DNA of 64,000 bases from Mycolicibacterium confluentis (GTDB lineage Bacteria; Actinomycetota; Actinomycetes; Mycobacteriales; Mycobacteriaceae): assembly GCF_010729895.1 (NCBI RefSeq), contig NZ_AP022612.1, positions 1,736,001-1,800,000 of the forward strand, given 5' to 3'. Of this stretch, positions 1-64,000 are shown piece by piece. Position 1 is the first letter of the stretch. Each line of letters starts with the position of its first letter. The notes beneath the pieces were generated by a model. The model searched no databases. It had not been told where the DNA came from and saw nothing but the letters and a program-made list of their open reading frames with translations. Both the position numbers and the translations under genes were made by a program.

Positions 1-1960
<1,960 letters not shown>

Positions 1961-1964
<4 letters not shown>

Positions 1965-3592
1965 GTCGGCTCCGGGAACATTTCGATGGCGTGCACCGGG
2001 CACTGGTCGGCGCAGACAGCGCAGCCCGTGCACCTGTCGTAGTCGAACCGGTACCGGTGTCCGACACCGAGTTTGATCACCGCGTCCTCCGGGCACGCCC
2101 CCAGGCAACCGTCGCATTCGAAGCAGTTGCCGCAGGACAGACAACGTCGCGCCTCGTAGACCGCCTCATCGCTGGACAACCCGCCGACGACCTCCTCGAA
2201 ACCCCGGACTCTCGTGGCCGGTTCGAGTTCGGGCTGCCGACGTTGTGCGGTGTCACCGAAATACCAGGGGTTCAGCGCGGTGAAGGTGGCGGTCGGGTGT
2301 TTGGGGGGCCGCTCGGACGCCGCCCCGCGCAGCCAGGCGTCGATGTGGCGGGCCGCCTTCTTACCGTGCCCGACACCGACGGTGACCGTGCGCTCCCCGG
2401 GCACCATGTCACCGCCAGCGAAAACCCCCGGACAGCCGGTCATCAGCGAATCCGAGACCCTTACGTTGCCGTCGGCGTCGACTTCCACTCCCGGCAGGGT
2501 GCGCATGAACGCCGATTCGGTCTCCTGTCCGAGCGCCATGATGAGAGTGTCCGCGGCCAGCGACTCGAAGAGTCCGGTGGGTTGGGGACGCCCGTCCGCA
2601 TCGAGTTCCATGACCTCCACCTGCAGCTCGGGTCCGTCGAACGCGGTGACCGTGCGCAGCCAGTTGATCCGCACACCCTCGCGCTCGGCGTCCTCGGCCT
2701 CCTCGGCATGGGCGGGCATCTGATCGCGGGTGCGGCGGTAGACGATGACCGCGTCCTCGGCGCCCAGGCGGCGGGCCACGCGGGCCGCATCCATGGCGGT
2801 GTTGCCGCCGCCGTAGACGGCGACGCGCCGCCCGATCGCCGGCTTCTCGCCGGAGGCGACGCTGCGCAGGAACGACACCGCGTCCACCATCGTGCTGGCG
2901 TCGCGGGCCGGGATGTCGACCCGCTTCGCCAGGTGCGCGCCGACCGCGACGAACACCGCGTCGAAGTCGCCGTCGTCCCGCTCGGCCGCGAGGTCGTGCA
3001 CTCGATGACCGATTGTCAGCCGCACACCCAGGGCCGCGATCCGGCCGAGTTCGTCATCGAGCACATCCCGGGGGAGTCGGTAGCTGGGGATGCCGTACCG
3101 CATCATTCCACCGGGTATCGCGCCCGCGTCGCGGATCTCGACCTCATGCCCCAGCCGTGCCAGCTGGTAGGCGGCCGACAGGCCGCTGGGTCCGGCCCCG
3201 ACGATCAGCACCCGCTTGCCGGTCCGGGCGGGCGGTGCCTCGAACCTCCACCCGCGCTCCCGCGCGAGGTCGCCGAGAAACCGCTCCACCGAATGGATGG
3301 ACACCGCGGTGTCCAGATATGCCCGATTGCAGACGGTTTCGCACGGGTGATAGCACACCCGACCGTGTATCGCGGCGAAGGGGTTGTCCGCGACGAGCTG
3401 ACGCCACGCGGCTTCGAACCGGCCGGCGGTGGCGTGCGCGAGCCAGGCCTGGATGTTCTCCCCGGCCGGGCAACCGGCATTGCACGGTGGCAGAAGATCG
3501 ACGTAGACGGGTCGGCGCCGCCGGACCGGGCCAGCCCGGGAGCGCCCGTGGGCCAGGTCCGCGAGCGGCGTGAGGTCGTCGAAACCTGTCAC
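1961..3592 (-). CDS. GltD-type NAD(P)-linked flavoprotein with N-terminal Fe-S and C-terminal 2x[4Fe-4S] ferredoxin domains
   Basis: Probable electron-transfer partner of NifJ, moving electrons between reduced ferredoxin and NAD(P)H. Visible in order: an N-terminal Fer4_20-like cysteine domain (CNAGCPAGENIQ and CYHPCETVCNR); an FAD Rossmann motif (VLIVGAGPSGLSAAYQL); an NAD(P)-binding motif (VAVYGGGNTAMDAARVA); a second FAD motif ending in FAGGD; and a C-terminal ferredoxin with two cluster motifs (CLSCGNCFECDGCLGACP and CTGCAVCADQCP). The family is GltD/PreT/NfnB-like, but no glutamate synthase large subunit is present. The chosen GTG start (3592) overlaps the stop of a short upstream ORF as GTGA. 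An in-frame GTG at 3625 would add 11 residues but has no ribosome site at a usable distance. The stop overlaps the nifJ start by four bases. Direction of electron flow cannot be read from sequence. Confidence 0.88.
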
Positions 3593-3642
3593 CCGGGAGT
3601 CAGACGTCCTTGAAGGCGCACACACAGCACGGGCATGCTCAT
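3589..3642 (-). CDS. Candidate 17-codon leader ORF upstream of the GltD-like/nifJ operon
   Basis: An ATG at 3642 follows a strong ribosome site (GGGAGGA, about six bases away) and opens a 17-codon frame reading MSMPVLCVRLQGRLTPG. Its TGA overlaps the GTG start of the GltD-like gene (GTGA). It lies about 60 bases downstream of the candidate DosR box, where a first start codon is expected. It could couple translation of the flavoprotein to its own translation or act as a small regulatory leader. One cysteine is present, so it is not a polycysteine attenuator. A sequencing frameshift that hides the real N-terminus is the main alternative. Confidence 0.4.
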   Translation of the reverse strand: MSMPVLCVRLQGRLTPG

Positions 3643-3701
3643 GACCTGTCCTCCCTCAGCTCCCGACGAACGCCAGCCTCCCATGCCGGGTGGCCAGCCA
3701 C

Positions 3702-3720
3702 ACAGGGTCGAAGGTCATTT
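3702..3720 (-). promoter_or_regulatory. Candidate DosR (DevR) box upstream of the GltD-like/nifJ operon
   Basis: Read on the minus strand the site is TGACCTTCGACCC, close to the DosR palindrome GGGACTTNNGTCCC and its common variant GGGACCTTCGGCCC. It lies about 60 bases upstream of the leader ORF start and overlaps the stop of the sulfatase gene. The same type of site recurs at two other promoters in the window. The assignment is by motif similarity only. Confidence 0.5.
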
Positions 3721-5526
3721 GATGAGCCGCCGGATCCGGTGCAGAGGGCCGCCAGGCGCATCCGTCGGTGGGCGGCGGTCGGCGTACGGCCAGGGCTGGT
3801 TGCGTTCGGGCACAGCCGACGCCCGCACCTGCTTGAGCTGCATCCGAAGGTGCTGACGCAGTTCATGAAGTTCCGCGTCGGGCCAACGATTGTGGGCCTC
3901 GATGGGGTCCGCCGTCAGGTCGTAGAGCTCCCACTGGTCATCGATGGGGTCGCTGCGGTACGCCTCGCCACCCAGACCGTCGGCCGCCAGATGTCGCACG
4001 CCGGGTTCGGTCCACGTCGCCGGATCGTCGAAGGTGCGCACCAGCTTCCACAGATGCCCGCCGCCGCCTGGGGCATCGGCGTCATCGACGCGCAGCACGA
4101 GTCCCTCGAAGTTGGCGGCGACGTGGGCGGGCACCTTGATCCGCAGCGGCGCAGGGGGATTGGCGTCCCGGCCGAGCTTGCGCGCCGCACCCGAGGCTCC
4201 GGTGTCACCTTCGAGCACGTTGTCGCGGGTCATCAGATAGATCGGCCGGTCGTGGTCGGCGGGCGCGCCGTCGACCACCGGCATCAGATCGCGGCCCGGC
4301 AGCGGATGCACCTCGCTGAACGATTCGGCCAGTGTCTCGGCCGTCGCGTCGACGTCGATTCCGGCGGCCCCCAGCAGCGTGGGCACCAGATCGACATGCG
4401 ACGTCGGCGCCACGACCTGCCGCGCGCTGGTCGCCTGGGAACCGATGCGGGCGACGACGAACGGCACCCGGGTGGCCTCGTCGTAGAGGTTGAACCACTT
4501 CTGGTGCAGGCCGCCGTGCGCGCCGAGCAGGTCACCGTGATCGGAGGTGCGCACCAGCACCGCGTTCTCCGACCCGCCGTCGGTGACCGCGCGCCGCACC
4601 CGGTCCAAAGGCCCGTCGACCTCGGCGTGCAGTCGGTAGTAGAAGTCGCGGTACTGCTGGGCCTTGCTGCGGTAGGTGCGTTCGATGACCGGCGCCGGCC
4701 CGTAGCCCGAGTAGTAGGCCTCACGGAAGGCGATCTGCGCGGCCGGTTTACCGCGCAGGTCCTCGGCGGCGGTCGGGGCCTCCGGGACGTGCGGCGGGTC
4801 GAGTTCAGGTGAAGGTGTCAGCGGCATGCGGCGCACCCACGCCGGAAACAGCACGATGTCATGGGGATTGACGAAACTGGCCACCAACAGGAACGGCCGC
4901 AACGCGGCAGCGTCACCGGCGCGGCGTCGCGCGTATCGGTCCTTGAGCCAGGCGACGATCCGGTCGGCGAACAGCGGGTCGCGCCGAAAACCGCTGTTGG
5001 ACATGGCCGCTCCGTGCGGCTCGGGACCCACCCAGCCGGAGAAGCCGAACGGCCCCAGGGGGTCGGCGTCCAGGTAGGCCTGCACCGCGACGGGGTCGAC
5101 GACACCGTCGTCGTCATTGGTGGCCAACGGCTCACCAGTCCGAGGGTCCTCGAGGTCGGCGTGCGAGATGTGCCATTTGCCGTCGTAGTGGGTGTCATAG
5201 CCGGCGGCGCGGAACCAGTTGCCCAGCGTCGGCACCTCACCGCGGCGCAGCCACCGCAGCCGCGAGTCGTCGTAGCGCTTACCGATCCCGTCGGTCTGGG
5301 TGACGCCGTGCAGATCCGGGTACTGGCCGGTGAACAGCGTCGGGCGACTCGGCACGCACGCCAGCGAGCCCGTGTAGTGCCGGGTGAAGCTGACGCCGTG
5401 CTCGTCGAACCAGCGCCGGCCACTCAGCACGCGCTGCCGCCACGCCAGCACGTCATCCGACTCATACGGCGGGATGGCCCGCTCCTCGTCGGTCATCAGG
5501 ATGATGATGTCGGGTCGATCCGTCAT
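3715..5526 (-). CDS. Type I (formylglycine-dependent) sulfatase family protein
   Basis: Hydrolyses a sulfate ester (or possibly a phosphonate/phosphodiester); the substrate is unknown. The protein is 603 aa from ATG 5526. The frame runs further upstream, but that extension lies inside the SRPBCC gene and looks artefactual. The key motif is CVPSR at residues 57-61, the C-x-P-x-R site whose cysteine is converted to formylglycine, followed by PTLFTGQYPDLHG. Acidic metal ligands are expected at LMTDEER near residues 11-17, and TSDHGDLLGAHG matches the second metal-binding block. No signal peptide is seen, so it is probably cytoplasmic. The start overlaps the SRPBCC stop as ATGA, indicating one operon. 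The C-terminal codons overlap the candidate DosR box of the next operon. Confidence 0.9.
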   Translation of the reverse strand: MTDRPDIIILMTDEERAIPPYESDDVLAWRQRVLSGRRWFDEHGVSFTRHYTGSLACVPSRPTLFTGQYPDLHGVTQTDGIGKRYDDSRLRWLRRGEVPTLGNWFRAAGYDTHYDGKWHISHADLEDPRTGEPLATNDDDGVVDPVAVQAYLDADPLGPFGFSGWVGPEPHGAAMSNSGFRRDPLFADRIVAWLKDRYARRRAGDAAALRPFLLVASFVNPHDIVLFPAWVRRMPLTPSPELDPPHVPEAPTAAEDLRGKPAAQIAFREAYYSGYGPAPVIERTYRSKAQQYRDFYYRLHAEVDGPLDRVRRAVTDGGSENAVLVRTSDHGDLLGAHGGLHQKWFNLYDEATRVPFVVARIGSQATSARQVVAPTSHVDLVPTLLGAAGIDVDATAETLAESFSEVHPLPGRDLMPVVDGAPADHDRPIYLMTRDNVLEGDTGASGAARKLGRDANPPAPLRIKVPAHVAANFEGLVLRVDDADAPGGGGHLWKLVRTFDDPATWTEPGVRHLAADGLGGEAYRSDPIDDQWELYDLTADPIEAHNRWPDAELHELRQHLRMQLKQVRASAVPERNQPWPYADRRPPTDAPGGPLHRIRRLIK

Positions 5527-5978
5527 GTCGCTTCTCCCATCGCCCGGGCCAGGCCGTTCAGCATGGCATCGGATTGCTTGGCCATGACGCGGGCGATGAC
5601 CCGCTCCGCAAGCGCGGCCACCGGCCCGGACCCGATGTCGACGCTGCTGGTGAGTGTCACGTGCGTCCCGTCGCCGACCGCCTGCAGGGTCCACCGGTTG
5701 GACAGGGCGCCCATCCGGCGCGGGAGGCCTTCGATGGCGTACGCGAGGGCGTCGGGCGGCGAGAACTCGGTGATGCGCTCGACCACGGTGTTGCGGCCCA
5801 TCTGAATTCGGCGGGTGGTGCCGAGGACGTCGGGGCGGGCATTGAGTACGCAGGAGTGGTCGACGCCGTCGGCCCAGGCACTGATCGCCCCGAAGTCGGC
5901 CAGCACGTCCCAGATGGCCTGCGGCTTCGCGGGTATCGACCGGCTGCGGCTTGCATGTGACACACGGCCATCCAACAC
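5523..5978 (-). CDS. SRPBCC (polyketide cyclase/START-like) family protein
   Basis: Small ligand-binding helix-grip protein of about 151 aa. The sequence has the usual pattern: an N-terminal strand, then PAKPQAIWDVLADFGAISAWADGV (first strand and helix), an RRIQMGRN hairpin, and a C-terminal amphipathic helix (ALAERVIARVMAKQSDAML). The family binds lipids, polyketides or other hydrophobic molecules, and many mycobacterial members have no assigned ligand. It is the first gene of an operon with the sulfatase (ATGA overlap). The listed GTG start has no clear ribosome site; an in-frame GTG at 5963 preceded by GGATGG is a good alternative. Confidence 0.8.
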   Translation of the reverse strand: MLDGRVSHASRSRSIPAKPQAIWDVLADFGAISAWADGVDHSCVLNARPDVLGTTRRIQMGRNTVVERITEFSPPDALAYAIEGLPRRMGALSNRWTLQAVGDGTHVTLTSSVDIGSGPVAALAERVIARVMAKQSDAMLNGLARAMGEAT

Positions 5979-6115
5979 GATGGGCGACGCCGAGGCGACG
6001 AATCAGGCCCGCTGAGGTGGGCGTGTCCGTAGGCTGACCGCGGTGTTCTCGGTGAACGAGACGTGGGCGGGGGATTCGAACTGCGCAACTCCATGCGCAA
6101 TTGACCTGCGTCCGA

Positions 6116-7105
6116 TCAGGTCAGCACGTCACGAATCGCATCATCCAGGAATTCCGCGAACGCGGCATCATTGCCCGGGCTGGCCACGCAGTGCCCGAAC
6201 GGCGAGTCATACGGCCGGAGTTCGGCGTTGGGCATCTGAGCGACTTCCAGCTCGTTGTCCTCGGGCGGAAAGTACAGGTCCTGGGTACAGGGGATGACGA
6301 CTGCGCGGGCCGTTATCGCCCCGAGTGCCGCGTGAAAATCGCCGCCGTAGAGCGGGTTTGCGCTGATGTCGCCCTGCTGCCAGCTCCAGATCTTGGCCAG
6401 CAGGTCGTGGGCGTTCCAGTTGTCGACGTGGTCGTTCTCCCAGTCGACCAGCAGATCCTCGATCGAGTCGTAGCCGAGCGAGCGGTAGTGCCCGTCACGA
6501 AAGAACGTCTGCGAGTAGGCCCACCCCGCGTACACCCGCGCGAATGCCTTGAGTCCCCGAACCGGTGACCCGGCCTCCCAGAGGGGATCGGCCTGCAGGG
6601 CCGCTTTGACCCCCTCGAGGAACACGAAGTTGTGCGGTGACGTCTTGGCCGACGCGCAGAACGGGACGATCGCATCGACGACGTCGGGATACAGCGCACC
6701 CCAGTGATACGCCTGACAGCCCGCCATGGACCAGCCGGCCACCAGCGCGATCCGCTGCACGCCGAGCTTCTCGAACAGCAGCCGATGCTGGCACCGCACG
6801 TTGTCGTAGAGGGTCACCCTCGGGAACTTCGCACCCCGCTGAAGGGGTGCGGCGTTGCTCGGAGACGTGGACAACCCGTTGCCGAACATGTTGACCGACA
6901 CCACGAAGTGATGTTCGGGGTCGATGGCCCGCCCGGGGCCGAAGAAGCCCTCGTTGCGGACATGGGTTCCGGTGTAGAACGTCGGCAGGACGACGACGTT
7001 GTCGCCTGCCGCGTTCAACCGACCGTAGGTTCTGTACGCCAACACCGCATTCGACAGCGTCTCGCCGCCGAGCAGGGGCACGTCACCGAGGTCGAAACTC
7101 TCCAT
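6116..7105 (-). CDS. Alpha/beta-fold hydrolase of the MetX (homoserine O-acetyltransferase-like) family
   Basis: The 329 aa protein has a typical MetX-like N-terminus (LSNAVLAYRTYGRLN, then VVVLPTFYTGTH), a nucleophile elbow GWSMAGCQAYHWG carrying the catalytic serine, and a late histidine in SPFGHCVASPG. The substrate is unclear. The canonical homoserine acetyltransferase elbow GGSMGG is not conserved, so calling it metX would be unsafe; a serine hydrolase or acyltransferase with a different substrate is more likely. It starts two bases after the stop of the type III glutamine synthetase gene, so the two are almost certainly co-transcribed and may act on the same nitrogen compound. Confidence 0.8.
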   Translation of the reverse strand: MESFDLGDVPLLGGETLSNAVLAYRTYGRLNAAGDNVVVLPTFYTGTHVRNEGFFGPGRAIDPEHHFVVSVNMFGNGLSTSPSNAAPLQRGAKFPRVTLYDNVRCQHRLLFEKLGVQRIALVAGWSMAGCQAYHWGALYPDVVDAIVPFCASAKTSPHNFVFLEGVKAALQADPLWEAGSPVRGLKAFARVYAGWAYSQTFFRDGHYRSLGYDSIEDLLVDWENDHVDNWNAHDLLAKIWSWQQGDISANPLYGGDFHAALGAITARAVVIPCTQDLYFPPEDNELEVAQMPNAELRPYDSPFGHCVASPGNDAAFAEFLDDAIRDVLT

Positions 7106-7107
7106 GG

Positions 7108-8562
7108 TCAGTAGAGCCGCAGGTACTCTTCGACCTCCCAGTCGGTGACGGCCTGGTGATACCGCTCCCACTCGTCGAGCTTGTACGCGACATACGACTT
7201 GAGCATGGTCGGCCCCAACACCTCTGCGACCAACGCGTCGTTCTGCAGATGACCGACGGCGTCCAGCAGGTTGCGGGGGAGCCGGCGGATGCCCAGGGCC
7301 TCGGCCTCCTCGGGCGTCATGGAGTACAGGTCGCGGTCGGTGGGCGCACCCGGGTCGGTCTTGGCCGCGATGCCCTCCACGCTGGCCGCGAGCGTGCACG
7401 CCAGCGCGAGGTAGATGTTCATGCACATGTCCGCGGCGCGGTTCTCGATGCAGTAGCGACTCTGCGGCAGGCGGAACTGGGCGGCGCGGTTGTTGTGGCC
7501 ATACGTGATGTTGGTGGGCGCCCACGTGACGGTGCCGCCCTCCAGTCCACCCACTCGCGGCACAAGTCCGTTGTAGGAGTTGACCGTTGGGCAGGCGATG
7601 GCGGTGATCGCCTCGGAGTGAGCGAGCAGGCCGCCGACGGCGTAGCGGGACTCATCGCTCCATCCGCCGTCGGGGTCTTCGAAGAGGTTCTCATTCGGTG
7701 CATCCAGGGAGCGCAGCGAGAAGTTGATGTGCGCACCCGAACGCCAGTCGCCCGTCGTGGGTTTCGGCATGAACGTGACGAACATGCCGTGCCGCTTGGC
7801 GACCTCCTTGAGCGCGAGGCGCAGGAAGACCAGCCGGTCGGCCATCTCCAGCAGATTCGTGTAGTGGAAGTCGAGTTCGAACTGGGAGTAGGCGCCCTCG
7901 GCGACGACGTCGTGCAGGTTCCAGCCCAGGCCCTCCAGCATGTCCATCATGTCCTTGAGGAAGGGCATGGCGTCCAGGGAGTGCTCGACGTCGTAGCCGT
8001 AGGCCTGCCGGCGCGGACGCAGGCCGCCGACCTGCTGGGGATCGCTGTCGAAGGCCTTCACCGGCTGGCCGTTCTCGTCCCAGCGCATCACGATGAACTC
8101 GGGCTCGATGCCGGCGTATCCGGCGTAACCCTGTTGCGCCGCTTCATGAATGGTGCGTTTGAGGGCCTGCCGCGGGCACACGTTGTACGGCTTGTCCTCC
8201 CAGAACGGGTCGGCGAAGATGATGGCCGTGCTGGTGTCCCACGGGCAGATGTACACCGCGTCGAGATCGGGGACGGGGATCTGATCGGAGTCGGCGGCGG
8301 TCAGTTCCGGGACGAAGGACACCGAGTGCACGGCGAACTGCGGGCCCTTGCCCTTGCACAGCGCCTCAAAGTCGCTCATCGGCACGGGCTTGGTCTTCGG
8401 AACGCCGAACAGGTCGATCCAGCACGACAACAGGTACTTGACACCGGCGGCCTCCAGCTCGGCGCGCACGGCGGCGATCTTCGCGTCGTCGGGCAATGCC
8501 TCGGCAAGGGTTTCGGCGTAGCGGGGCGCGGTGCTGGTGTCGGGGTCGAGCGTGCTGGTCAT
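7108..8562 (-). CDS. Type III glutamine synthetase family ligase (GlnT / gamma-glutamylmethylamide synthetase-like)
   Basis: ATP-dependent ligase joining glutamate to ammonia or a small amine. Visible blocks: an N-terminal beta-grasp region (GVKYLLSCWIDLFGVPKTK), the catalytic-domain acidic motif GIEPEFI, a metal and substrate block (EGAYSQFELDF), the ATP and ammonia region (SGAHINFSL), PTVNSYNGLVPR, and RLPQSRYCIENRAADMCMN. The C-terminal DEWERYHQAVTDWEVEEYL is typical of the type III/GlnT group, which includes gamma-glutamylmethylamide synthetases. Housekeeping GlnA1 features such as the adenylylation tyrosine block were not seen. The start ATG 8562 has a GAAAGAGAG ribosome site; the 26-codon upstream extension is rejected. 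A link to the methylamine genes at 42-46 kb is possible but unproven. Confidence 0.85.
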   Translation of the reverse strand: MTSTLDPDTSTAPRYAETLAEALPDDAKIAAVRAELEAAGVKYLLSCWIDLFGVPKTKPVPMSDFEALCKGKGPQFAVHSVSFVPELTAADSDQIPVPDLDAVYICPWDTSTAIIFADPFWEDKPYNVCPRQALKRTIHEAAQQGYAGYAGIEPEFIVMRWDENGQPVKAFDSDPQQVGGLRPRRQAYGYDVEHSLDAMPFLKDMMDMLEGLGWNLHDVVAEGAYSQFELDFHYTNLLEMADRLVFLRLALKEVAKRHGMFVTFMPKPTTGDWRSGAHINFSLRSLDAPNENLFEDPDGGWSDESRYAVGGLLAHSEAITAIACPTVNSYNGLVPRVGGLEGGTVTWAPTNITYGHNNRAAQFRLPQSRYCIENRAADMCMNIYLALACTLAASVEGIAAKTDPGAPTDRDLYSMTPEEAEALGIRRLPRNLLDAVGHLQNDALVAEVLGPTMLKSYVAYKLDEWERYHQAVTDWEVEEYLRLY

Positions 8563-8652
8563 AGCTCTCTTTCCGTGCGGGGTTTCGTGACGAGAGGCAG
8601 AGTATCTCCACATGAAACACTCCGCATCTCGAAACGACACTCGACGGTGTGG

Positions 8653-8877
8653 TCACCGCTTGCCGGTCAGCCCCAATCGCCAACTCTGCGAACAGTGTTC
8701 GCAGCTCCAACGTTCGTCCATGACCACGCAACCCGCCAGCCCGATCCACGGCGGGATGTCGTCGAAACGGACGGACACGCCGTACATGAGTGCGCGACTG
8801 CGCCGCGCCCCGCAGCGCGGGCACGCGGCACCGTTCTCACCGCCCTGGACAGCTCTCGCTGCCCTTGCGCACCACAC
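8653..8877 (-). CDS. Small putative zinc-ribbon protein
   Basis: A 74-codon frame with two CxxC knuckles: CPRCG near residue 19 and CEHC near residue 58. The spacing and the flanking aromatic residues (DDIPPWIGLAGC, CEHCSQSWRLG) look like a treble-clef or zinc-ribbon fold rather than chance. The frame starts at GTG 8877 inside the 3' end of the PASTA-protein gene (about 40 bases overlap on the same strand), so it may be translated by re-initiation. No better start is visible before the first CxxC. Function is unknown. It could be a conserved mycobacterial hypothetical; a BLAST hit retaining both CxxC pairs would settle it. Confidence 0.45.
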   Translation of the reverse strand: MWCARAARAVQGGENGAACPRCGARRSRALMYGVSVRFDDIPPWIGLAGCVVMDERWSCEHCSQSWRLGLTGKR

Positions 8878-9166
8878 CGAACGTGACTGCGGTGCTCTCG
8901 GTGAACGTCGCCCCGGGCGCCGGAGTGGAACTGCACACCACCCACGCGCGATCGTTGATCTGCATCCGGTCCTGACCGGTCAGGTCGACCGAGTCGCTGA
9001 ACCACACCTGGTCGTCGGTCAGCGACTGGATGGCGTCCTGCGCCCCCTGCAGATCCGAGCCGATCAGATTCGGCATGGTCCACGAATCGGCCGCCGCGAC
9101 CGGCGCCAACGCAATCGCACCCCCGAAAGTCACCGCAGCGACAACGGCCATCGACAGAGCTCTCAT
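8837..9166 (-). CDS. Secreted PASTA-like domain protein
   Basis: 109 aa with a clear Sec signal peptide (MRALSMAVVAAVTFGGAIALAPVAAADS, cleavage after the second alanine run). The mature part is a single PASTA-like module: MPNLIGSDLQGAQDAIQSL, then CSSTPAPGATFTESTAVTFGVVRKGSESC. Two cysteines may form a disulfide. PASTA modules bind muropeptides or beta-lactams in Ser/Thr kinases and PBPs, and free secreted single-PASTA proteins are common in mycobacteria with no known role. The start ATG 9166 is preceded by GGAGGGG. The gene is divergent from the NERD helicase operon, with a 138-base shared upstream region. Confidence 0.85.
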   Translation of the reverse strand: MRALSMAVVAAVTFGGAIALAPVAAADSWTMPNLIGSDLQGAQDAIQSLTDDQVWFSDSVDLTGQDRMQINDRAWVVCSSTPAPGATFTESTAVTFGVVRKGSESCPGR

Positions 9167-9304
9167 GATTCCCCTCCACGTACCTGCGGGCCCCTTCGGC
9201 CCACGCGACGCATGATGGCACGACGCACCGACAAGCCCACGCGAATATTGTCGCCCCCATCAGTTAGCCTCCCCGGAAGCAGATCCGCTCACGGGGGAGC
9301 ACAC

Positions 9305-10960
9305 ATGACCATCACGCCGATCGAACCGCCGCGCCTGGCCAACGCCGCCGAACGACGCACCTGGCAGGCGCTCGTCGACCAGCTTGAGCCCAACGACCTC
9401 GTCGTTCCCTCGAAGCGCGTGACCGACCACCTCAAGGATCACGAGGTCGACTTCGTCGTCGGGATCGAGGGTGCCGGCATCATCTGCCTGGAGGTCAAGG
9501 GTGGGGAGGTGTGGCACGACGGGGACGGCTGGCGGCAGATGCGCGGCGGGCGCCAGCACACCATTGAGCCGGTCCGCCAGGCCCGGGAAGCCTGCTACGC
9601 GCTGAGGGATTTCGTCGAGAAGGACCCGCGCTGGACGCAGGGCCGGCTGCGCTGGGATCACGTCGTCGTGCTGCCCAACACCGAGCTGCCCGACGACTTC
9701 GGCCTGCCCGAGTGCCCCCGCTGGAAGATCATCGACCGCAACGATCTGCCGACACTGGTCGACAAGCTGCGTGAGCTCATCGTCAAGCAGGAACTCGACC
9801 GGCCACTGCTGACCCGTGACGGCATCGACCAGCTCGGGACAGCGCTGAGCGGCCGGGGCCTGCCGCAACGCGACGTCGTCGCGCGCGCCCTGGCCAACGA
9901 GGATGCCGCCGATGCGCTCACCGAACATCAGGCCGTCATCCTCAACGCGGCGCGACTGCTCACCCGGATCGAAGTGCGCGGCGGCGCGGGCAGCGGCAAG
10001 ACCTTCCTCGCGATGGAGCAGGCCCGCCGGCTGGCGCAGCGTGGCGAGCGCGTCGCGCTGGTCTGCTACTCGCACGGGCTGGCGTCCTACCTGGAACGCA
10101 TCACCGCGACCTGGCCCCGCCGCCAACAGCCCGCCTACGTCGGAGAGTTCCACGCGCTCGGCGTGCAGTGGGGCGCACCGGAAGGCCCTGATGAGGCGCT
10201 GCGCAACGAGCAGACCGTCCAGTTCTGGGAGCATGATCTGCCCAGCCAGATGGCCGATCTGGCAGCGCAACTCGAGCCCGGACAGCGCTTCGACTCCGTC
10301 GTCGTCGATGAGGCTCAGGACTTCGCCGACGCGTGGTGGGATCCGCTGCTCGGCGCGCTGCGGGATCCCCTCGAGGGTGGGTTGTACGTGTTCAGCGATG
10401 AGGGGCAGCGGGTGTTCAACCGGCACGGCTCACCGCCGGTGCCGCTGGTGCCGCTGATCCTTGACCACAACCTGCGCAACACCCGCCAGATCGCCAACGC
10501 GTTCCAACCGCTCGTCGATCACCCGATGCGTTTCCTGGGTGGCGAGGGGCCCGCGGTGACGTTCGTCGAGTGCAGCCGGGACGCAGCGCTGGGTGTCGGC
10601 GACGATCAGGTGGAGTTGTTGTTCGACGAGGGTTGGCGGCCCGAGGACATCGCGCTGCTGACCACCGGCAGCCGCCACCCCGAACAGGCCGAACGCCAAC
10701 GTGACGGCAACAAGGCCTACTGGGACACCTTCTGGGACACCGACCAGGTGTTCTACGGTCACGTGCTGGGATTCAAAGGGCTCGAACGGCGCTGCGTGGT
10801 GCTGGTGGTCAACGAGCAGAACCGATTCGACCGCTCCCGGGAACGGCTCTACGTCGGATTGTCCCGTGCCCGTGACCAACTCGTGGTCTGCGGCGATCCC
10901 GAGTTCATCCGTGAAGTCGGGGGAGCGGACCTGGCCCGCCGCCTCGGCATCGGGAGCTGA
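9305..10960 (+). CDS. NERD-domain nuclease fused to an SF1 (UvrD-like) DNA helicase
   Basis: 551 aa. The N-terminal NERD domain (about residues 10-160) retains a PD-(D/E)xK-type active site: EVDFVV (D49) and CLEVKGG (E63, K65). The C-terminal part is an SF1 helicase with Walker A GGAGSGKT (226-233), DEAQ box VVVDEAQDF (335-338), motif IV-like LDHNLRNTRQIANAF, motif V HVLGFKGLERR and motif VI YVGLSRARDQL, so nuclease and ATPase both look intact. The start ATG follows GGGGGAG. The longer frame upstream crosses the promoter and the antisense PASTA gene and is rejected. The stop TGA is immediately followed by the ATG of the next gene (TGAATG), so the two genes form a tight pair. A role in phage or plasmid defence, or in DNA repair, is inferred from architecture. 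Confidence 0.9.
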   Translation: MTITPIEPPRLANAAERRTWQALVDQLEPNDLVVPSKRVTDHLKDHEVDFVVGIEGAGIICLEVKGGEVWHDGDGWRQMRGGRQHTIEPVRQAREACYALRDFVEKDPRWTQGRLRWDHVVVLPNTELPDDFGLPECPRWKIIDRNDLPTLVDKLRELIVKQELDRPLLTRDGIDQLGTALSGRGLPQRDVVARALANEDAADALTEHQAVILNAARLLTRIEVRGGAGSGKTFLAMEQARRLAQRGERVALVCYSHGLASYLERITATWPRRQQPAYVGEFHALGVQWGAPEGPDEALRNEQTVQFWEHDLPSQMADLAAQLEPGQRFDSVVVDEAQDFADAWWDPLLGALRDPLEGGLYVFSDEGQRVFNRHGSPPVPLVPLILDHNLRNTRQIANAFQPLVDHPMRFLGGEGPAVTFVECSRDAALGVGDDQVELLFDEGWRPEDIALLTTGSRHPEQAERQRDGNKAYWDTFWDTDQVFYGHVLGFKGLERRCVVLVVNEQNRFDRSRERLYVGLSRARDQLVVCGDPEFIREVGGADLARRLGIGS

Positions 10961-12007
10961 ATGGTGGCCGCGGACGACGGAGGCACGCGCCCCCAGAGGC
11001 AGGCCGATCTGATCTTGGTCACCTGCGTGAAGTCGAAGTTGTCGCGCCCCTCACCGGCCAAGGATCTCTACACGTCATCGCTGTTCAAGAAGCAGCGCGC
11101 CTACGCTGAGCATTGCGGCATGCCGTGGTTCATCCTGTCCGCTGAGCACGGTCTGGTGGATCCTGACGAATGGCTGGCGCCCTACGAGCGCTACCTGCCA
11201 GACATGACGGTGGAGTACCGGGTTGCGTGGGGAGCGTGGGTGGCCGCCCGGCTAGAATTGCTCGCTGGTCCGTTGCGAGGTAAAGCGGTCGAGGTGCACG
11301 CCAGTTCCACGTACCTCAAAGCCGTTCGTCCGCACCTCGAAGACCTCGGCGCACTGGTACTCGATCCACTCCGTGGGCTGCCTATGGGACACCGTCTAGC
11401 GTGGTATCCGACGACGGCCCCCGCGGCCGCGACCGTAGCTGACCCGCACGAGGTCGCAGTGGAGTTCGTGACCGCCCTGCGCGATAGCGACCGTTCGGTG
11501 TCGCCGGCGGAGTTCCTCGCCCGCGGACGAAACGCCGCCGACGAGGCGGGCCTGTACAGCTGGTGGGTGGATGTCGTTGGTGCCGAGCAACTCAGCCGTG
11601 GCCTGGGATTTTCGATCGCGCCGGGGCTGATCTATGCCGGGTTGGCAGGTGCCACCCGCTGGCCCAGCGGCGGGCGGTCGAACAACACGCTATGGCTGCG
11701 CATTACAACCATGCACCTCGGCGGCAACCACGAGTTCTCGACGTTCCGCCGCACTCTCGGCTCGATTCTGGTCAGTGCCACTGGCGTCCGCACCATCGAC
11801 GAGAGCGTGCTGACGGAGTGGATGCACCATCACCTACGCGTGGTAATCGTTCCCTTTCAAGACCGTGACACGTTGGGGCGACTGGAGAAGGATGTACTCG
11901 CCACCCTCGACCCACCGCTGAATCTCCAAGGCGTGGCAGGTACACCGCTGAGGCGCCGGATCAAGGAGCTCCGTCGTGCCGTGACCACGGCGGACGGCTC
12001 GGCCTAG
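10961..12007 (+). CDS. DUF6884-like protein with a C-terminal GIY-YIG-nuclease-like domain
   Basis: 348 aa. Residues 15-85 carry a DUF6884-like block: LVTCVKSKL, AKDLYTSSLFKKQRAYAE, WFILSAEHGLVDPDEWLAPYERYL. Residues 195-340 resemble a divergent GIY-YIG nuclease: GLYSWW (197-202) and GLIYAGLAG (222-230) supply the two strands, then a conserved arginine (RITTMHLGG), a glutamate (RLEKDVLATLDPPLNLQ) and the C-terminal PLRRRIKELRR often seen in this group. It begins directly after the NERD-helicase stop with no gap, implying translational coupling and a shared pathway. Its stop shares the tetramer CTAG with the stop of the convergent secreted-protein gene. Function is unknown; a nuclease or nucleotide-modifying partner of the helicase is the simplest guess. 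Confidence 0.75.
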   Translation: MVAADDGGTRPQRQADLILVTCVKSKLSRPSPAKDLYTSSLFKKQRAYAEHCGMPWFILSAEHGLVDPDEWLAPYERYLPDMTVEYRVAWGAWVAARLELLAGPLRGKAVEVHASSTYLKAVRPHLEDLGALVLDPLRGLPMGHRLAWYPTTAPAAATVADPHEVAVEFVTALRDSDRSVSPAEFLARGRNAADEAGLYSWWVDVVGAEQLSRGLGFSIAPGLIYAGLAGATRWPSGGRSNNTLWLRITTMHLGGNHEFSTFRRTLGSILVSATGVRTIDESVLTEWMHHHLRVVIVPFQDRDTLGRLEKDVLATLDPPLNLQGVAGTPLRRRIKELRRAVTTADGSA

Positions 12008-14556
12008 TCCAGCTGGATGATCGTCACCGTCCCGCCGGCCGGGTTCGTCACTGCCAGTTGTCCATACGACAGGGACGTCACGTGACCGGGCCCGGTGTGG
12101 ATGGTTTCCAGGACTTCCATGCCGTAGTAGTACCCCTGGATCTCGATGATGCTCATGGTGCCGGTCAGATCATCAACGACGAAGGCGCGGCTGCCGTCCT
12201 CGTTGATCGCCAAGCTGCTCACGGACCCGCTCAGTTCGACCTCGCTGGCGTACTCGAGCCCCCCGTAATAGTTGGTGTCGTACTTGATCAGCCGGGTGAC
12301 GCTGTTCTCGGTGACCGTCACGTAGATCGAATCCCCGTGGGTGGCAAGCTTTCCGACTACACCATCACCGAAGTCGACGGTATCGACAACCTCCACACTG
12401 AAGTTCGACTGCGCTGCGTCGCTGCTCGCCGCTCGACCGCCAAGGTTGAAACTGACCATCAGACGTGACATGGCGTGCTTACTCGTCGTGACCACATTGC
12501 CGTTGTTCCCGATGATCTTGACCTCACCGAAGGTCATATCTTCGTCGCCAAAGAGTTCCATGCCACCGACCACCAGCGGCGTCTGCCCGGCGCCGTACAC
12601 GCCCAGTTGGCTGCCGGATGATACGACCAATTGCCCGCTGACAGTCGAGCTGCCATTGACGACCACCATGCTGGTCGGTACCTGGCTCAGCACGATGTCG
12701 GTGGTGTTGATGACTAGGCCTGCACCGCTGATCGTCCCGACGTCGATCGTGAGGTTCGGGTTGACCACCACCACCTCGTTGGACCCTTGGATCGGCTGGT
12801 GCACAACGGTGCCGGGTGCCAGCTCGATCGTCTCAACGGTCAACGTGGTCGGGTTCGGGATGTAGAGGTTGTTGTTCCAGTTCACCACGATCTGACCGCT
12901 CGTGTCGATCACGGTGATGGGTGTGATCGTGATCGGGATGACGGTCGGAGGCAGATGAATCACGGTCGTGTCGACGACAATCCACGACTGCGCGGGGATC
13001 GTCACTTCCACCGACTCCGTAGTGGTGTTCTGGCCGTCATGGGCGGTGAGGGTGAACTCCACCGTCCTCTCCTCCTGTGAGGTGCCTGCCGGCGTCAAGG
13101 TCCACTCCCAGGTGTCGGCGCCGGTTTGGGCCACGGTGACGACACCCTGACCCACGGGGGGTTGGGTGACACTGACGACCACTGGGCCGTCGCCGTCATC
13201 GGTGACGCGGATGGTGCCGACCACGACGCCACTGTTGGAGGTTACGGTCGAGATCCGCTCGATCACAGGTGCTTCGTTGACGGGAGTGGCATCCAGGCTG
13301 ACGGTCGCGACGGTCGCGTGTCCGCCGAAGGGTTTGAAGAATCCCAACAGCCCGTGCAGGTGGAATCCCCTGTCGATCACCGCGACTCGGAACGTGTCTG
13401 GTCCGCCCAGGGTTCCGTCGGCTTGGACGGTTGCGGTGTAGGTGAAGGTGCCGTCGGGGTGCAGTTCGACGGTTCCGTTGGCGGGTTGGGTGATCACCCG
13501 GTATTCGAGTCGGTCGCCGTCCTTGTCTTGCCCGACGACCTGCCCGGTGACGACACCGGTCGCCGACGGCTCCTCCAGCGTGACCGTGACGGTGGGTGTG
13601 GAGTTGAAGAAGAAACTGTTGACTCGGCGCAACGCCACCCAGGCGAGTTCGACCAGTTTGGTCACCGGCGAGACCGGTGCCCCCGGCGCGGCGCTGGGGG
13701 CCAGGCCAACCAACGCCAGCAGGCCGCCGACGATGCGAGCCGGCACCGCGATGAGCGCACCGATCGGCGACAGCGAGGGGCGGCTTGTCACGGTGATCGG
13801 ATCGGGGGCGACCGGAATCTGGGCCGCTGTCAGCGGTTCCGCCGAAAGGACGGTCGGTGCGACGGTGTTCACCGTCAGGGTTGAGAACCGCTCGGCCAGC
13901 GTCCGAGTCGTGATGCCTGGATCGGTTCGTGTCACTCGGATGAGCTCGGCGCCTTGTGCCGTCAGGCTCGGCGACGTGACGATCGATCGGACAGCAGAGT
14001 CATCGATCTCAATCACTCTGCCAGGTGCAGAATCCGGACCGGAAGTGTCGATGAGCGCATCCGCGGGCCTAGAGGTGGGAACCTCGAGTTCGGGATCGGG
14101 CGTCGAGACCTCGGGCGACGGGGGATTCGCGCCACCGGCGTCACCGACCGGAGTCGTTGTGTCCGAGCGGGTGTCAGCGGCAGCCTGAGTGGGTTGCGCA
14201 TCGACGGACACGGTCGCGCCGGTGCGCGCCTGGCGGAGGTCGTCCCGAAGTTTGAGTCTCCGCGGTGACAGTTCCCGAGGTGAAGGTCGTGTCGACTCGG
14301 TCGACTCCGCGGTGTCGGCATCGCGAGTGCGGATGCGGCTCTTGACGCGTCGCGTGGGTTCGTCGGCCTGCGTCGCGCGTGTCGGAGTTGATGATTCGGT
14401 GTCCGATGGCCGTGAGGATGCCGTCGGACCCGGCGATCCGGTATCGGTGGAGTCAGCGTCGGCGTGCGCCACGCCCTGTCCGCTTGACACCGCGATGCCC
14501 AGTCCGACAGCCAGCGTCAGACCGCCCAACCGCGATGCGTTCTTTGCACCTTCCAT
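12004..14556 (-). CDS. Large secreted protein with cadherin/VCBS-like repeats and a propeller-like C-terminus
   Basis: 850 aa from ATG 14556 (GGAG ribosome site). It has a Sec signal peptide (residues 1-33, ending GQGVAHADADS), then a Ser/Thr/Arg-rich low-complexity stretch to about residue 270. A mycobacterial linker (RRVNSFFFNSTPTV) leads into tandem Ig-like modules; QPANGTVELHPDGTFTYTA is typical of VCBS/cadherin-like domains, with a second module around VNEAPVIERISTV. A Thr/Val/Ile-rich beta region follows. The last ~150 residues contain repeated short units (KLATHGDSIYVT, SSLAINEDGSRAFVVDD) like a beta-propeller. Function is unknown, probably cell-envelope associated. Longer N-terminal starts at 14676 are disfavoured because they would bury the signal peptide. 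Confidence 0.85.
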   Translation of the reverse strand: MEGAKNASRLGGLTLAVGLGIAVSSGQGVAHADADSTDTGSPGPTASSRPSDTESSTPTRATQADEPTRRVKSRIRTRDADTAESTESTRPSPRELSPRRLKLRDDLRQARTGATVSVDAQPTQAAADTRSDTTTPVGDAGGANPPSPEVSTPDPELEVPTSRPADALIDTSGPDSAPGRVIEIDDSAVRSIVTSPSLTAQGAELIRVTRTDPGITTRTLAERFSTLTVNTVAPTVLSAEPLTAAQIPVAPDPITVTSRPSLSPIGALIAVPARIVGGLLALVGLAPSAAPGAPVSPVTKLVELAWVALRRVNSFFFNSTPTVTVTLEEPSATGVVTGQVVGQDKDGDRLEYRVITQPANGTVELHPDGTFTYTATVQADGTLGGPDTFRVAVIDRGFHLHGLLGFFKPFGGHATVATVSLDATPVNEAPVIERISTVTSNSGVVVGTIRVTDDGDGPVVVSVTQPPVGQGVVTVAQTGADTWEWTLTPAGTSQEERTVEFTLTAHDGQNTTTESVEVTIPAQSWIVVDTTVIHLPPTVIPITITPITVIDTSGQIVVNWNNNLYIPNPTTLTVETIELAPGTVVHQPIQGSNEVVVVNPNLTIDVGTISGAGLVINTTDIVLSQVPTSMVVVNGSSTVSGQLVVSSGSQLGVYGAGQTPLVVGGMELFGDEDMTFGEVKIIGNNGNVVTTSKHAMSRLMVSFNLGGRAASSDAAQSNFSVEVVDTVDFGDGVVGKLATHGDSIYVTVTENSVTRLIKYDTNYYGGLEYASEVELSGSVSSLAINEDGSRAFVVDDLTGTMSIIEIQGYYYGMEVLETIHTGPGHVTSLSYGQLAVTNPAGGTVTIIQLD

Positions 14557-15083
14557 GAGCACATCTCCAGGTGGAGTAGGGGGACACTCCTGCGTCCGAA
14601 GGTCGACCCGGCCTTCGATCTGGAATATGTCAGATTCGTCAATATCTGACATGAGTTTGCTGGAACTGGTCCGCAAGTATGCCTGGGGAGTTACTGTGAA
14701 TCGTCTGTGCGAGGTGAACCAATAGTTTGGGTATCTAATTCTCGACGACGGAGGTGCACGTCAGGACGGTCGATGGTCGACGACTCTATGCATCCTGGGG
14801 CGGATTCGCCGCCGATGGGGTGGCGTGAAGTCACGGCCGGGAGGCCGTTGGAGCGTCGGCGGACACCCGGCGCGGCGTTAGCCCGATAAGGGGGGATCGA
14901 GGCAGGCGGCACCGCGCACGAGGCCTTGACCTGTTCCCTCGTGTGGTGGGTCGGCCCCGGTTCGCACGGACTGCCCCGCGATGGCCGTATCGGAGTTGTC
15001 TGGTCCCAAAACCTTTGTGGGCACAGGAATTGTGTCGGACCCTGACCATAAAATGGTGTTGTTCAATCACACCGGGGGGTTGC
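14557..15083. other. Intergenic stretch of about 530 bases without a convincing gene
   Basis: Upstream region of the secreted-protein gene (minus) and of the small plus-strand gene. Short frames exist on both strands, but none has a convincing start, ribosome site or protein-like composition. The stretch contains the dyad at 14627-14652, and base composition is locally less GC-rich around 14690-14760. Nothing else was recognised. Confidence 0.5.
14627..14652. promoter_or_regulatory. Perfect 9-bp inverted repeat, candidate operator
   Basis: ATGTCAGAT and ATCTGACAT are perfect reverse complements separated by eight bases. The dyad lies about 70 bases upstream of the secreted-protein start. The geometry suits a dimeric repressor or activator site; without a poly-U tract it is unlikely to be a terminator. 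Confidence 0.4.
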
Positions 15084-15443
15084 TTGTCAGCATCACTGAT
15101 CCAATGGCCGGTCTGCGGTAGGTGCCACGAGGTGGCCCACTTCCCGTGGATGGGCGGTCCGCATGACTGCGACGGAGCCGAGGACACCGCGAGGTGCGCG
15201 GTCACCTTTGTCGAGCCGGAGCCGGAGGGACGCTTCATCAGCGACGTGCTGATGGAGATCACCATTGGCGGCTGGGAGCTTGCACACCTGGAACGTTTCA
15301 TGGAGCGGGTTCGTGACGACGATGAGGTGAACAGCATCGAGGTCCTCGTGCGTACCGGCGGAACCTTGGAATTCTTCGGTGGCCTGTGCATGTACAGCGC
15401 CGAGATCGGCCGCTACAGCTCCGGCTGGGACGACGAAGACTGA
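15084..15443 (+). CDS. Hypothetical protein of about 119 aa
   Basis: No family was recognised. The frame is acidic and protein-like: CGRCHEVAHFPWMGGPHDC near the N-terminus holds four cysteines and histidines that could bind a metal. ITIGGWELAHLERFMERV and EVLVRTGGTLEFFGGLCMYSAEIGRY form the body, and the end is acidic (GWDDED). The TTG at 15084 follows a GGGGGG run and removes an implausible Arg/Cys-rich N-terminus. An internal ATG at 15150 (MGGPHDC) is also possible. It precedes the DUF1345 gene by 34 bases on the same strand. Confidence 0.55.
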   Translation: MSASLIQWPVCGRCHEVAHFPWMGGPHDCDGAEDTARCAVTFVEPEPEGRFISDVLMEITIGGWELAHLERFMERVRDDDEVNSIEVLVRTGGTLEFFGGLCMYSAEIGRYSSGWDDED

Positions 15444-15477
15444 GCCGTGAGACGGCCACCCCTGCTTGACTGGGGTG

Positions 15478-16134
15478 ATGGCAGAGCGGAACAGGCTGCG
15501 TATGCCGTTCACGGAACACCCCGGACGGCGGCTGCTGGTGGCCGCAGCGCTCGGGATTGCCGCCACCGCCGGTGCTGCGGCGCGGGCGTGGCACTGGTCC
15601 GTGATCCTGCTGGGCTGGGATGTTCTCGCGGTGACGTACATGGTGTTGACCTGGGGCTCGCTCTGGAGGATGACCCCAGAGGAGACCGCCGAGCACGCGG
15701 GTGGTGAGGAACCGCCCGTCGACCTGGTGTTCGCACTTGTCGCGACCGGAGCGGTGGCCAGCCTCGCCGGTGTCGGTCTGCTGCTGGCGAATTCCGGGCA
15801 CGGGCACGCCAGGACCGCAGCGGAATGGGTGGCAGTGGCCAGCGTGGTGATCTCCTGGTTCGCCGTCCACACGCTGTATGCACTCACCTACGCCAAGATG
15901 TATTTCAACGGCGAGCCGGGCGGCATCGACTTCAACAGCGACACCAAACCCGACCGGCCGCAGTACAGCGACTTCGCTTACGTCGCTTACGCGGTGGGCA
16001 TGAGCTTCGCCATCTCCGACACCGACCTGACCACCGCCGCGATGCGTAAGGCCGCGTTGACGCACGCCCTGCTGTCATACCTGTTCGGCGCGGTGATCAT
16101 CGGCTCGGTGGTCAACTTGATCGTCTCGGGCTGA
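15478..16134 (+). CDS. DUF1345 family integral membrane protein
   Basis: 218 aa with about five or six hydrophobic segments: [79 protein letters not shown], and a C-terminal [20 protein letters not shown]. The conserved polar part, [16 protein letters not shown] followed by [22 protein letters not shown], is the DUF1345 signature. Function of the family is unknown. ATG 15478 is preferred to the TTG four codons earlier. A degenerate copy of the REP-like repeat lies 20 bases past the stop. Confidence 0.85.
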
Positions 16135-16152
16135 AGCCAGGTGGCCCCGACC

Positions 16153-16176
16153 AAAGTCGCTCGAAGGCGGGCAAAT
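16153..16176 (-). repeat. Single arm of the REP-like repeat (degenerate)
   Basis: Read on the minus strand: TTGCCCG-CCTTC-GAGCGACTTT, matching the core ATGCCCG-N-CTA-N-GAGCGACT seen at 20.9, 42.4 and 46.7 kb. No partner arm is visible nearby. It lies between the DUF1345 stop and the PBP stop (convergent genes). Confidence 0.5.
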
Positions 16177-16304
16177 AGAACACCCCTCAGGCCGCCGGTC
16201 GCGCCGAGAAGAGTCTGCCGAACACAAAGTCCCAGGTGGGCTGTTCACGAGCCTCTTCTGAGCGCAGGAGAACTCGGGCGCAGGAGAACTTAGGCGCAGG
16301 AGAA

Positions 16305-18788
16305 CTAGGGCGCAGGCGGGGGCGGTGCATCCGGTGCGGGCGGTGGCTCCGGGGGCGGTGGCGGCGGCAGGGCCGGCAGCGTGATCGGCGGCAGTCCAGG
16401 GATATTGATGACATTCGGTGGCGGCACCGGCGGCCCCGCATCCGGAGGCGGCGGCGGCGCGTCCGGCGGAGGCACATACACGGGCGCCGGCGCCACACCG
16501 CTGCTGGTGTAGATCGTGACGATCGACCCCGGGATGGTCTTGCCCTTCGGCGTGGTCCCCACCACCGAACCCTTGGACTCGTAGCTGTTGATCGGCGTGG
16601 GCTCATCCGCGACGCGGAACCCGGCCTCCTCCAGCTTCTTTCGCGCCGCATCCAGCTTCAGCCCGGTCACCGACGGCACCTCACCGCCCGGCCCACCCTC
16701 GACGTAGCGCGGGTCGGTGGGCGGCATCTTGATCTCGCCGAAGTCCTCGGCGATCGGCTTCATCGCCAGATACCACGTCTGGGCGGGCCCCTGACCGCCG
16801 AACAGGGTGCCCGAATCGCACTTTCGCAGCGGGTACGAGCACAGCCCTGAGGGCGCGGAGGAGTCGTCGAAGATGTAGTTGGCCGCCGCGTACTGGTTGG
16901 TGAACCCCAGGAACGCCGAGGATCGGTGCGACTCGGTGGTGCCGGTCTTACCCGACATCGGCAGGTTCCAGCCGACCGACCCCGCCGCAGCGGTCGCTGT
17001 GCCGATGGTGTGGTCCTTGCCCAGCGCGTTGGCCAGGGTGTTGGCCAACCCTTCGGGCACGGCCTGCTCGCACTTCGGCGTCTCCAACGTGACTTCGCGG
17101 CCGTTGCGGTCGAAAACCTTGTCGATCGGCGTCGGTGGGCACCACACGCCACCGGAGGCCAGCGTCGCCGCCACATTAGACAACTCGAGCGCGTTGAGCT
17201 CCAGCGGACCCAGCGTGAAGGAGCCGAGGTTCTGCTTCTTCGCGTAGTCGGCGATGCTGTCGTTGCTGTCGGGTTCGTAGGAGCGCGCGGTGCCCGGTTC
17301 GGCGTAGGACCGCAGCCCCAACCGCACCGCCATGTCCACCGCACGCGGCACCCCGACCTGCGCGATCAGATTCGCGAACGCCGTGTTGGGGGACTTCGCC
17401 AGCGCGTCGGTGACGTTCATCTTGCCGGCGAACCCAGCGCCCGCGTTCCTCACACACCACGTCGCAGGCGGGCAGCCGTCGCTGTCGCTGCTGCCCAGCC
17501 CCTTGCCGCGGAACGTCTGCGGCACGTCGAGTTGGGTGTTGATGCCCATGCCCATCTCCAGGGCAGCCGCGGTGGTGAAGATCTTGAAGATCGACCCGGC
17601 GCCGTCGCCGACGAGGGAGAACGGCTGCGGCTGCACGGTCTGGGAGGCGTCGAGGTCGAGGCCGAAGGTGCGGTTGTCGCCCATCGCGACGACGCGGTGC
17701 GCGTCCTTGCCGGGCGTGATGACACTCATGACGCTCGCGACGCCTTCCGCGGTCGGGTCGGCGACGGTGTCGATCGCCTCCTTCACACTGTCCTGCACCT
17801 TGGGGTCGAGCGTGGTGCGGATCAGGTAGCCGTTGCGGGCGACGTCCTCCTTGGACAGCCCGGCGCGTGCCAGGTACTGCAGCGCGTACTCGCAGAAAAA
17901 CGCACGATCACCCGCGGCGATGCAGCCCTGCGGCAGCGGCTTGGCCCTGGGCAGCACCCCCAACGGCTGCTCCTTGGCAGCACGCAGCTCGTCGGCCTTC
18001 TCCGGAAGGTTCTCGATCAACGTGTCCAGGACGACGTTGCGTCGCGCCAGGGCGCCCTCGGGGTTGGTGTACGGATCGAGCGCACTGGTCGACTGCACGA
18101 TGCCGGCCAGCAGCGCCGACTGCTGCCAGTTCAGGTCGGCGGCGTTGATCGCGAAGTACGTCTTGGCCGCGTCCTGCACGCCGAACGCGCCGTTGCCGAA
18201 CGCCACCAGGTTCAGGTAGCGCGTCAGGATCTCGGGTTTGGACAACTCCTTGTCCAGCGTCAGGGCCATCCGGATCTCGCGCAGCTTGCGTGCCGGGCTG
18301 ACCTCGATGGCCGCACGCCGTTCACCGTCGTTCTGCGCGGTGACCAGCAGGTTGTAGTTCTTGATGTACTGCTGCTCGATGGTCGAGCCGCCGCGGGTCT
18401 CGCGATTGCCCTTCAGGTAGCCGAACAGGCCGGTCAACGTCCCCTGCACGTCGACGCCGCTGTGTTCGGTGAACCGTTTGTCCTCGATGGACACGATCGC
18501 CAGCTTCATGGTGTCGGCGATCCGGTCGCCGGGCACCACCCAGCGGCGCTGCGCGTACAGCCATGCGATGGGCTTGCCGGAGGCGTCGACCATGGTTGTG
18601 ACGATCGGCGCATCACCCTTGAGCAGCTGCGTCGCGTCATCCTCGGTGGTGTCGGAGACCCGCATGATGAGGACACCGGCCGCGCCCGCCGCGGGAAACA
18701 TCAACGCTGCCGTGAGCACCCCGGCCAGCACGCAGTACAAGGCTAGTCTAGCTAACCTCACTCGTGTGCTCGGCGGCTCTTCGGCCAT
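16305..18788 (-). CDS. Class A penicillin-binding protein with PASTA domain (PonA2-family; possibly the PonA3 paralogue)
   Basis: Bifunctional peptidoglycan glycosyltransferase/transpeptidase, 827 aa, anchored by one N-terminal helix (LALYCVLAGVLTAALMFPAAG). The glycosyltransferase domain contains SIEDKRF (catalytic Glu about residue 102) and RGGSTIEQQ. The transpeptidase domain has the SxxK motif in GAGSIFKIF, the SxN motif SPNT and SGKTGTTE. A single PASTA domain (EVPSVTGLKLDAARKKLEEAGF) follows, then a long Pro/Ala tail. The layout and many blocks match mycobacterial PonA2, but divergence suggests the second PonA2-like copy known as PonA3 in M. smegmatis. ATG 18788 has a GAGGGG ribosome site; upstream in-frame starts are disfavoured. 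Confidence 0.92.
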   Translation of the reverse strand: MAEEPPSTRVRLARLALYCVLAGVLTAALMFPAAGAAGVLIMRVSDTTEDDATQLLKGDAPIVTTMVDASGKPIAWLYAQRRWVVPGDRIADTMKLAIVSIEDKRFTEHSGVDVQGTLTGLFGYLKGNRETRGGSTIEQQYIKNYNLLVTAQNDGERRAAIEVSPARKLREIRMALTLDKELSKPEILTRYLNLVAFGNGAFGVQDAAKTYFAINAADLNWQQSALLAGIVQSTSALDPYTNPEGALARRNVVLDTLIENLPEKADELRAAKEQPLGVLPRAKPLPQGCIAAGDRAFFCEYALQYLARAGLSKEDVARNGYLIRTTLDPKVQDSVKEAIDTVADPTAEGVASVMSVITPGKDAHRVVAMGDNRTFGLDLDASQTVQPQPFSLVGDGAGSIFKIFTTAAALEMGMGINTQLDVPQTFRGKGLGSSDSDGCPPATWCVRNAGAGFAGKMNVTDALAKSPNTAFANLIAQVGVPRAVDMAVRLGLRSYAEPGTARSYEPDSNDSIADYAKKQNLGSFTLGPLELNALELSNVAATLASGGVWCPPTPIDKVFDRNGREVTLETPKCEQAVPEGLANTLANALGKDHTIGTATAAAGSVGWNLPMSGKTGTTESHRSSAFLGFTNQYAAANYIFDDSSAPSGLCSYPLRKCDSGTLFGGQGPAQTWYLAMKPIAEDFGEIKMPPTDPRYVEGGPGGEVPSVTGLKLDAARKKLEEAGFRVADEPTPINSYESKGSVVGTTPKGKTIPGSIVTIYTSSGVAPAPVYVPPPDAPPPPPDAGPPVPPPNVINIPGLPPITLPALPPPPPPEPPPAPDAPPPPAP

Positions 18789-18920
18789 GCCCCTCAGCCT
18801 AGGGCCCTCGGATACGCCTTCGGCAGGGATCCCCCGTGATACGTTCGGGGCGTTGATATCTCGGGCGCGTGTGCGGTGGCCGACCTGCACAGACGCGGAT
18901 TCGCAACAGGATCAGTCGGC

Positions 18921-19388
18921 TTATTGTCGCGCCGTGCGCGGCGAATGCCTGCGAGCCTCCTCCGCTGCCCGTCGCTCCCGCACGAGCGCCGCAACGCGCT
19001 CAGCGGCCAGGAGCGGGTCTTCGTGCTCCCACACCCGCACCACGGTCCAGCCCGCGGCGTCCATGAGCTCATCGGTGTTTCGGTCCCGCGCCCGGTTCCC
19101 CTCGACCTTGTTGCGCCAGAACTCGGAGTTTGCCCGGGGGGCGGTGTAGTGCTCGGGGCAGCCGTGCCAGAAGCAGCCGTCGACGTAGACCGCGATGCGC
19201 AGTGGCCGGAAGACGATGTCGGCGGTCCGGCGCAGACCCGGGATCGGCCGAGCCGCCACCCGGAAGCGCAGACCGCTGGCGTGCAGCGCCGAGCGCAGCG
19301 CCTTCTCCGGGCCGGTGTCACGGCTGCGGTTGGCGCGCATGGTCTCGCGCGCGATGTGCGACGAGGCCCACGACTCGCCCGTGCTCAT
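18921..19388 (-). CDS. vsr: Very short patch repair endonuclease (Vsr)
   Basis: Mismatch endonuclease that nicks at T:G mismatches arising from deamination of 5-methylcytosine. About 155 aa from ATG 19388 (GTG three codons upstream also possible). Diagnostic blocks: an N-terminal RSRDTGPEKALRSALH, then LRRTADIVFRPLRIAVYVDGCFWHGCPEH with the catalytic Asp and zinc-binding His/Cys residues, EFWRNKVEGNRARDRNT, and GWTVVRVWEHED. No C5-cytosine methyltransferase or other restriction-modification gene is adjacent, which is unusual because vsr usually accompanies one. Confidence 0.92.
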   Translation of the reverse strand: MSTGESWASSHIARETMRANRSRDTGPEKALRSALHASGLRFRVAARPIPGLRRTADIVFRPLRIAVYVDGCFWHGCPEHYTAPRANSEFWRNKVEGNRARDRNTDELMDAAGWTVVRVWEHEDPLLAAERVAALVRERRAAEEARRHSPRTARQ

Positions 19389-19435
19389 AGAAGTCACGGT
19401 ATCGGTCGGGTGCTCGCAGCGGCTCCGTGCTTCCG

Positions 19436-20308
19436 CTATGCGGCGAGCCTGCGGGCCAGGAAGTCATCGATCAATCCGGCCACCTCGTCGGCCGCGGTCT
19501 CCAGTAGGAAATGCCCGCCGTCGAGCAGATGCACTTCGGCGTCCTTCGCGTCGTCGGCGAATGCGCGAGCACCGTCGGGACCGAAGATGGGATCGTGTCG
19601 GCCCCACACCGCGAGCACTGGGACGCCACTCTCGCGCAGGTATTCGTGTAGAGCCGGGTAGAGCGGCGGGTTGGTCGCGTAATCGCGGAACAACGCGAGC
19701 TGGACCTCGTCGTTGCCGGGGCGTCCGAGTGCCGCGGCGTCGAGTGTCCAGGTGTCGGGGTTGACCAGGCTCTCGTCGGGAGCACCGGTGAGGTACTGCC
19801 ATTTGATGGACTCCAGATCCAGTGCGCCGCGGATCGCCGCCTCGGTCTCCGGCGTCTCCTCGCGGTGGAACTCCCACACCGTCTTCCAGAAGTCCTCGAG
19901 AAAGCCGGCCTCGTAACCGTTGCCGTTCTGGGTGACGATCGCCGTGATGGCCTTTGGATGCCGCAGCGCCAGACGCCAGCCGATCGGGGCGCCGTAATCC
20001 TGCACGTAGATCGCGTAGTCGGTGATGCCGAGGTGGTTGATCAGCCCCTCGGTGAGATCGGTGAGTGCGTCGAAGGTATAGGCGAACTCTCGCGCCGACG
20101 GCGCATCGGACTGCCCGAAGCCCAGATGGTCGGGGGCGACGACGTGGTAGCGGCCAGCCAGCTGGGGGATCAGGTCCCGGAACATGAACGAGCTGGTGGG
20201 GTAGCCGTGCAGGAGCAGCAGCGTGGGCGAGGTCGGATCCCCGGCCTCGCGGTAGAAGAGCCGCTGGCCGTCGACGGTGGCGAAGCGGTGGTGAGTGCGG
20301 ATGGCCAT
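19436..20308 (-). CDS. Alpha/beta hydrolase of the epoxide hydrolase / haloalkane dehalogenase group
   Basis: 290 aa. An oxyanion-hole motif HGYPTSS (34-40) is followed by HLGFGQSD. The nucleophile is aspartate 104 in YVQDYGAPIG, which separates this group from serine esterases. The acid is probably in the VWGRHDPIFGPDG loop, and His266 in DGGHFLLE completes the triad. Substrates are probably epoxides, halides or related xenobiotics; the two enzyme types cannot be told apart with certainty. The gene is divergent from a CGNR transcriptional regulator across an 86-base region with repeated GGTTA/TAACC units, which suggests direct regulation. Confidence 0.88.
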   Translation of the reverse strand: MAIRTHHRFATVDGQRLFYREAGDPTSPTLLLLHGYPTSSFMFRDLIPQLAGRYHVVAPDHLGFGQSDAPSAREFAYTFDALTDLTEGLINHLGITDYAIYVQDYGAPIGWRLALRHPKAITAIVTQNGNGYEAGFLEDFWKTVWEFHREETPETEAAIRGALDLESIKWQYLTGAPDESLVNPDTWTLDAAALGRPGNDEVQLALFRDYATNPPLYPALHEYLRESGVPVLAVWGRHDPIFGPDGARAFADDAKDAEVHLLDGGHFLLETAADEVAGLIDDFLARRLAA

Positions 20309-20394
20309 AGCTAACCTCTTTATTGCAGTTTATCGGTTAGTTACCAGTGAAACATCGCGGGTGTAACCTGTCAAGTATCGTTAGGAGGTTAGTC
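20309..20394. promoter_or_regulatory. Divergent promoter with mirrored GAGGTTAG leaders and repeated TAACC/GGTTA half-sites
   Basis: Both genes carry the same GAGGTTAG block just upstream of their ATGs (minus copy 20311-20318, plus copy 20385-20392). Further half-sites are seen at 20335-20339 (GGTTA), 20341-20345 (TTACC) and 20364-20368 (TAACC). The outer block doubles as the ribosome site of each gene. The symmetry suggests binding by one regulator, probably the CGNR protein encoded beside it. Confidence 0.45.
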
Positions 20395-20913
20395 ATGGAC
20401 GTGCGTGCCGCTGGCTCTGCCGACGAGGAACTGCTGCTGGACCTGCTCAACACCACGCCTGTCATCGATGGCGTGCCCCATGACGGCCTCTCGGAGCTGA
20501 AGGTGGCCAATGCGTGGATGCGCGCGCGGGGTATCGAGCCTTCCGAGCGGGAGCGTGCGGCGCTGGTGTCGGCGCGCGAGGCGCTCCAGGCCGTGGTGCG
20601 CGGTGTGGCGGCGCCGAGTTCGCTGGCAGCTTTCGTCGGCGGTGTTGCCTTGCGCCCCGTCGCCACCGACGACGGTCTTGACTGGCACGTTGAGGTCGCG
20701 GGGCCTGTCGACGGTGCGGTGCGCGCGGTGCTGGCCTGGGACGCCCTGCGCATCACCAGCCCGGGTCGGCTGCGCCCCTGCGCGAACACCGAGTGTCAGC
20801 TGTTCCTCATCGACCGCAGCAAGCCCAACACCGCACGGTGGTGTTCGATGGCGATTTGCGGGAACCGGATGAAGGCGCGGCGGCATTATCGGCGCACGCA
20901 CGCGTCTGAGTGA
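20395..20913 (+). CDS. CGNR zinc-finger (ABATE domain) putative transcriptional regulator
   Basis: 172 aa. The N-terminal ABATE-like half (ELLLDLLNTTPVIDGVPHDGLSELKVANAWMRARG) is thought to sense a ligand. The C-terminal zinc finger reads RPCANTECQLFLIDRSKPNTARWCSMAICGNRMKARRHYRR, the defining CGNR motif. The ATG has a strong AGGAGG site; the longer upstream frame is rejected. It is divergent from the alpha/beta hydrolase and probably controls it. Confidence 0.9.
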   Translation: MDVRAAGSADEELLLDLLNTTPVIDGVPHDGLSELKVANAWMRARGIEPSERERAALVSAREALQAVVRGVAAPSSLAAFVGGVALRPVATDDGLDWHVEVAGPVDGAVRAVLAWDALRITSPGRLRPCANTECQLFLIDRSKPNTARWCSMAICGNRMKARRHYRRTHASE

Positions 20914-20953
20914 GTGTGTGCGCGGGGTGCCGGGAGTTCAGGGGGCACCCTTT

Positions 20954-20977
20954 GAAATGCCCGCCTATGAGCGAAAT
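20954..20977 (+). repeat. Single arm of the REP-like repeat
   Basis: GAAATGCCCGCCTATGAGCG, followed by AAATC, matches the core found as inverted pairs at 42.4 and 46.7 kb. No second arm is seen within several hundred bases. Confidence 0.5.
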
Positions 20978-21087
20978 CTGCCGGGTGGCCGCGCCCAGCG
21001 CGCGCGTAGGTGCAGAGTTCGGCGCTGGAACTGTACGTAGTGGCGAGCTGGGCGGATCTGCGCTTTGCGCCCGTGGTTGCACGCCGC

Positions 21088-21260
21088 GCGGGTGGGGAGT
21101 TAGTTGCGCTGGCGCGTAGGGGGAAGTTCCACGCCGGCGGAAGGGGGGTAGCTGCGCGCCACGGGTGGGGAGTTAGTTGTGCGCCAGTGGGTGGGGGAGT
21201 TGCGGGCCGGCGGGTGCCTCTGCAGTTGCGGGCCGGTCGATGCCTCCGTCGTTGCGCGCA
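21088..21260. repeat. Degenerate G-rich direct repeats
   Basis: GGGTGGGGAGTTAGTTG occurs at 21090 and 21163, and a variant GGGTGGGGGAGTTG at 21189. A second unit, GTTGCGGGCCGG followed by TGCCTC, repeats with a 25-base period around 21199-21250. The copies are imperfect and no coding frame fits. Confidence 0.5.
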
Positions 21261-21526
21261 CGTGGGTGGCCAGCGCAGATACCCGCCCGCGGCGGCCGAG
21301 CGTCCGCCGTTGTACGCAGATCGCGGCGTGTCGGCGTGCAGACACGGACGCTCGCGGCAATGAGAGGGCAGTTTTCATTCACCGCGATCCGTTACCTTCC
21401 AGCCAGAGGCCCGCGTCCGTACTGTGGATGTCCGATGCCCCGCAAGGCCCCTTCCGATTGGAATGTGCTGAGCGGCACAGCTTTCCGTTAGAAGCGGCAA
21501 GTGCGCATGAATTGGAGGCGGCCGGC

Positions 21527-22687
21527 TTGAGCGCGTTGAAGTTCCACTGGTTCCTACCGACCAACGGCGGCGACAGCCGCAACATCGTCGGCACTGGCCA
21601 GGGTGTCATGGATCCCGGCGTGACGGAGCGCCCGTCCAGCGTCGCCTACCTCGGACAGATCGCCCGCAGCGCCGAACAGCTTGGGTTCGAGGCCGCGCTG
21701 ACGCCCACGGGCCAGGACTGCCCGGACGCGTGGGTGACCACCGCGATGATCAGCTCGGTCTCGGAGCGGCTGAAGTTCCTGGTGGCGTTCCGCCCAGGCC
21801 TGCTCTCACCGTTCCTGGCCGCGCAGATGGCCGCCACTTTCCAGAACCACTCGGGCGGGCGGTTGCTGCTCAACGTCGTCACCGGGGGAGAGGACGACGA
21901 ACAGCGCAGGTTCGGCGATTTCACCACCAAAGAGGAGCGCTACGCGCGCACCGACGAGTTCCTCGAGATCGTCCGGCTGCTGTGGTCCGGCGAGACCATC
22001 AACTACCGCGGCGAGCATCTGTCTGTTGAGGATGCGACGCTGCGTCAGCTGCCGAACCCGGTGCCGCAGATCTACTTCGGCGGGTCGTCGGCGCCCGCGA
22101 TTCAGGTCGCGGCCAAACGGGCCGATGTCTACCTGACCTGGGGTGAACCGCCCGAGCAGGTGGCCGAGAAGATCGACCGGGTGCGCGCCGTGGCGGCCGA
22201 GGTCGGCCGCACGCTGAGGTTCGGGGTCCGGTTGCACACCATCGCCCGCGACTCCTCGGCCGCCGCGTGGGCCGAGGCGCACAGGCTGCTGGACAGCATC
22301 AGCGACGAGCGGATCGCACAGAACCAGGCCGCGATGAAACGTTCGGCGTCCGAGGGGCAGCGTCGCATGCTGGCGCTGAACAACGGCTCCCGCGTCGACC
22401 TGGAGATCTACCCCAACCTGTGGGCCGGAATCGGTCTGGTGCGCGGCGGAGCGGGCACGGCGATGGTCGGATCCTTCAGCGAGATCGCCGACCTTGTTGA
22501 GGCCTACCAGGCCGTCGGTGTTGAGGAGTTCGTGCTCTCGGGGTATCCGCACCTCGAGGAGGCCTACTGGTTCGGCGAGGGCGTGCTGCCGGAACTGGCG
22601 CGCCGGGGGCTGTGGTCGCCGCCGTTCGCTGCGGGTCCGGTGTCGCCGTCGGCCGTGCGAATCGGGGTGCCGACGGCCGCGTCGTAG
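21527..22687 (+). CDS. ssuD: FMNH2-dependent alkanesulfonate monooxygenase
   Basis: Cytoplasmic luciferase-family enzyme that desulfonates alkanesulfonates to aldehyde and sulfite, normally under sulfur limitation. 386 aa from TTG 21527, which has GGAGG eight bases upstream and gives the standard SsuD N-terminus LKFHWFLPTNGGDSRN. Other family blocks: EAALTPTGQDCPDAW, FLVAFRPGLLSP, NVVTGGEDDEQRRFGD, YRGEHLSVEDA, YFGGSSAPAIQVA and the late VLSGYPHLEEAYWFGEGVLP. The ssuABC transporter and an FMN reductase are not adjacent. Upstream in-frame starts would extend into low-complexity sequence and are rejected. It ends ten bases from the convergent OtsB1-like gene. Confidence 0.9.
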   Translation: MSALKFHWFLPTNGGDSRNIVGTGQGVMDPGVTERPSSVAYLGQIARSAEQLGFEAALTPTGQDCPDAWVTTAMISSVSERLKFLVAFRPGLLSPFLAAQMAATFQNHSGGRLLLNVVTGGEDDEQRRFGDFTTKEERYARTDEFLEIVRLLWSGETINYRGEHLSVEDATLRQLPNPVPQIYFGGSSAPAIQVAAKRADVYLTWGEPPEQVAEKIDRVRAVAAEVGRTLRFGVRLHTIARDSSAAAWAEAHRLLDSISDERIAQNQAAMKRSASEGQRRMLALNNGSRVDLEIYPNLWAGIGLVRGGAGTAMVGSFSEIADLVEAYQAVGVEEFVLSGYPHLEEAYWFGEGVLPELARRGLWSPPFAAGPVSPSAVRIGVPTAAS

Positions 22688-22697
22688 CCGGCCACCC

Positions 22698-25600
22698 TCA
22701 TCCTGGGAATCGAACGGTGGTACCCGGCATCAGCTGGACCACCTCGCCGCGACACTCGACTTCCACCCCGGCCGCGTCGCGGGGGTCCACGCTGATGATC
22801 ACGCCCTTGCCGCTGACGCGCAGGTGCAGGTGCAGGCCACGGTAGTGAATCGGGATCGCGAGAACGCCGAGTGATTCCGGCCAGTGCGGCGAGAGGATGA
22901 GTCGGCCCGATCGGGTCTCCAACCCGGTGAAGCAGCGCTGCATGAGGTCGACGGTCCCGGTCATTGCGGCCAGGTGGACACCCTCGGACGTGGTGCCGCC
23001 CTGGATGTCGGCGACGTCGGATTTCAGTGCCTGCTGGAAGAATTCCAGGGCGTGCTCGCGGTTCGCCCTGGCCAACACCCAGGTGTGCACCACACCGCTG
23101 AGCGTGGACCCGTGCGAGGTACGGGCCAGGTAGTAGTCGACCATCAGCGGGACCTGTTCGGGAAGGAAGCGGTACCCGAGACGGTCGAGCAGCTCCCGCA
23201 GTTCGGTGGCCGACATCAGGTAGAGCAGCATGAGCGCGTCCGCCTGTTTGGAGGCCTTGTAGCGGTTGACGTCGTCGTCCTCGGCTTCCAGGATGCGGTC
23301 CAGGCGTTGGATGTTGCCGTACTGCCGACGAAGACGGTCCCAATCCAGCTCTGCCAGGTCGCCATAACCTTCGAACTGGCTCATGACCCCGTCATGGAAC
23401 GGGACGAACATCCGCCTGCTGACCTCATCCCAGTGCGTCAGTTCGGCGCTGCGCAGTCCGAGTGACTCCAGCAGGTCCAGGCGGTTGGGCAGCGGCAGCA
23501 GGCTCAGGGCGTCCAGCGCACGCATGATCACCCAGACCGCCATGACGTTGGTGTAGGCGTTGTTGTCGATACCGTCATACGGCGCATCCGGATAGCCGGA
23601 ATGGAATTCGTCGGGTCCGATGACACCCTTGATTTCGAAGCGTCCGCGTTCGTCGTCATAGGTGGCCAGGCTGACGAAGAATCGGGCGACCTCGACGATG
23701 ATCTCTGCACCGCAGTCGATCAGGTAGGCCAGATCGCCGGTCGACTGGTAGAACTTCCAGGCGCTGTACGCGACCGCGATCCCGATGTGGTGGGCGCGGG
23801 CGCTCGCATCCGGATTCCACCGCCCGCTGCGCGGGTTGAGGTGCAGACGCTGACTCTCCTCGCGGCCGTCACTTCCGGACTGCCACGGGAACATCGCGCC
23901 CGCGTAACCGGCCGCGCGCGCGGCCTCCCGCGCCTCGTCCAGGCGCCGGTAGCGGTAGCCCAGCAGGGACCGGGTGATCATCGGGAACCGCAGGTTCAGG
24001 ACGGGGTAGATGAACAGTTCGTCCCAGAAGATGTGGCCGCGATACGCCTCACCGTGCAACCCGCGTGCGGGCACCCCGACGTCAAGGTCGATGGTGTTCG
24101 GCGACACCGTCTGCAACAGGTGCAGCAGATGCAGACGCAGGATCCGCACCTCGTCGGTGAAATCGTCGAATTCGATGGACATCCGTTCCCACAGATGCGT
24201 CCACTCGGTGAGGTGCCCGTCGAGCAGTTCCTCGAAGCGCCCGAGCCGGCCGATCAGGCGTTGCGCCGCCGTGCCGGGTTCTGACATGGCACTGTCGCGG
24301 CCCGTGTAGACCGTGACCAGCTTCTCGACAGTCGCCGTGTCACCGGCTGACAGCCGCACGGAGATGTCGTGACCGATCTCGGCGTCCTGCTCGAACAGGG
24401 CAAAGGCTGCGGCAACCGGCGCGTCGTTGCGCCACAACCTGTTCCGCGCGGCCATCGCGACGGGAATTCCGGACTGCGTGGTGCGCACGGTGAGCAGCAC
24501 CGCATCGTCGGCGACCTCGCGCGTGCACACCGACCCGAGGTGTTCGCTGCCCAGATCCCGGTAGCGCTCGACCAGCGAATTCGTCACGTTGCCGTCCAGC
24601 GTCGAGCGGAATTCGATTGTCCCCGACCAGTCCTCGGCGCTGACCGTGGTCTCCAATGAGCCGACGTGTGGCAGATGCATCGACACGAACCGTCGTTGCC
24701 GCAGCGAACTCGTCCGTCCCGCACCGTCGCGGAATCGGACCTCGCGGGTAAGCACCGCGCCGCGCAGATCGAGGTTCTGCCGGTACGACAAGATGCTGAC
24801 CTCATCGATGTCGAACCAGTCGCCGCCGTCGATGCGGAAGGTCAGTGCAAGCCAGTTGGGCAGATTGACCAGGCTCTCGTTGTCGATCTCGACTCCAGAC
24901 ACATTGTCGACGAGGCGGTTGTACACCCCGGCCGCGTAGGTGCCCGGATAGTGCACCTGCCCGGCCTTCGCCTCGGGTGCGGCACCGCGGGTGGCGAAGT
25001 AGCCGTTGCCGACTGTGCACAACGCCTCCCGCAGCTTCTCCTCGCGCGGGTCATACCCGCTGAAGGTGTAATCCCATGCCGTGCTGGCCATCTCCTGCTT
25101 GTATGCCAGCCAGTCGGACCCGCGCCGAATGAACTCACAGACGTGGTCTGGGCTCTGCAGGCGGAAGCGGGCCGCGGTCCTGCGGTCGCCGTCCTCCTCG
25201 TGCTCGACCACGATCCCGACGCCGCCGTACGCGATCGCATCGAAGGCGTCTTCGTCGGTGAGGTCGTCACCGATGTGGATCGGCAGCATCTGACCGGCGG
25301 GATCGATCCGGTCGCGGATCCAGTCCAGCGTGGTGCCCTTGTCCCAGTCGAGGTCGGGGCGCAGTTCGACCAGCATTCGCCCGCCGGTCACGCGCAGTCC
25401 GCGTTGCCCACCGAGATGATGGGTGACCGACACGGCCTCAGCGACGCGCGCAGGATCGGCGCCACGGTAGTGCACCGCGACGGCGAACCGCTTGTGCTCC
25501 ACGTGCACTCCCGGAATCGCCGACAGGGCTTCGCGTAGCGCGGCGGCGGCCTCCGCGAGTACCGGGATGAACGCCGCAGCAGCGTCGTTCTGGTGATGGG

Positions 25601-26375
25601 TGCCGTCCGGGCCGCTCAGTTCGAAACCGTGGCTGCCCGCATACCAGAGGCCGGGGATACCGACCCGGCTGGTGATGTCGGCGAGGTCCCGTCCGCTCAG
25701 GATCGCCACCGGGCACACCTCGGAGACGAGTTTCAATGCCTCGGCGGCGCCGTCGACGAGCCTGGCGGCGTCGGGTTCGGAGACGATGGGGGACAGGGTG
25801 CCGTCATAGTCCAGGAACAGAATCGACTCACGGGCACTGGTGATTCCGACCCACTGCCCGTACGCCGTCAGCGCGTTGGGCAGTTCCGAGATTCGCTTGT
25901 CGCCGAGGCGCACGGCGATGTCGGCGAAATCGTCGAGGACGACGTCTGCGCCGTGGCGGATCAACTCGTCGGCACCCCCAGTACCGTCGATGCCGATGAC
26001 GAGAGCGAACCCGGCGTCGCGGCCGGCGGCCACGCCGGCCGGGGAGTTCTCCACCACGACGCATCGCTGTGGCCGCACTCCGAGTTTCCGGGTGGCTTCG
26101 AGTAGGGCTGTGGGAGCGGGGTTCTCGACGGTTCCGCGCCCGCCTCGAGCGCCGTCGATGAAGACTTCAAACAGGCCGTCGATTCCGGCGGACCGGAGGG
26201 CCTGTCGATACTGCGGGTTCGACGAGTAGGCGGCCGCTGCGACCCCGGCGCTCTGCAGCTTGCGGGCCAATTCGACGGTGGCGTCGAAAGCTGTTGCGCC
26301 GACGGCCAACGCGCCATCGAGGTCGACCAGCACCGCGTCGTGACGACGGGGGTCGATCGTCACCGGAAGCTTCAT
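22698..26375 (-). CDS. otsB1: Three-domain HAD - trehalose-6-phosphatase (OtsB) - GH65 glycosyl phosphorylase/hydrolase, OtsB1/Rv2006-like
   Basis: 1,225 aa. Residues 1-130 form a beta-phosphoglucomutase-like HAD remnant (HDAVLVDLDGALAVG, CVVVENSPAG) that lacks the cap region normally inserted after the first motif. Residues ~165-400 are an OtsB-type phosphatase with ILFLDYDGTLSPI, VAILSGRD and HIGDDLTDEDAF intact. Residues ~430-1,225 are a GH65 domain with IFWDELFIYP, GAMFPWQSGSDG and the acid residue in IGPDEFH followed by DNNAYTN, then LSPHWPE and HYRGLHLHL. The full set suggests conversion of maltose, trehalose or related disaccharide phosphates. The start overlaps the ppsA stop (ATGA), so it is expressed with ppsA from the promoter with DosR-like sites. 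Confidence 0.9.
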   Translation of the reverse strand: MKLPVTIDPRRHDAVLVDLDGALAVGATAFDATVELARKLQSAGVAAAAYSSNPQYRQALRSAGIDGLFEVFIDGARGGRGTVENPAPTALLEATRKLGVRPQRCVVVENSPAGVAAGRDAGFALVIGIDGTGGADELIRHGADVVLDDFADIAVRLGDKRISELPNALTAYGQWVGITSARESILFLDYDGTLSPIVSEPDAARLVDGAAEALKLVSEVCPVAILSGRDLADITSRVGIPGLWYAGSHGFELSGPDGTHHQNDAAAAFIPVLAEAAAALREALSAIPGVHVEHKRFAVAVHYRGADPARVAEAVSVTHHLGGQRGLRVTGGRMLVELRPDLDWDKGTTLDWIRDRIDPAGQMLPIHIGDDLTDEDAFDAIAYGGVGIVVEHEEDGDRRTAARFRLQSPDHVCEFIRRGSDWLAYKQEMASTAWDYTFSGYDPREEKLREALCTVGNGYFATRGAAPEAKAGQVHYPGTYAAGVYNRLVDNVSGVEIDNESLVNLPNWLALTFRIDGGDWFDIDEVSILSYRQNLDLRGAVLTREVRFRDGAGRTSSLRQRRFVSMHLPHVGSLETTVSAEDWSGTIEFRSTLDGNVTNSLVERYRDLGSEHLGSVCTREVADDAVLLTVRTTQSGIPVAMAARNRLWRNDAPVAAAFALFEQDAEIGHDISVRLSAGDTATVEKLVTVYTGRDSAMSEPGTAAQRLIGRLGRFEELLDGHLTEWTHLWERMSIEFDDFTDEVRILRLHLLHLLQTVSPNTIDLDVGVPARGLHGEAYRGHIFWDELFIYPVLNLRFPMITRSLLGYRYRRLDEAREAARAAGYAGAMFPWQSGSDGREESQRLHLNPRSGRWNPDASARAHHIGIAVAYSAWKFYQSTGDLAYLIDCGAEIIVEVARFFVSLATYDDERGRFEIKGVIGPDEFHSGYPDAPYDGIDNNAYTNVMAVWVIMRALDALSLLPLPNRLDLLESLGLRSAELTHWDEVSRRMFVPFHDGVMSQFEGYGDLAELDWDRLRRQYGNIQRLDRILEAEDDDVNRYKASKQADALMLLYLMSATELRELLDRLGYRFLPEQVPLMVDYYLARTSHGSTLSGVVHTWVLARANREHALEFFQQALKSDVADIQGGTTSEGVHLAAMTGTVDLMQRCFTGLETRSGRLILSPHWPESLGVLAIPIHYRGLHLHLRVSGKGVIISVDPRDAAGVEVECRGEVVQLMPGTTVRFPG

Positions 26376-28771
26376 GCCGGGGCCGGCGTCAGCTGTCGTT
26401 CGACTTCGAGCACCTGGCGGGTGGTCTTCACGGCGGTGTCGGGGTTGAGGCTCATCGAGTCGATGCCGACGCGGACCAGGAACTCGGCCATGTCCGGGTA
26501 GTCCGACGGCGCCTGACCACAGAGCCCCGAGTGAATTCCGTTGCGGCGACAGCCTTCGACGGCCAGCCGGATCATCTCCTTTACCCCGTCGTCGCGCTCG
26601 TCGTAGTCGAACGCGACGATCTCGCTGTCGCGATCGACGCCCAGGGTCAGCTGGGTCAGGTCGTTGGAGCCGATGGAGAAGCCGTCGAAGCGCTTGGCGA
26701 ACTGGTCGATCAGGATCACGTTGTTCGGGATCTCGCACATCGCGTAGACCTTCAGCCCGTTCTCGCCCCGCCTCAGACCGAGGTCAGCCATGGTCTGCAG
26801 GACAAGGTCGGCCTCCTCCACCCGGCGGACGAACGGGAGCATCAGGATGACGTTCGTCAGGCCCATGTCGTCGCGCACGCGTCGCATGGCCCGGCATTCC
26901 AGCGCGAAACCCTCGGCGTAGGCGGGGTGCGCATAGCGCGAGGCCCCGCGGAAGCCGATCATCGGGTTGCTCTCGGCCGGCTCGAATCCAGCGCCGCCGA
27001 GCAGGCTGGCGTACTCGTTGGTCTTGAAGTCCGACATCCGCACGACGACGGGCTTGGGCCAGAAGGCTGCGGCAATGGTGCCGATCCCCTCAGAGAGTCG
27101 CTGCACGAAGTACTCGCCGCCGTCCGCATGGTCGCCGATGATTCCTTCGATGGTCCTGCGCGCCTCGGGGTCGTCGACCCGATCCGGATGCAGCAGGGCC
27201 AGTGGGTGGACCTTGATGTACTCGCTGATGATGAACTCCATCCGCGCGAGTCCGACTCCGTCGTTGGGCAGGAAGGAAGTCTTGAACGCGAGGTCGGGGT
27301 TACCCAGGTTGAGCATGATCTGCGTGCGTGGACGGGCCAAGTCGCCGACCTCGGTGCGATCCACGTGGAAAGCCACCGCGCCCTGGTACACCCGGCCGGT
27401 GTCGCCCTCGGCGCACGACACCGTCACTTCCGTGCCGTTGGGCACGCTGACGGTCGCGTCACCGGTGCCGACCACAGCGGGGATGCCGAGTTCACGCGCG
27501 ATGATCGATGCGTGGCAGGTGCGTCCGCCGCGGTTGGTGACGATCGCCGCGGCGGTCTTCATGACCGGCTCCCAGTCGGGCGTGGTGGTGTCGGAGACCA
27601 GCACCTCACCCGGTTTGAAATCCGAGAGCTGCGTGAGGTTTTCGATCCGTCGCACGGTGCCGGAGGCGATCCGTTCACCGACCGCGCGACCCTCGGCCAG
27701 TGTCTCGCCGCGCCCCTCGAGCACATAGGACTCCAGTGCGGTCACGCTCTGCTGGGAGGCTACGGTCTCCGGGCGAGCCTGCACGATGTAGAGCTTGCCG
27801 TCGAGACCGTCCTTGGCCCACTCCATGTCCATCGGCCGCCCGTAGTGCGCCTCGATGGCGCACGCGTAGCCGGCGAGTTCCAGCACGTCGGAATCGGTGA
27901 GGCAGAAGCGCGCGCGGTCGGGCTTCGGGGTGGGGATGTTGCGCGTGGTGTTCTTCGTCTCGCCCTCGACCAGGATCATCTTGACGGCCTTGTCGCCGAG
28001 CCGGCGGCGCAGCACCGCCCGATGACCGGCCAGGTAGGTCGGCTTGTGCACATAGAACTCGTCGGGGTCGACCGCACCCTGCACGACATTCTCGCCCAGG
28101 CCGTAGGCGCCCGTGATGAAGACGGCGTCGCGGAAGCCCGATTCGGTGTCAATGGAGAACATCACGCCGGATGAGGCGATGTCCGAGCGCACCATCTTCA
28201 TCACGCCGATCGACAGCGAGACCTTAAACTGGTCGAAGCCCTGGTCGATGCGGTAGTGGATGGCACGATCGGTGAACAGGCTGGCGAAACAGCGCTGGCA
28301 GGTGTCCAGCAGGCTCTCGTCGCCCTTGATGTTCAGGTACGAATCCTGCTGGCCGGCAAAGCTGGCGGTCGGCAGGTCCTCGGCGGTGGCCGAACTGCGG
28401 ACCGCGAGGCTGACCTCCTCGCCGTATTCCTGCTGCAGCGCGCGGTAGCCCGCCAGGATCTCGGCGGACAGATCTGCCGGCAGTCCGGCACCGTAGACGA
28501 TCTCCCTGGCGCGCTTGGCCTTGCGCGCCAGCGCGGCGACATCGGCGGGGTCGAGGTCGTCGAGTTCGGCGTGCAGGCGCTCCCAGGCGTCAGCCTCGTC
28601 GAGCATGTGCCGATAGGCGGCCGCGGTGATGGCGAACCCGTGCGGCACGCGCACACCATGCGCGGCGAGCTTCTGGAACATCTCGCCCAGCGAGGCGTTC
28701 TTACCGCCGACCAGAGCAACGTCGTCGATACCGAAGTCTTCGAAGAAGCGAACATAACTCGGTCGGCTCAT
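26372..28771 (-). CDS. ppsA: Phosphoenolpyruvate synthase (pyruvate, water dikinase)
   Basis: 799 aa enzyme converting pyruvate and ATP to PEP, AMP and phosphate. Order of domains: an N-terminal ATP-grasp (GGKNASLGEMFQKL, then VRSSATAEDLPTASFAGQQ); a phosphohistidine swivel domain with GGRTCHASIIARELGIPAVVG carrying the catalytic His; and a C-terminal PEP-binding TIM barrel ending SIGSNDLTQLTLGVDRDS and GLCGQAPSDYPD with the catalytic Cys. Length and motifs match full-length PpsA. It is first in an operon with the OtsB1-GH65 gene and diverges from tgs; a DosR-like box lies about 60 bases upstream. It probably links pyruvate to gluconeogenesis or sugar-phosphate storage under low oxygen. Confidence 0.95.
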   Translation of the reverse strand: MSRPSYVRFFEDFGIDDVALVGGKNASLGEMFQKLAAHGVRVPHGFAITAAAYRHMLDEADAWERLHAELDDLDPADVAALARKAKRAREIVYGAGLPADLSAEILAGYRALQQEYGEEVSLAVRSSATAEDLPTASFAGQQDSYLNIKGDESLLDTCQRCFASLFTDRAIHYRIDQGFDQFKVSLSIGVMKMVRSDIASSGVMFSIDTESGFRDAVFITGAYGLGENVVQGAVDPDEFYVHKPTYLAGHRAVLRRRLGDKAVKMILVEGETKNTTRNIPTPKPDRARFCLTDSDVLELAGYACAIEAHYGRPMDMEWAKDGLDGKLYIVQARPETVASQQSVTALESYVLEGRGETLAEGRAVGERIASGTVRRIENLTQLSDFKPGEVLVSDTTTPDWEPVMKTAAAIVTNRGGRTCHASIIARELGIPAVVGTGDATVSVPNGTEVTVSCAEGDTGRVYQGAVAFHVDRTEVGDLARPRTQIMLNLGNPDLAFKTSFLPNDGVGLARMEFIISEYIKVHPLALLHPDRVDDPEARRTIEGIIGDHADGGEYFVQRLSEGIGTIAAAFWPKPVVVRMSDFKTNEYASLLGGAGFEPAESNPMIGFRGASRYAHPAYAEGFALECRAMRRVRDDMGLTNVILMLPFVRRVEEADLVLQTMADLGLRRGENGLKVYAMCEIPNNVILIDQFAKRFDGFSIGSNDLTQLTLGVDRDSEIVAFDYDERDDGVKEMIRLAVEGCRRNGIHSGLCGQAPSDYPDMAEFLVRVGIDSMSLNPDTAVKTTRQVLEVERQLTPAPA

Positions 28772-28830
28772 GGCCTGTCCCCTCTCAGTGCCTCACCAGC
28801 GTCAACTTCCCACATTCGGCGAGCCGCCAG

Positions 28831-28850
28831 CCAGGGCCGAAGGTCCTCTC
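28831..28850 (-). promoter_or_regulatory. Candidate DosR box for ppsA
   Basis: Minus-strand reading AGGACCTTCGGCCCT is an almost perfect palindrome of the DosR type (GGGACCTTNGGCCC variants). It lies about 60 bases upstream of the ppsA ATG, within the 164-base region shared with tgs. Confidence 0.6.
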
Positions 28851-28883
28851 GGCGCCATTCGGGTGCGGCGCGGCGGCCTGCAG

Positions 28884-28903
28884 TAAGTGACTTGCGGCCC
28901 TGT
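28884..28903 (+). promoter_or_regulatory. Candidate second DosR box, proximal to tgs
   Basis: GTGACTTGCGGCCCT (28887-28901) matches the DosR consensus half GGGACTT and the second half GGCCC with one main mismatch. It ends about 35 bases from the tgs ATG. Paired sites about 50 bases apart are common in strongly DosR-controlled promoters. Confidence 0.5.
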
Positions 28904-28935
28904 TGCCGAGCCGCCAGCGGGTCCATCGTTTGACT

Positions 28936-30354
28936 ATGGAGCATCTGTCGCCGCTGGACGCCGGTTTCCTGGAGGCCGAGGACTCCGACCCCCATATCAG
29001 CTTGGCGGTCGGCGTGGTGTCCATCATCGCGGGACCGGTTCCGGAGTTCTCCGAAATGCTCGCGGCACTCACCGACCGCGCGCAGGACATCCCTCGCTTC
29101 ACCCAGCGGCTGCACACCCATCCGCTCGACATCGAATCACCCGAGTGGGTGCCGGATCCGCACTTCGACATCTCGCATCACGTCCACCGCGCCGCGCTGC
29201 CCGAACCGGGAGGCGACGCCGAGCTCTTCGCACTGGTCGCGGGCCTCATGGAGGGTCGGCTGGACCGAGAGCGACCGCTGTGGCAGAGCTGGGTCATCGA
29301 GGGCCTGTCCGACGACCGGTGGGCGGTGCTGGTCAAGGTTCACCACTGCATCGCCGACGGCATCGCCACCTCGGAGACGCTGGGCCGGCTCTTCGACGAC
29401 GGCGGCCCGCACACGTCATTCGCCAGCGATATCCGCGCGTCCAAGGAACCCGATGCGCCGATGATGCCGAGGTTTCCTCGCCCGAGCCTCAACCCGCTGA
29501 AGTGGGCGGGCGAGTTGTGGCACGTGACCACTTCGGCTGCGGATGCCCTCGAACGCGCGGTGGTGGGGGCCGCCGAGTTGACCGTCGGTGTCCTCGCGGG
29601 CGCACCCAATTCCTCCCTCGTCGGCCCGGTCTCCCGGATGCGACGGTTCAGCGCGGCCAGGGTGGAGATCGCCGACCTCGAGAAGGTGTGCGGCGCTTAC
29701 GGCGTGACGCTCAATGACGTGGCGCTCGCGGCCATCACCGGCAGCTACCGTTCGATGCTGCTCGATCGGGGGGAGGCGCCGAGCGCCGGCGCGTTGCGGA
29801 CGCTGGTCCCGGTGTCGGTGCGGGCCATGGATGACCTCGGGGTGACCGACAACCGGGTGTCGGCCATGCTGCCGCTGCTGCCCGTCGACGAGCCCGACCC
29901 GGTCGCACGGTTGACCGTCGTGCACGAGCGGCTGGCGAGGGTGAAGGCCAGCGGCCAGCGGGAGGGGGCGAGCGCCTTGCTGGTGGCGGCACAGAGAATT
30001 CCGTTTGCGTTGTCGGCGTGGACGATTCGACTGCTGACCATGTTCCCTCAGCGTTCCGTCACCGCGTTGGCGACCAATGTCCCCGGCCCCCGCGAACGAC
30101 AACGCGTGATGGGTCGCGAGGTGCTGGAGATCATCCCCGTCCCGCCGATCGCGCTGCAACTTCGCACGGGCATCGCGATGTTCAGCTACGCCGACCGGTT
30201 TTTCTTCGGCATCATCGCCGACTACGACAGCGCCCCCGACGTCGACGCGCTGGCGGCGGGAATCGAGTCCGAGGTGGCCACGCTCGCGGACCTGAGTGGC
30301 GGGCGTACGAAACGACGCGAGCGATCCGGCCACCCGCCGGCGAGTGCCAGTTGA
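28936..30354 (+). CDS. Wax ester synthase / diacylglycerol acyltransferase (Tgs family)
   Basis: Transfers acyl-CoA to diacylglycerol or alcohols to make storage lipid; membrane or lipid-droplet associated. 472 aa with MEHLSPLDAGFLEAED at the N-terminus, the catalytic HHxxxDG motif as KVHHCIADG (His136-Gly142), and the later family blocks NDVALAAITGSYRSMLLDRGE, LVPVSVRAMDD, ATNVPGPRE, and IAMFSYADRFFFGIIADYD. M. tuberculosis tgs1 (Rv3130c) is a DosR-regulon member. The divergent promoter with DosR-like sites suggests the same control here. The start ATG 28936 has only a weak ribosome site. The gene for a universal stress protein follows after 39 bases. Confidence 0.92.
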   Translation: MEHLSPLDAGFLEAEDSDPHISLAVGVVSIIAGPVPEFSEMLAALTDRAQDIPRFTQRLHTHPLDIESPEWVPDPHFDISHHVHRAALPEPGGDAELFALVAGLMEGRLDRERPLWQSWVIEGLSDDRWAVLVKVHHCIADGIATSETLGRLFDDGGPHTSFASDIRASKEPDAPMMPRFPRPSLNPLKWAGELWHVTTSAADALERAVVGAAELTVGVLAGAPNSSLVGPVSRMRRFSAARVEIADLEKVCGAYGVTLNDVALAAITGSYRSMLLDRGEAPSAGALRTLVPVSVRAMDDLGVTDNRVSAMLPLLPVDEPDPVARLTVVHERLARVKASGQREGASALLVAAQRIPFALSAWTIRLLTMFPQRSVTALATNVPGPRERQRVMGREVLEIIPVPPIALQLRTGIAMFSYADRFFFGIIADYDSAPDVDALAAGIESEVATLADLSGGRTKRRERSGHPPASAS

Positions 30355-30393
30355 GGACTGCGCCGCAGCCCTCCCTCAGAAGGAGTGACCGTC

Positions 30394-31284
30394 ATGTCTG
30401 TCTCGACCGAACACGTTGTCCTCGTCGGTGTCGACGGCTCACCGTCGTCGAACGCGGCGGTCGAATGGGCCGCCAGAGATGCGGGTCTGCGCGGCGTTCC
30501 GCTGGTGCTGGTTCATGTCACCCCGGAACCTCGAGTGACGTTGGGCGTGGAGATCATCCGATCGGCCGAGGTGTGGCGCAGGCTCGAAGACGACGCACGG
30601 CAAATCCTGGCGCAGAGCCGTGCCATCGCCGAGCGGATTTCGGCGTCCGCCGAGCCGATTCGGATCGACGAGCTCGCGGTGTCCGACGGCGTGGTGTCGG
30701 GCTTGGTGGCACTGTCCGAGGACGCCGACATGCTCGTGGTCGGCTGTCGCGGCCTGGGTTCGATCAGTGGACGGCTGCTGGGTTCGGTCAGCTCCGGCCT
30801 GGTCCATCACGCCCTGTGCCCCGTCACGATCGTCCACGATGAGCGGCGGGGTTCGGCCGAGGATATGGCCAGGCTGCCGGTGGTGCTGGGCGTGGACGGC
30901 TCGCCGGCTTCGACGTCCGCCACGGCTGTGGCGTTCGACGAGGCGTCACGGCGCGGCGTCGAACTGATAGCCCTGCACGCGTGGGCCGACAACGTCAGTA
31001 TCGAATTCGCCGGAACAGATTGGGATCTGCTGCATGAGCGGGCCGCGGCGGCCCTGGCCGAGCGGTTGGCCGGATGGCGCGAGCGGTATCCCGACGTCAC
31101 GGTGCGTCGCATCGTGGTCCCGGACCGGGCGGCGCGTCACCTCATCACGCATTCCCATGACGCACAGCTGGTCGTCGTCGGCAGCCGCGGCCGTGGTGGC
31201 TTCGCCGGGATGCTGCTGGGATCTGTCAGCTCCGCCGTCGTGGAGGCGGCACACTCTCCGGTGATCGTGGTCCGACCCTCCTGA
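30394..31284 (+). CDS. Tandem-domain universal stress protein
   Basis: 296 aa with two UspA domains. Each has an N-terminal Asp strand (VLVGVDGSPSS; VVLGVDGSPAS) and the ATP-binding G-x2-G-x9-G-S signature (VVGCRGLGSISGRLLGSVSS; VVGSRGRGGFAGMLLGSVSS), so both domains should bind ATP. The architecture matches the mycobacterial Rv2005c/Rv2623 type, many of which are DosR-induced. ATG 30394 has a well-placed AAGGAG; the GTG three codons upstream is too close to it. It is probably co-transcribed with tgs. Its 3' end overlaps the convergent pfkB gene by 59 bases. Confidence 0.93.
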   Translation: MSVSTEHVVLVGVDGSPSSNAAVEWAARDAGLRGVPLVLVHVTPEPRVTLGVEIIRSAEVWRRLEDDARQILAQSRAIAERISASAEPIRIDELAVSDGVVSGLVALSEDADMLVVGCRGLGSISGRLLGSVSSGLVHHALCPVTIVHDERRGSAEDMARLPVVLGVDGSPASTSATAVAFDEASRRGVELIALHAWADNVSIEFAGTDWDLLHERAAAALAERLAGWRERYPDVTVRRIVVPDRAARHLITHSHDAQLVVVGSRGRGGFAGMLLGSVSSAVVEAAHSPVIVVRPS

Positions 31285-32254
31285 CTGAGGGATCGGGTTC
31301 GACCGGCTCCGCGATTCCTGCGAACAGTCGTTGGACGTCGGCGGTTTCACACATCGCGGTGCCGGGGGTCAGCAGCATGGCGGCCCCGGCAGCGACACCC
31401 AGGCGTACCGCCTGGTCCAGCGGCCAACCACGGGCCAACCCGACCGTGACCCCGGCGACCATGGCGTCGCCCGCGCCGACTCCGCTGCCGCGGCCGATGT
31501 CCGGCGCTTCGAACCGCAGACTGCGTTCAGCTGAGGCGAGCATCGCTCCTCGGGCGCCCAGCGACACCAGGACGTGGCGGGCGACCCCGCAGTTGATGAG
31601 CTGATGGGCCGCCTCCCATCGCTCGGCTTCGCTCGACAGGTCGTGGTCCATGTACGCACGGAGTTCGCTGATGCTGGGCTTGAGCAGAAACACCCCGGAG
31701 CGGACGCGGCGCAAGCCGGCGCCCGAACCGTCCAGGATCAGCAGCGCGCCCAGATCACGGCACAGGTCAGCGACGCGCTGGTAGAAGTCGGGCGAGGCGC
31801 CGGGTGGCAGGCTGCCGCTGGCGACGACGAACCGGGCGCCTGTGGCCGCTGCGCGCAACCGGGTCAGGCACCGCTGTTGTTCGGCTTCGGACAGCACTGG
31901 TCCGGGCAGCACGAACCGGTACTGCAGGCCTGTCTCCTGTTCGTCCACGGTGAAGCTCTCGCGGGTCGATGCGGTGATCGGGATCTGGTCGTGGGGCACC
32001 CCGGTCGCGGTGAGGAGGTCGCCGATCAGCGCCCCGGTGGCACCGCCGGCGGGGAACACGGCGGTGGCTTCGGCCCCGAGCACGGTCGCGACCCGAGCCA
32101 CGTTGATGCCACCGCCGCCGGGGTCATGGCGGGCGGCGCCGCAACGCAGCTTGTGGGTGGGGCGAACGCGTCCGATGCCGGTGGTGATGTCCAGCGCGGG
32201 ATTCATCGTCAGTGTGACGATGCGGTCGTCGGCATCCGCCGCCGCCGCGTTCAC
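31226..32254 (-). CDS. pfkB: PfkB-family 1-phosphofructokinase/6-phosphofructokinase-like sugar kinase
   Basis: 342 aa ribokinase-fold kinase. TLTMNPALDITT is the start of the PfkB/LacC/FruK group, followed by PGGGGINVARVATVLG (substrate-binding Gly motif), a VASGSLPPG block, a LKPSISELRAY motif and the anion-hole/catalytic GSGVGAGDAMVAG with the catalytic Asp. M. tuberculosis pfkB (Rv2029c) lies in the DosR regulon beside acg. Here the GTG start overlaps the stop of the Acg-type nitroreductase (GTGA), so both belong to one operon. The last ~20 residues are basic and proline-rich and lie antisense to the universal stress protein gene. Confidence 0.9.
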   Translation of the reverse strand: MNAAAADADDRIVTLTMNPALDITTGIGRVRPTHKLRCGAARHDPGGGGINVARVATVLGAEATAVFPAGGATGALIGDLLTATGVPHDQIPITASTRESFTVDEQETGLQYRFVLPGPVLSEAEQQRCLTRLRAAATGARFVVASGSLPPGASPDFYQRVADLCRDLGALLILDGSGAGLRRVRSGVFLLKPSISELRAYMDHDLSSEAERWEAAHQLINCGVARHVLVSLGARGAMLASAERSLRFEAPDIGRGSGVGAGDAMVAGVTVGLARGWPLDQAVRLGVAAGAAMLLTPGTAMCETADVQRLFAGIAEPVEPDPSVRRVGPRSPESVPPPRRRS

Positions 32255-33228
32255 GTAGTGACCGTCAGGACGTCAGCCAGGGGGCGCCGCCGTGTCTGTG
32301 GAGGTGGCTCCTCACCCGCGGGTGCGGAGCCGATCCGAACCAGGACCTGCGGGTATTCCCGGTCGGTCAGCTGCGAGACGATGTGGCGACCCGTGGCCAT
32401 CTCGGTCAGGTGGGTCAGCGGGCAGCTGGCCAGCCCGGCGAGGGTCGCTTCCAGCAGCACTGTCGACAGGGCCGACCCGCACTCAAGGATGTCGCGCCGG
32501 GTGTCTTCGTGCGCCGAGAGCACCACGATGGCGGAGCGATCCTCGGGGATCTGCGCACGACGGTTCGAATGGGGCGCCACGGGGAACGTGCGTCCCACCC
32601 CGACACGGTCGTCCTCGGCGGCGGAGACGAGCGCGCTGTAGGGGATGCCCTCGTCCGCTTCATACGGCGTGGTCCACCACTGCAGCGTGCGGAAGTACTG
32701 CGAGTCGTACAGGCGCAGCGCATCGACGAATTCCGTTGCGGCAACGAGCTGAGGACGATCGGCGTCGCTGATGACGTCGAGCAGTGCGAACGAGGTGTCG
32801 ATCCGACTGCGAAGCCGTTCCTCAAACCGTTCCCAGTCCGGCACCGGGCCGAACGGGAGCCGATCGGTGCGGCGACGGCTGATGGCCTCCGCAAGACGCC
32901 GGTGGCCGTCGGTGACCGCGACCAGTTCGGTGAATCCGAGCGTCGCGAGGTGATCGAGATTGTTGGGGTTGGGCAGCAGTTCGACATGGGCCTGCCAGCC
33001 CTGCGCGGCCATCGCGACCTGCACATGGTCCAGTGCCGCACCGCAACTGAGCAGCGCCTGACGCCCGCTGTGGTCGTTGGCGACCACATGGCTCCGGTCC
33101 AGGAACAACTGCAGCTTCGCACCGTCCGCAACCCAGCGCCATGGCTGGCTGTTGTGATACGAGGGTGCGCGACAGGCCAGGCCCACCGCGTCGCGCAGTA
33201 CGTCAGCGGTCAGTGTCATCGCAGCCAT
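32251..33228 (-). CDS. Acg-type nitroreductase-fold protein
   Basis: 325 aa protein of the Acg family (M. tuberculosis Rv2032, Rv3127, Rv3131). These are flavin-binding but reductase-poor nitroreductase relatives induced by hypoxia through DosR. Visible blocks: CRAPSYHNSQPWRW, LFLDRSHVVANDHSGRQALLSCGAALDHV, RRRTDRLPFG, and SALSTVLLEATLAGLASCPLTH. Some members are thought to sequester flavin. ATG 33228 (GGAGGAC upstream) is chosen; ATG 33219 is an alternative. It is first in an operon with pfkB and is preceded by two DosR-like sites. Confidence 0.9.
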   Translation of the reverse strand: MAAMTLTADVLRDAVGLACRAPSYHNSQPWRWVADGAKLQLFLDRSHVVANDHSGRQALLSCGAALDHVQVAMAAQGWQAHVELLPNPNNLDHLATLGFTELVAVTDGHRRLAEAISRRRTDRLPFGPVPDWERFEERLRSRIDTSFALLDVISDADRPQLVAATEFVDALRLYDSQYFRTLQWWTTPYEADEGIPYSALVSAAEDDRVGVGRTFPVAPHSNRRAQIPEDRSAIVVLSAHEDTRRDILECGSALSTVLLEATLAGLASCPLTHLTEMATGRHIVSQLTDREYPQVLVRIGSAPAGEEPPPQTRRRPLADVLTVTT

Positions 33229-33294
33229 GGTGCAGTCCTCCGCTCTCCCCGGAGGGTTCGTCAACGAACGATGCCGCACCGGCTGGCAGCAGGC

Positions 33295-33314
33295 CAGGGA
33301 CCTTGGTCCCCAAT
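33295..33314 (-). promoter_or_regulatory. Strong candidate DosR box upstream of the acg-pfkB operon
   Basis: CAGGGACCTTGGTCCCCAAT contains the perfect palindrome GGGACC-TT-GGTCCC with the flanking CAA/TTG-like bases of the DosR consensus. It lies about 67 bases upstream of the nitroreductase ATG and 150 bases from the divergent stress-protein gene. This is the best DosR-like site in the window. Confidence 0.75.
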
Positions 33315-33324
33315 CGCTGGCGGC

Positions 33325-33340
33325 AAGGGCTTTAGACCCT
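33325..33340. promoter_or_regulatory. Weaker second DosR-like site
   Basis: AAGGGCTTTAGACCCT matches the central TTTAG and flanking GGG/CCC of the DosR consensus with about three mismatches. It lies about 30 bases from the strong site, on the side of the divergent universal stress protein gene. Confidence 0.45.
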
Positions 33341-33463
33341 GAGCTAGAGGACTTCTGCGGTCAGAATGGGGTCTGCCGACCGGCTGTGTGAAACGTCCCG
33401 GTGGACCACTATGAAGGGACACGAGCGCGTGAATGGTGACGCTCCGTTGACTTCGGGAGTGAG

Positions 33464-34357
33464 ATGTCCGACCGCACACGCCCCATCGTGGTGGGAATCG
33501 ACGGCAGTGAGGGCGGTCTGGCTGCCGCGCGGTGGGCAGCAGCACTGGCCACGCGCATGGACGCACCGCTGAGGCTTCTGCACGCTCGGCCCGACACCGG
33601 TCACGCCTTGACCGACGCCGCCGCCGCACTGCGCGCGGCAGTGGGGAACTACCACGAGGAGCAGGTCGAGCGGTCTCTTGCTGAAGCTGCCGAGGCGGCC
33701 CAAGCAGAATCTCCCGGGTTGAGCATCACCACCGCGGCGCTTGAGTGTCCGGCCGCCGAAGGCCTGATCGACGCCAGTTGGTATGCCCGATTCGTGGTGC
33801 TGGGCACCAAGCCCGTCACACCTCTGGCGGCGCTGCTGTTGGGGTCGACCACCCTGGCAGTGGCCACGGGCGCAGGTTGTCCGGTGATCATCGTGCGTGG
33901 CGCCGACACCGCCGCGACGGACGCCCCCGTTGTGGTGGGCGTCGACTACTCCGAGACCGGGGGTGTCGCGCTTGAGCGCGCCTTCGAGATGGCCGACCGT
34001 CTGGGTGTGGGCCTGACGGCAGTGCATGCCTGGTCACATCTGGTGCCGGCGGGGGTGATGGCCCTGCCCCGCCTGACCGATTGGGCGGCACTGGAATCCG
34101 CCGAACTGGTCCAGTTGACTGAGGTCGTCGACGAGGTTGCGCAACGTTTTCCCAACGTCAAGGCGAAGTGCTTCCTGGAGTCCGACCGGCCCGCCGAGGC
34201 CTTGATCCAGCACAGTGACGGCGCGCGGATGGTGGTGGTCGGGTCCAGAGGGCGGGGTGCGCTGACCGGTGCGGTGTTTGGGTCAACCGGATTGAACATG
34301 CTGCAGCACTGCCGGATACCACTGATGATCTGCCACGAGGGGCACACCGTCCCCTGA
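33464..34357 (+). CDS. Tandem-domain universal stress protein with a degenerate first domain
   Basis: 297 aa, two UspA domains. The second domain keeps the full nucleotide signature (VVVGSRGRGALTGAVFGSTGL). The first keeps the N-terminal IVVGIDGSEGG strand, but its signature has become VLGTKPVTPLAALLLGSTTLA, losing the first glycine pair. Only domain 2 is therefore expected to bind ATP normally. ATG 33464 follows GGGAGTGAG. It diverges from the acg-pfkB operon across a 235-base region with DosR-like sites and is followed on the same strand by the desaturase gene. Confidence 0.9.
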   Translation: MSDRTRPIVVGIDGSEGGLAAARWAAALATRMDAPLRLLHARPDTGHALTDAAAALRAAVGNYHEEQVERSLAEAAEAAQAESPGLSITTAALECPAAEGLIDASWYARFVVLGTKPVTPLAALLLGSTTLAVATGAGCPVIIVRGADTAATDAPVVVGVDYSETGGVALERAFEMADRLGVGLTAVHAWSHLVPAGVMALPRLTDWAALESAELVQLTEVVDEVAQRFPNVKAKCFLESDRPAEALIQHSDGARMVVVGSRGRGALTGAVFGSTGLNMLQHCRIPLMICHEGHTVP

Positions 34358-34467
34358 CCGACGACGCCAACGGGGAGACCACGTTTCTGGGTCTCGATGC
34401 GACTGCGGAGGTGGTGCGCGGGTAGGCTGGCGGGCACTTGCTTGTTGTCGACCGCAGGGACGTATTT

Positions 34468-35628
34468 ATGGCCATCACTGACGTCCCGATGTACGCGCAT
34501 CTGAGTCGTACTGACATTGACTCGCTCGGCGCTGAGCTCGACGGCATTCGCCAGGAGATCGAGGACTCGCTCGGCGTCCGCGATGCCGCCTACATCCGTC
34601 GGGTCATCCGATTCCAGCGGATTCTCGACGTGGCGTCGCGACTCGTGATCGTCGGCACCCGCTCAAGGCTCGGGTGGCTGGTGGGCACCGCGGGCCTGGC
34701 TGCCGCGAAGAGCGTCGAGAACATGGAACTCGGCCACAACATCGGCCACGGCCAATGGGATTGGATAAACGATCCCGAGATCCATTCGAACACCTGGGAA
34801 TGGGATATGGCCGGGTTGTCCTCGCAGTGGCGGTATTCGCACAACTACCGGCACCACGTGTTCACCAACGTGCTCGGAGTCGACGACGACATCGGTTTCG
34901 GTGTCATGCGGGTGACCCGCGATGAGCCTTGGGAACGTAAACATCTGGTCCAGCCGCTGCGCAATCTGCTGCTGGCGGCGGTCTTCGAATGGGGCATTGC
35001 CCTGCACGGCCTGCATTCCGCACATGAGCGCGCCCGCGATGATCAGGAAAGATCCGTTCAGTCACAGGCTTTGGTCGCCAAGATCAAGCGACAGGTGCTC
35101 AAGGACTACGTGGTGACACCCGCACTCGGCGGTCGGAGATGGCGCCGCGTGCTGGCGGCGAATGCGGTCGCCAACCTTGCGCGCAACCTGTGGGCCTACG
35201 CGGTGATCTTCTGCGGACACTTTCCCGACGGCGCCGAGAAGTTCACAGAGGAGGCCCTGGCGGGCGAGACCAGATCCGACTGGTACCTGCGCCAGATGCT
35301 GGGGACGGCGAACTTCAAGGCTGGGCCCGTGCTGGCCTTCGCGAGCGGCAACCTGTGCTACCAGATCGAACACCACCTGTTCCCCGACCTGCCCAGCAAC
35401 CGCTACGCGCAGATCGCCGAACGCGTGCACGCCCTGTGCGACAAATACGACCTGCCCTACACCACCGGATCACTGGCGCGGCAGTTCCTGTTGTCACAGC
35501 GCACGATCCTCAAGCTGGCTCTGCCCGACCGTTTCCTCACGGCCACCGCCGACGATGCCCCCGAAACCGCATCGGAACGGAAGTTCCTGGGCCGCGGTGT
35601 GGCGATCGCCAAACCTGTCTCCGGTTGA
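34468..35628 (+). CDS. DesA3-like membrane fatty acyl-CoA desaturase
   Basis: 386 aa di-iron desaturase acting on acyl-CoA at the membrane. The three histidine boxes are present: HNIGHGQWDW, HNYRHH and QIEHHLFPDLPSNR. The N-terminus MAITDVPMYAHLS and the C-terminal DAPETASERKF closely resemble M. tuberculosis DesA3 (Rv3229c, stearoyl-CoA delta-9 desaturase). DesA3 receives electrons from the oxidoreductase Rv3230c; no homologue of that partner is adjacent. It is the last gene of a plus-strand pair with a universal stress protein. As an O2-consuming enzyme, its position in a hypoxia-type island is notable. Confidence 0.9.
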   Translation: MAITDVPMYAHLSRTDIDSLGAELDGIRQEIEDSLGVRDAAYIRRVIRFQRILDVASRLVIVGTRSRLGWLVGTAGLAAAKSVENMELGHNIGHGQWDWINDPEIHSNTWEWDMAGLSSQWRYSHNYRHHVFTNVLGVDDDIGFGVMRVTRDEPWERKHLVQPLRNLLLAAVFEWGIALHGLHSAHERARDDQERSVQSQALVAKIKRQVLKDYVVTPALGGRRWRRVLAANAVANLARNLWAYAVIFCGHFPDGAEKFTEEALAGETRSDWYLRQMLGTANFKAGPVLAFASGNLCYQIEHHLFPDLPSNRYAQIAERVHALCDKYDLPYTTGSLARQFLLSQRTILKLALPDRFLTATADDAPETASERKFLGRGVAIAKPVSG

Positions 35629-35760
35629 TGTGGCCATCCGTGACCTTCTTCTCGAGGCCATCGACGGACGGCGCGCGGCGGTTGATGTCCGACCGCGGCG
35701 GCCCCCCACGCGCCGGTGGCCGAGTTGACCGCCTTGGCTGCGCAGGACCGCTGAACCGGT

Positions 35761-36561
35761 TCACCGGCGACGGGCACGGGCCCGCCGGACCGACTCCTCG
35801 ACCAGGCGTTCGGCGACGACGGCGAGCCTGGTGTTCTCGCCCTGGCTGAGGCGGACCAGGCGTTGGAACGCCCCCGCGGCGTCCTCACCGGTGCGGCTGC
35901 GAATGATTCCGACCGCCTGATCGATCACCGCGCGGCTTTGCAGTGCGCGCTGCAGTTGCTGCGTGCGCTCATGCGCCTGGTCCAACAGGCGCGCATTGTG
36001 GACCGCCACCGCCGCGGCCTTGGAGAACCGCGATCCCGTCTGGACGGCGTGATCGCCGAACGCGTCGCGGGTGCGGGCGTACGCATTGATCGCGCCGACC
36101 ACGTCATCGTGCACCAGCAGCGGGAGTGCCAGCACGGAATGCACGCCCATCCGTGCGACCCTGCCACCGAACCGCGGCCACCGGGCGTCGTTGCCCATCG
36201 ATCCGCTCACGGTCGGTCGGTGTGACTCTATGCAGGTCAGGCACGGTCCCTCGCCGAACTGGTCGTACTGCACGGCGTCGATGTCGCGGACGAAGTCAGT
36301 GGTCACCGCCCAGGTTTCGACGCGGTGCTGCCCACCTGCCTGGAGCAGCGTGACTCCGGCACCGTCTACTCCAGGTATCGCCAGGACCGCGAATTCCGCT
36401 ATCTCACTGAGGATTTCGTCTACTCGTCGGGTCCCCGCGACAATGCTGGCCACACCCGCCAGGCCCGCGTACAGGTCCAGCTCGTGGGCTTCGAGCTGGA
36501 CTGGCGACGGTTGAGGTGCCGCGTCCGGTGCACGCCCGGGTTGGGCGTCGTAGTCAGCCAT
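35761..36561 (-). CDS. GAF-ANTAR domain putative RNA-binding antiterminator
   Basis: 266 aa. The GAF domain (about residues 30-180) contains IPGVDGAGVTLLQAGGQHRVETWA, GEGPCLTCIESHRPTVSG and HSVLALPLLVHDDVVGAINAYA. The C-terminal ANTAR domain (about 200-255) reads LQRALQSRAVIDQAVGIIRSRTGEDAAGAFQRLVRLSQGENTRL, with the conserved Ala/Gly-Ile and aromatic/Ser positions used to bind paired hexaloop RNA. Such proteins antiterminate transcripts in response to a ligand or redox signal. ATG 36561 has CGGAGAAG upstream; the 38-codon extension is rejected. Its target RNA is unknown. Confidence 0.9.
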   Translation of the reverse strand: MADYDAQPGRAPDAAPQPSPVQLEAHELDLYAGLAGVASIVAGTRRVDEILSEIAEFAVLAIPGVDGAGVTLLQAGGQHRVETWAVTTDFVRDIDAVQYDQFGEGPCLTCIESHRPTVSGSMGNDARWPRFGGRVARMGVHSVLALPLLVHDDVVGAINAYARTRDAFGDHAVQTGSRFSKAAAVAVHNARLLDQAHERTQQLQRALQSRAVIDQAVGIIRSRTGEDAAGAFQRLVRLSQGENTRLAVVAERLVEESVRRARARRR

Positions 36562-36610
36562 CTTCTCCGAATTTACTCCGGGAGCGAAGCTCGCGACATG
36601 TCGAACAGAG

Positions 36611-38245
36611 TCAGCCCACCAGTGACAGCGCGTGTGAACGGCGTAGCTTTCCCGATGGTGTCTTCGGGATGGCACCCGGTTCGAGCACCGTCACGTGGCG
36701 GGGTCGCACATCGACTTCGGCCACCACTTCGTGAGCGACCTGATGCTGGATGCGGCACACCTCGTCGTGATCGTTGTGGCACTTCGACTCGACCGCGACA
36801 GCGAACGCCTCGCGCGACAATCCGGCGTCCAACCGCACCGCCACCGCACAGCCGGGCCGCACACCGTCGACCCGGGCGGCGGCGCGTTCGATGTCGCTGG
36901 GATAGATGTTGCGGCCGCCCATGATGATGACGTCCTTGATCCGCCCGCACACGACCACTGCGCCGGTCTCGGTGAGATAGCCGAGGTCTCCGGTGTCATA
37001 CCACCCCAGCGCGTTCTGCGCGGCGAGGAAACCAGCCGCCGTGGTGTAGCCGGCGGTGACCGGCGCGCCGCGAACCTCGATGATGCCGACGCCGCGCGGA
37101 CCCAACACGACGCCGTCCTCGTCGACGATGCGGACGTCGAGTCCGGGAAGCGGCTTGCCGAGCGTGACCAGGCGGCGGGTGCGCCCCCTGGTGGCCGGAA
37201 CCGCCAAATGCAGCGCGGCCAGCATGTCGGCGTCCACCTCGTCGACGACCATGCCGCCACCGCACTCGGAGAACGACACCGCCACCGTCGTTTCGGCCAT
37301 GCCGTACGCCGGGATGATGGCCTCGGGCCGCAGGCCGAACGGCGCCCCGGCGGCGCAGAGCGCCTCGACATCGACAGGGTCGACCTGTTCGGATCCCGAC
37401 AGCGCCCACCGCAGCGACGACAGATCGAAGTCGCCGGGATTGGCCTGGCGGCGAAGCCTGTTGGCGAACATGTTGTACGCGAAATTCGGGGCGGCCGTCA
37501 TGGTGCCCTTGTACTTGTCGATCAGCTTGGCCCACAACAACGTATCGCGAAGAAAATCCATCGGCGTGATCTTGACCAGCTCGGCGCCGAAGTACATCGG
37601 CACCGTCAGATAGCCCGTCATCCCCATATCGTGGAAGCACGGCAGCCAGCTCACGATCACATCGGTGTCGACGTCGAAACTGCAGCCCACGATCATCGCC
37701 TCGGCGTTGGCGACGACGTTGGCGTGCGTGATCTGGACGGCCTTGGGGGACCCGGTGGAGCCAGAGGTCAACTGCAGCAACGCCAGGTCGTCATCGTCGG
37801 TGGGCAGCGGGTCCGTCGGCGGGCTGCGCAACAGGTCCGCGATGAACGACACCCGCATGTCCATCTGCTCCAGGATCGGCGCGGCGGGCAGGAACGGATC
37901 GGCGATGGCGATGACCTTGGCGTCGATCATCTTCACCACCGCCAAGCTCTCCTCGGCCCAGCGCGTCAAGTCGGTGCGCGGGGTGGGCTGGTGCAGCATC
38001 GTCAGGCTGGCTCCGCGCATCCAGATCGCCTGGGCGGTCGGCGCGATATCGACTGGGGCACCGGCCAATACGGCGACGGCATCGCCAGGCCCCACCCCGG
38101 CGGACGCCAACCCGCCTGCAATGCGGCGGGCGCGCTCGTGCACCTCACGCCAGCTGTGGCGCACCGGTGCCTCGGGTTCGCCGGTGTTGAAACCCCGGGA
38201 ACTGCTGTGGGCGTTGGCGTACATGGTCTCGGTGAATCTGCTCAT
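36611..38245 (-). CDS. Fatty-acyl-AMP ligase / acyl-CoA synthetase family protein (Pks16-like)
   Basis: 544 aa AMP-forming ligase. It contains the P-loop [19 protein letters not shown], an [13 protein letters not shown] block, the A4/A5 motifs [10 protein letters not shown] and [24 protein letters not shown] and [21 protein letters not shown], and a C-terminal [11 protein letters not shown] supplying the catalytic lysine. The pattern and length (544 aa) match the mycobacterial protein called Pks16 (Rv1013), which is an AMP ligase and not a polyketide synthase. It activates a fatty acid or related acid; the acceptor is unknown. The start is ATG 38245; earlier in-frame starts lack support. It lies 50 bases upstream of the GAF-ANTAR gene on the same strand. 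Confidence 0.9.
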
Positions 38246-38502
38246 CAGCAGGTGCCCTTCTGGATCCGTGCACGGGATGTCGAAATATCGGCACAGCAAC
38301 GTGAACGGGCCGGCACGGTCGGAGTCCTGAACTCCATCGGCAGGGCGAGACAGCGCGCCGCCGCAACCTATCCGGAAGGGCTGTGAGGTCAACCGCGTCC
38401 CACGGTACCGGGTGAATGCAGACATGGGCGGTATTCGCGGACCCATGGGGTGTTATGTGGATTGCTGGCCTTGCAGTGACTTCTGCGTCCTATCATCGGC
38501 GT

Positions 38503-38895
38503 ATGGCCCGCTCAGTCCTGGTCTTGTCGGTGGCCTTCGTCGCGGCGCTCGCCGGTCTTTCCGCCGGCACCGCGCACGCCGGGCCGCCACCGCCGTGCAC
38601 GTTCACGCTGTCGGCGCCGCAGGTGGTGCCGGACGGAAGTGGTTCGGTGGTCACCGCGACGGTCTCGCCCGATGCCTGTGGGCCGCCGGCTGAGCCGGCG
38701 ATGAGCGTGGCGTGCCTGGAGGCGGGCGGCATGACCACGTGCGCACCCCACCGCGGACCAGGAGAGGCACACATCAGCACGCCGTACGTGGCGGGTTCCA
38801 CCTACGTGGCGACGGGGCGGGGCTGTGGCGCGTGGATTGGACAGCTGGTGGCGCCGGACTGCCAACTGCTGGGCCCGCTGTCGCTCACGCCGTAG
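38503..38895 (+). CDS. Small secreted cysteine-containing hypothetical protein
   Basis: 130 aa with a signal peptide (MARSVLVLSVAFVAALAGLSAGTAHAG, cut after AHA). The mature part has six cysteines (CTFTLSAPQ, DACGPP, VACLEAGGMTTCAP, GRGCG, PDCQLL), suggesting three disulfides in an exported beta-rich domain. No family is recognised. The stop TAG is directly abutted by the stop of the convergent aldo/keto reductase gene. Confidence 0.75.
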   Translation: MARSVLVLSVAFVAALAGLSAGTAHAGPPPPCTFTLSAPQVVPDGSGSVVTATVSPDACGPPAEPAMSVACLEAGGMTTCAPHRGPGEAHISTPYVAGSTYVATGRGCGAWIGQLVAPDCQLLGPLSLTP

Positions 38896-39864
38896 TCAGC
38901 GCCCGATCTTCTCCCGCACCTTGCCGACGAGCGTCTGTACCGCCGACACCGGCCGAAACGCCCGTGCGGCTGCGGTCAGGGATGCCTGAGCCTCCGGGGT
39001 CAGCTCGATATCGGCTGCGGCGACGTTGAATTCGAGCTGCTCGACACTGGACGCCCCGGGAATGGCGACCACGCCGGGCAGCGTGAGCAGCCATGCCAAC
39101 GCGACCTGCGCCGGTTTGGCGCCGACGGTGGTCGCGACATCGCGCAGCACGTTCAGCAGCGGTTCGATGCGTCGCAGGTTCTCGGTGCCGAACAGCGGGT
39201 TGGCGGCGCGCACCCCGCCGGGCCGGTTGTGTACGCCGTACTTACCGCCGAGCAGGCCCTGCGCCAGCGGACTGTAGGCGATGACGATCCGCTTCTGCTG
39301 CTCGGCGAACGGCACCAGATCGTCGAGTGCCCGCGGCCGCGCCAGCGAGAACTCCACCTGATTGCTGATCACCGGTCGGCCCAGTGCGGCGTCGGCCTTG
39401 CGCCACCGCTCCAACGAGTAGTTCGACACGCCAGCCGCGCCGATCCGGCCGCTGTCGAGCAGGTCCCGCATGCCCGGCATGATCACCGAATCCGGCACCA
39501 CCGGGTTGGGCTGATGGATCTGATACAGCGGAATGCGGTCGACACCCAAACGCTTCGCGCTGGCCTGCGCGCGCTGCTTGACCACGGCCGGGAACGGCGC
39601 GACGGGGAACACCTTGCTGGCCAGCACCACGTCCGCACGTTCGTCGCCGAGTGCTTCGCCGAGGATGCGCTCGCTCTTGCCGAGCCCGTAGACCTCCGCG
39701 GTGTCGAACAGTGTGACACCGAGTTCGCGGGCGCGTTTGACGATGTCACCCGCCGCGCCCGAAGCGTAGCTGTCGCCGTAGCCCCATTCCCGGGATCCGA
39801 ACTGCCACGTGCCGAGGCCGATGCGGCTGACCTCACCCAATCCATCCACGTTGAGGAACTTCAT
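38896..39864 (-). CDS. Aldo/keto reductase family oxidoreductase
   Basis: 322 aa NAD(P)H-dependent TIM-barrel reductase. RIGLGTWQFGSREWGYG opens the barrel. LFDTAEVYGLGKSERILGEAL carries the catalytic Asp and Tyr, VVLASKV the Lys, and YQIHQPNP the His. GVSNYSLERW, YSPLAQGLLGGKYG and the cofactor-binding VAIPGASSVEQLEFN follow. The physiological substrate is not predictable. It is followed downstream, on the same strand, by no close gene; upstream lies the HpnE-like oxidase, which ends 20 bases into the gap. Confidence 0.92.
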   Translation of the reverse strand: MKFLNVDGLGEVSRIGLGTWQFGSREWGYGDSYASGAAGDIVKRARELGVTLFDTAEVYGLGKSERILGEALGDERADVVLASKVFPVAPFPAVVKQRAQASAKRLGVDRIPLYQIHQPNPVVPDSVIMPGMRDLLDSGRIGAAGVSNYSLERWRKADAALGRPVISNQVEFSLARPRALDDLVPFAEQQKRIVIAYSPLAQGLLGGKYGVHNRPGGVRAANPLFGTENLRRIEPLLNVLRDVATTVGAKPAQVALAWLLTLPGVVAIPGASSVEQLEFNVAAADIELTPEAQASLTAAARAFRPVSAVQTLVGKVREKIGR

Positions 39865-39883
39865 CCTTCCCACCGTACGCGCG

Positions 39884-41239
39884 TCAGCCGCCTGCGAGTT
39901 CGGTGTGAACCAGATCGACTGCCCGGGAGGCACTTTGGGCCGCGCCCTCCATGGTGGTCGGCCAGTCGTTGTGGGTCCAGTCGCCGGCGAGCACCAGATT
40001 GGGCAGTGCGGTCCGGTTGCCGGGTCGAATGGTGGACATGCCCACGCGCGACGAGAACGTCGCCTTGGGCCAGGGCACCACCGTGAGGTCGACGACCTTC
40101 GCCTCGCGGGCCGCGGGGTAACTGGCGCGCAGGGCCGCGAGCAGGCGCTCGCCCGCCTCGGCGTTGCCGAGCGTCATCAGGTCATAGCTGGCGCACGTGG
40201 TCAGCGCGTACAGGTGATTGCCGTCGTCACGGGGTCCGTGCATCTGATCGCGATCGAACACCCATCCGATATCGCTGTCCAGCAACGACTCCCACGGGGC
40301 GGCCGTGCCGAGCGGGCGGTCCAGCAGCACGTAGGCGTTCATGATGGGGATCGGCTCCAGCTGCTTGGCGGCCAGGCGGGCGTCCTCGGATCCGGGGACA
40401 TCGTCGAGCAGGGAGCGCAGGTTCCACGACGGCACCGCGAGCACCACGGCGTCGGCGTCGATCGTCGTCCCATCGGACAGTTCGATGCCCGACGCGCGGC
40501 CGTCGGTGACCGCGACCCGCGCGGCCCGGGTGCGCAGTCGCACGTCGACACCGCGCTCGGTCATGACGCGACGGGCACCCTCGAGGTAGAGCGCCTCGAG
40601 ATCGACCGTGGGGTAGCCGATCCGCACCGCGGATGGCCCGTGCCGGCGTGCCCGGTCGGCGCCGGTGCGTAGCAGGGCGGCGAAGGCATGCGCGGAGGCC
40701 AGATGAGGCAGCTCGTTGAGCAGGCCGATCACCATGGAGTTCAGCAGGATTCGCCGGACCGGGGCGGGGAAGCCGAGGCGGTCGAACCACTCGTCGACGG
40801 TGATGTCGTCGAGCCTGTCGTCGAACCGGATGACGTCGCGGGCCAGGCGCGCCCACGCCGGTGCGGCCCGCAACTGCGTCGCGATGCTCAGACCCTCCAC
40901 GCGGCCCGTGGCCATCTTGACCAGGTTGCGGGGATGCAGGCCGAAGGTCTCGACGTGGCCGCCGGGGTAGCGGACCCCAAACTGGTCGGGGAAGGACAGC
41001 AGATGGCGGGTGCCGATCGAGTCCAGGAACCGGAAGATGTTCTCGTAGGACCCGGCGAACACGTGCTGCCCGTTCTCGACGGCGTCGCCGTGTTTGGTGG
41101 TCAGGCCGATGGTGCGACCGCCGAGGGTGCCGTTGCTCTCCAGCAGTGTGACCCGGTAGCCCAGTTCGGCGAGCCAGACGGTGGCCGCCAGGCCCGCCAG
41201 TCCGCCGCCGACCACTGCCACGTGCTGTGCTTCACCCAT
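39884..41239 (-). CDS. HpnE-like FAD-dependent amine oxidase / hydroxysqualene dehydroxylase family
   Basis: 451 aa. Dinucleotide-binding motif VAVVGGGLAGLAATVWLAELGYRVTLLE at the N-terminus, then GGRTIG, ENGQHVFAGSYENIFRFLD, IGLLNELPHLASAHAFAALL, and the C-terminal FAD motif LVLAGDWTHNDWPTTMEGAAQSASRAVD. These are the blocks of the HpnE / carotene-desaturase group acting on isoprenoid hydrocarbons. The partner genes of squalene synthesis (HpnC, HpnD) are not in the window, so the substrate is uncertain. It starts 32 bases after the formamidase stop, possibly in one operon with it. Confidence 0.85.
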   Translation of the reverse strand: MGEAQHVAVVGGGLAGLAATVWLAELGYRVTLLESNGTLGGRTIGLTTKHGDAVENGQHVFAGSYENIFRFLDSIGTRHLLSFPDQFGVRYPGGHVETFGLHPRNLVKMATGRVEGLSIATQLRAAPAWARLARDVIRFDDRLDDITVDEWFDRLGFPAPVRRILLNSMVIGLLNELPHLASAHAFAALLRTGADRARRHGPSAVRIGYPTVDLEALYLEGARRVMTERGVDVRLRTRAARVAVTDGRASGIELSDGTTIDADAVVLAVPSWNLRSLLDDVPGSEDARLAAKQLEPIPIMNAYVLLDRPLGTAAPWESLLDSDIGWVFDRDQMHGPRDDGNHLYALTTCASYDLMTLGNAEAGERLLAALRASYPAAREAKVVDLTVVPWPKATFSSRVGMSTIRPGNRTALPNLVLAGDWTHNDWPTTMEGAAQSASRAVDLVHTELAGG

Positions 41240-41271
41240 GCAGGCGATGTTAACCGGGATTCCCGGGTGGG

Positions 41272-42285
41272 TCAGTAGCTGATGGTGCCGAGGCTCCGAG
41301 CTGTGCCGCGCAGCGACGCGTGCACACCGCCGTAGGCGCTGGCGGCGGGCAGCAGGCGCTTGTCGATCTTGGTGACGGCGCTGTAGTTGACGTCGACGAC
41401 GTTGGCGATCGGATTCTGCGAGATCTGCGTCAGCAGCTGATAGGCGTCGAGCCGGTCGAGGCCGTACAACTCGCCGAGCCACGTGATCATCTCGACCTGG
41501 CCGGCGCGCCAGGCCTCCTCCAGCGGACGGCCCGAGCCGACCGCCATCAGGTGCGTGTCGGTCTCCAGTCGCGGCCAGGCGGGCCCGCCGCCCTTGATGA
41601 GTTCCACGATGGCGGTGACGTTCATGGCACCCTCGACCGCGGTGCCGCACGACTCGCCCTCGCCCTGCCGGTAATGGCCGTCGCCGAGGGAGAACAGCGC
41701 GCCCTCGACGTTGACACGCAGATAGCAGGTAGCACCGGCAGCCATCTCCGGGGTGTCCATGTTGCCGCCGAAGGAGTCCGGCACCAGCGATGTGCGCACC
41801 TCGCGGCGCGCGGGCGCCACACCGACGGTGCCGAGCATCGGGTTGGCCGGCAACGCGACCTCGAAGTCGCTGCCGCGCGCCGAGAAGCCGAGTGTGCGTG
41901 CCGCGGAGTCATACTCGTAGATCCAGGTGCGCTCCGGCAGTGGATCCTGCAGTGTGGGGCTGGCCGGGAAACTGGTCAGGCCGCCGAAGAACGGGATTAA
42001 CGACGACGCACCCCAACTGCGGGCCGGTGTGAGATCCACCAGATGGATGGCCAGTGTGTCGCCGGGTTGTGCGCCCTCGATCCAGAACGGCCCGGTCTGC
42101 GGGTTGAGGTCCTCGGTGTCGAGCGCGCTGCTCGCGACGTCGTCGGTGCTGGTGATGCGCCCGCCGAAAGCGTCCTCGGCCCACAACGTCAACACTGTGC
42201 CCGGCTTGATCCGCATGACGGGGTCGGCGCCGCCGAAGGTGAACGCCATCTGCTCGACGGTGGGGATGAAGGTGATGTGGTCCAT
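41272..42285 (-). CDS. Acetamidase/formamidase (FmdA/AmdA family)
   Basis: 337 aa amidohydrolase releasing ammonia from short amides. Family blocks: MRIKPGTVLTLWAEDAFGG, LNPQTGPFWIEGAQPGDTLAIHLVDL, MLGTVGVAP, SFGGNMDTPEMAAGATCYLRVNVEGALFSLGDGHYRQGEGE, and VDVNYSAVTKIDKRLLP. ATG 42285 has AGGATGG upstream; the longer frame runs into a repeat and is rejected. It lies downstream of the trimethylamine monooxygenase gene, but 207 bases and a hairpin repeat separate them, so co-expression is uncertain. A role in C1/amine nitrogen salvage is an inference. Confidence 0.9.
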   Translation of the reverse strand: MDHITFIPTVEQMAFTFGGADPVMRIKPGTVLTLWAEDAFGGRITSTDDVASSALDTEDLNPQTGPFWIEGAQPGDTLAIHLVDLTPARSWGASSLIPFFGGLTSFPASPTLQDPLPERTWIYEYDSAARTLGFSARGSDFEVALPANPMLGTVGVAPARREVRTSLVPDSFGGNMDTPEMAAGATCYLRVNVEGALFSLGDGHYRQGEGESCGTAVEGAMNVTAIVELIKGGGPAWPRLETDTHLMAVGSGRPLEEAWRAGQVEMITWLGELYGLDRLDAYQLLTQISQNPIANVVDVNYSAVTKIDKRLLPAASAYGGVHASLRGTARSLGTISY

Positions 42286-42362
42286 GTGGCCATCCTGGGT
42301 GGGGTTCGGCCCGCGGAAGTGGAGTCCTTCCGGGGCTGCGTTGGTCGGGAGGTGTGTTCGAC

Positions 42363-42442
42363 ATGCCCGACTCTGAGCGACTTTCGCCCCCATGGACGTA
42401 GGGGCGGTGCCGCCGAGAGGGGATAGTCGCTCATAGCCGGGC
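42363..42442. repeat. REP-like inverted repeat (two arms)
   Basis: Left arm TGCCCGACTCTGAGCGACT (42364-42382) pairs with the right arm at 42424-42442, whose reverse complement is CGCCCGGCTATGAGCGACT: 16 of 19 positions match. A smaller GCCCC/GGGGC stem sits in the loop. It lies between the formamidase start and the tmm stop and could form a terminator or processing hairpin. Confidence 0.6.
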
Positions 42443-42492
42443 GATCGGAAGGATGTCCCCGCTCGGCGCGGGGCCCGAACCAACGCTCAGCC

Positions 42493-43830
42493 CTACGGTT
42501 TCAGGAAGCGGGACAGGCTGTCGTCCATCTCCTCCCACCACGGGGTGTGCGGTGCGGGCCCGACGGTTCCGGTACACGGGGAGGAGAACGACCGGTTGCG
42601 ATAGCCGGTGATGCTCTCGTCCTTGTCGTGTTCCCAGGTGACGAAGTGCTGGCGCACCAGGTCCAGATCGAAGCTCGCATAGTCCGTGAGCGTCAACAGG
42701 TCCCGCACGTAATCAGTCTGGAAGTCGATCTGCTCCATCACCCCCGACACGGCGTCGAGCTTGGACCGCCACGCGGCGATGTCGGCGGCCATCTGGTCGG
42801 CATCCGGTAAAGCGGTGCGGCCCAACACGACGTCTCGGGCATAGAACGCCTGCGGATCGAACATGTTGAACGTGTAGTACTGGTCCTGCATACCCAGGTA
42901 CAGCAGCTTCGGGTTGGCCGCCCACACCACTCCCTTGTAGAGGCCGTCCGGATACAGGTTGTTGCCGGTGGTCAGGCGCAGGTAAGGGTCGATGAAGGGG
43001 AAGTGATGCTGATATCCCGTGCACAGGATCACGGCGTCGATGTCGCGGGATGTGCCGTCGGCGAACACCGCGGTGCGGCCGTCGAGGTGTGTGAGGGCGG
43101 GCACCTCGGTGATGCCCTCGGGCCACCCGAACCCCATCGGGGCATGGCGGTAGGCGATGGTGACCGATTTCGCCCCGTACTTGAAGGTCTGCAGTGCGAT
43201 GTCCTCGGCGGAATAGCTGCTGCCCAGGATCAGCAGGTCCTTACCGGCGAACTCCGCGGCGTCCCGGAAGTCGTGCGAATGCAGGATCCGGCCCGGAAAT
43301 GACTGGAATCCAGGGTATTCCGGCATGTGGGGAGTGGAGAAGTGTCCGGACGCCACCACCACGTGATCGAAGGTGTCAGTGGACAGGCACCGATTCTCGA
43401 GGGACTCCGTCGTGACGGCGAAGGTCGCGCTCTCGGCGTCGAAGGTCACGCCACGCACTGCGGTGTCGAACCGGATCGACTCACGCACGCCGCTCTTCTT
43501 GGCGCGTCCGACGATGTAGTCGTAGAGGACTTCACGCGGCGGGAACGACGGGATCGGCGTGCCGAAGTGCTCGTCGAAGGTGTAGTCGGCGAACTCCAGG
43601 CACTCCTTGGGCCCGTTTGACCACAGATAGCGGTACATGCTGCCGTGCACCGGATCGCCATGGGCGTCGAGGCCTGTGCGCCAGGTGTAGTTCCACAGCC
43701 CACCCCAGTCGCTCTGTTTCTCGAAGCAGACCACCTCGCCGACGTCGATTCCGTCGAGACGAGCCTGTTCGAATGCGTGCAGAAGGGCGAGGCCGCACGG
43801 GCCGGCGCCGACGATCGCGGTACGGGGCAT
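42493..43830 (-). CDS. tmm: Flavin-containing monooxygenase, probable trimethylamine monooxygenase
   Basis: 445 aa FAD/NADPH enzyme predicted to oxidise trimethylamine to trimethylamine N-oxide. FAD motif IVGAGPCGLALL, FMO signature FPGRILHSHDFR (FxGxxxHS), and an NADPH motif LLILGSSYSAEDIALQ. The blocks DWGGLWNYTW, MYRYLWSNGPKECLEF and the C-terminal PCTGTVGPAPHTPWWEEMDDSL are typical of bacterial Tmm. The downstream position after a Tdm-like gene, ten bases apart and with AGGAGGAA between them, strongly supports this. Bacterial FMOs of this type also oxidise other amines and sulfides. Confidence 0.85.
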   Translation of the reverse strand: MPRTAIVGAGPCGLALLHAFEQARLDGIDVGEVVCFEKQSDWGGLWNYTWRTGLDAHGDPVHGSMYRYLWSNGPKECLEFADYTFDEHFGTPIPSFPPREVLYDYIVGRAKKSGVRESIRFDTAVRGVTFDAESATFAVTTESLENRCLSTDTFDHVVVASGHFSTPHMPEYPGFQSFPGRILHSHDFRDAAEFAGKDLLILGSSYSAEDIALQTFKYGAKSVTIAYRHAPMGFGWPEGITEVPALTHLDGRTAVFADGTSRDIDAVILCTGYQHHFPFIDPYLRLTTGNNLYPDGLYKGVVWAANPKLLYLGMQDQYYTFNMFDPQAFYARDVVLGRTALPDADQMAADIAAWRSKLDAVSGVMEQIDFQTDYVRDLLTLTDYASFDLDLVRQHFVTWEHDKDESITGYRNRSFSSPCTGTVGPAPHTPWWEEMDDSLSRFLKP

Positions 43831-43840
43831 AGATTCCTCC

Positions 43841-46147
43841 TCAGGAACGCGGGCGGGTCTTCTCCGGGTCGTAGAACGGAATGGGGACGACGACGGCGGG
43901 CAGTCTCTTGCGGTGACCGTCGAGCTTGCCCACCTCGACGCCGGTCCCTATCGCACTGTGTTGAACAGCGATGCGGCACAACGCAATGCTGGCGCCGAGG
44001 ATGGGGGAGCGCACCCCGCTGGTGATCACCCCGACCTGGGAGCGGCCGATGTGCACACAGTCGCCGTGGCCCGCCACGTCGTTGCCGTCGAGGCGCAGTC
44101 CGACCAGAACGCGTTGGGGATGTGCCTTCCGGTCGACGAGTGCCGCGCGTCCGACGAAGTCGTCGGGTTTGGTCTTCAGCGGCACCGTGAATCCGATGCC
44201 CGCCTCGAAGGGATCGGTCTGTTCATCGAATTCGTGTCCGGCCGCCACCAGTGCGGATTCGACACGCAGCATCTCAAGAGCTTCGAGCCCAAGCGGCGCC
44301 AGGCCGTAAGGCTCGCCGGCCGTCCACACCGCATCCCACAGGGTTTCCGCGTCAGCGGGATGCACCCATACCTCGTAGCCCAGTTCACCCGAATACCCTG
44401 TGCGCGACACCAGCAGTGGCGGCCCGTCCGGCCCGCCGAGGCGCCCGATCAGGAAGCGGAACCAGCCCAGCTCGCGCAACGCCGGCTGGCCCGCCGGCGA
44501 CCAGATGAGTTCATCGAGCAGGTCGCGGCTGGACGGACCCTGCACGGCGATGTTGTGCAACTGGTCGGAGGAGTCCTTGATCCACACCTTCCCGAGTCCG
44601 AGTCGCTCGGCGTGGGCGCGCAGGTGCTCACCGTCATACGGATCACCGCCGATGAAGCGGAAGTTGTTGTCCCCGAGCCGGAACACCGTGCAGTCGTCGA
44701 TCACGCCGCCGGTGTCGGTGCACATGGCGGTGTAGACCACCTGCCCGCGCGCCAGCCTGCGGATGTCGCGGGTCACGGTGGACTGGAGCAGGGCCTCGGC
44801 ATCGGGTCCGAGCACCTCGAACTTCCGCAGTGCCGACAGGTCCATCACCGCCACGCGTTCTCGGCAGGCCCAGTACTCCTGGTGTGGACCGTAGTTGTCG
44901 AAGCTGGTGGGCAGCCAGTAGCCCTGGTACTCGGCAAAATTGCGAGTGAGTGCCGAGGTGCGCCCGGCGAACCCGGTCTGTTTGGTCAACACCGGTTCGG
45001 CGTCGGGAGTGAGCCGGTGTCCCACCGCCACGGAGAACCTCCTGGTCGAGTCATACACGCGCACATGGATATCGGTCGGTACCCAGCCGTTGGCCGGGTC
45101 GATGTCATCGGGACATGCCGACGAGGCACACACCAGGTCCGCCGCGGCCCGCAGCAGCACGTAGTCGCCTGGTCGGGACCAGGGCTCATCGGAGATCAGC
45201 TGGTGGTCGGCGTCGAAAGCGGTGTTGTAGAAGAGATTCAGCGCAGGCCAACCCACCCTCGGTGCGACGCCGTACTGATCGAACGCAGCATTGAAGTTGT
45301 CGGTGCAGTTCACGTGCCCGGGATAACCCATGTCGGCGTAGTACTTCGCGGTGCAGGCCAGCGCGAAGGTGTCGTGGCGGCCCACGGTGTCGCGCACCAC
45401 CTCCAGCAGGGGGCGAGCCCGGCTGTCGTAGAACTTGCCCGTCAACCCTGGACGCGGGGTTGCGGCACCGATCAGGGTGCGCGTCATGGTTGCGTCCAGT
45501 CCGAACTCCTGGCCGTCGCCGAGGGCTCGGGCGTCGAACGCCAGCAGGTCCGAGCACTGCCGCCCCGCCACGTCGAGGATCTGGATGAACTGCCCGGCGC
45601 GCACCTCGTAGGAGGCTGCGGTGGAGGCGTCGATTCGCGCCTCCCACAGGGGTTCCGCCAACGGACTTGGCAGTTCGAGCTGCTCCCGCGGGGTGTTGGC
45701 GCCCCGCTCGACCTCGACGAACAGGTCTGATGGCGGGTTCTGGTGCACGGTGTGCACGAGCATCGGCGCCGCGGGCGCGGCGACCAGGACGACCGCGTCG
45801 GCGACGACGGTGAAACTCTCCCGCGCGCCGGCGGGGGAGTCGTCGCCGAACAGGCGGGCCGCCGTCGCCTCGTCCTGCCGCACCCCGTGCTCGGACAGCA
45901 CGGCAAGGATCCGGGCGGCGGAGTACCCGTCCTCGTCCTTGCCGCCGACGAGTCCGCGCAACACGGTTGCCGCGGCGTCGGGTCGGGTATCGGCCACCGC
46001 TCGCGGATCCTCGGCCAGCACCGTGAGTTCGGCACCCTGGCGGCCGAAGTGGTCGATGACGTCGAAGCGATCACCACCGAACACCTTCACCGCGGTGACC
46101 CCGCCCGGGCGGACTCGGTAGCGTTCGACGTTGTCGCGCACCGGCAT
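43841..46147 (-). CDS. tdm: Trimethylamine N-oxide demethylase-like protein (DUF1989 - GcvT/DmdA fusion)
   Basis: 768 aa. The N-terminal half is a DUF1989-type domain. Candidate zinc ligands are in GRQCSD (Asp200), GHVNCTDN (His278, Cys281) and SSACPDDID (Cys345), and TMTRTLIG is also typical. The C-terminal half is a folate-binding GcvT domain: EYWACRERVAVMDLSALRKFEVLGPDA, IDDCTVFRLGDNNFRF, VQGPSSRDLL, SRTGYSGELGYEVWV. This fusion matches Tdm, which converts TMAO to dimethylamine and formaldehyde, with folate taking the C1 unit. ATG 46147 overlaps the cupin stop (TAATG), and tmm follows. A dimethylglycine or other demethylase is the alternative. Confidence 0.82.
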   Translation of the reverse strand: MPVRDNVERYRVRPGGVTAVKVFGGDRFDVIDHFGRQGAELTVLAEDPRAVADTRPDAAATVLRGLVGGKDEDGYSAARILAVLSEHGVRQDEATAARLFGDDSPAGARESFTVVADAVVLVAAPAAPMLVHTVHQNPPSDLFVEVERGANTPREQLELPSPLAEPLWEARIDASTAASYEVRAGQFIQILDVAGRQCSDLLAFDARALGDGQEFGLDATMTRTLIGAATPRPGLTGKFYDSRARPLLEVVRDTVGRHDTFALACTAKYYADMGYPGHVNCTDNFNAAFDQYGVAPRVGWPALNLFYNTAFDADHQLISDEPWSRPGDYVLLRAAADLVCASSACPDDIDPANGWVPTDIHVRVYDSTRRFSVAVGHRLTPDAEPVLTKQTGFAGRTSALTRNFAEYQGYWLPTSFDNYGPHQEYWACRERVAVMDLSALRKFEVLGPDAEALLQSTVTRDIRRLARGQVVYTAMCTDTGGVIDDCTVFRLGDNNFRFIGGDPYDGEHLRAHAERLGLGKVWIKDSSDQLHNIAVQGPSSRDLLDELIWSPAGQPALRELGWFRFLIGRLGGPDGPPLLVSRTGYSGELGYEVWVHPADAETLWDAVWTAGEPYGLAPLGLEALEMLRVESALVAAGHEFDEQTDPFEAGIGFTVPLKTKPDDFVGRAALVDRKAHPQRVLVGLRLDGNDVAGHGDCVHIGRSQVGVITSGVRSPILGASIALCRIAVQHSAIGTGVEVGKLDGHRKRLPAVVVPIPFYDPEKTRPRS

Positions 46148-46521
46148 TATGGCGCGAACGACCGGTATCCGACGTAGAACGCCAGTGCATAGTCCGGTGT
46201 CGAGAACAGGATGCGGGAACCCTTCGGGAAGAAGATCGCATCCTTGGCGCGGGCGATCTCGACCTGTCCGGTGTCGACGTTCTCCAACCGGAACTCGCCT
46301 TCGAGCACGACCTTCATCTCGTCGTAGTCGTAGTAGTAGTCCAGGGGCGCTTCGGTGTTCTTCAACTCGAAGTAACCGGAACACATCGGCACCTGGTACG
46401 GATTGGCGTAGACGTCGTCGATGTAACCCTGCGTGCCCGGATACCTGTCCAGCGGCATCTGCGGAAGTCCCTGCCAGAAGCCGGAAGTCACCAAGAACGG
46501 GGGAACCGAAACTGTCGTCAT
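46147..46521 (-). CDS. Small cupin-domain protein, first gene of the tdm-tmm operon
   Basis: 124 aa. A single cupin barrel: YFELKNTEAPLDYYYDYDEMKVVLEGEFRLENVDTG, then AKDAIFFPKGSRILFSTPDYALAFYVGYR. The usual metal-binding His are largely replaced by Tyr/Asp/Glu, as in EutQ-like cupins, so it may bind a ligand rather than act as an oxygenase. ATG 46521 has GGAGG upstream. It overlaps tdm by one base, so a role in methylamine metabolism (sensor, ligand carrier or enzyme) is inferred. Confidence 0.75.
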   Translation of the reverse strand: MTTVSVPPFLVTSGFWQGLPQMPLDRYPGTQGYIDDVYANPYQVPMCSGYFELKNTEAPLDYYYDYDEMKVVLEGEFRLENVDTGQVEIARAKDAIFFPKGSRILFSTPDYALAFYVGYRSFAP

Positions 46522-46535
46522 TCAACCTCCACGGA

Positions 46536-46602
46536 AGACTCTTAAGGTGAAACAGAGTCTGCCGTGGGGAAACGGTCCGTGGGTTTCCTGGAGATTAATC
46601 TC
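46536..46602 (-). promoter_or_regulatory. Cluster of three dyads in the cupin-tdm-tmm upstream region
   Basis: AGACTCT/AGAGTCT (46536-46542 and 46554-46560, 7-bp arms), GGAAAC/GTTTCC (46568-46573 and 46583-46588) and the perfect palindrome GAGATTAATCTC (46591-46602), all within 80 bases of the cupin ATG. One or more may be operators for an amine-responsive regulator; no regulator gene is adjacent. Confidence 0.45.
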
Positions 46603-46732
46603 GGTAGCGAGCAGGTATCAGAATGCGCGCCGGAGCGCGGAGCGGGGCGGCACTGAGGTGAGGCGCCTGGGCGAGGCGGCTGAGGTGACGCGATGCGGTG
46701 AGGCACTGAGGCGAGGGGAGTCAGGTGTGTGT

Positions 46733-46824
46733 CTCAAATGCCCGGCTACGAGCGACTAATCGGGCTGGATCCGCGGGGGTCGGTGGGCTGAGTGTGGAAA
46801 GTCGCTCCTAGCCGGGCATTTGAG
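46733..46824. repeat. REP-like inverted repeat, near-perfect 25-bp arms
   Basis: Left arm 46733-46757 begins CTCAAATGCCCGGCTA and ends GAGCGACT. The right arm 46800-46824 is its reverse complement with one mismatch in 25. The 42-base loop is G-rich. The core equals the arms at 42.4 kb and the single arms at 16.2 and 21.0 kb. It lies between the cupin upstream region and the mmpL stop. Confidence 0.7.
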
Positions 46825-46858
46825 AGGGGGTCGGCCCGCGGCTATGAGGGCCGGGGCC

Positions 46859-49708
46859 CTAGACCGAGTCGCGTTCCAGCACGCGGGCCACCACGCCCTG
46901 TGCCGGACGCTGGCGCACGAACTGCGGCCACCAGAACCACCGGCCCATCAGCGCGGCGATCGACGGCGTCATGAACGACCGGATGACCAGGGTGTCGAAC
47001 AATAGACCAAGGCCGATCGTCGTACCGATCTGTGCCACCACGGTCATCTCACTGACCGCCATCGACATCATCGTGAACGCGAACACCAGGCCCGCGGCCG
47101 TCACCACCGATCCGGTGCCGCCCATCGCCCGGATGATGCCGGTGTTGATGCCGGCATGAACCTCTTCGCGGAGTCGCGCCACCAGCAGCAGGTTGTAGTC
47201 CGCGCCGACCGCCAGCAGGACGATCACCGCCATCGCCATCACCATGAAGTGCAGTTCGACGCCGATCAGGTGCTGCCACACCAACACTGAGAGCCCGAAT
47301 GACGCGCCGAGTGACACCACGACGGTGCCGACGATCACCGCCGCGGCCACCAGGGCGCGGGTGATCAGCAGCATGATGATGAAGATCAGGCACAGCGCAG
47401 ATATGCCGGCGATCAGGAGGTCCCAGTTGTTGCCCTCCTGCATGTCCTTGAACGCGGCCGCGGTGCCGGCCATGTAGATCCTCGAACCCTCCAGCGGAGT
47501 GCCCTTCATGGCCTCCTTGGCCGCGAGCTTGATCTGGTCGATCAGCTTGATGCCGTCGGGCGTCAGCGGGTCTCCGGCATGGGAGATGATGAACCGCACG
47601 GCCTTTCCGTCCGGCGAGATGAAGCTGTCCATGCCGCGCTTGAAGTCTTTGTTGTTGAAGATCTCCGGCGGCAGGTAGAACGTGTCGTCGTTCTTGGCGT
47701 CGTTGAACGCCTCGCCCATGGCGGTCTGACCGTCCTGCATCTCGGCCATTTGGTCGTAGAGACCCTTCTGGCTCTGATACATCGTCAGCATCATGGTGCG
47801 CATGTTCTGCATGGTTTCGATCTGACTGGGCAGCAGCGCGGCCATCTGCGGCATCAGTTCAGCGAGCCGATCCATGTCCGGCAGCACCTGCTGGAACTGG
47901 TCGGTCATGGTGTCGAGGCCGTCGAGGCTGTCGAAGATCGACCGCATCGACGAGCACATCGGGATGTTGTAGCAGTGCGGTTCCCAGTAGAGGTAGTTGC
48001 GCAGCGGACGCACGAAGTCGTCGAAGTTGGCGATGTGATCCCGCAACTCGACGATGTCGTCGGCCATCTGGTGGGTCTTGCCCACCATGCTCTGGGTGAC
48101 GTCCGTCATCTCCGTCATCAACTCGACCATGCGGGTCATGGTGTTGATGGTCTTCTCCATGTCCGCCGACTGCTTGAGCATGTCGTCAGTGCGGTCCATG
48201 AGGTACTTGCGGTTCATCGTCTGCATGGTGCCGCTCATGCTCATCTGCGCGGGGATGGTGCTGAACTCCAGCGGCTCACCCTGCGGGCGGGTGATGGCCT
48301 GCACCTCGCCGACACCGGGCACGCGGAACACGGTCTTGGCGATCTTCTCGATGACCAGGAAGTCCGCCGAGTTCCGCAGATCCCGATCGGTCTCGATGAG
48401 CAGCAGTTCGGGGTTCATCCGGGCCGCGGAGAAGTGCCGTTCGGCCGCCGCGAACCCCTCCATCGCGGGAAGATCCGGTGGCAGGTAGTTGCGGTCGTTG
48501 TAGTTGGTCCGGTACCCGGGCAGGGTCAGCAGGCCGACCAGCGACAGCGCAATCGTCGCCAACAGCACCGGTCCGGGCCATCGCACGATGACCGTCCCGA
48601 TCCGGCGCCAGCCCCGAATGCGCATGGCGCGTTTGGGTTCGAGGAGGTTGCGGTAGCGGCTCGCGATCGTGATGATCGCCGGCCCCAACGTCAGGGCCGT
48701 CAGGACCACCACAGTCATGCCGAACGCCATCGGGATGCCGAGTGTCTGGAAGTACGGCAACCGGGTGAAGTGCAGGCACAGCATGGCGCCGGCGATCGTC
48801 ATGCCGGAGCCGAGCACGACGTGCGCGGTGCCGGCGAACATCGAGTAGTAGGCGGTCTCGCGGTCCTCGCCGAGAGTGCGGGCCTCCTGATATCGCCCGA
48901 TCAGGAAGATCGCGTAGTCGGTCGCCGACGCCACCGCCAGCGTCACCAGAAGCTGTGTGGCGAAGGTCGAGAGACCGATCAGGTCGTGATAGCCGAGGAA
49001 CGCGACGATCCCGCGCGCCGACGACAGCGAGAACACCACCATGACCAGCACGAGGATGGTGGTGATGATCGACCGGTACACGAGCAGCAGCATCGTGATG
49101 ATGACGGCGAAGATGACGCCCTCGATCACCCGCACACTGCGATCACCGGCGATCTGCTGATCGGCCGCCAGAGCCGACAGGCCCGTCACATAGACCTTCA
49201 GGCCCGGTGGCGGGGTCAGGCCTTCGACCAGCGTCTGGACCGCCTCGACGGACTCGTTGGCCAGTGACTCGCCCATGTTGCCTGCGAGGTACACCTGCAC
49301 ATAGGTGGCCCGACCGTCCGGACTCTCGGCGCCGGCCTCGGTCAGAGGATCGCCCCAGAAGTCCTGAACATGCTCGACGTGCTGCTTGTCAGCCTCGAGC
49401 TTGTCGATCATGTCGTTGTAGAAGTAGTGCGCGGCGTCGTCGAGCGGTTCGTCGCTCTCGAGCACGATCATCGCCGAGGAGTCCGACTTGAATTCGTCGA
49501 AGACTTCGCCGACCCGTTTCATCGCGATCACCGACGGGGCGTCGCTGGGACTCATCGAGACCGACCGCATCGCGCCGACCTCTTCGAGTGGCGGCACGGT
49601 CGTGCTCGCCAGGCCGATGATCGCGATCCAGCCCAGGATCACCAGCCATGCGAACTTACGAATGAACCTCGCGATGAGACTGCGTTCGGGGGCGTGGGTG
49701 TTCGTCAT
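46859..49708 (-). CDS. MmpL-family RND transporter (MmpL4/5-like)
   Basis: 949 aa inner-membrane RND exporter for lipids or siderophores, with the two-fold layout of the family: TM1 ([16 protein letters not shown]), a periplasmic loop, TM2-6 with [17 protein letters not shown], a second loop with coiled-coil Met-rich repeats (about residues 480-660), and TM7-12 with [17 protein letters not shown]. The two central DY pairs are the proton-relay residues. The Met/Asp-rich second loop and the Cys pair in [11 protein letters not shown] are typical of MmpL4/MmpL5. No MmpS accessory gene is found upstream, unlike the usual mmpS-mmpL operons. Confidence 0.92.
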
Positions 49709-49874
49709 ACTCGATCCGCCCAGGTCGCAGCCGTGAACACGGCGCCGTCGGTCGGTCGGAAAAGCGCGTGGCGCGAGTCCGGCACTACTGCGACACCTCC
49801 CAGCTACTACGTGACGTCGTGATCAGTGAACCAGACGCTCGTGCCATTTGGGGACCCACGTCGGCGATTCGGTG

Positions 49875-50585
49875 TCAGGGCGTCTCGTCGGAGGAGTCCG
49901 GCTGGTGCGTCGAACGCCAGCTTCGGACACCGTGGCGGGCGACGAACACCCCGACGATCGCCGTCACGCACCACACGGCGATCGCGGTGTAGGCCAGCGG
50001 TGCCGACAGGTCACCGATCGAGGCGCCCAGAGCCGTGTAGACGAACGCGCGTGGCACCGACCCGATGAACGCGCCGACGGCCATCTGCCACAGCGGAACG
50101 CCGAACGCGCCGAAGGCGTAGGACGCCATGGCGTCGGAGATGCCCGGCACGAAGCGTTGGCCGACGACGGCCCACAGTCCGCCGCGCTCGATCAGGATGT
50201 CGAGGCGGTCGGCGCGCTGGGCGCCGAGCAGCGCGCGGGCGCTGTCGCGTCCCGCACGGCGCCCGGCGAGGCTCGCGACGACCGCGGTGCCGACCGTCGC
50301 CCCGAGGGTGACGAACGTGCCCAGCACGGGGCCGAACAGCAGACCGCTGCCCGCGGCCAGGATCGGTCCGGGTACGAACAGCGAGCCGAGGATCGCCGAC
50401 ACCACGATGTAGACCAGTGGTGCGGCCGGTCCGGTGGCCCGGATCGCGTCGCGCACGGGTTCCACGTCGATCACCCTGGCGATGGCCACCAGATAGAACA
50501 TCAGCAGCAGGAACCCGACGAACAGCGCGAGGCGCAGGACGTGCGGGCGTCGAGAAGGTGCGGGGTCGGTCTCGTCGTCGGTCAT
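49875..50585 (-). CDS. TVP38/TMEM64 (VTT domain, DedA-like) membrane protein
   Basis: 236 aa with about five hydrophobic segments. [18 protein letters not shown] is the first; the VTT core is [47 protein letters not shown] second conserved block is [56 protein letters not shown]. Family members scramble or transport lipids such as undecaprenyl phosphate. The start overlaps the stop of the BacA-like ABC gene (ATGA), so the two are one operon. Confidence 0.9.
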
Positions 50586-52489
50586 GTTGAAGCCATACTG
50601 CCGAACTGCCAGCGACCCTCGCCGAGCAGTTCGAGATGTTTGCCGTGGTGGCGGTTGACCGTGCTGCGGTGCGTCACACTGACGAAGATCGTGTCGGGCA
50701 GTTCGCGCCGGACCAGTTGGTAGATCATGAACTCCAGTGGTTCGTCGAGCGCTGAGGTGGCCTCGTCGAGGAACACAGCCTTCGGTTTGGTGAGCAGCAC
50801 GCGGGCGAATGCGATGCGCTGCTGCTCACCGGGGGAGAGCACCTTGGCCCAGTCTGCGACCTCGTCGAGACGGTCGGCGTACTTGGGCAGTGCCACTGAG
50901 ACCAGCGCGTCCTGCAGTGTGTCGTCGGGGATCGCGCCGGGTGCGTGCGGATAGGACACCACCGCCCGCAGGTCTCCGAGCGGGACGTAGGGCAGCTGTG
51001 ACAGGAACAGCGTTTCGTGCTCGCCCTGCGGAGAGCGCATGGTGCCGGAGGTGTAGGGCCACAGTTCGGCGAGGCTGCGCAGCAGCGTGGACTTGCCGGT
51101 GCCCGACTTGCCCGTGATGATCATCGCGTCACCCGGTCGCAGTTCCAGGTTGAGCGCGTCGATGAGCTGCTCGCCAGCCGGGCTGCGAACCTCGATGTCG
51201 TCGAAAACCACTCCGTCGGAGAAGGATTCGATGTCGAGCTTGGGCAGTTGGCGGCTCTGTTCGTTGGCGGCCACCAGACCGTGCAGACGGATGATCGACG
51301 CACGGTAACCGGCGAACCTGTCGTAGGCGTTGCGGAAGAACGACAGTGCCTCCTGGATCGCGCCGAACGCCGCGGCCGTCTGCGTGACCGCCCCGAGTTG
51401 GATCTGTCCGGCGAACATCCGCGGCGCCTGCAACAACCACGGCAGCGGGATGATGACGTGATTCATCGAGTAGTTCCAGCCGGTAAAAATCATGGTCTTG
51501 TTGATGAAGCGCCGGTAGTTGGACACCACGGGCGCGAATCGCTCGCGCAGGTGCAGGCGTTCGGGTTTCTCACCGCGGTAGAGCGCGACGGCTTCGGCCG
51601 CGTCGCGCAGGCGGACCAGGCCGTAGCGGAACGCGGCGTTGAACTTCTCGTTGTCGAACGACAACCGGATCAGTGGACGGCCCAGCCAGAACGCGACGAC
51701 CGTCGCGAACGCGACATAGAGGAACACCGCCCAGAGCATCGCGTGGGGGATGGTCACTCCCAACACCGTCAGGTCGCCGGAGAGGGCCCACAGGATCTGG
51801 GTGAACGAGATGACGGTGATGATCGACGAGATGGCCCCGAACGGCAGTGTGCCGTTGCTGGTCTGGTGCGGGGTGTTGGGCTGCGGCCCCGACAGCGCGG
51901 TGAACACGTCGATGTCGGACTGGATGCGCTGATCGGGGTTGTCGATGGTGTCATCGATGAACCGGCCCCGGTAGTAGGCGCGGCCGTCCAGCCAGTCACC
52001 CGTGAGCCGGTCGGTCAGCCACTCGCGCCACCGCAGCATGAACCGCTGCGTGATGAACAGGTCCACCATGACGCGGGTGACCAGGAGCGCGGCCAGCACC
52101 GCGAACAGCACCAGCGACAGCCAGAACCCCCGGATGCCGGAGTCCTGGATCGCGTCGTCGCCCAGCGCCAGGCCCTGAACCGCCACTTGAGCCGAGGAGT
52201 ACAGGTCGTTGCCCTGGTAGGTGAAGAGCACACTCAACCGCACACCGATGATCACCGACAGCAGCATCGTGCCCAGCGACAGCCACGGCCGGACGCTGTT
52301 CCTTCCGGTGAAGTAGACGCCTGTGACCTGCCAGAACTGGCGGCCCCACGTGGTGTAGCGCGCGATGATCGTCAGGACCAGCATGGTCACCGCGGCGGCG
52401 ATGGCCCAGGTTCGGCCGACCCACAGCAACGAGTCGATGAGTGCCGTGTCCCAGTCGATCGACGGCTGGAACGGCTTGAGATCGTTCAC
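50582..52489 (-). CDS. SbmA/BacA-like ABC transporter, permease-ATPase fusion (Rv1819c-type)
   Basis: 635 aa. The N-terminal SbmA/BacA-like membrane domain has about six helices ([58 protein letters not shown] and others). It contains [32 protein letters not shown], a hallmark of the family. The ABC domain has Walker [17 protein letters not shown], signature [13 protein letters not shown] and Walker [13 protein letters not shown]. tuberculosis Rv1819c imports cobalamin and hydrophilic peptides. A similar import role is expected. It is divergent from the PPOX gene. Confidence 0.92.
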
Positions 52490-52552
52490 CTGGTGAAATT
52501 ACCGCAGGGCGGTGCGCGGCCCTGCGGAATACGTCGGCGCGGGGGAGCGGTT

Positions 52553-52984
52553 GTGCGCAGCATGCCGACAATGACGTCCGACGAGCGACAGCAGTTCCTG
52601 GCCGACGTGCACGTGGGGGTGATCGCCGTCGAGCGACCCGACCGTGCGCCGCTGACCGTGCCGATCTGGTACGGCTACGAACCCGGTGGCGAAGTGCTGC
52701 TGTGGACCGAGGCCTCCTCGATCAAGCACACGCTGATCAGGGCGGCGGGGCGGTTCGCGATCAGCGTGCAGCACGAGCAGCCGCCGTACAAGTACGTGAC
52801 GGCCGAGGGTGACGTGGTGGGTGTCGACCCCGCGACCGACGACGTGGTGCGCGCGATCGCGGTGCGCTATCTCGGTGAGGAGGCCGGCAATCAGTTCACC
52901 GACGAGAACCTCACGTCGTCGTCCGTGGTGATCCGCATGAAGCCCAAGCGGTGGTTGAGCACGGACTACTCCAAGGAGGGGTAG
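52553..52984 (+). CDS. Pyridoxamine 5'-phosphate oxidase-like (PPOX, F420/flavin-binding split barrel) protein
   Basis: About 143 aa split-barrel protein: ERQQFLADVHVGVIAVERPDRAPLTVPIWYGYEPGGEVLLWTEASSIKHTLIRAAGRFAISVQHE, YKYVTAEGDVVGVDP, and RMKPKRWLSTDYSKEG. Many mycobacterial members bind F420 or FMN and reduce small molecules. GTG 52553 sits five bases after GGAG; ATG 52562 and ATG 52571 are possible alternatives. The stop lies within a palindrome shared with the convergent permease gene. Confidence 0.82.
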   Translation: MRSMPTMTSDERQQFLADVHVGVIAVERPDRAPLTVPIWYGYEPGGEVLLWTEASSIKHTLIRAAGRFAISVQHEQPPYKYVTAEGDVVGVDPATDDVVRAIAVRYLGEEAGNQFTDENLTSSSVVIRMKPKRWLSTDYSKEG

Positions 52985-53027
52985 GGGCTGCCGCGCTCGT
53001 CCGCCGGTGCGAGGGCGAGGCCCCTAC
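52981..53027. terminator. Bidirectional hairpin containing both convergent stop codons
   Basis: GTAGGGGC (52981-52988) and GCCCCTAC (53020-53027) are perfect 8-bp arms with a GC-rich inner stem. The TAG stops of the PPOX gene and the permease gene lie inside the arms. No poly-U tract follows, as is common in mycobacterial terminators. Confidence 0.5.
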
Positions 53028-54364
53028 TGGTGCTCGATGTCCAGCACCGGCGTGGGCCGGCGGAACCCGCGGGTCACGCTGAGCAGCCAGATGAAGCCGA
53101 TGGCCAGCCAGCACAGCCCGATCACCAGGGTCAGCCCCGACAGGCTGGTCCACAGCCAGACCGTGAGCAGGAACCCGATCAACGGCAGCACCAGGTTCAA
53201 CAGCACGTTGGAGCGCTCACGCAGGTCGAGGTAGAAGTGCTTGATCACCGTCAGGTTGACCACCGAGAAGGCCACCAGCGCACCGAAACTGATCAGCGAC
53301 GCGAGAGTGGCCAGGTCGATCACGATCGCCAGCAGCGACACCACGCTGACCACGCCGATCGCGTACACCGGCGTGCTGAACCGCGGCGACACGTACCCGA
53401 ACACCCGACGCGGCAGGACGCCGTCGCGGCCCATCGCGAACAGGATGCGGGCCACTGAGGCCTGCGAGGTCAGCGCCGAACCCAACGCGCCGGCGACATA
53501 GGCCGCGGTGAAGAAGTTGTTCAGGAACTGCCCTCCCGCGGCCACCATGACGTCCAGTGATCCGGAGTCCACGTCGTCGAAGTTGTTCGACGGGAACACC
53601 AGCTGCGACACGTAGGACAGCAGGATGAAGATCAGCCCGGAAACGATGGTCGCGATCATGATCGCCCGCGGCACACCACGCTTGGGGTCCTTGGCTTCCT
53701 CCGCCAGCGTCGACACGGCGTCGAAGCCCAGGAACGACAGGCACAGGATGGCCGCACCGGCCAGGACCGGATTCAGTCCGCCCGCAGACCCGTCGCCGCT
53801 GAACGGGGCCGCGAGATTGACATCACCACCGCCGAAGATCTTGCCGGCCGCGAGCACGATGAACACCACGATGAAGATCGTCTGCACCGCGATGATCAGG
53901 AAGTTGGTCCGCGCCACCGACACGATCCCGACGATGTTGAGCACGGTCACCACCGCGATCGCGATCACCACGACGGCCCACTGGGGCAGTGCGGGCACGG
54001 CGGCGTTGAGGTAGATGCCGATGACGAGGTAGTTGATCATCGGCAGGAACAGGTAGTCCAGCAGCAGTGACCACCCGGCCAGGAAACCCGTTGGGGCGCC
54101 GAACGTCTTCTGGGTGTATGTGTATGCCGAACCGGCGACGGGGAACGCGGCCGACATCCGCGCGTAGGACAGCGCGGTGAACACCATCGCGACGAGCGTC
54201 ACGATGTAGGCCAACGGCAGGCGACCGCCCGAGGTCTCGGTGACGATGCCGTACGTGGTGAAGACCGTCAGCGGCACCATGTACACCAGGCCGAACAGCA
54301 CGAGCGACGGAACGCCCAGCGCGCGTTTCAGATGGCCTTCATGCGGAGAGGTCTGCACAGTCAA
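53024..54364 (-). CDS. APC-superfamily amino acid/polyamine permease
   Basis: 446 aa, about 12 transmembrane segments. The family start LKRALGVPSLVLFGLVYMVPLTVFTTYGIV is followed by GSAYTYTQKTFGAPTGFLAGWSLLLDYLFLPM, LSFLGFDAVSTLAEEAKDPKRGVPRAI and ARILFAMGRDGVLPRRVFGYV, typical of polyamine or amino acid importers such as PuuP. TTG 54364 with GAAAGG seven bases upstream is chosen; GTG 54358 is an alternative. It follows the amidohydrolase by 11 bases and is the last gene of a three-gene catabolic operon. Confidence 0.9.
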   Translation of the reverse strand: MTVQTSPHEGHLKRALGVPSLVLFGLVYMVPLTVFTTYGIVTETSGGRLPLAYIVTLVAMVFTALSYARMSAAFPVAGSAYTYTQKTFGAPTGFLAGWSLLLDYLFLPMINYLVIGIYLNAAVPALPQWAVVVIAIAVVTVLNIVGIVSVARTNFLIIAVQTIFIVVFIVLAAGKIFGGGDVNLAAPFSGDGSAGGLNPVLAGAAILCLSFLGFDAVSTLAEEAKDPKRGVPRAIMIATIVSGLIFILLSYVSQLVFPSNNFDDVDSGSLDVMVAAGGQFLNNFFTAAYVAGALGSALTSQASVARILFAMGRDGVLPRRVFGYVSPRFSTPVYAIGVVSVVSLLAIVIDLATLASLISFGALVAFSVVNLTVIKHFYLDLRERSNVLLNLVLPLIGFLLTVWLWTSLSGLTLVIGLCWLAIGFIWLLSVTRGFRRPTPVLDIEHQ

Positions 54365-54375
54365 GGGTCAGCCTT

Positions 54376-55983
54376 TCAGTTGTCGGCCTGGTGGGCGGTG
54401 GCACCGCCGAGGTAGGTGGCGCGCACCGTCACCTTCGGCAGCAGATCCGGGGCAGTGGTGCGGGGGTCGCGGTCGAGCCAGACCAGATCGGCGCTGGCAC
54501 CGGCAACGGCACGTCCCCAATTGTGCTCGGCGAAAGCCTGATTCGCGACCCCGGAGGTGTAGGCGGTCAGGGCTGCGTCGATGGGCAGGATCTCGTGCGG
54601 GGTCCAGCCGCCCGCGGGTTCGCCGTCGACCGTGCAGCGCGACACCGCGACGGCGATCCCGTCCAGCGGTGCGCCGGAGGACACCGGCCAGTCCGATCCG
54701 AATCCCAATGGCGCACCGGATTTCTCGAGGGTGCGGATGGGGTACTGCTTGCCGGCGCGCTCGGCGCCCAGGCGAGGAATGGTCAGCACCGTCATCAGCG
54801 CGTCCATCTGCGCCCACAGCGGCTGCATGTTGGGGATGACGCCCAGGTCGGCGAACCGGCCCAGGTCGGCGTCGTCGATCAGTTGGCAGTGCGCGATCAC
54901 CGGCCGCCGGTCCCGCGGCGGATTCACCCTTGTCACGTACTCGATGGCGTCGAGCGCCTGACGCACCGCGGCGTCGCCGATCGCGTGGATGTGGATCTGC
55001 AGGCCCAGTTCGTCGACGCGGCGGGCGGCCTCGGCCAGCGACTGGCCCTCCCAGTTCTGCTGGCCGTGGCTGTGCAGGCCCGTGCAGTAGGGCGCCAGCA
55101 GCGCACCGGTCTCGTTCTCCACGACTCCGTCGGCGAAGAACTTCACGGTGTTCGCGGTCAGCATCGGCGAACCGATCTCGTCGACGGCGCGGCGCTGGGC
55201 CGCGAACCGCTCGACCTGCGCGTCGAAGTGGCGCGGATCGGCATACAACGCGAGGTTGAACCGCATGCGCAGCACGCCGCGGCGAGCCGCCTCGATGTAG
55301 GTCGCGACGTCGGCGGGTTCCACCCAGGCGTCCTGCACCCACGTCACGCCGCGGGCCAGGTAGTAGTCGGCGGCGGTGCCGAGCGCGTCGATGCGCTCCT
55401 GCTCTTCGCGGGGCGGCATCACGTTCATCACCAGATCCGTTGCGCCCCACTCTCGCAGCGTGCCCAGCACGGAGCCGTCGGGGCGGTGCGGGATCTCGCC
55501 GAGCACGGGATCCGGGGTGTCGGGCGTGATCCCGGCGCGTTCGAGTGCCACCGAGTTGACCCACAGGGTGTGGTAGTCCCACGCGCGCAGCACGACGGGC
55601 CGATCCGGCACGGCGGCGTCGAGCCAGCGGGCGTCGAACAGTCCGCCCGGTGCGAGGCTGCCGTCATAGGAGGCCCCGACGATCCACTCCTGCTCGGGGT
55701 GCTCGTCGGCGTACTTTTTGACCGCGGCGACGATCTCGTCGACCGACTCGCAGGCGCGCACGGGCGGCCCGACGGCCTCGAGGCCGCCGTAGAGGGGGTG
55801 CGCGTGGCCGTCGCCGAAGGAGGCCATGAGGAACCCGCCGCCGAGGTCGACGCGCTCGGCCTCGGCGCCTCGGGCGCGGGCCTCGTCGCCGAGTGCGGCG
55901 ATCACGCCGTCGACGACGAGCAGCGCGTCAGCGTCCTCGGTGCCCGTCCAGATGACGCCGTTGGTGAACAGGGTGGCGCTCAT
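54376..55983 (-). CDS. YtcJ-like metal-dependent amidohydrolase
   Basis: 535 aa. The N-terminal GVIWTGTEDADALLV beta domain leads to the metal site FGDGHAHPLYGG (HxH). A WDYHTLWVNSVAL block, GVTWVQDAWVE, the second metal site HIHAIGDAAV, VIAHCQLIDDADLGRF, and FGSDWPVSSGAPLDG (catalytic Asp) follow, as in the YtcJ/amidohydrolase-3 family. It hydrolyses an amide or imide bond of an unknown substrate. The start overlaps the N-carbamoylputrescine amidase-like gene (ATGA), so it probably follows that enzyme in a degradative pathway. Confidence 0.9.
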   Translation of the reverse strand: MSATLFTNGVIWTGTEDADALLVVDGVIAALGDEARARGAEAERVDLGGGFLMASFGDGHAHPLYGGLEAVGPPVRACESVDEIVAAVKKYADEHPEQEWIVGASYDGSLAPGGLFDARWLDAAVPDRPVVLRAWDYHTLWVNSVALERAGITPDTPDPVLGEIPHRPDGSVLGTLREWGATDLVMNVMPPREEQERIDALGTAADYYLARGVTWVQDAWVEPADVATYIEAARRGVLRMRFNLALYADPRHFDAQVERFAAQRRAVDEIGSPMLTANTVKFFADGVVENETGALLAPYCTGLHSHGQQNWEGQSLAEAARRVDELGLQIHIHAIGDAAVRQALDAIEYVTRVNPPRDRRPVIAHCQLIDDADLGRFADLGVIPNMQPLWAQMDALMTVLTIPRLGAERAGKQYPIRTLEKSGAPLGFGSDWPVSSGAPLDGIAVAVSRCTVDGEPAGGWTPHEILPIDAALTAYTSGVANQAFAEHNWGRAVAGASADLVWLDRDPRTTAPDLLPKVTVRATYLGGATAHQADN

Positions 55984-56960
55984 TTGACCACCGCCGTCGC
56001 AGCGTGTCCGACACCGTAAGGCCGTTGTGGATCAACGGGTTCGGTCAACCGCCGGTATGTGTCGGGGCGGCGGGTGAGCAGGAACGGGAACAGCTCGAGC
56101 CAGTCGCGGCGCTGGTCGAGGTCGAGATCGGCCACCAGCACAGCCTCCTCGTCGCGCGGGGCCTGCACCAGCACCCGGCCGTACGGGTCGGAGATGAACG
56201 ACGACCCGTAGAAGCTCACGCTGCCCTCGTCGCCGACGCGGTTGGGCACCACCATGAACAGACCGCTGTTGATGCCGTTGGCCACGATGACCTGCTGCCA
56301 CAGCGGGCGGGTGTCGAAGTCGGGGAACACCGGTTCGGAGCCGATCGCCGTCGGATAGACGAGGATCTCTGCACCGCCGAGCGAGTACTCGCGCGCGACC
56401 TCGGGAAACCACTCGTCCCAGCAGGTCGGCATCCCGATGCGCGCGTCCAGACCCTCGGGTTCATAGACGGGGTAGGGGTCGGTGGCCGGGCCGGGGCGGA
56501 AGTAGGTGTCCTCGTAGTAGCCGGCCGAGATGGGGATGTGCAGTTTGCGGGTGCGGCCCACCAGTTCACCGTCCGGGGACACCAGGATCGCGGTGTTGAA
56601 CCCCAGTCCGTCATCGCCTGGTGCGCGCTCGTACAGCGAGGCGTGCACGAAGATGCCGTGCTCACGGGCCGCGGTGGCGGCCAGGGCGAACGTCGGGCCG
56701 CCCGTCAGATCCTCGGCCAGGGCCGCGGCGTCTGCGCCACCCGGCTGATCTGCGGGGTAGCGCAGCAGCGTGATCTCGGGCAGGAACACCGCCTGAGCGC
56801 CCTCTGCGGCCGCCGTGGCGATGCCTGAGCGCAGGGCCGTGACCAGCTCGTCGGCGTCGGGTCGCCACCGGTGCTGCACCAGCGCGACCCGCAGCGGCGG
56901 TCGCGTCGACGCGGTGGACCGTGCGGGTGGGGGCGCCGGGGGTGCGGTCAGGATGATCAT
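55980..56960 (-). CDS. Carbon-nitrogen hydrolase, N-carbamoylputrescine amidase (AguB)-like
   Basis: 326 aa nitrilase-superfamily amidase. The catalytic triad is visible: Glu in FLPEITLLRYP, Lys in RTRKLHIPISAGYYED and Cys in MPTCWDEWFPEVARE. The KLHIP and GYYEDTYFRPG blocks match AguB, which releases putrescine, CO2 and ammonia from N-carbamoylputrescine. Related beta-ureidopropionases and omega-amidases are alternatives. First gene of an operon with an amidohydrolase and an APC permease, divergent from a TetR regulator across two dyads. Confidence 0.85.
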   Translation of the reverse strand: MIILTAPPAPPPARSTASTRPPLRVALVQHRWRPDADELVTALRSGIATAAAEGAQAVFLPEITLLRYPADQPGGADAAALAEDLTGGPTFALAATAAREHGIFVHASLYERAPGDDGLGFNTAILVSPDGELVGRTRKLHIPISAGYYEDTYFRPGPATDPYPVYEPEGLDARIGMPTCWDEWFPEVAREYSLGGAEILVYPTAIGSEPVFPDFDTRPLWQQVIVANGINSGLFMVVPNRVGDEGSVSFYGSSFISDPYGRVLVQAPRDEEAVLVADLDLDQRRDWLELFPFLLTRRPDTYRRLTEPVDPQRPYGVGHAATAVVK

Positions 56961-56970
56961 CGAGCTCCTA

Positions 56971-57005
56971 AAACGAATGAAGTTCGTTTATTGTGTGGGC
57001 ACACA
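56971..57005. promoter_or_regulatory. Two dyads in the TetR/amidase divergent promoter (candidate operators)
   Basis: AAACGAA-TGAAG-TTCGTTT (56971-56989) is a perfect 7-bp inverted repeat with a 5-base spacer. TGTGTG-GG-CACACA (56992-57005) is a second one. Both lie in the 73-base region between the start codons, as expected for autoregulation by the TetR protein. Confidence 0.65.
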
Positions 57006-57033
57006 CTGGAGCGCGCAAGGGGAACGTTGAAAA

Positions 57034-57639
57034 ATGGGTCGTCCGCGCACGCCGCTGCTGTCCGCCGAGCGCATCGCGGAGGCGGCACTGAGCCTCGTGC
57101 AGTCCACGGGCGGCTTCACCATGCCGGGGGTCGCGCAGAAGCTCAAGGTGCGGCCGTCTTCGCTGTACAACCACGTCAGCAGCCGCGACGAGATCGTCGA
57201 ACTGCTGCGTGAGCGGGCCATGTCCGAGGTCGAACTGCCCGCCGACGATCCGGAGCGCCCGTGGCGCGAGGTGGTGGCCGACATCATGCGGTCCTACCGC
57301 CGCAGCTTCGCCCGCTACCCGCAGTTGATCCCGTTGTTGACCGAGCACGCCGTCAACAGCACGCACGCGATCACCATGTACAACGCGCTGGCCGTCACCC
57401 TGGCGCGCGCGGGCTTCGACGCGGCCGACACCCTGCGGGCGATCACTCTGATGGACTCGTTCGTGCTGGGCGCGGCGCTGGATGTGGCCGCTCCCGACGA
57501 GCCGTGGCAGTCCAGTGCGCAGGTGGGTCCGGAACTCGCGGCAGCGCTGGCCACCGGGGCGCCCAAACCCCAGCGCGCCGACGATGCGTTCGAATTCGGC
57601 CTCGCGGTACTGCTGCGGGGGTTGCGACCCGCGCTATGA
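57034..57639 (+). CDS. TetR-family transcriptional regulator
   Basis: 201 aa. The helix-turn-helix is in residues 10-55 (ERIAEAALSLVQSTGGFTMPGVAQKLKVRPSSLYNHVSSRDEIVELL), a standard TetR DNA-binding domain. The ligand domain (WREVVADIMRSYRRSFARYPQLIPLLTEHAV) resembles the TetR_C group. It is divergent from the amidase-amidohydrolase-permease operon and probably represses it until the substrate is present. The 3' end overlaps the convergent YceI gene by six bases. Confidence 0.92.
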   Translation: MGRPRTPLLSAERIAEAALSLVQSTGGFTMPGVAQKLKVRPSSLYNHVSSRDEIVELLRERAMSEVELPADDPERPWREVVADIMRSYRRSFARYPQLIPLLTEHAVNSTHAITMYNALAVTLARAGFDAADTLRAITLMDSFVLGAALDVAAPDEPWQSSAQVGPELAAALATGAPKPQRADDAFEFGLAVLLRGLRPAL

Positions 57640-58173
57640 CCGCGCTTGCGCGGAGAACTCGACCGTGACGATGTCGGCGACCTTCATCGCGCCCATCGCC
57701 ATCGAATACGGCTTGACCTTGAACGCTTTGTGCGACACCTCAACCCGGGTCCCGAGCTGCCAGACGCCGTCGACGTCGACCACGTCGACATCCACGTCGA
57801 CGGTGTTGGTGACCCCATGGATGCTCAGCGGCCCGCGCAGGCGGTATCCGGCCGTGGCGGTGGTGATCTCCTCGGCGTGGAACTCGATGGTCGGAAAACG
57901 CTTGGCATTGAGGGCCTTGCACGCATTGGCGCGCACGATGGCCTTCTCAGGACCGGTCAACGGCGTGAGGCCGCCCTCGCCGCTGCGCACCCGCAGTGAG
58001 TCGACGTCGACGGTCAGGTGCGCCGAGACCGGTTGACCGTCGGATTCCTCGACACTGATCCGCCAGGACTCCATCGCGATGGTCAGTCGATGCCCCATCC
58101 GTGCCGCGGCCCCCGTCACGCCGGTCAGCAGGGTCAGGGTGCCGTCGGACTGATCGAGGTTCACGGGCTTCAC
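57634..58173 (-). CDS. YceI-family lipid-binding protein
   Basis: 179 aa. YceI lipocalin-like barrel: DGTLTLLTGVTGAAARMGHRLTIAMESWRISVE, LTVDVDSLRV, NAKRFPTIEFHAEEITTATAGYRLRGPLSIHGVTNTVDVDVDV. No signal peptide, so it is probably cytoplasmic, in contrast to proteobacterial YceI. It could bind a polyisoprenoid. GTG 58173 is chosen; GTG 58164 is an alternative. It starts 12 bases after the AspT-type transporter gene stop and may be co-transcribed with it. Confidence 0.88.
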   Translation of the reverse strand: MKPVNLDQSDGTLTLLTGVTGAAARMGHRLTIAMESWRISVEESDGQPVSAHLTVDVDSLRVRSGEGGLTPLTGPEKAIVRANACKALNAKRFPTIEFHAEEITTATAGYRLRGPLSIHGVTNTVDVDVDVVDVDGVWQLGTRVEVSHKAFKVKPYSMAMGAMKVADIVTVEFSAQARS

Positions 58174-58185
58174 TGTAAGGGGACG

Positions 58186-59766
58186 TCAGAAGTACACCAC
58201 CATCAACTGTGCCAGGAACACCTTGATGATCATGGACATCGGGAACAGCACCGCGTACCCCAGGGCGACCCGCTGATCCGGCATCCGGGTCATGGCGTAG
58301 GCATACGGCGCCGGGTTGAGCTGAGATCCGGTGAGCCCGCCCAAGGCTCGCGCGGTGCCGTAGCGCAGCACGGTGCGCAGGCCGAGCACACAGATCACCG
58401 CGTGGACCGCCGAGATCGCCACGCCCAGCACCACGAGTTGCACGCCGTTCGCCGACAGTGCGGGCACCAGGTCGCCGCCGGCGCCTGTTCCCACGGCGAC
58501 GAGAAACACCAACAGCGAGAACTGATTCAGGGTGTTGGCGACGTTGCCGGGAAGCGTCCACACCACCGGACCGGTGCGGCCCACCGCGCCCAGGATGACA
58601 CCGACCACCAGGGGTGCGGTCGCCGTGCCGAGCACCAGTGTGCCGCCGCCGGGCAGCGGAATCTCGAGAAACGCCAATACCAGGCCCAGCGCCAGTCCCA
58701 GACCGAGTCCGATGGCGTTGATGTCACCGGCTGTGCGCTCGGAATCGCCGAGGGCCGTGGTGATCTCACCCAGCCTGTCCCGGGGCGCGGTCACGCGGAG
58801 CCGATCACCGCTCTGCAGCACGAGGTCCGGGCTGGCGATGATGTCGATGTCACCGCGGCGGACCCGGCTGACCACGGCGTCGAACCGCTCGTCCAGGCGC
58901 AGATCCTGCAACTGCCGACCCACGAACTCGGGGTTGGACAGCGTGATGCGGCGAAAGTCGATGGTGGAGCGGTCCATCCACGGCTCCTGGGTGGCGGGCC
59001 GGCCCAGGTCGGTGATCATGCGCGCGACCTCGTCCTCCCGCGCGGTGATCGTCAGCAGGTCCCCGGCGATCAGGCGTTCGGCGTCGTGGGCGACGACGGT
59101 GTGCCCGCCGCGGGTCAGCCGTGACACCACCGCTTCGTATCGGCTCTCCAGGCCGTGCACACTCAGGTTGGGATCGCCGACGAGTTCCAGGGTGCGCACC
59201 ACGATCGGGGCAGGCTGCTCGCGGTCCTCCGCGGTGGGCCTGCGGCGTCCCGCGTTCACGAGGTACGCGCACGCGAGGATCGTCAGGAAGACCGTGATCG
59301 GATAGGCGACGGCGTAGCCGATGGCCGGTTCGGGCGGAATCGCGCCGCCCTCGGCGAGCTGCTGCTGCACCGCGCCCAGCGCCGCGGTGGCCGTGCCCGC
59401 ACCGGAGAACGCCCCGGCGACGGTGCCGGTGTCGAGGCCGAACACGGCGCCCACGCCGAGGGCGGCGGCGGCCATGCCCACGATCGCGACAATGGAGACG
59501 ACGACGGGCTGCCAACTGGTGCGCAGCGCGGTCACGAACGACGGCCCGGCGGCGATGCCGACGACGTAGCAGAACACGCACAGCGACAGGCTCGTCACGA
59601 TCGGCGGCAGGCCGACCTCCGGTTCGACGGCCGCCAGGGCCAACGCGACGAACAGCGCGCCAGCCGGGCCAAAGGACACCGGGCCGAAGCGGATGCGGCC
59701 GAACATGCTGCCGACGCCGACGCAGAAGAACAGCGTCAGCAGGGGACTGTCGACAAACCACTGCAT
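58186..59766 (-). CDS. AspT/YidE-type transporter with two RCK_C (TrkA-C) domains
   Basis: 526 aa. Two five-helix membrane blocks flank a cytoplasmic part with two TrkA-C domains. N-terminal block: SPLLTLFFCVGVGSMFGRIRFGPVSFGPAGALFVALAL. Regulatory part: LSVHGLESRYEAVVSRLTRGG, LIAGDLLTITA and LDERFDAVVSRVRRGD, LQSGDRLRVTAPRD. C-terminal block: LGTATAPLVVGVILGAVGRTGPV. The family includes the aspartate:alanine antiporter AspT; a dicarboxylate or amino acid antiporter is likely. ATG 59766 is clear. Confidence 0.88.
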   Translation of the reverse strand: MQWFVDSPLLTLFFCVGVGSMFGRIRFGPVSFGPAGALFVALALAAVEPEVGLPPIVTSLSLCVFCYVVGIAAGPSFVTALRTSWQPVVVSIVAIVGMAAAALGVGAVFGLDTGTVAGAFSGAGTATAALGAVQQQLAEGGAIPPEPAIGYAVAYPITVFLTILACAYLVNAGRRRPTAEDREQPAPIVVRTLELVGDPNLSVHGLESRYEAVVSRLTRGGHTVVAHDAERLIAGDLLTITAREDEVARMITDLGRPATQEPWMDRSTIDFRRITLSNPEFVGRQLQDLRLDERFDAVVSRVRRGDIDIIASPDLVLQSGDRLRVTAPRDRLGEITTALGDSERTAGDINAIGLGLGLALGLVLAFLEIPLPGGGTLVLGTATAPLVVGVILGAVGRTGPVVWTLPGNVANTLNQFSLLVFLVAVGTGAGGDLVPALSANGVQLVVLGVAISAVHAVICVLGLRTVLRYGTARALGGLTGSQLNPAPYAYAMTRMPDQRVALGYAVLFPMSMIIKVFLAQLMVVYF

Positions 59767-59881
59767 GTCGGCTCCTCGCGAAGCTGGGCGACATGTCGAT
59801 CAGACCATAAATGGCGCGCGGCGATGCCGAAGTCCGGCAACTCACTGAAACTATCGTCGCCCGAGGTCAATAATTCGGGTC

Positions 59882-60388
59882 ATGGCGACGCAGAAACTGT
59901 TGAGTTCCCTGAGTGAGGCCGATTTCGTGTTGGTGCGAGAGACCGCGCCCGAGGAGTTGGGCGGCCTCGACGAGGACGCCCTGCTCGACCTCCACGCCCG
60001 AGTCCGGCGCGCCCGTAACAAGCATGTCGGGGTGTACCGGCGCGATGCCGCGGTGCGCGTCTCGGCGAAAGGCGCTCGTGGTCAGGCCCGCCCGGCCAAC
60101 GCGCGCAATGCAGCCCGCGCAGAGATCTTCGAGGAGTCCCTGGCCCGGGTGAGTCGGCAGGTGGCCGCCGCCGCGCGGCAGAGCGCCAAGGAACTCAAGG
60201 AGGAACGCCTGGCCCAGGCCCGACAGGAGGCGGCGCCGGCCGCGTCCGCGGCGAAACCGCCTCGGACCTCGGGCGTCAAGCCCCGAGTGCTGACGGACAA
60301 GACTCGTCAGTCACCCGGGCGCAAGAAACGCGAAGCCGGTTCGATCGCCGCAGGCGCGCGCCGGCAGGCCAAGCGCGACAGCCGCTGA
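59882..60388 (+). CDS. Basic coiled-coil hypothetical protein
   Basis: 168 aa. Acidic start (MATQKLLSSLSEADFVLVRETAPEEL), then a highly basic helical region (DLHARVRRARNKHVGVYRRDAAVR; ARAEIFEESLARVSRQVAAAARQSAKELKEERL) and an Ala/Lys/Arg-rich tail. It looks like a nucleic-acid-binding protein, but no known family was recognised. It is convergent with glgP, with one base between the stops. The gene is probably real given length, ATG start and typical codon use. Confidence 0.65.
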   Translation: MATQKLLSSLSEADFVLVRETAPEELGGLDEDALLDLHARVRRARNKHVGVYRRDAAVRVSAKGARGQARPANARNAARAEIFEESLARVSRQVAAAARQSAKELKEERLAQARQEAAPAASAAKPPRTSGVKPRVLTDKTRQSPGRKKREAGSIAAGARRQAKRDSR

Positions 60389-60389
60389 A

Positions 60390-62924
<2,535 letters not shown>

Positions 62925-63054
62925 TGGCCCTCCGTAATTCAGCTGGGAAAGACGGGTTAGTTTGGCACTCCTGTGTTACGGGAGCCGCACGTGGGCGCAG
63001 GCGTATGTGAACTCCGCTTTACGGTAGTGCGGTTTGGGTGCAGGGGTCGGGCGC

Positions 63055-64000
63055 TCAGATGCCGAGCACGGAGTCGATCCAGCCCCGCGCGAAGAACAGC
63101 GCGAAACCGACCGCGACGATCCACAGCAGCGGGCTGATCTCGCGGGCCTTGCCGGACGCGGCGCGGATCACCACCCAGGAGATGAAGCCGACGCCGATGC
63201 CGTTGGCGATCGAGTAGCTCAGCGGCATCACGGCCACGGTCAGCACCACGGGCAGCGCGATCGAGAAGTCGGTGAAGTCGATCTCCCGCAGGTGCGAGGC
63301 CATCATCGCGCCGACGATCACCAGCGCGGCCGCCGCGACCTCCGACGGCACGATGGCTGCCAGGGGCGTCAGGAACATCGCCGCCAGGAACAGCGTGCCG
63401 GTGACGAGGCTGGCCAGGCCGGTCCGCGCACCCTCACCGATGCCCGCCCCGGACTCGATGAACACCGTGTTCGACGAGGCCGACGCGGCGCCACCGACCA
63501 CGGCGCCGGCGCCCTCGACCACCAGCGCCGAGCGCAGGCGCGGGAAGTTGCCGTCGGCGTCGGCCAGACCGGCCTGCCGCGACAGGCCCGTGAAGGTGCC
63601 CATGGCGTCGAAGAAGTTGGTGAACACCAGCGTGAACACCCACATCACCGCGGCGAGGAGGCCGATGCGGGTGAAGCTGTTGAGGCTGAATTCGCCGACC
63701 AGGGACAGATCCGGGATCGCGAACGGGGACCCGGACAGCGTCGGCACCGACAGGCCCCAGCCACCGGGATTGTCCTGCGCCGAACCCAGATGCCAGATCG
63801 CCTCGATCGCCACCGCGACGACCGTGCCCGCAACGAGCCCGATCAGGATCGCGCCGCGCACCTTGCGGGCGACCAGGATGCCCGTCACCAGCAGCGTCAG
63901 CACGAACACCACGGTCGGCACGCTGTCGATGGAGCCGGCGCCGTCACGGCCCAGCCCCACCGGTGGGGACGGGAAACCCGTCGAGCCGATGAATCCCGCG
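63055..64000 (-). CDS. AzgA-type NCS2 purine permease, C-terminal part (gene runs off the window)
   Basis: About 315 residues visible. The strand continues to the window edge with no start. Conserved blocks: GFIGSTGFPSPP, GIVVARKV-type GILVARKVRGAILIGL, TNFFDAMGTFTGLSRQAGL, GAVVGGAASASSNTVFIESGAGIGEGARTGLASLVTG, and ISYGIANGIG-type SYSIANGIGVGF. These are typical of guanine/hypoxanthine/adenine permeases (GhxP/AzgA). The 5' end is missing because of the window edge, not truncation. Confidence 0.9.
   Translation of the reverse strand, partial: AGFIGSTGFPSPPVGLGRDGAGSIDSVPTVVFVLTLLVTGILVARKVRGAILIGLVAGTVVAVAIEAIWHLGSAQDNPGGWGLSVPTLSGSPFAIPDLSLVGEFSLNSFTRIGLLAAVMWVFTLVFTNFFDAMGTFTGLSRQAGLADADGNFPRLRSALVVEGAGAVVGGAASASSNTVFIESGAGIGEGARTGLASLVTGTLFLAAMFLTPLAAIVPSEVAAAALVIVGAMMASHLREIDFTDFSIALPVVLTVAVMPLSYSIANGIGVGFISWVVIRAASGKAREISPLLWIVAVGFALFFARGWIDSVLGI

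Follow-up and report, generated by a model that had tools for sequence, protein, structure and literature searches.

The genome of Mycolicibacterium confluentis carries, end to end on the plus strand, a gene encoding a NERD-SF1 helicase (9305..10960, 551 aa) and a gene encoding a DUF6884-GIY-YIG protein (10961..12007, 348 aa), a pair that is rare in the host genus and recurrent in a distant bacterial family, f16, here taken as Geodermatophilaceae. Both genes lie in the window, which is the whole stretch of 64,000 nucleotides that was analysed, and coordinates given without a locus name are positions within it. We hold it to be an evenly balanced proposition that the pair combines an endonuclease directed to modified or damaged bases with the NERD-helicase, and restriction of foreign DNA containing modified bases, in a type IV-like manner, would be its most likely use.

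The first gene was recognized from Pfam domains, motifs and PADLOC profiles. Its NERD nuclease domain occupies residues 13-124 (9341..9676, plus strand; Pfam PF08378, 6e-8), and D49, E63 and K65, which the initial annotation had called intact, are conserved in all 21 aligned relatives that cover them, the window included. As that annotation had also stated, the domain is fused to an SF1 helicase core at residues 222-528 (9968..10888, plus strand), supported by motifs and by matches to Pfam AAA_19 (below the curated cut-off) and UvrD_C_2 (1.8e-7), with Walker A (GGAGSGKT at 226) and VVDEAQD at 333 (DEAQ at 335) both intact. The mechanical ORF that contains the gene opens upstream, at 8612; GGGGGAG is located 5' of the ATG at 9305, no Pfam family matches the first 231 residues of the longer frame in their own right at E<=1, and the relatives listed are mostly 549-555 aa long in a search whose query began at 9305. 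PDB sequence searches were uninformative.

The helicase stop abuts the start of the second gene in the sequence TGAATG (10958..10963, plus strand), which confirms the zero spacing reported at the outset, and the second protein, on the basis of Pfam, relatives and predicted fold, is what it had been said to be, namely a DUF6884 N-terminus followed by a GIY-YIG C-terminus. The DUF6884 domain, with a YaaA-like fold, spans residues 18-149 (11012..11407, plus strand; PF21818, 1e-43) and contains the motifs CxxxK (C22, K26) and LSAxxG (59-64); the GIY-YIG domain spans residues 197-339 (11549..11977, plus strand; GIY_YIG_2, 5e-14). The catalytic set of GIY-YIG nucleases consists of Tyr, Tyr, Arg and Glu, and both this set and the predicted fold are found in the second protein. 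Y199, Y225, R247, H252, E309 and N321 of the GIY-YIG domain, as well as C22, K26 and S60 of the DUF6884 domain, are identical in 22 of 22 aligned sequences and are putative catalytic residues as read from motifs. Foldseek on its own gave no match at E<=0.001.

Among 7997 scored candidates, 1278 relatives of the second protein were obtained at E<=1e-3, one place being matched in its own genome, and since both Pfam domains are present in all of the best 120 of these 1278, the combination of DUF6884 and GIY-YIG is more than chance. DUF7662 forms an N-terminal domain in many relatives and DUF7669 in one (L140). In addition, the same genus contains GIY-YIG relatives of ~40% identity in which no DUF6884 domain was matched (L018-L020). 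An McrA-like N-terminal region considered for the f16 proteins was dropped, the best blastp E value being 0.03. A phage origin was also rejected: 21 phage records match the second protein and none covers more than 80% of the query, phage records and viral contigs match the DUF6884 part only, and the 16 viral-contig loci match only up to residue 161, with no GIY and no NERD-helicase. DUF6884-like proteins without a GIY-YIG match occur in phages and haloarchaeal viruses (L120-L135), where a counter-defence or base-modification role is possible.

In the open-access literature searched, no description of the DUF6884-GIY-YIG fusion or of its pairing with a NERD-helicase was found. R.Eco29kI, a GIY-YIG restriction enzyme of type II, acts at a fixed sequence, and compared with it the protein here has an extra N-terminal DUF6884 domain. 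Modification-dependent GIY-YIG fusions are represented by wH-GIY-YIG Ahi29725I and Apa233I, which, as described in passages of PMC11037411, likewise unite a base-sensing domain and a GIY-YIG nuclease in one protein and rarely have methyltransferase genes alongside; however, the reader here would be the YaaA-like DUF6884 domain, not a winged helix, and a NERD-helicase partner is present in some lineages. PMC11888242 cites dpdC as an example of DUF6884, and PMC12839542, which assigns DpdC to DUF328, describes it as producing a modified base within Dpd islands. The second protein is related to the DUF6884, YaaA and DpdC families through its DUF6884 match and the PADLOC profile PDC-M57A (4.4e-27), but here DUF6884 is joined to a nuclease, and the match to the DpdC profile is weak (0.0061); no dpdA/dpdB modification family was found in the 11 neighbours scanned.

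The NERD-helicase has the architecture of the PADLOC candidates RTasNERD-Hel (3.8e-35) and C3a187 'NERD+UvrD' (1.6e-23). Unlike RTasNERD-Hel and DRT systems, no reverse transcriptase family is present in the 11 neighbours scanned, all of them among the larger ORFs, and DRT membership was rejected on this ground. With Gabija, the pair shares a UvrD-like helicase plus a second nuclease; however, the partner is the DUF6884-GIY protein, which has no match to GajA (OLD-family ATPase-TOPRIM), the helicase bears a NERD domain, and its GajB match is weak (6e-6), so that membership in Gabija, the comparison first drawn for the pair, was rejected. Membership in Nhi is doubtful, the profile match being weak (1.6e-4, 18.5 bits) and its best stretch limited to residues 205-253. 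As regards type IV systems, in which cleavage requires modification of the DNA, a nuclease goes with a modified-base reader and no cognate methyltransferase stands beside it, a nuclease and the YaaA-like DUF6884 domain are present, the latter presumably capable of reading modified bases, and no methyltransferase family at E<=1e-5 occurs in ten neighbours or the Vsr ORF described below, all of these being among the larger ORFs.

Within the genus, any match to the DUF6884-GIY protein is found in 21 of 148 genomes, four with the full-length protein and 17 with part of it. The NERD-helicase is present in 46 of the 148, near full length in 43, the remaining three comprising two genomes with fragments only (G002, G055) and one with two pieces on different contigs, one of them at a contig end (G145); the idea that it is a core genus gene, derived from the best 120 matches, was therefore wrong. 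Additional partial copies are carried by G047 and G054, and these, together with the fragments, suggest gene decay and turnover. All four genomes with a full-length DUF6884-GIY gene have the NERD-helicase too, and the two are adjacent in the window genome alone; in G104 they share a contig but are separated by ~18.6 kb, and in G123 and G024 they lie on different contigs. Downstream of the NERD-helicase at 35 genus loci (the 30 best plus five more, mostly over 1.5 kb), one DUF6884-GIY gene and one convergent HNH gene were found, and the partners sought are absent at 33; seen from the other gene, the pair is adjacent at one of five DUF6884-GIY loci (L003 included). The pair is thus unusual inside the genus, and a fixed two-gene module in mycobacteria was rejected. 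A convergent HNH gene follows DUF6884-GIY at L002, L003 and L078 and NERD-helicase at L099 (68% identity), the Pfam scan covering the L003 copy.

Beyond the genus, the DUF6884-GIY protein was found at E<=1e-60 in 10 of 397 genomes sampled across the order and in 8 of 394 sampled across the class, and the NERD-helicase at E<=1e-90 in 57 of the latter 394; at 20 NERD-helicase loci drawn from the 47 class genomes that match and lie outside the genus, no DUF6884-GIY gene lies within 1.5 kb. In family f16, DUF6884-GIY occurs in 10 of 112 genomes (E<=1e-60) and the NERD-helicase in 47, and nine of the ten DUF6884-GIY genes have a NERD-helicase upstream on the same strand, so that the two-gene module of the initial annotation, unsupported inside the host genus, is supported in this family. 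In seven f16 pairs (G228, G368, G474, G501, G876, G889, G893), a possible DUF6884-GIY start lies at -4 to +10 nt relative to the stop codon of the helicase gene, the helicase of G876 being in two frames, possibly broken, and absent from the matches listed in the f16 search. A PDDEXK_13 gene lies between the two genes in G878, and in G879 a four-gene cluster (L189, 3261-7753) consists of NERD-helicase, OGG-like glycosylase, PDDEXK_13 and DUF6884-GIY genes that overlap or are closely spaced. The tenth gene, in G442, has no NERD-helicase in the ~0.7 kb to the contig end, and its genome is absent from the matches listed in the f16 NERD-helicase search. The same gene order and strand recur in a Nocardioides MAG (L012) with one ORF between; residues 8-92 of this ORF match a PADLOC type IV profile, and the DUF6884-GIY gene that follows is in two frames.

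Other partners accompany the NERD-helicase in f16, as seen at 33 loci made up of the 30 best-scoring of 47 genomes and three loci picked for DUF6884-GIY, a choice that biases the partner tally upwards. Relatives of PDDEXK_13 (PF20796) lie downstream on the same strand at five of the 33, an OGG-like glycosylase (PF21790, 6e-61 and 1.5e-59) lies downstream in G879 and G414, and at many of the loci every partner sought is missing. A stand-alone DUF7662 gene (PF24698), whose domain is named in no open-access paper found, starts at -4 or +4 nt relative to the end of the helicase gene at L176 (3116-3409), L181 (3120-3365) and L186 (3120-3365). DUF7662 is thus fused to DUF6884-GIY in places and stands beside the NERD-helicase elsewhere, a pattern that commonly points to joint function.

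In the tree of the NERD-helicase, the window falls with members of its genus, the f16 pairs, four of which were included, make up a clade of their own (SH-aLRT 100), and L012 is placed with other class members. In the DUF6884-GIY tree, where 4 of 30 rows look broken (L012, L142 and L151 in two frames, L150 with one stop), the window groups with its genus (100/98), L143 joins the f16 rows (100/99) and L012 goes with the unpaired L011 (100/100); of 200 bootstrap trees, 0% have the paired rows separated by one branch from the other labelled rows. The history is one of two, repeated origin of the pair or frequent splitting of an old one, and each favours a functional link; as both trees roughly track host kinship, they are no proof of repeated assembly.

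Taken over 35 distinct DUF6884-GIY loci (five of the genus with L003, ten of f16, three others of the order, six of the class with flanks of 1.5 kb only, eight genome-contig loci and three plasmids), 11 are linked to a NERD-helicase and 24 are without one in the stretch read, which was 1.5 kb each side for some. This count excludes L013 and L014, where no full-length GIY domain was matched, and takes L002 and L004 once with G123 and G024, apparently the same genomes. In two mycobacteria (G104, L003; L003 6885-10981, L078), a PLD-helicase-DUF3427 gene, which we take to be SauUSI-like, overlaps DUF6884-GIY by ATGA, and at L004 DUF6884-GIY comes after a gene cluster with an LmuB-like ATPase. It stands beside a gene matching Orf5 and mREase_IV, presumably GmrSD-like, in G459, and, itself in two frames, in an island with ZacC-, DrmD- and TmtA-like genes in G461; at L148 and L150 it adjoins relatives of the ORF that separates the two genes in L012, the similarity falling mainly outside the type IV-matching part of that ORF. 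Moreover, Rhodococcus plasmids carry DUF6884-GIY, once beside a type I restriction system, and all three plasmids lack a NERD-helicase alongside.

In the window, ten neighbours were scanned between 1961 and 22687; their products are metabolic, membrane, secreted, regulatory or cell-wall proteins, with no methyltransferase, transposase or defence family among them. The end of a cadherin-like, secreted-looking protein (12004-14676) abuts the pair, a PASTA penicillin-binding protein is encoded at 16305-18890, and a Vsr mismatch endonuclease (18921-19397, minus strand; PF03852, 3e-18) lies ~7 kb away. A second Vsr is located near an f16 NERD-helicase (L185). As these neighbours are ordinary, no defence island is seen around the pair. 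The flanking genes were found at one of 18 NERD-helicase loci of other genus genomes (G133) when longer flanks were read, several of these loci having neighbours in common with one another, and a glutamine-synthetase-like flank gene was found in one of 31 relatives, namely the own genome; no empty site is therefore demonstrable, and a conserved locus for the pair is equally unsupported. The accessory insertion proposed in the initial annotation thus agrees with the patchiness of both genes and draws no support from the flanks.

On the preferred reading, the YaaA-like DUF6884 domain would bind DNA and probably flip and inspect a base, the non-standard base being found by this domain or by a partner glycosylase; the Eco29kI-like GIY-YIG domain would nick or cut close to the inspected base, and the NERD-helicase would probably load at the nick or end, unwind and degrade the DNA. 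The helicase is the commoner component, and DUF6884-GIY, the OGG-like glycosylase, the PDDEXK_13 nuclease and DUF7662 would be swappable partners that may set which base triggers it. Counting against this reading are the rare adjacency in the genus (1/35 and 1/5), its absence at the 20 class loci, the 24 unlinked loci, the ordinary neighbours in the window, and the two-frame state of DUF6884-GIY in L012 and of the helicase in G876. The L012 frameshift and the negative result for G442 leave the odds among the readings as they were.

A DNA repair module, with DUF6884-GIY as a lesion-directed nuclease of UvrC-like chemistry, the OGG-like protein as a base excision glycosylase and the NERD-helicase as an excision helicase, is possible and rather improbable; the OGG-like neighbours suit it equally well, and f16 species are reputed to be radiation-resistant. 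It is also favoured by YfjM, a DUF6884 protein listed among interactors of abasic and RNA lesions in a portion of PMC11701544. However, the very patchy distribution (four of 148 at full length, and 10/397, 8/394 and 10/112 at E<=1e-60), the carriage of DUF6884-GIY on plasmids, and relatives that overlap or adjoin type IV-like restriction genes make restriction preferable to repair. The defence role first suggested is accordingly plausible and unproven, with repair a live rival.

Two further readings deny the genes a joint task. The downstream gene could be an independent type IV-like enzyme on a shared promoter, with the NERD-helicase a whole defence protein of Nhi-like or reverse-transcriptase-accessory type; this is doubtful, in that the PADLOC matches, the 33 of 35 genus loci without the partners sought and the position beside genes matching BrxHI and DruE in G024 accord with it, but the tight coupling in f16 to DUF6884-GIY, OGG, PDDEXK_13 and DUF7662 does not. 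It is quite unlikely that a mobile stand-alone DUF6884-GIY gene simply landed behind a mobile NERD-helicase in the window, with no joint work there: each gene in the genus is usually without the other alongside, the flanking genes recur at G133 alone among the 18 loci, and the three plasmids carry DUF6884-GIY by itself, but the exact TGAATG abutment and the repetition of order and strand in f16 and, across one intervening ORF, in the Nocardioides MAG speak against mere coincidence.

A further reading, to which we attach a low probability, is base-excision restriction, in which exchangeable reader-enzymes (OGG-like glycosylase, DUF6884-GIY, DUF7662) would mark non-self bases by an abasic site or a nick, and the NERD-helicase that they share would then destroy the DNA. 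If true, immunity would draw on repair-type chemistry, and a single helicase would serve many readers. If the preferred reading holds, DUF6884 would gain a testable role in reading bases for a nuclease, a single cassette would unite base-excision chemistry with a nuclease-helicase, and recent evidence for DNA glycosylases in immunity (Brig1, PMC11078745) would be extended. The f16 operons of G879, G893 and G228 would then be a defined source of partner enzymes that can be assayed against modified-base phages.
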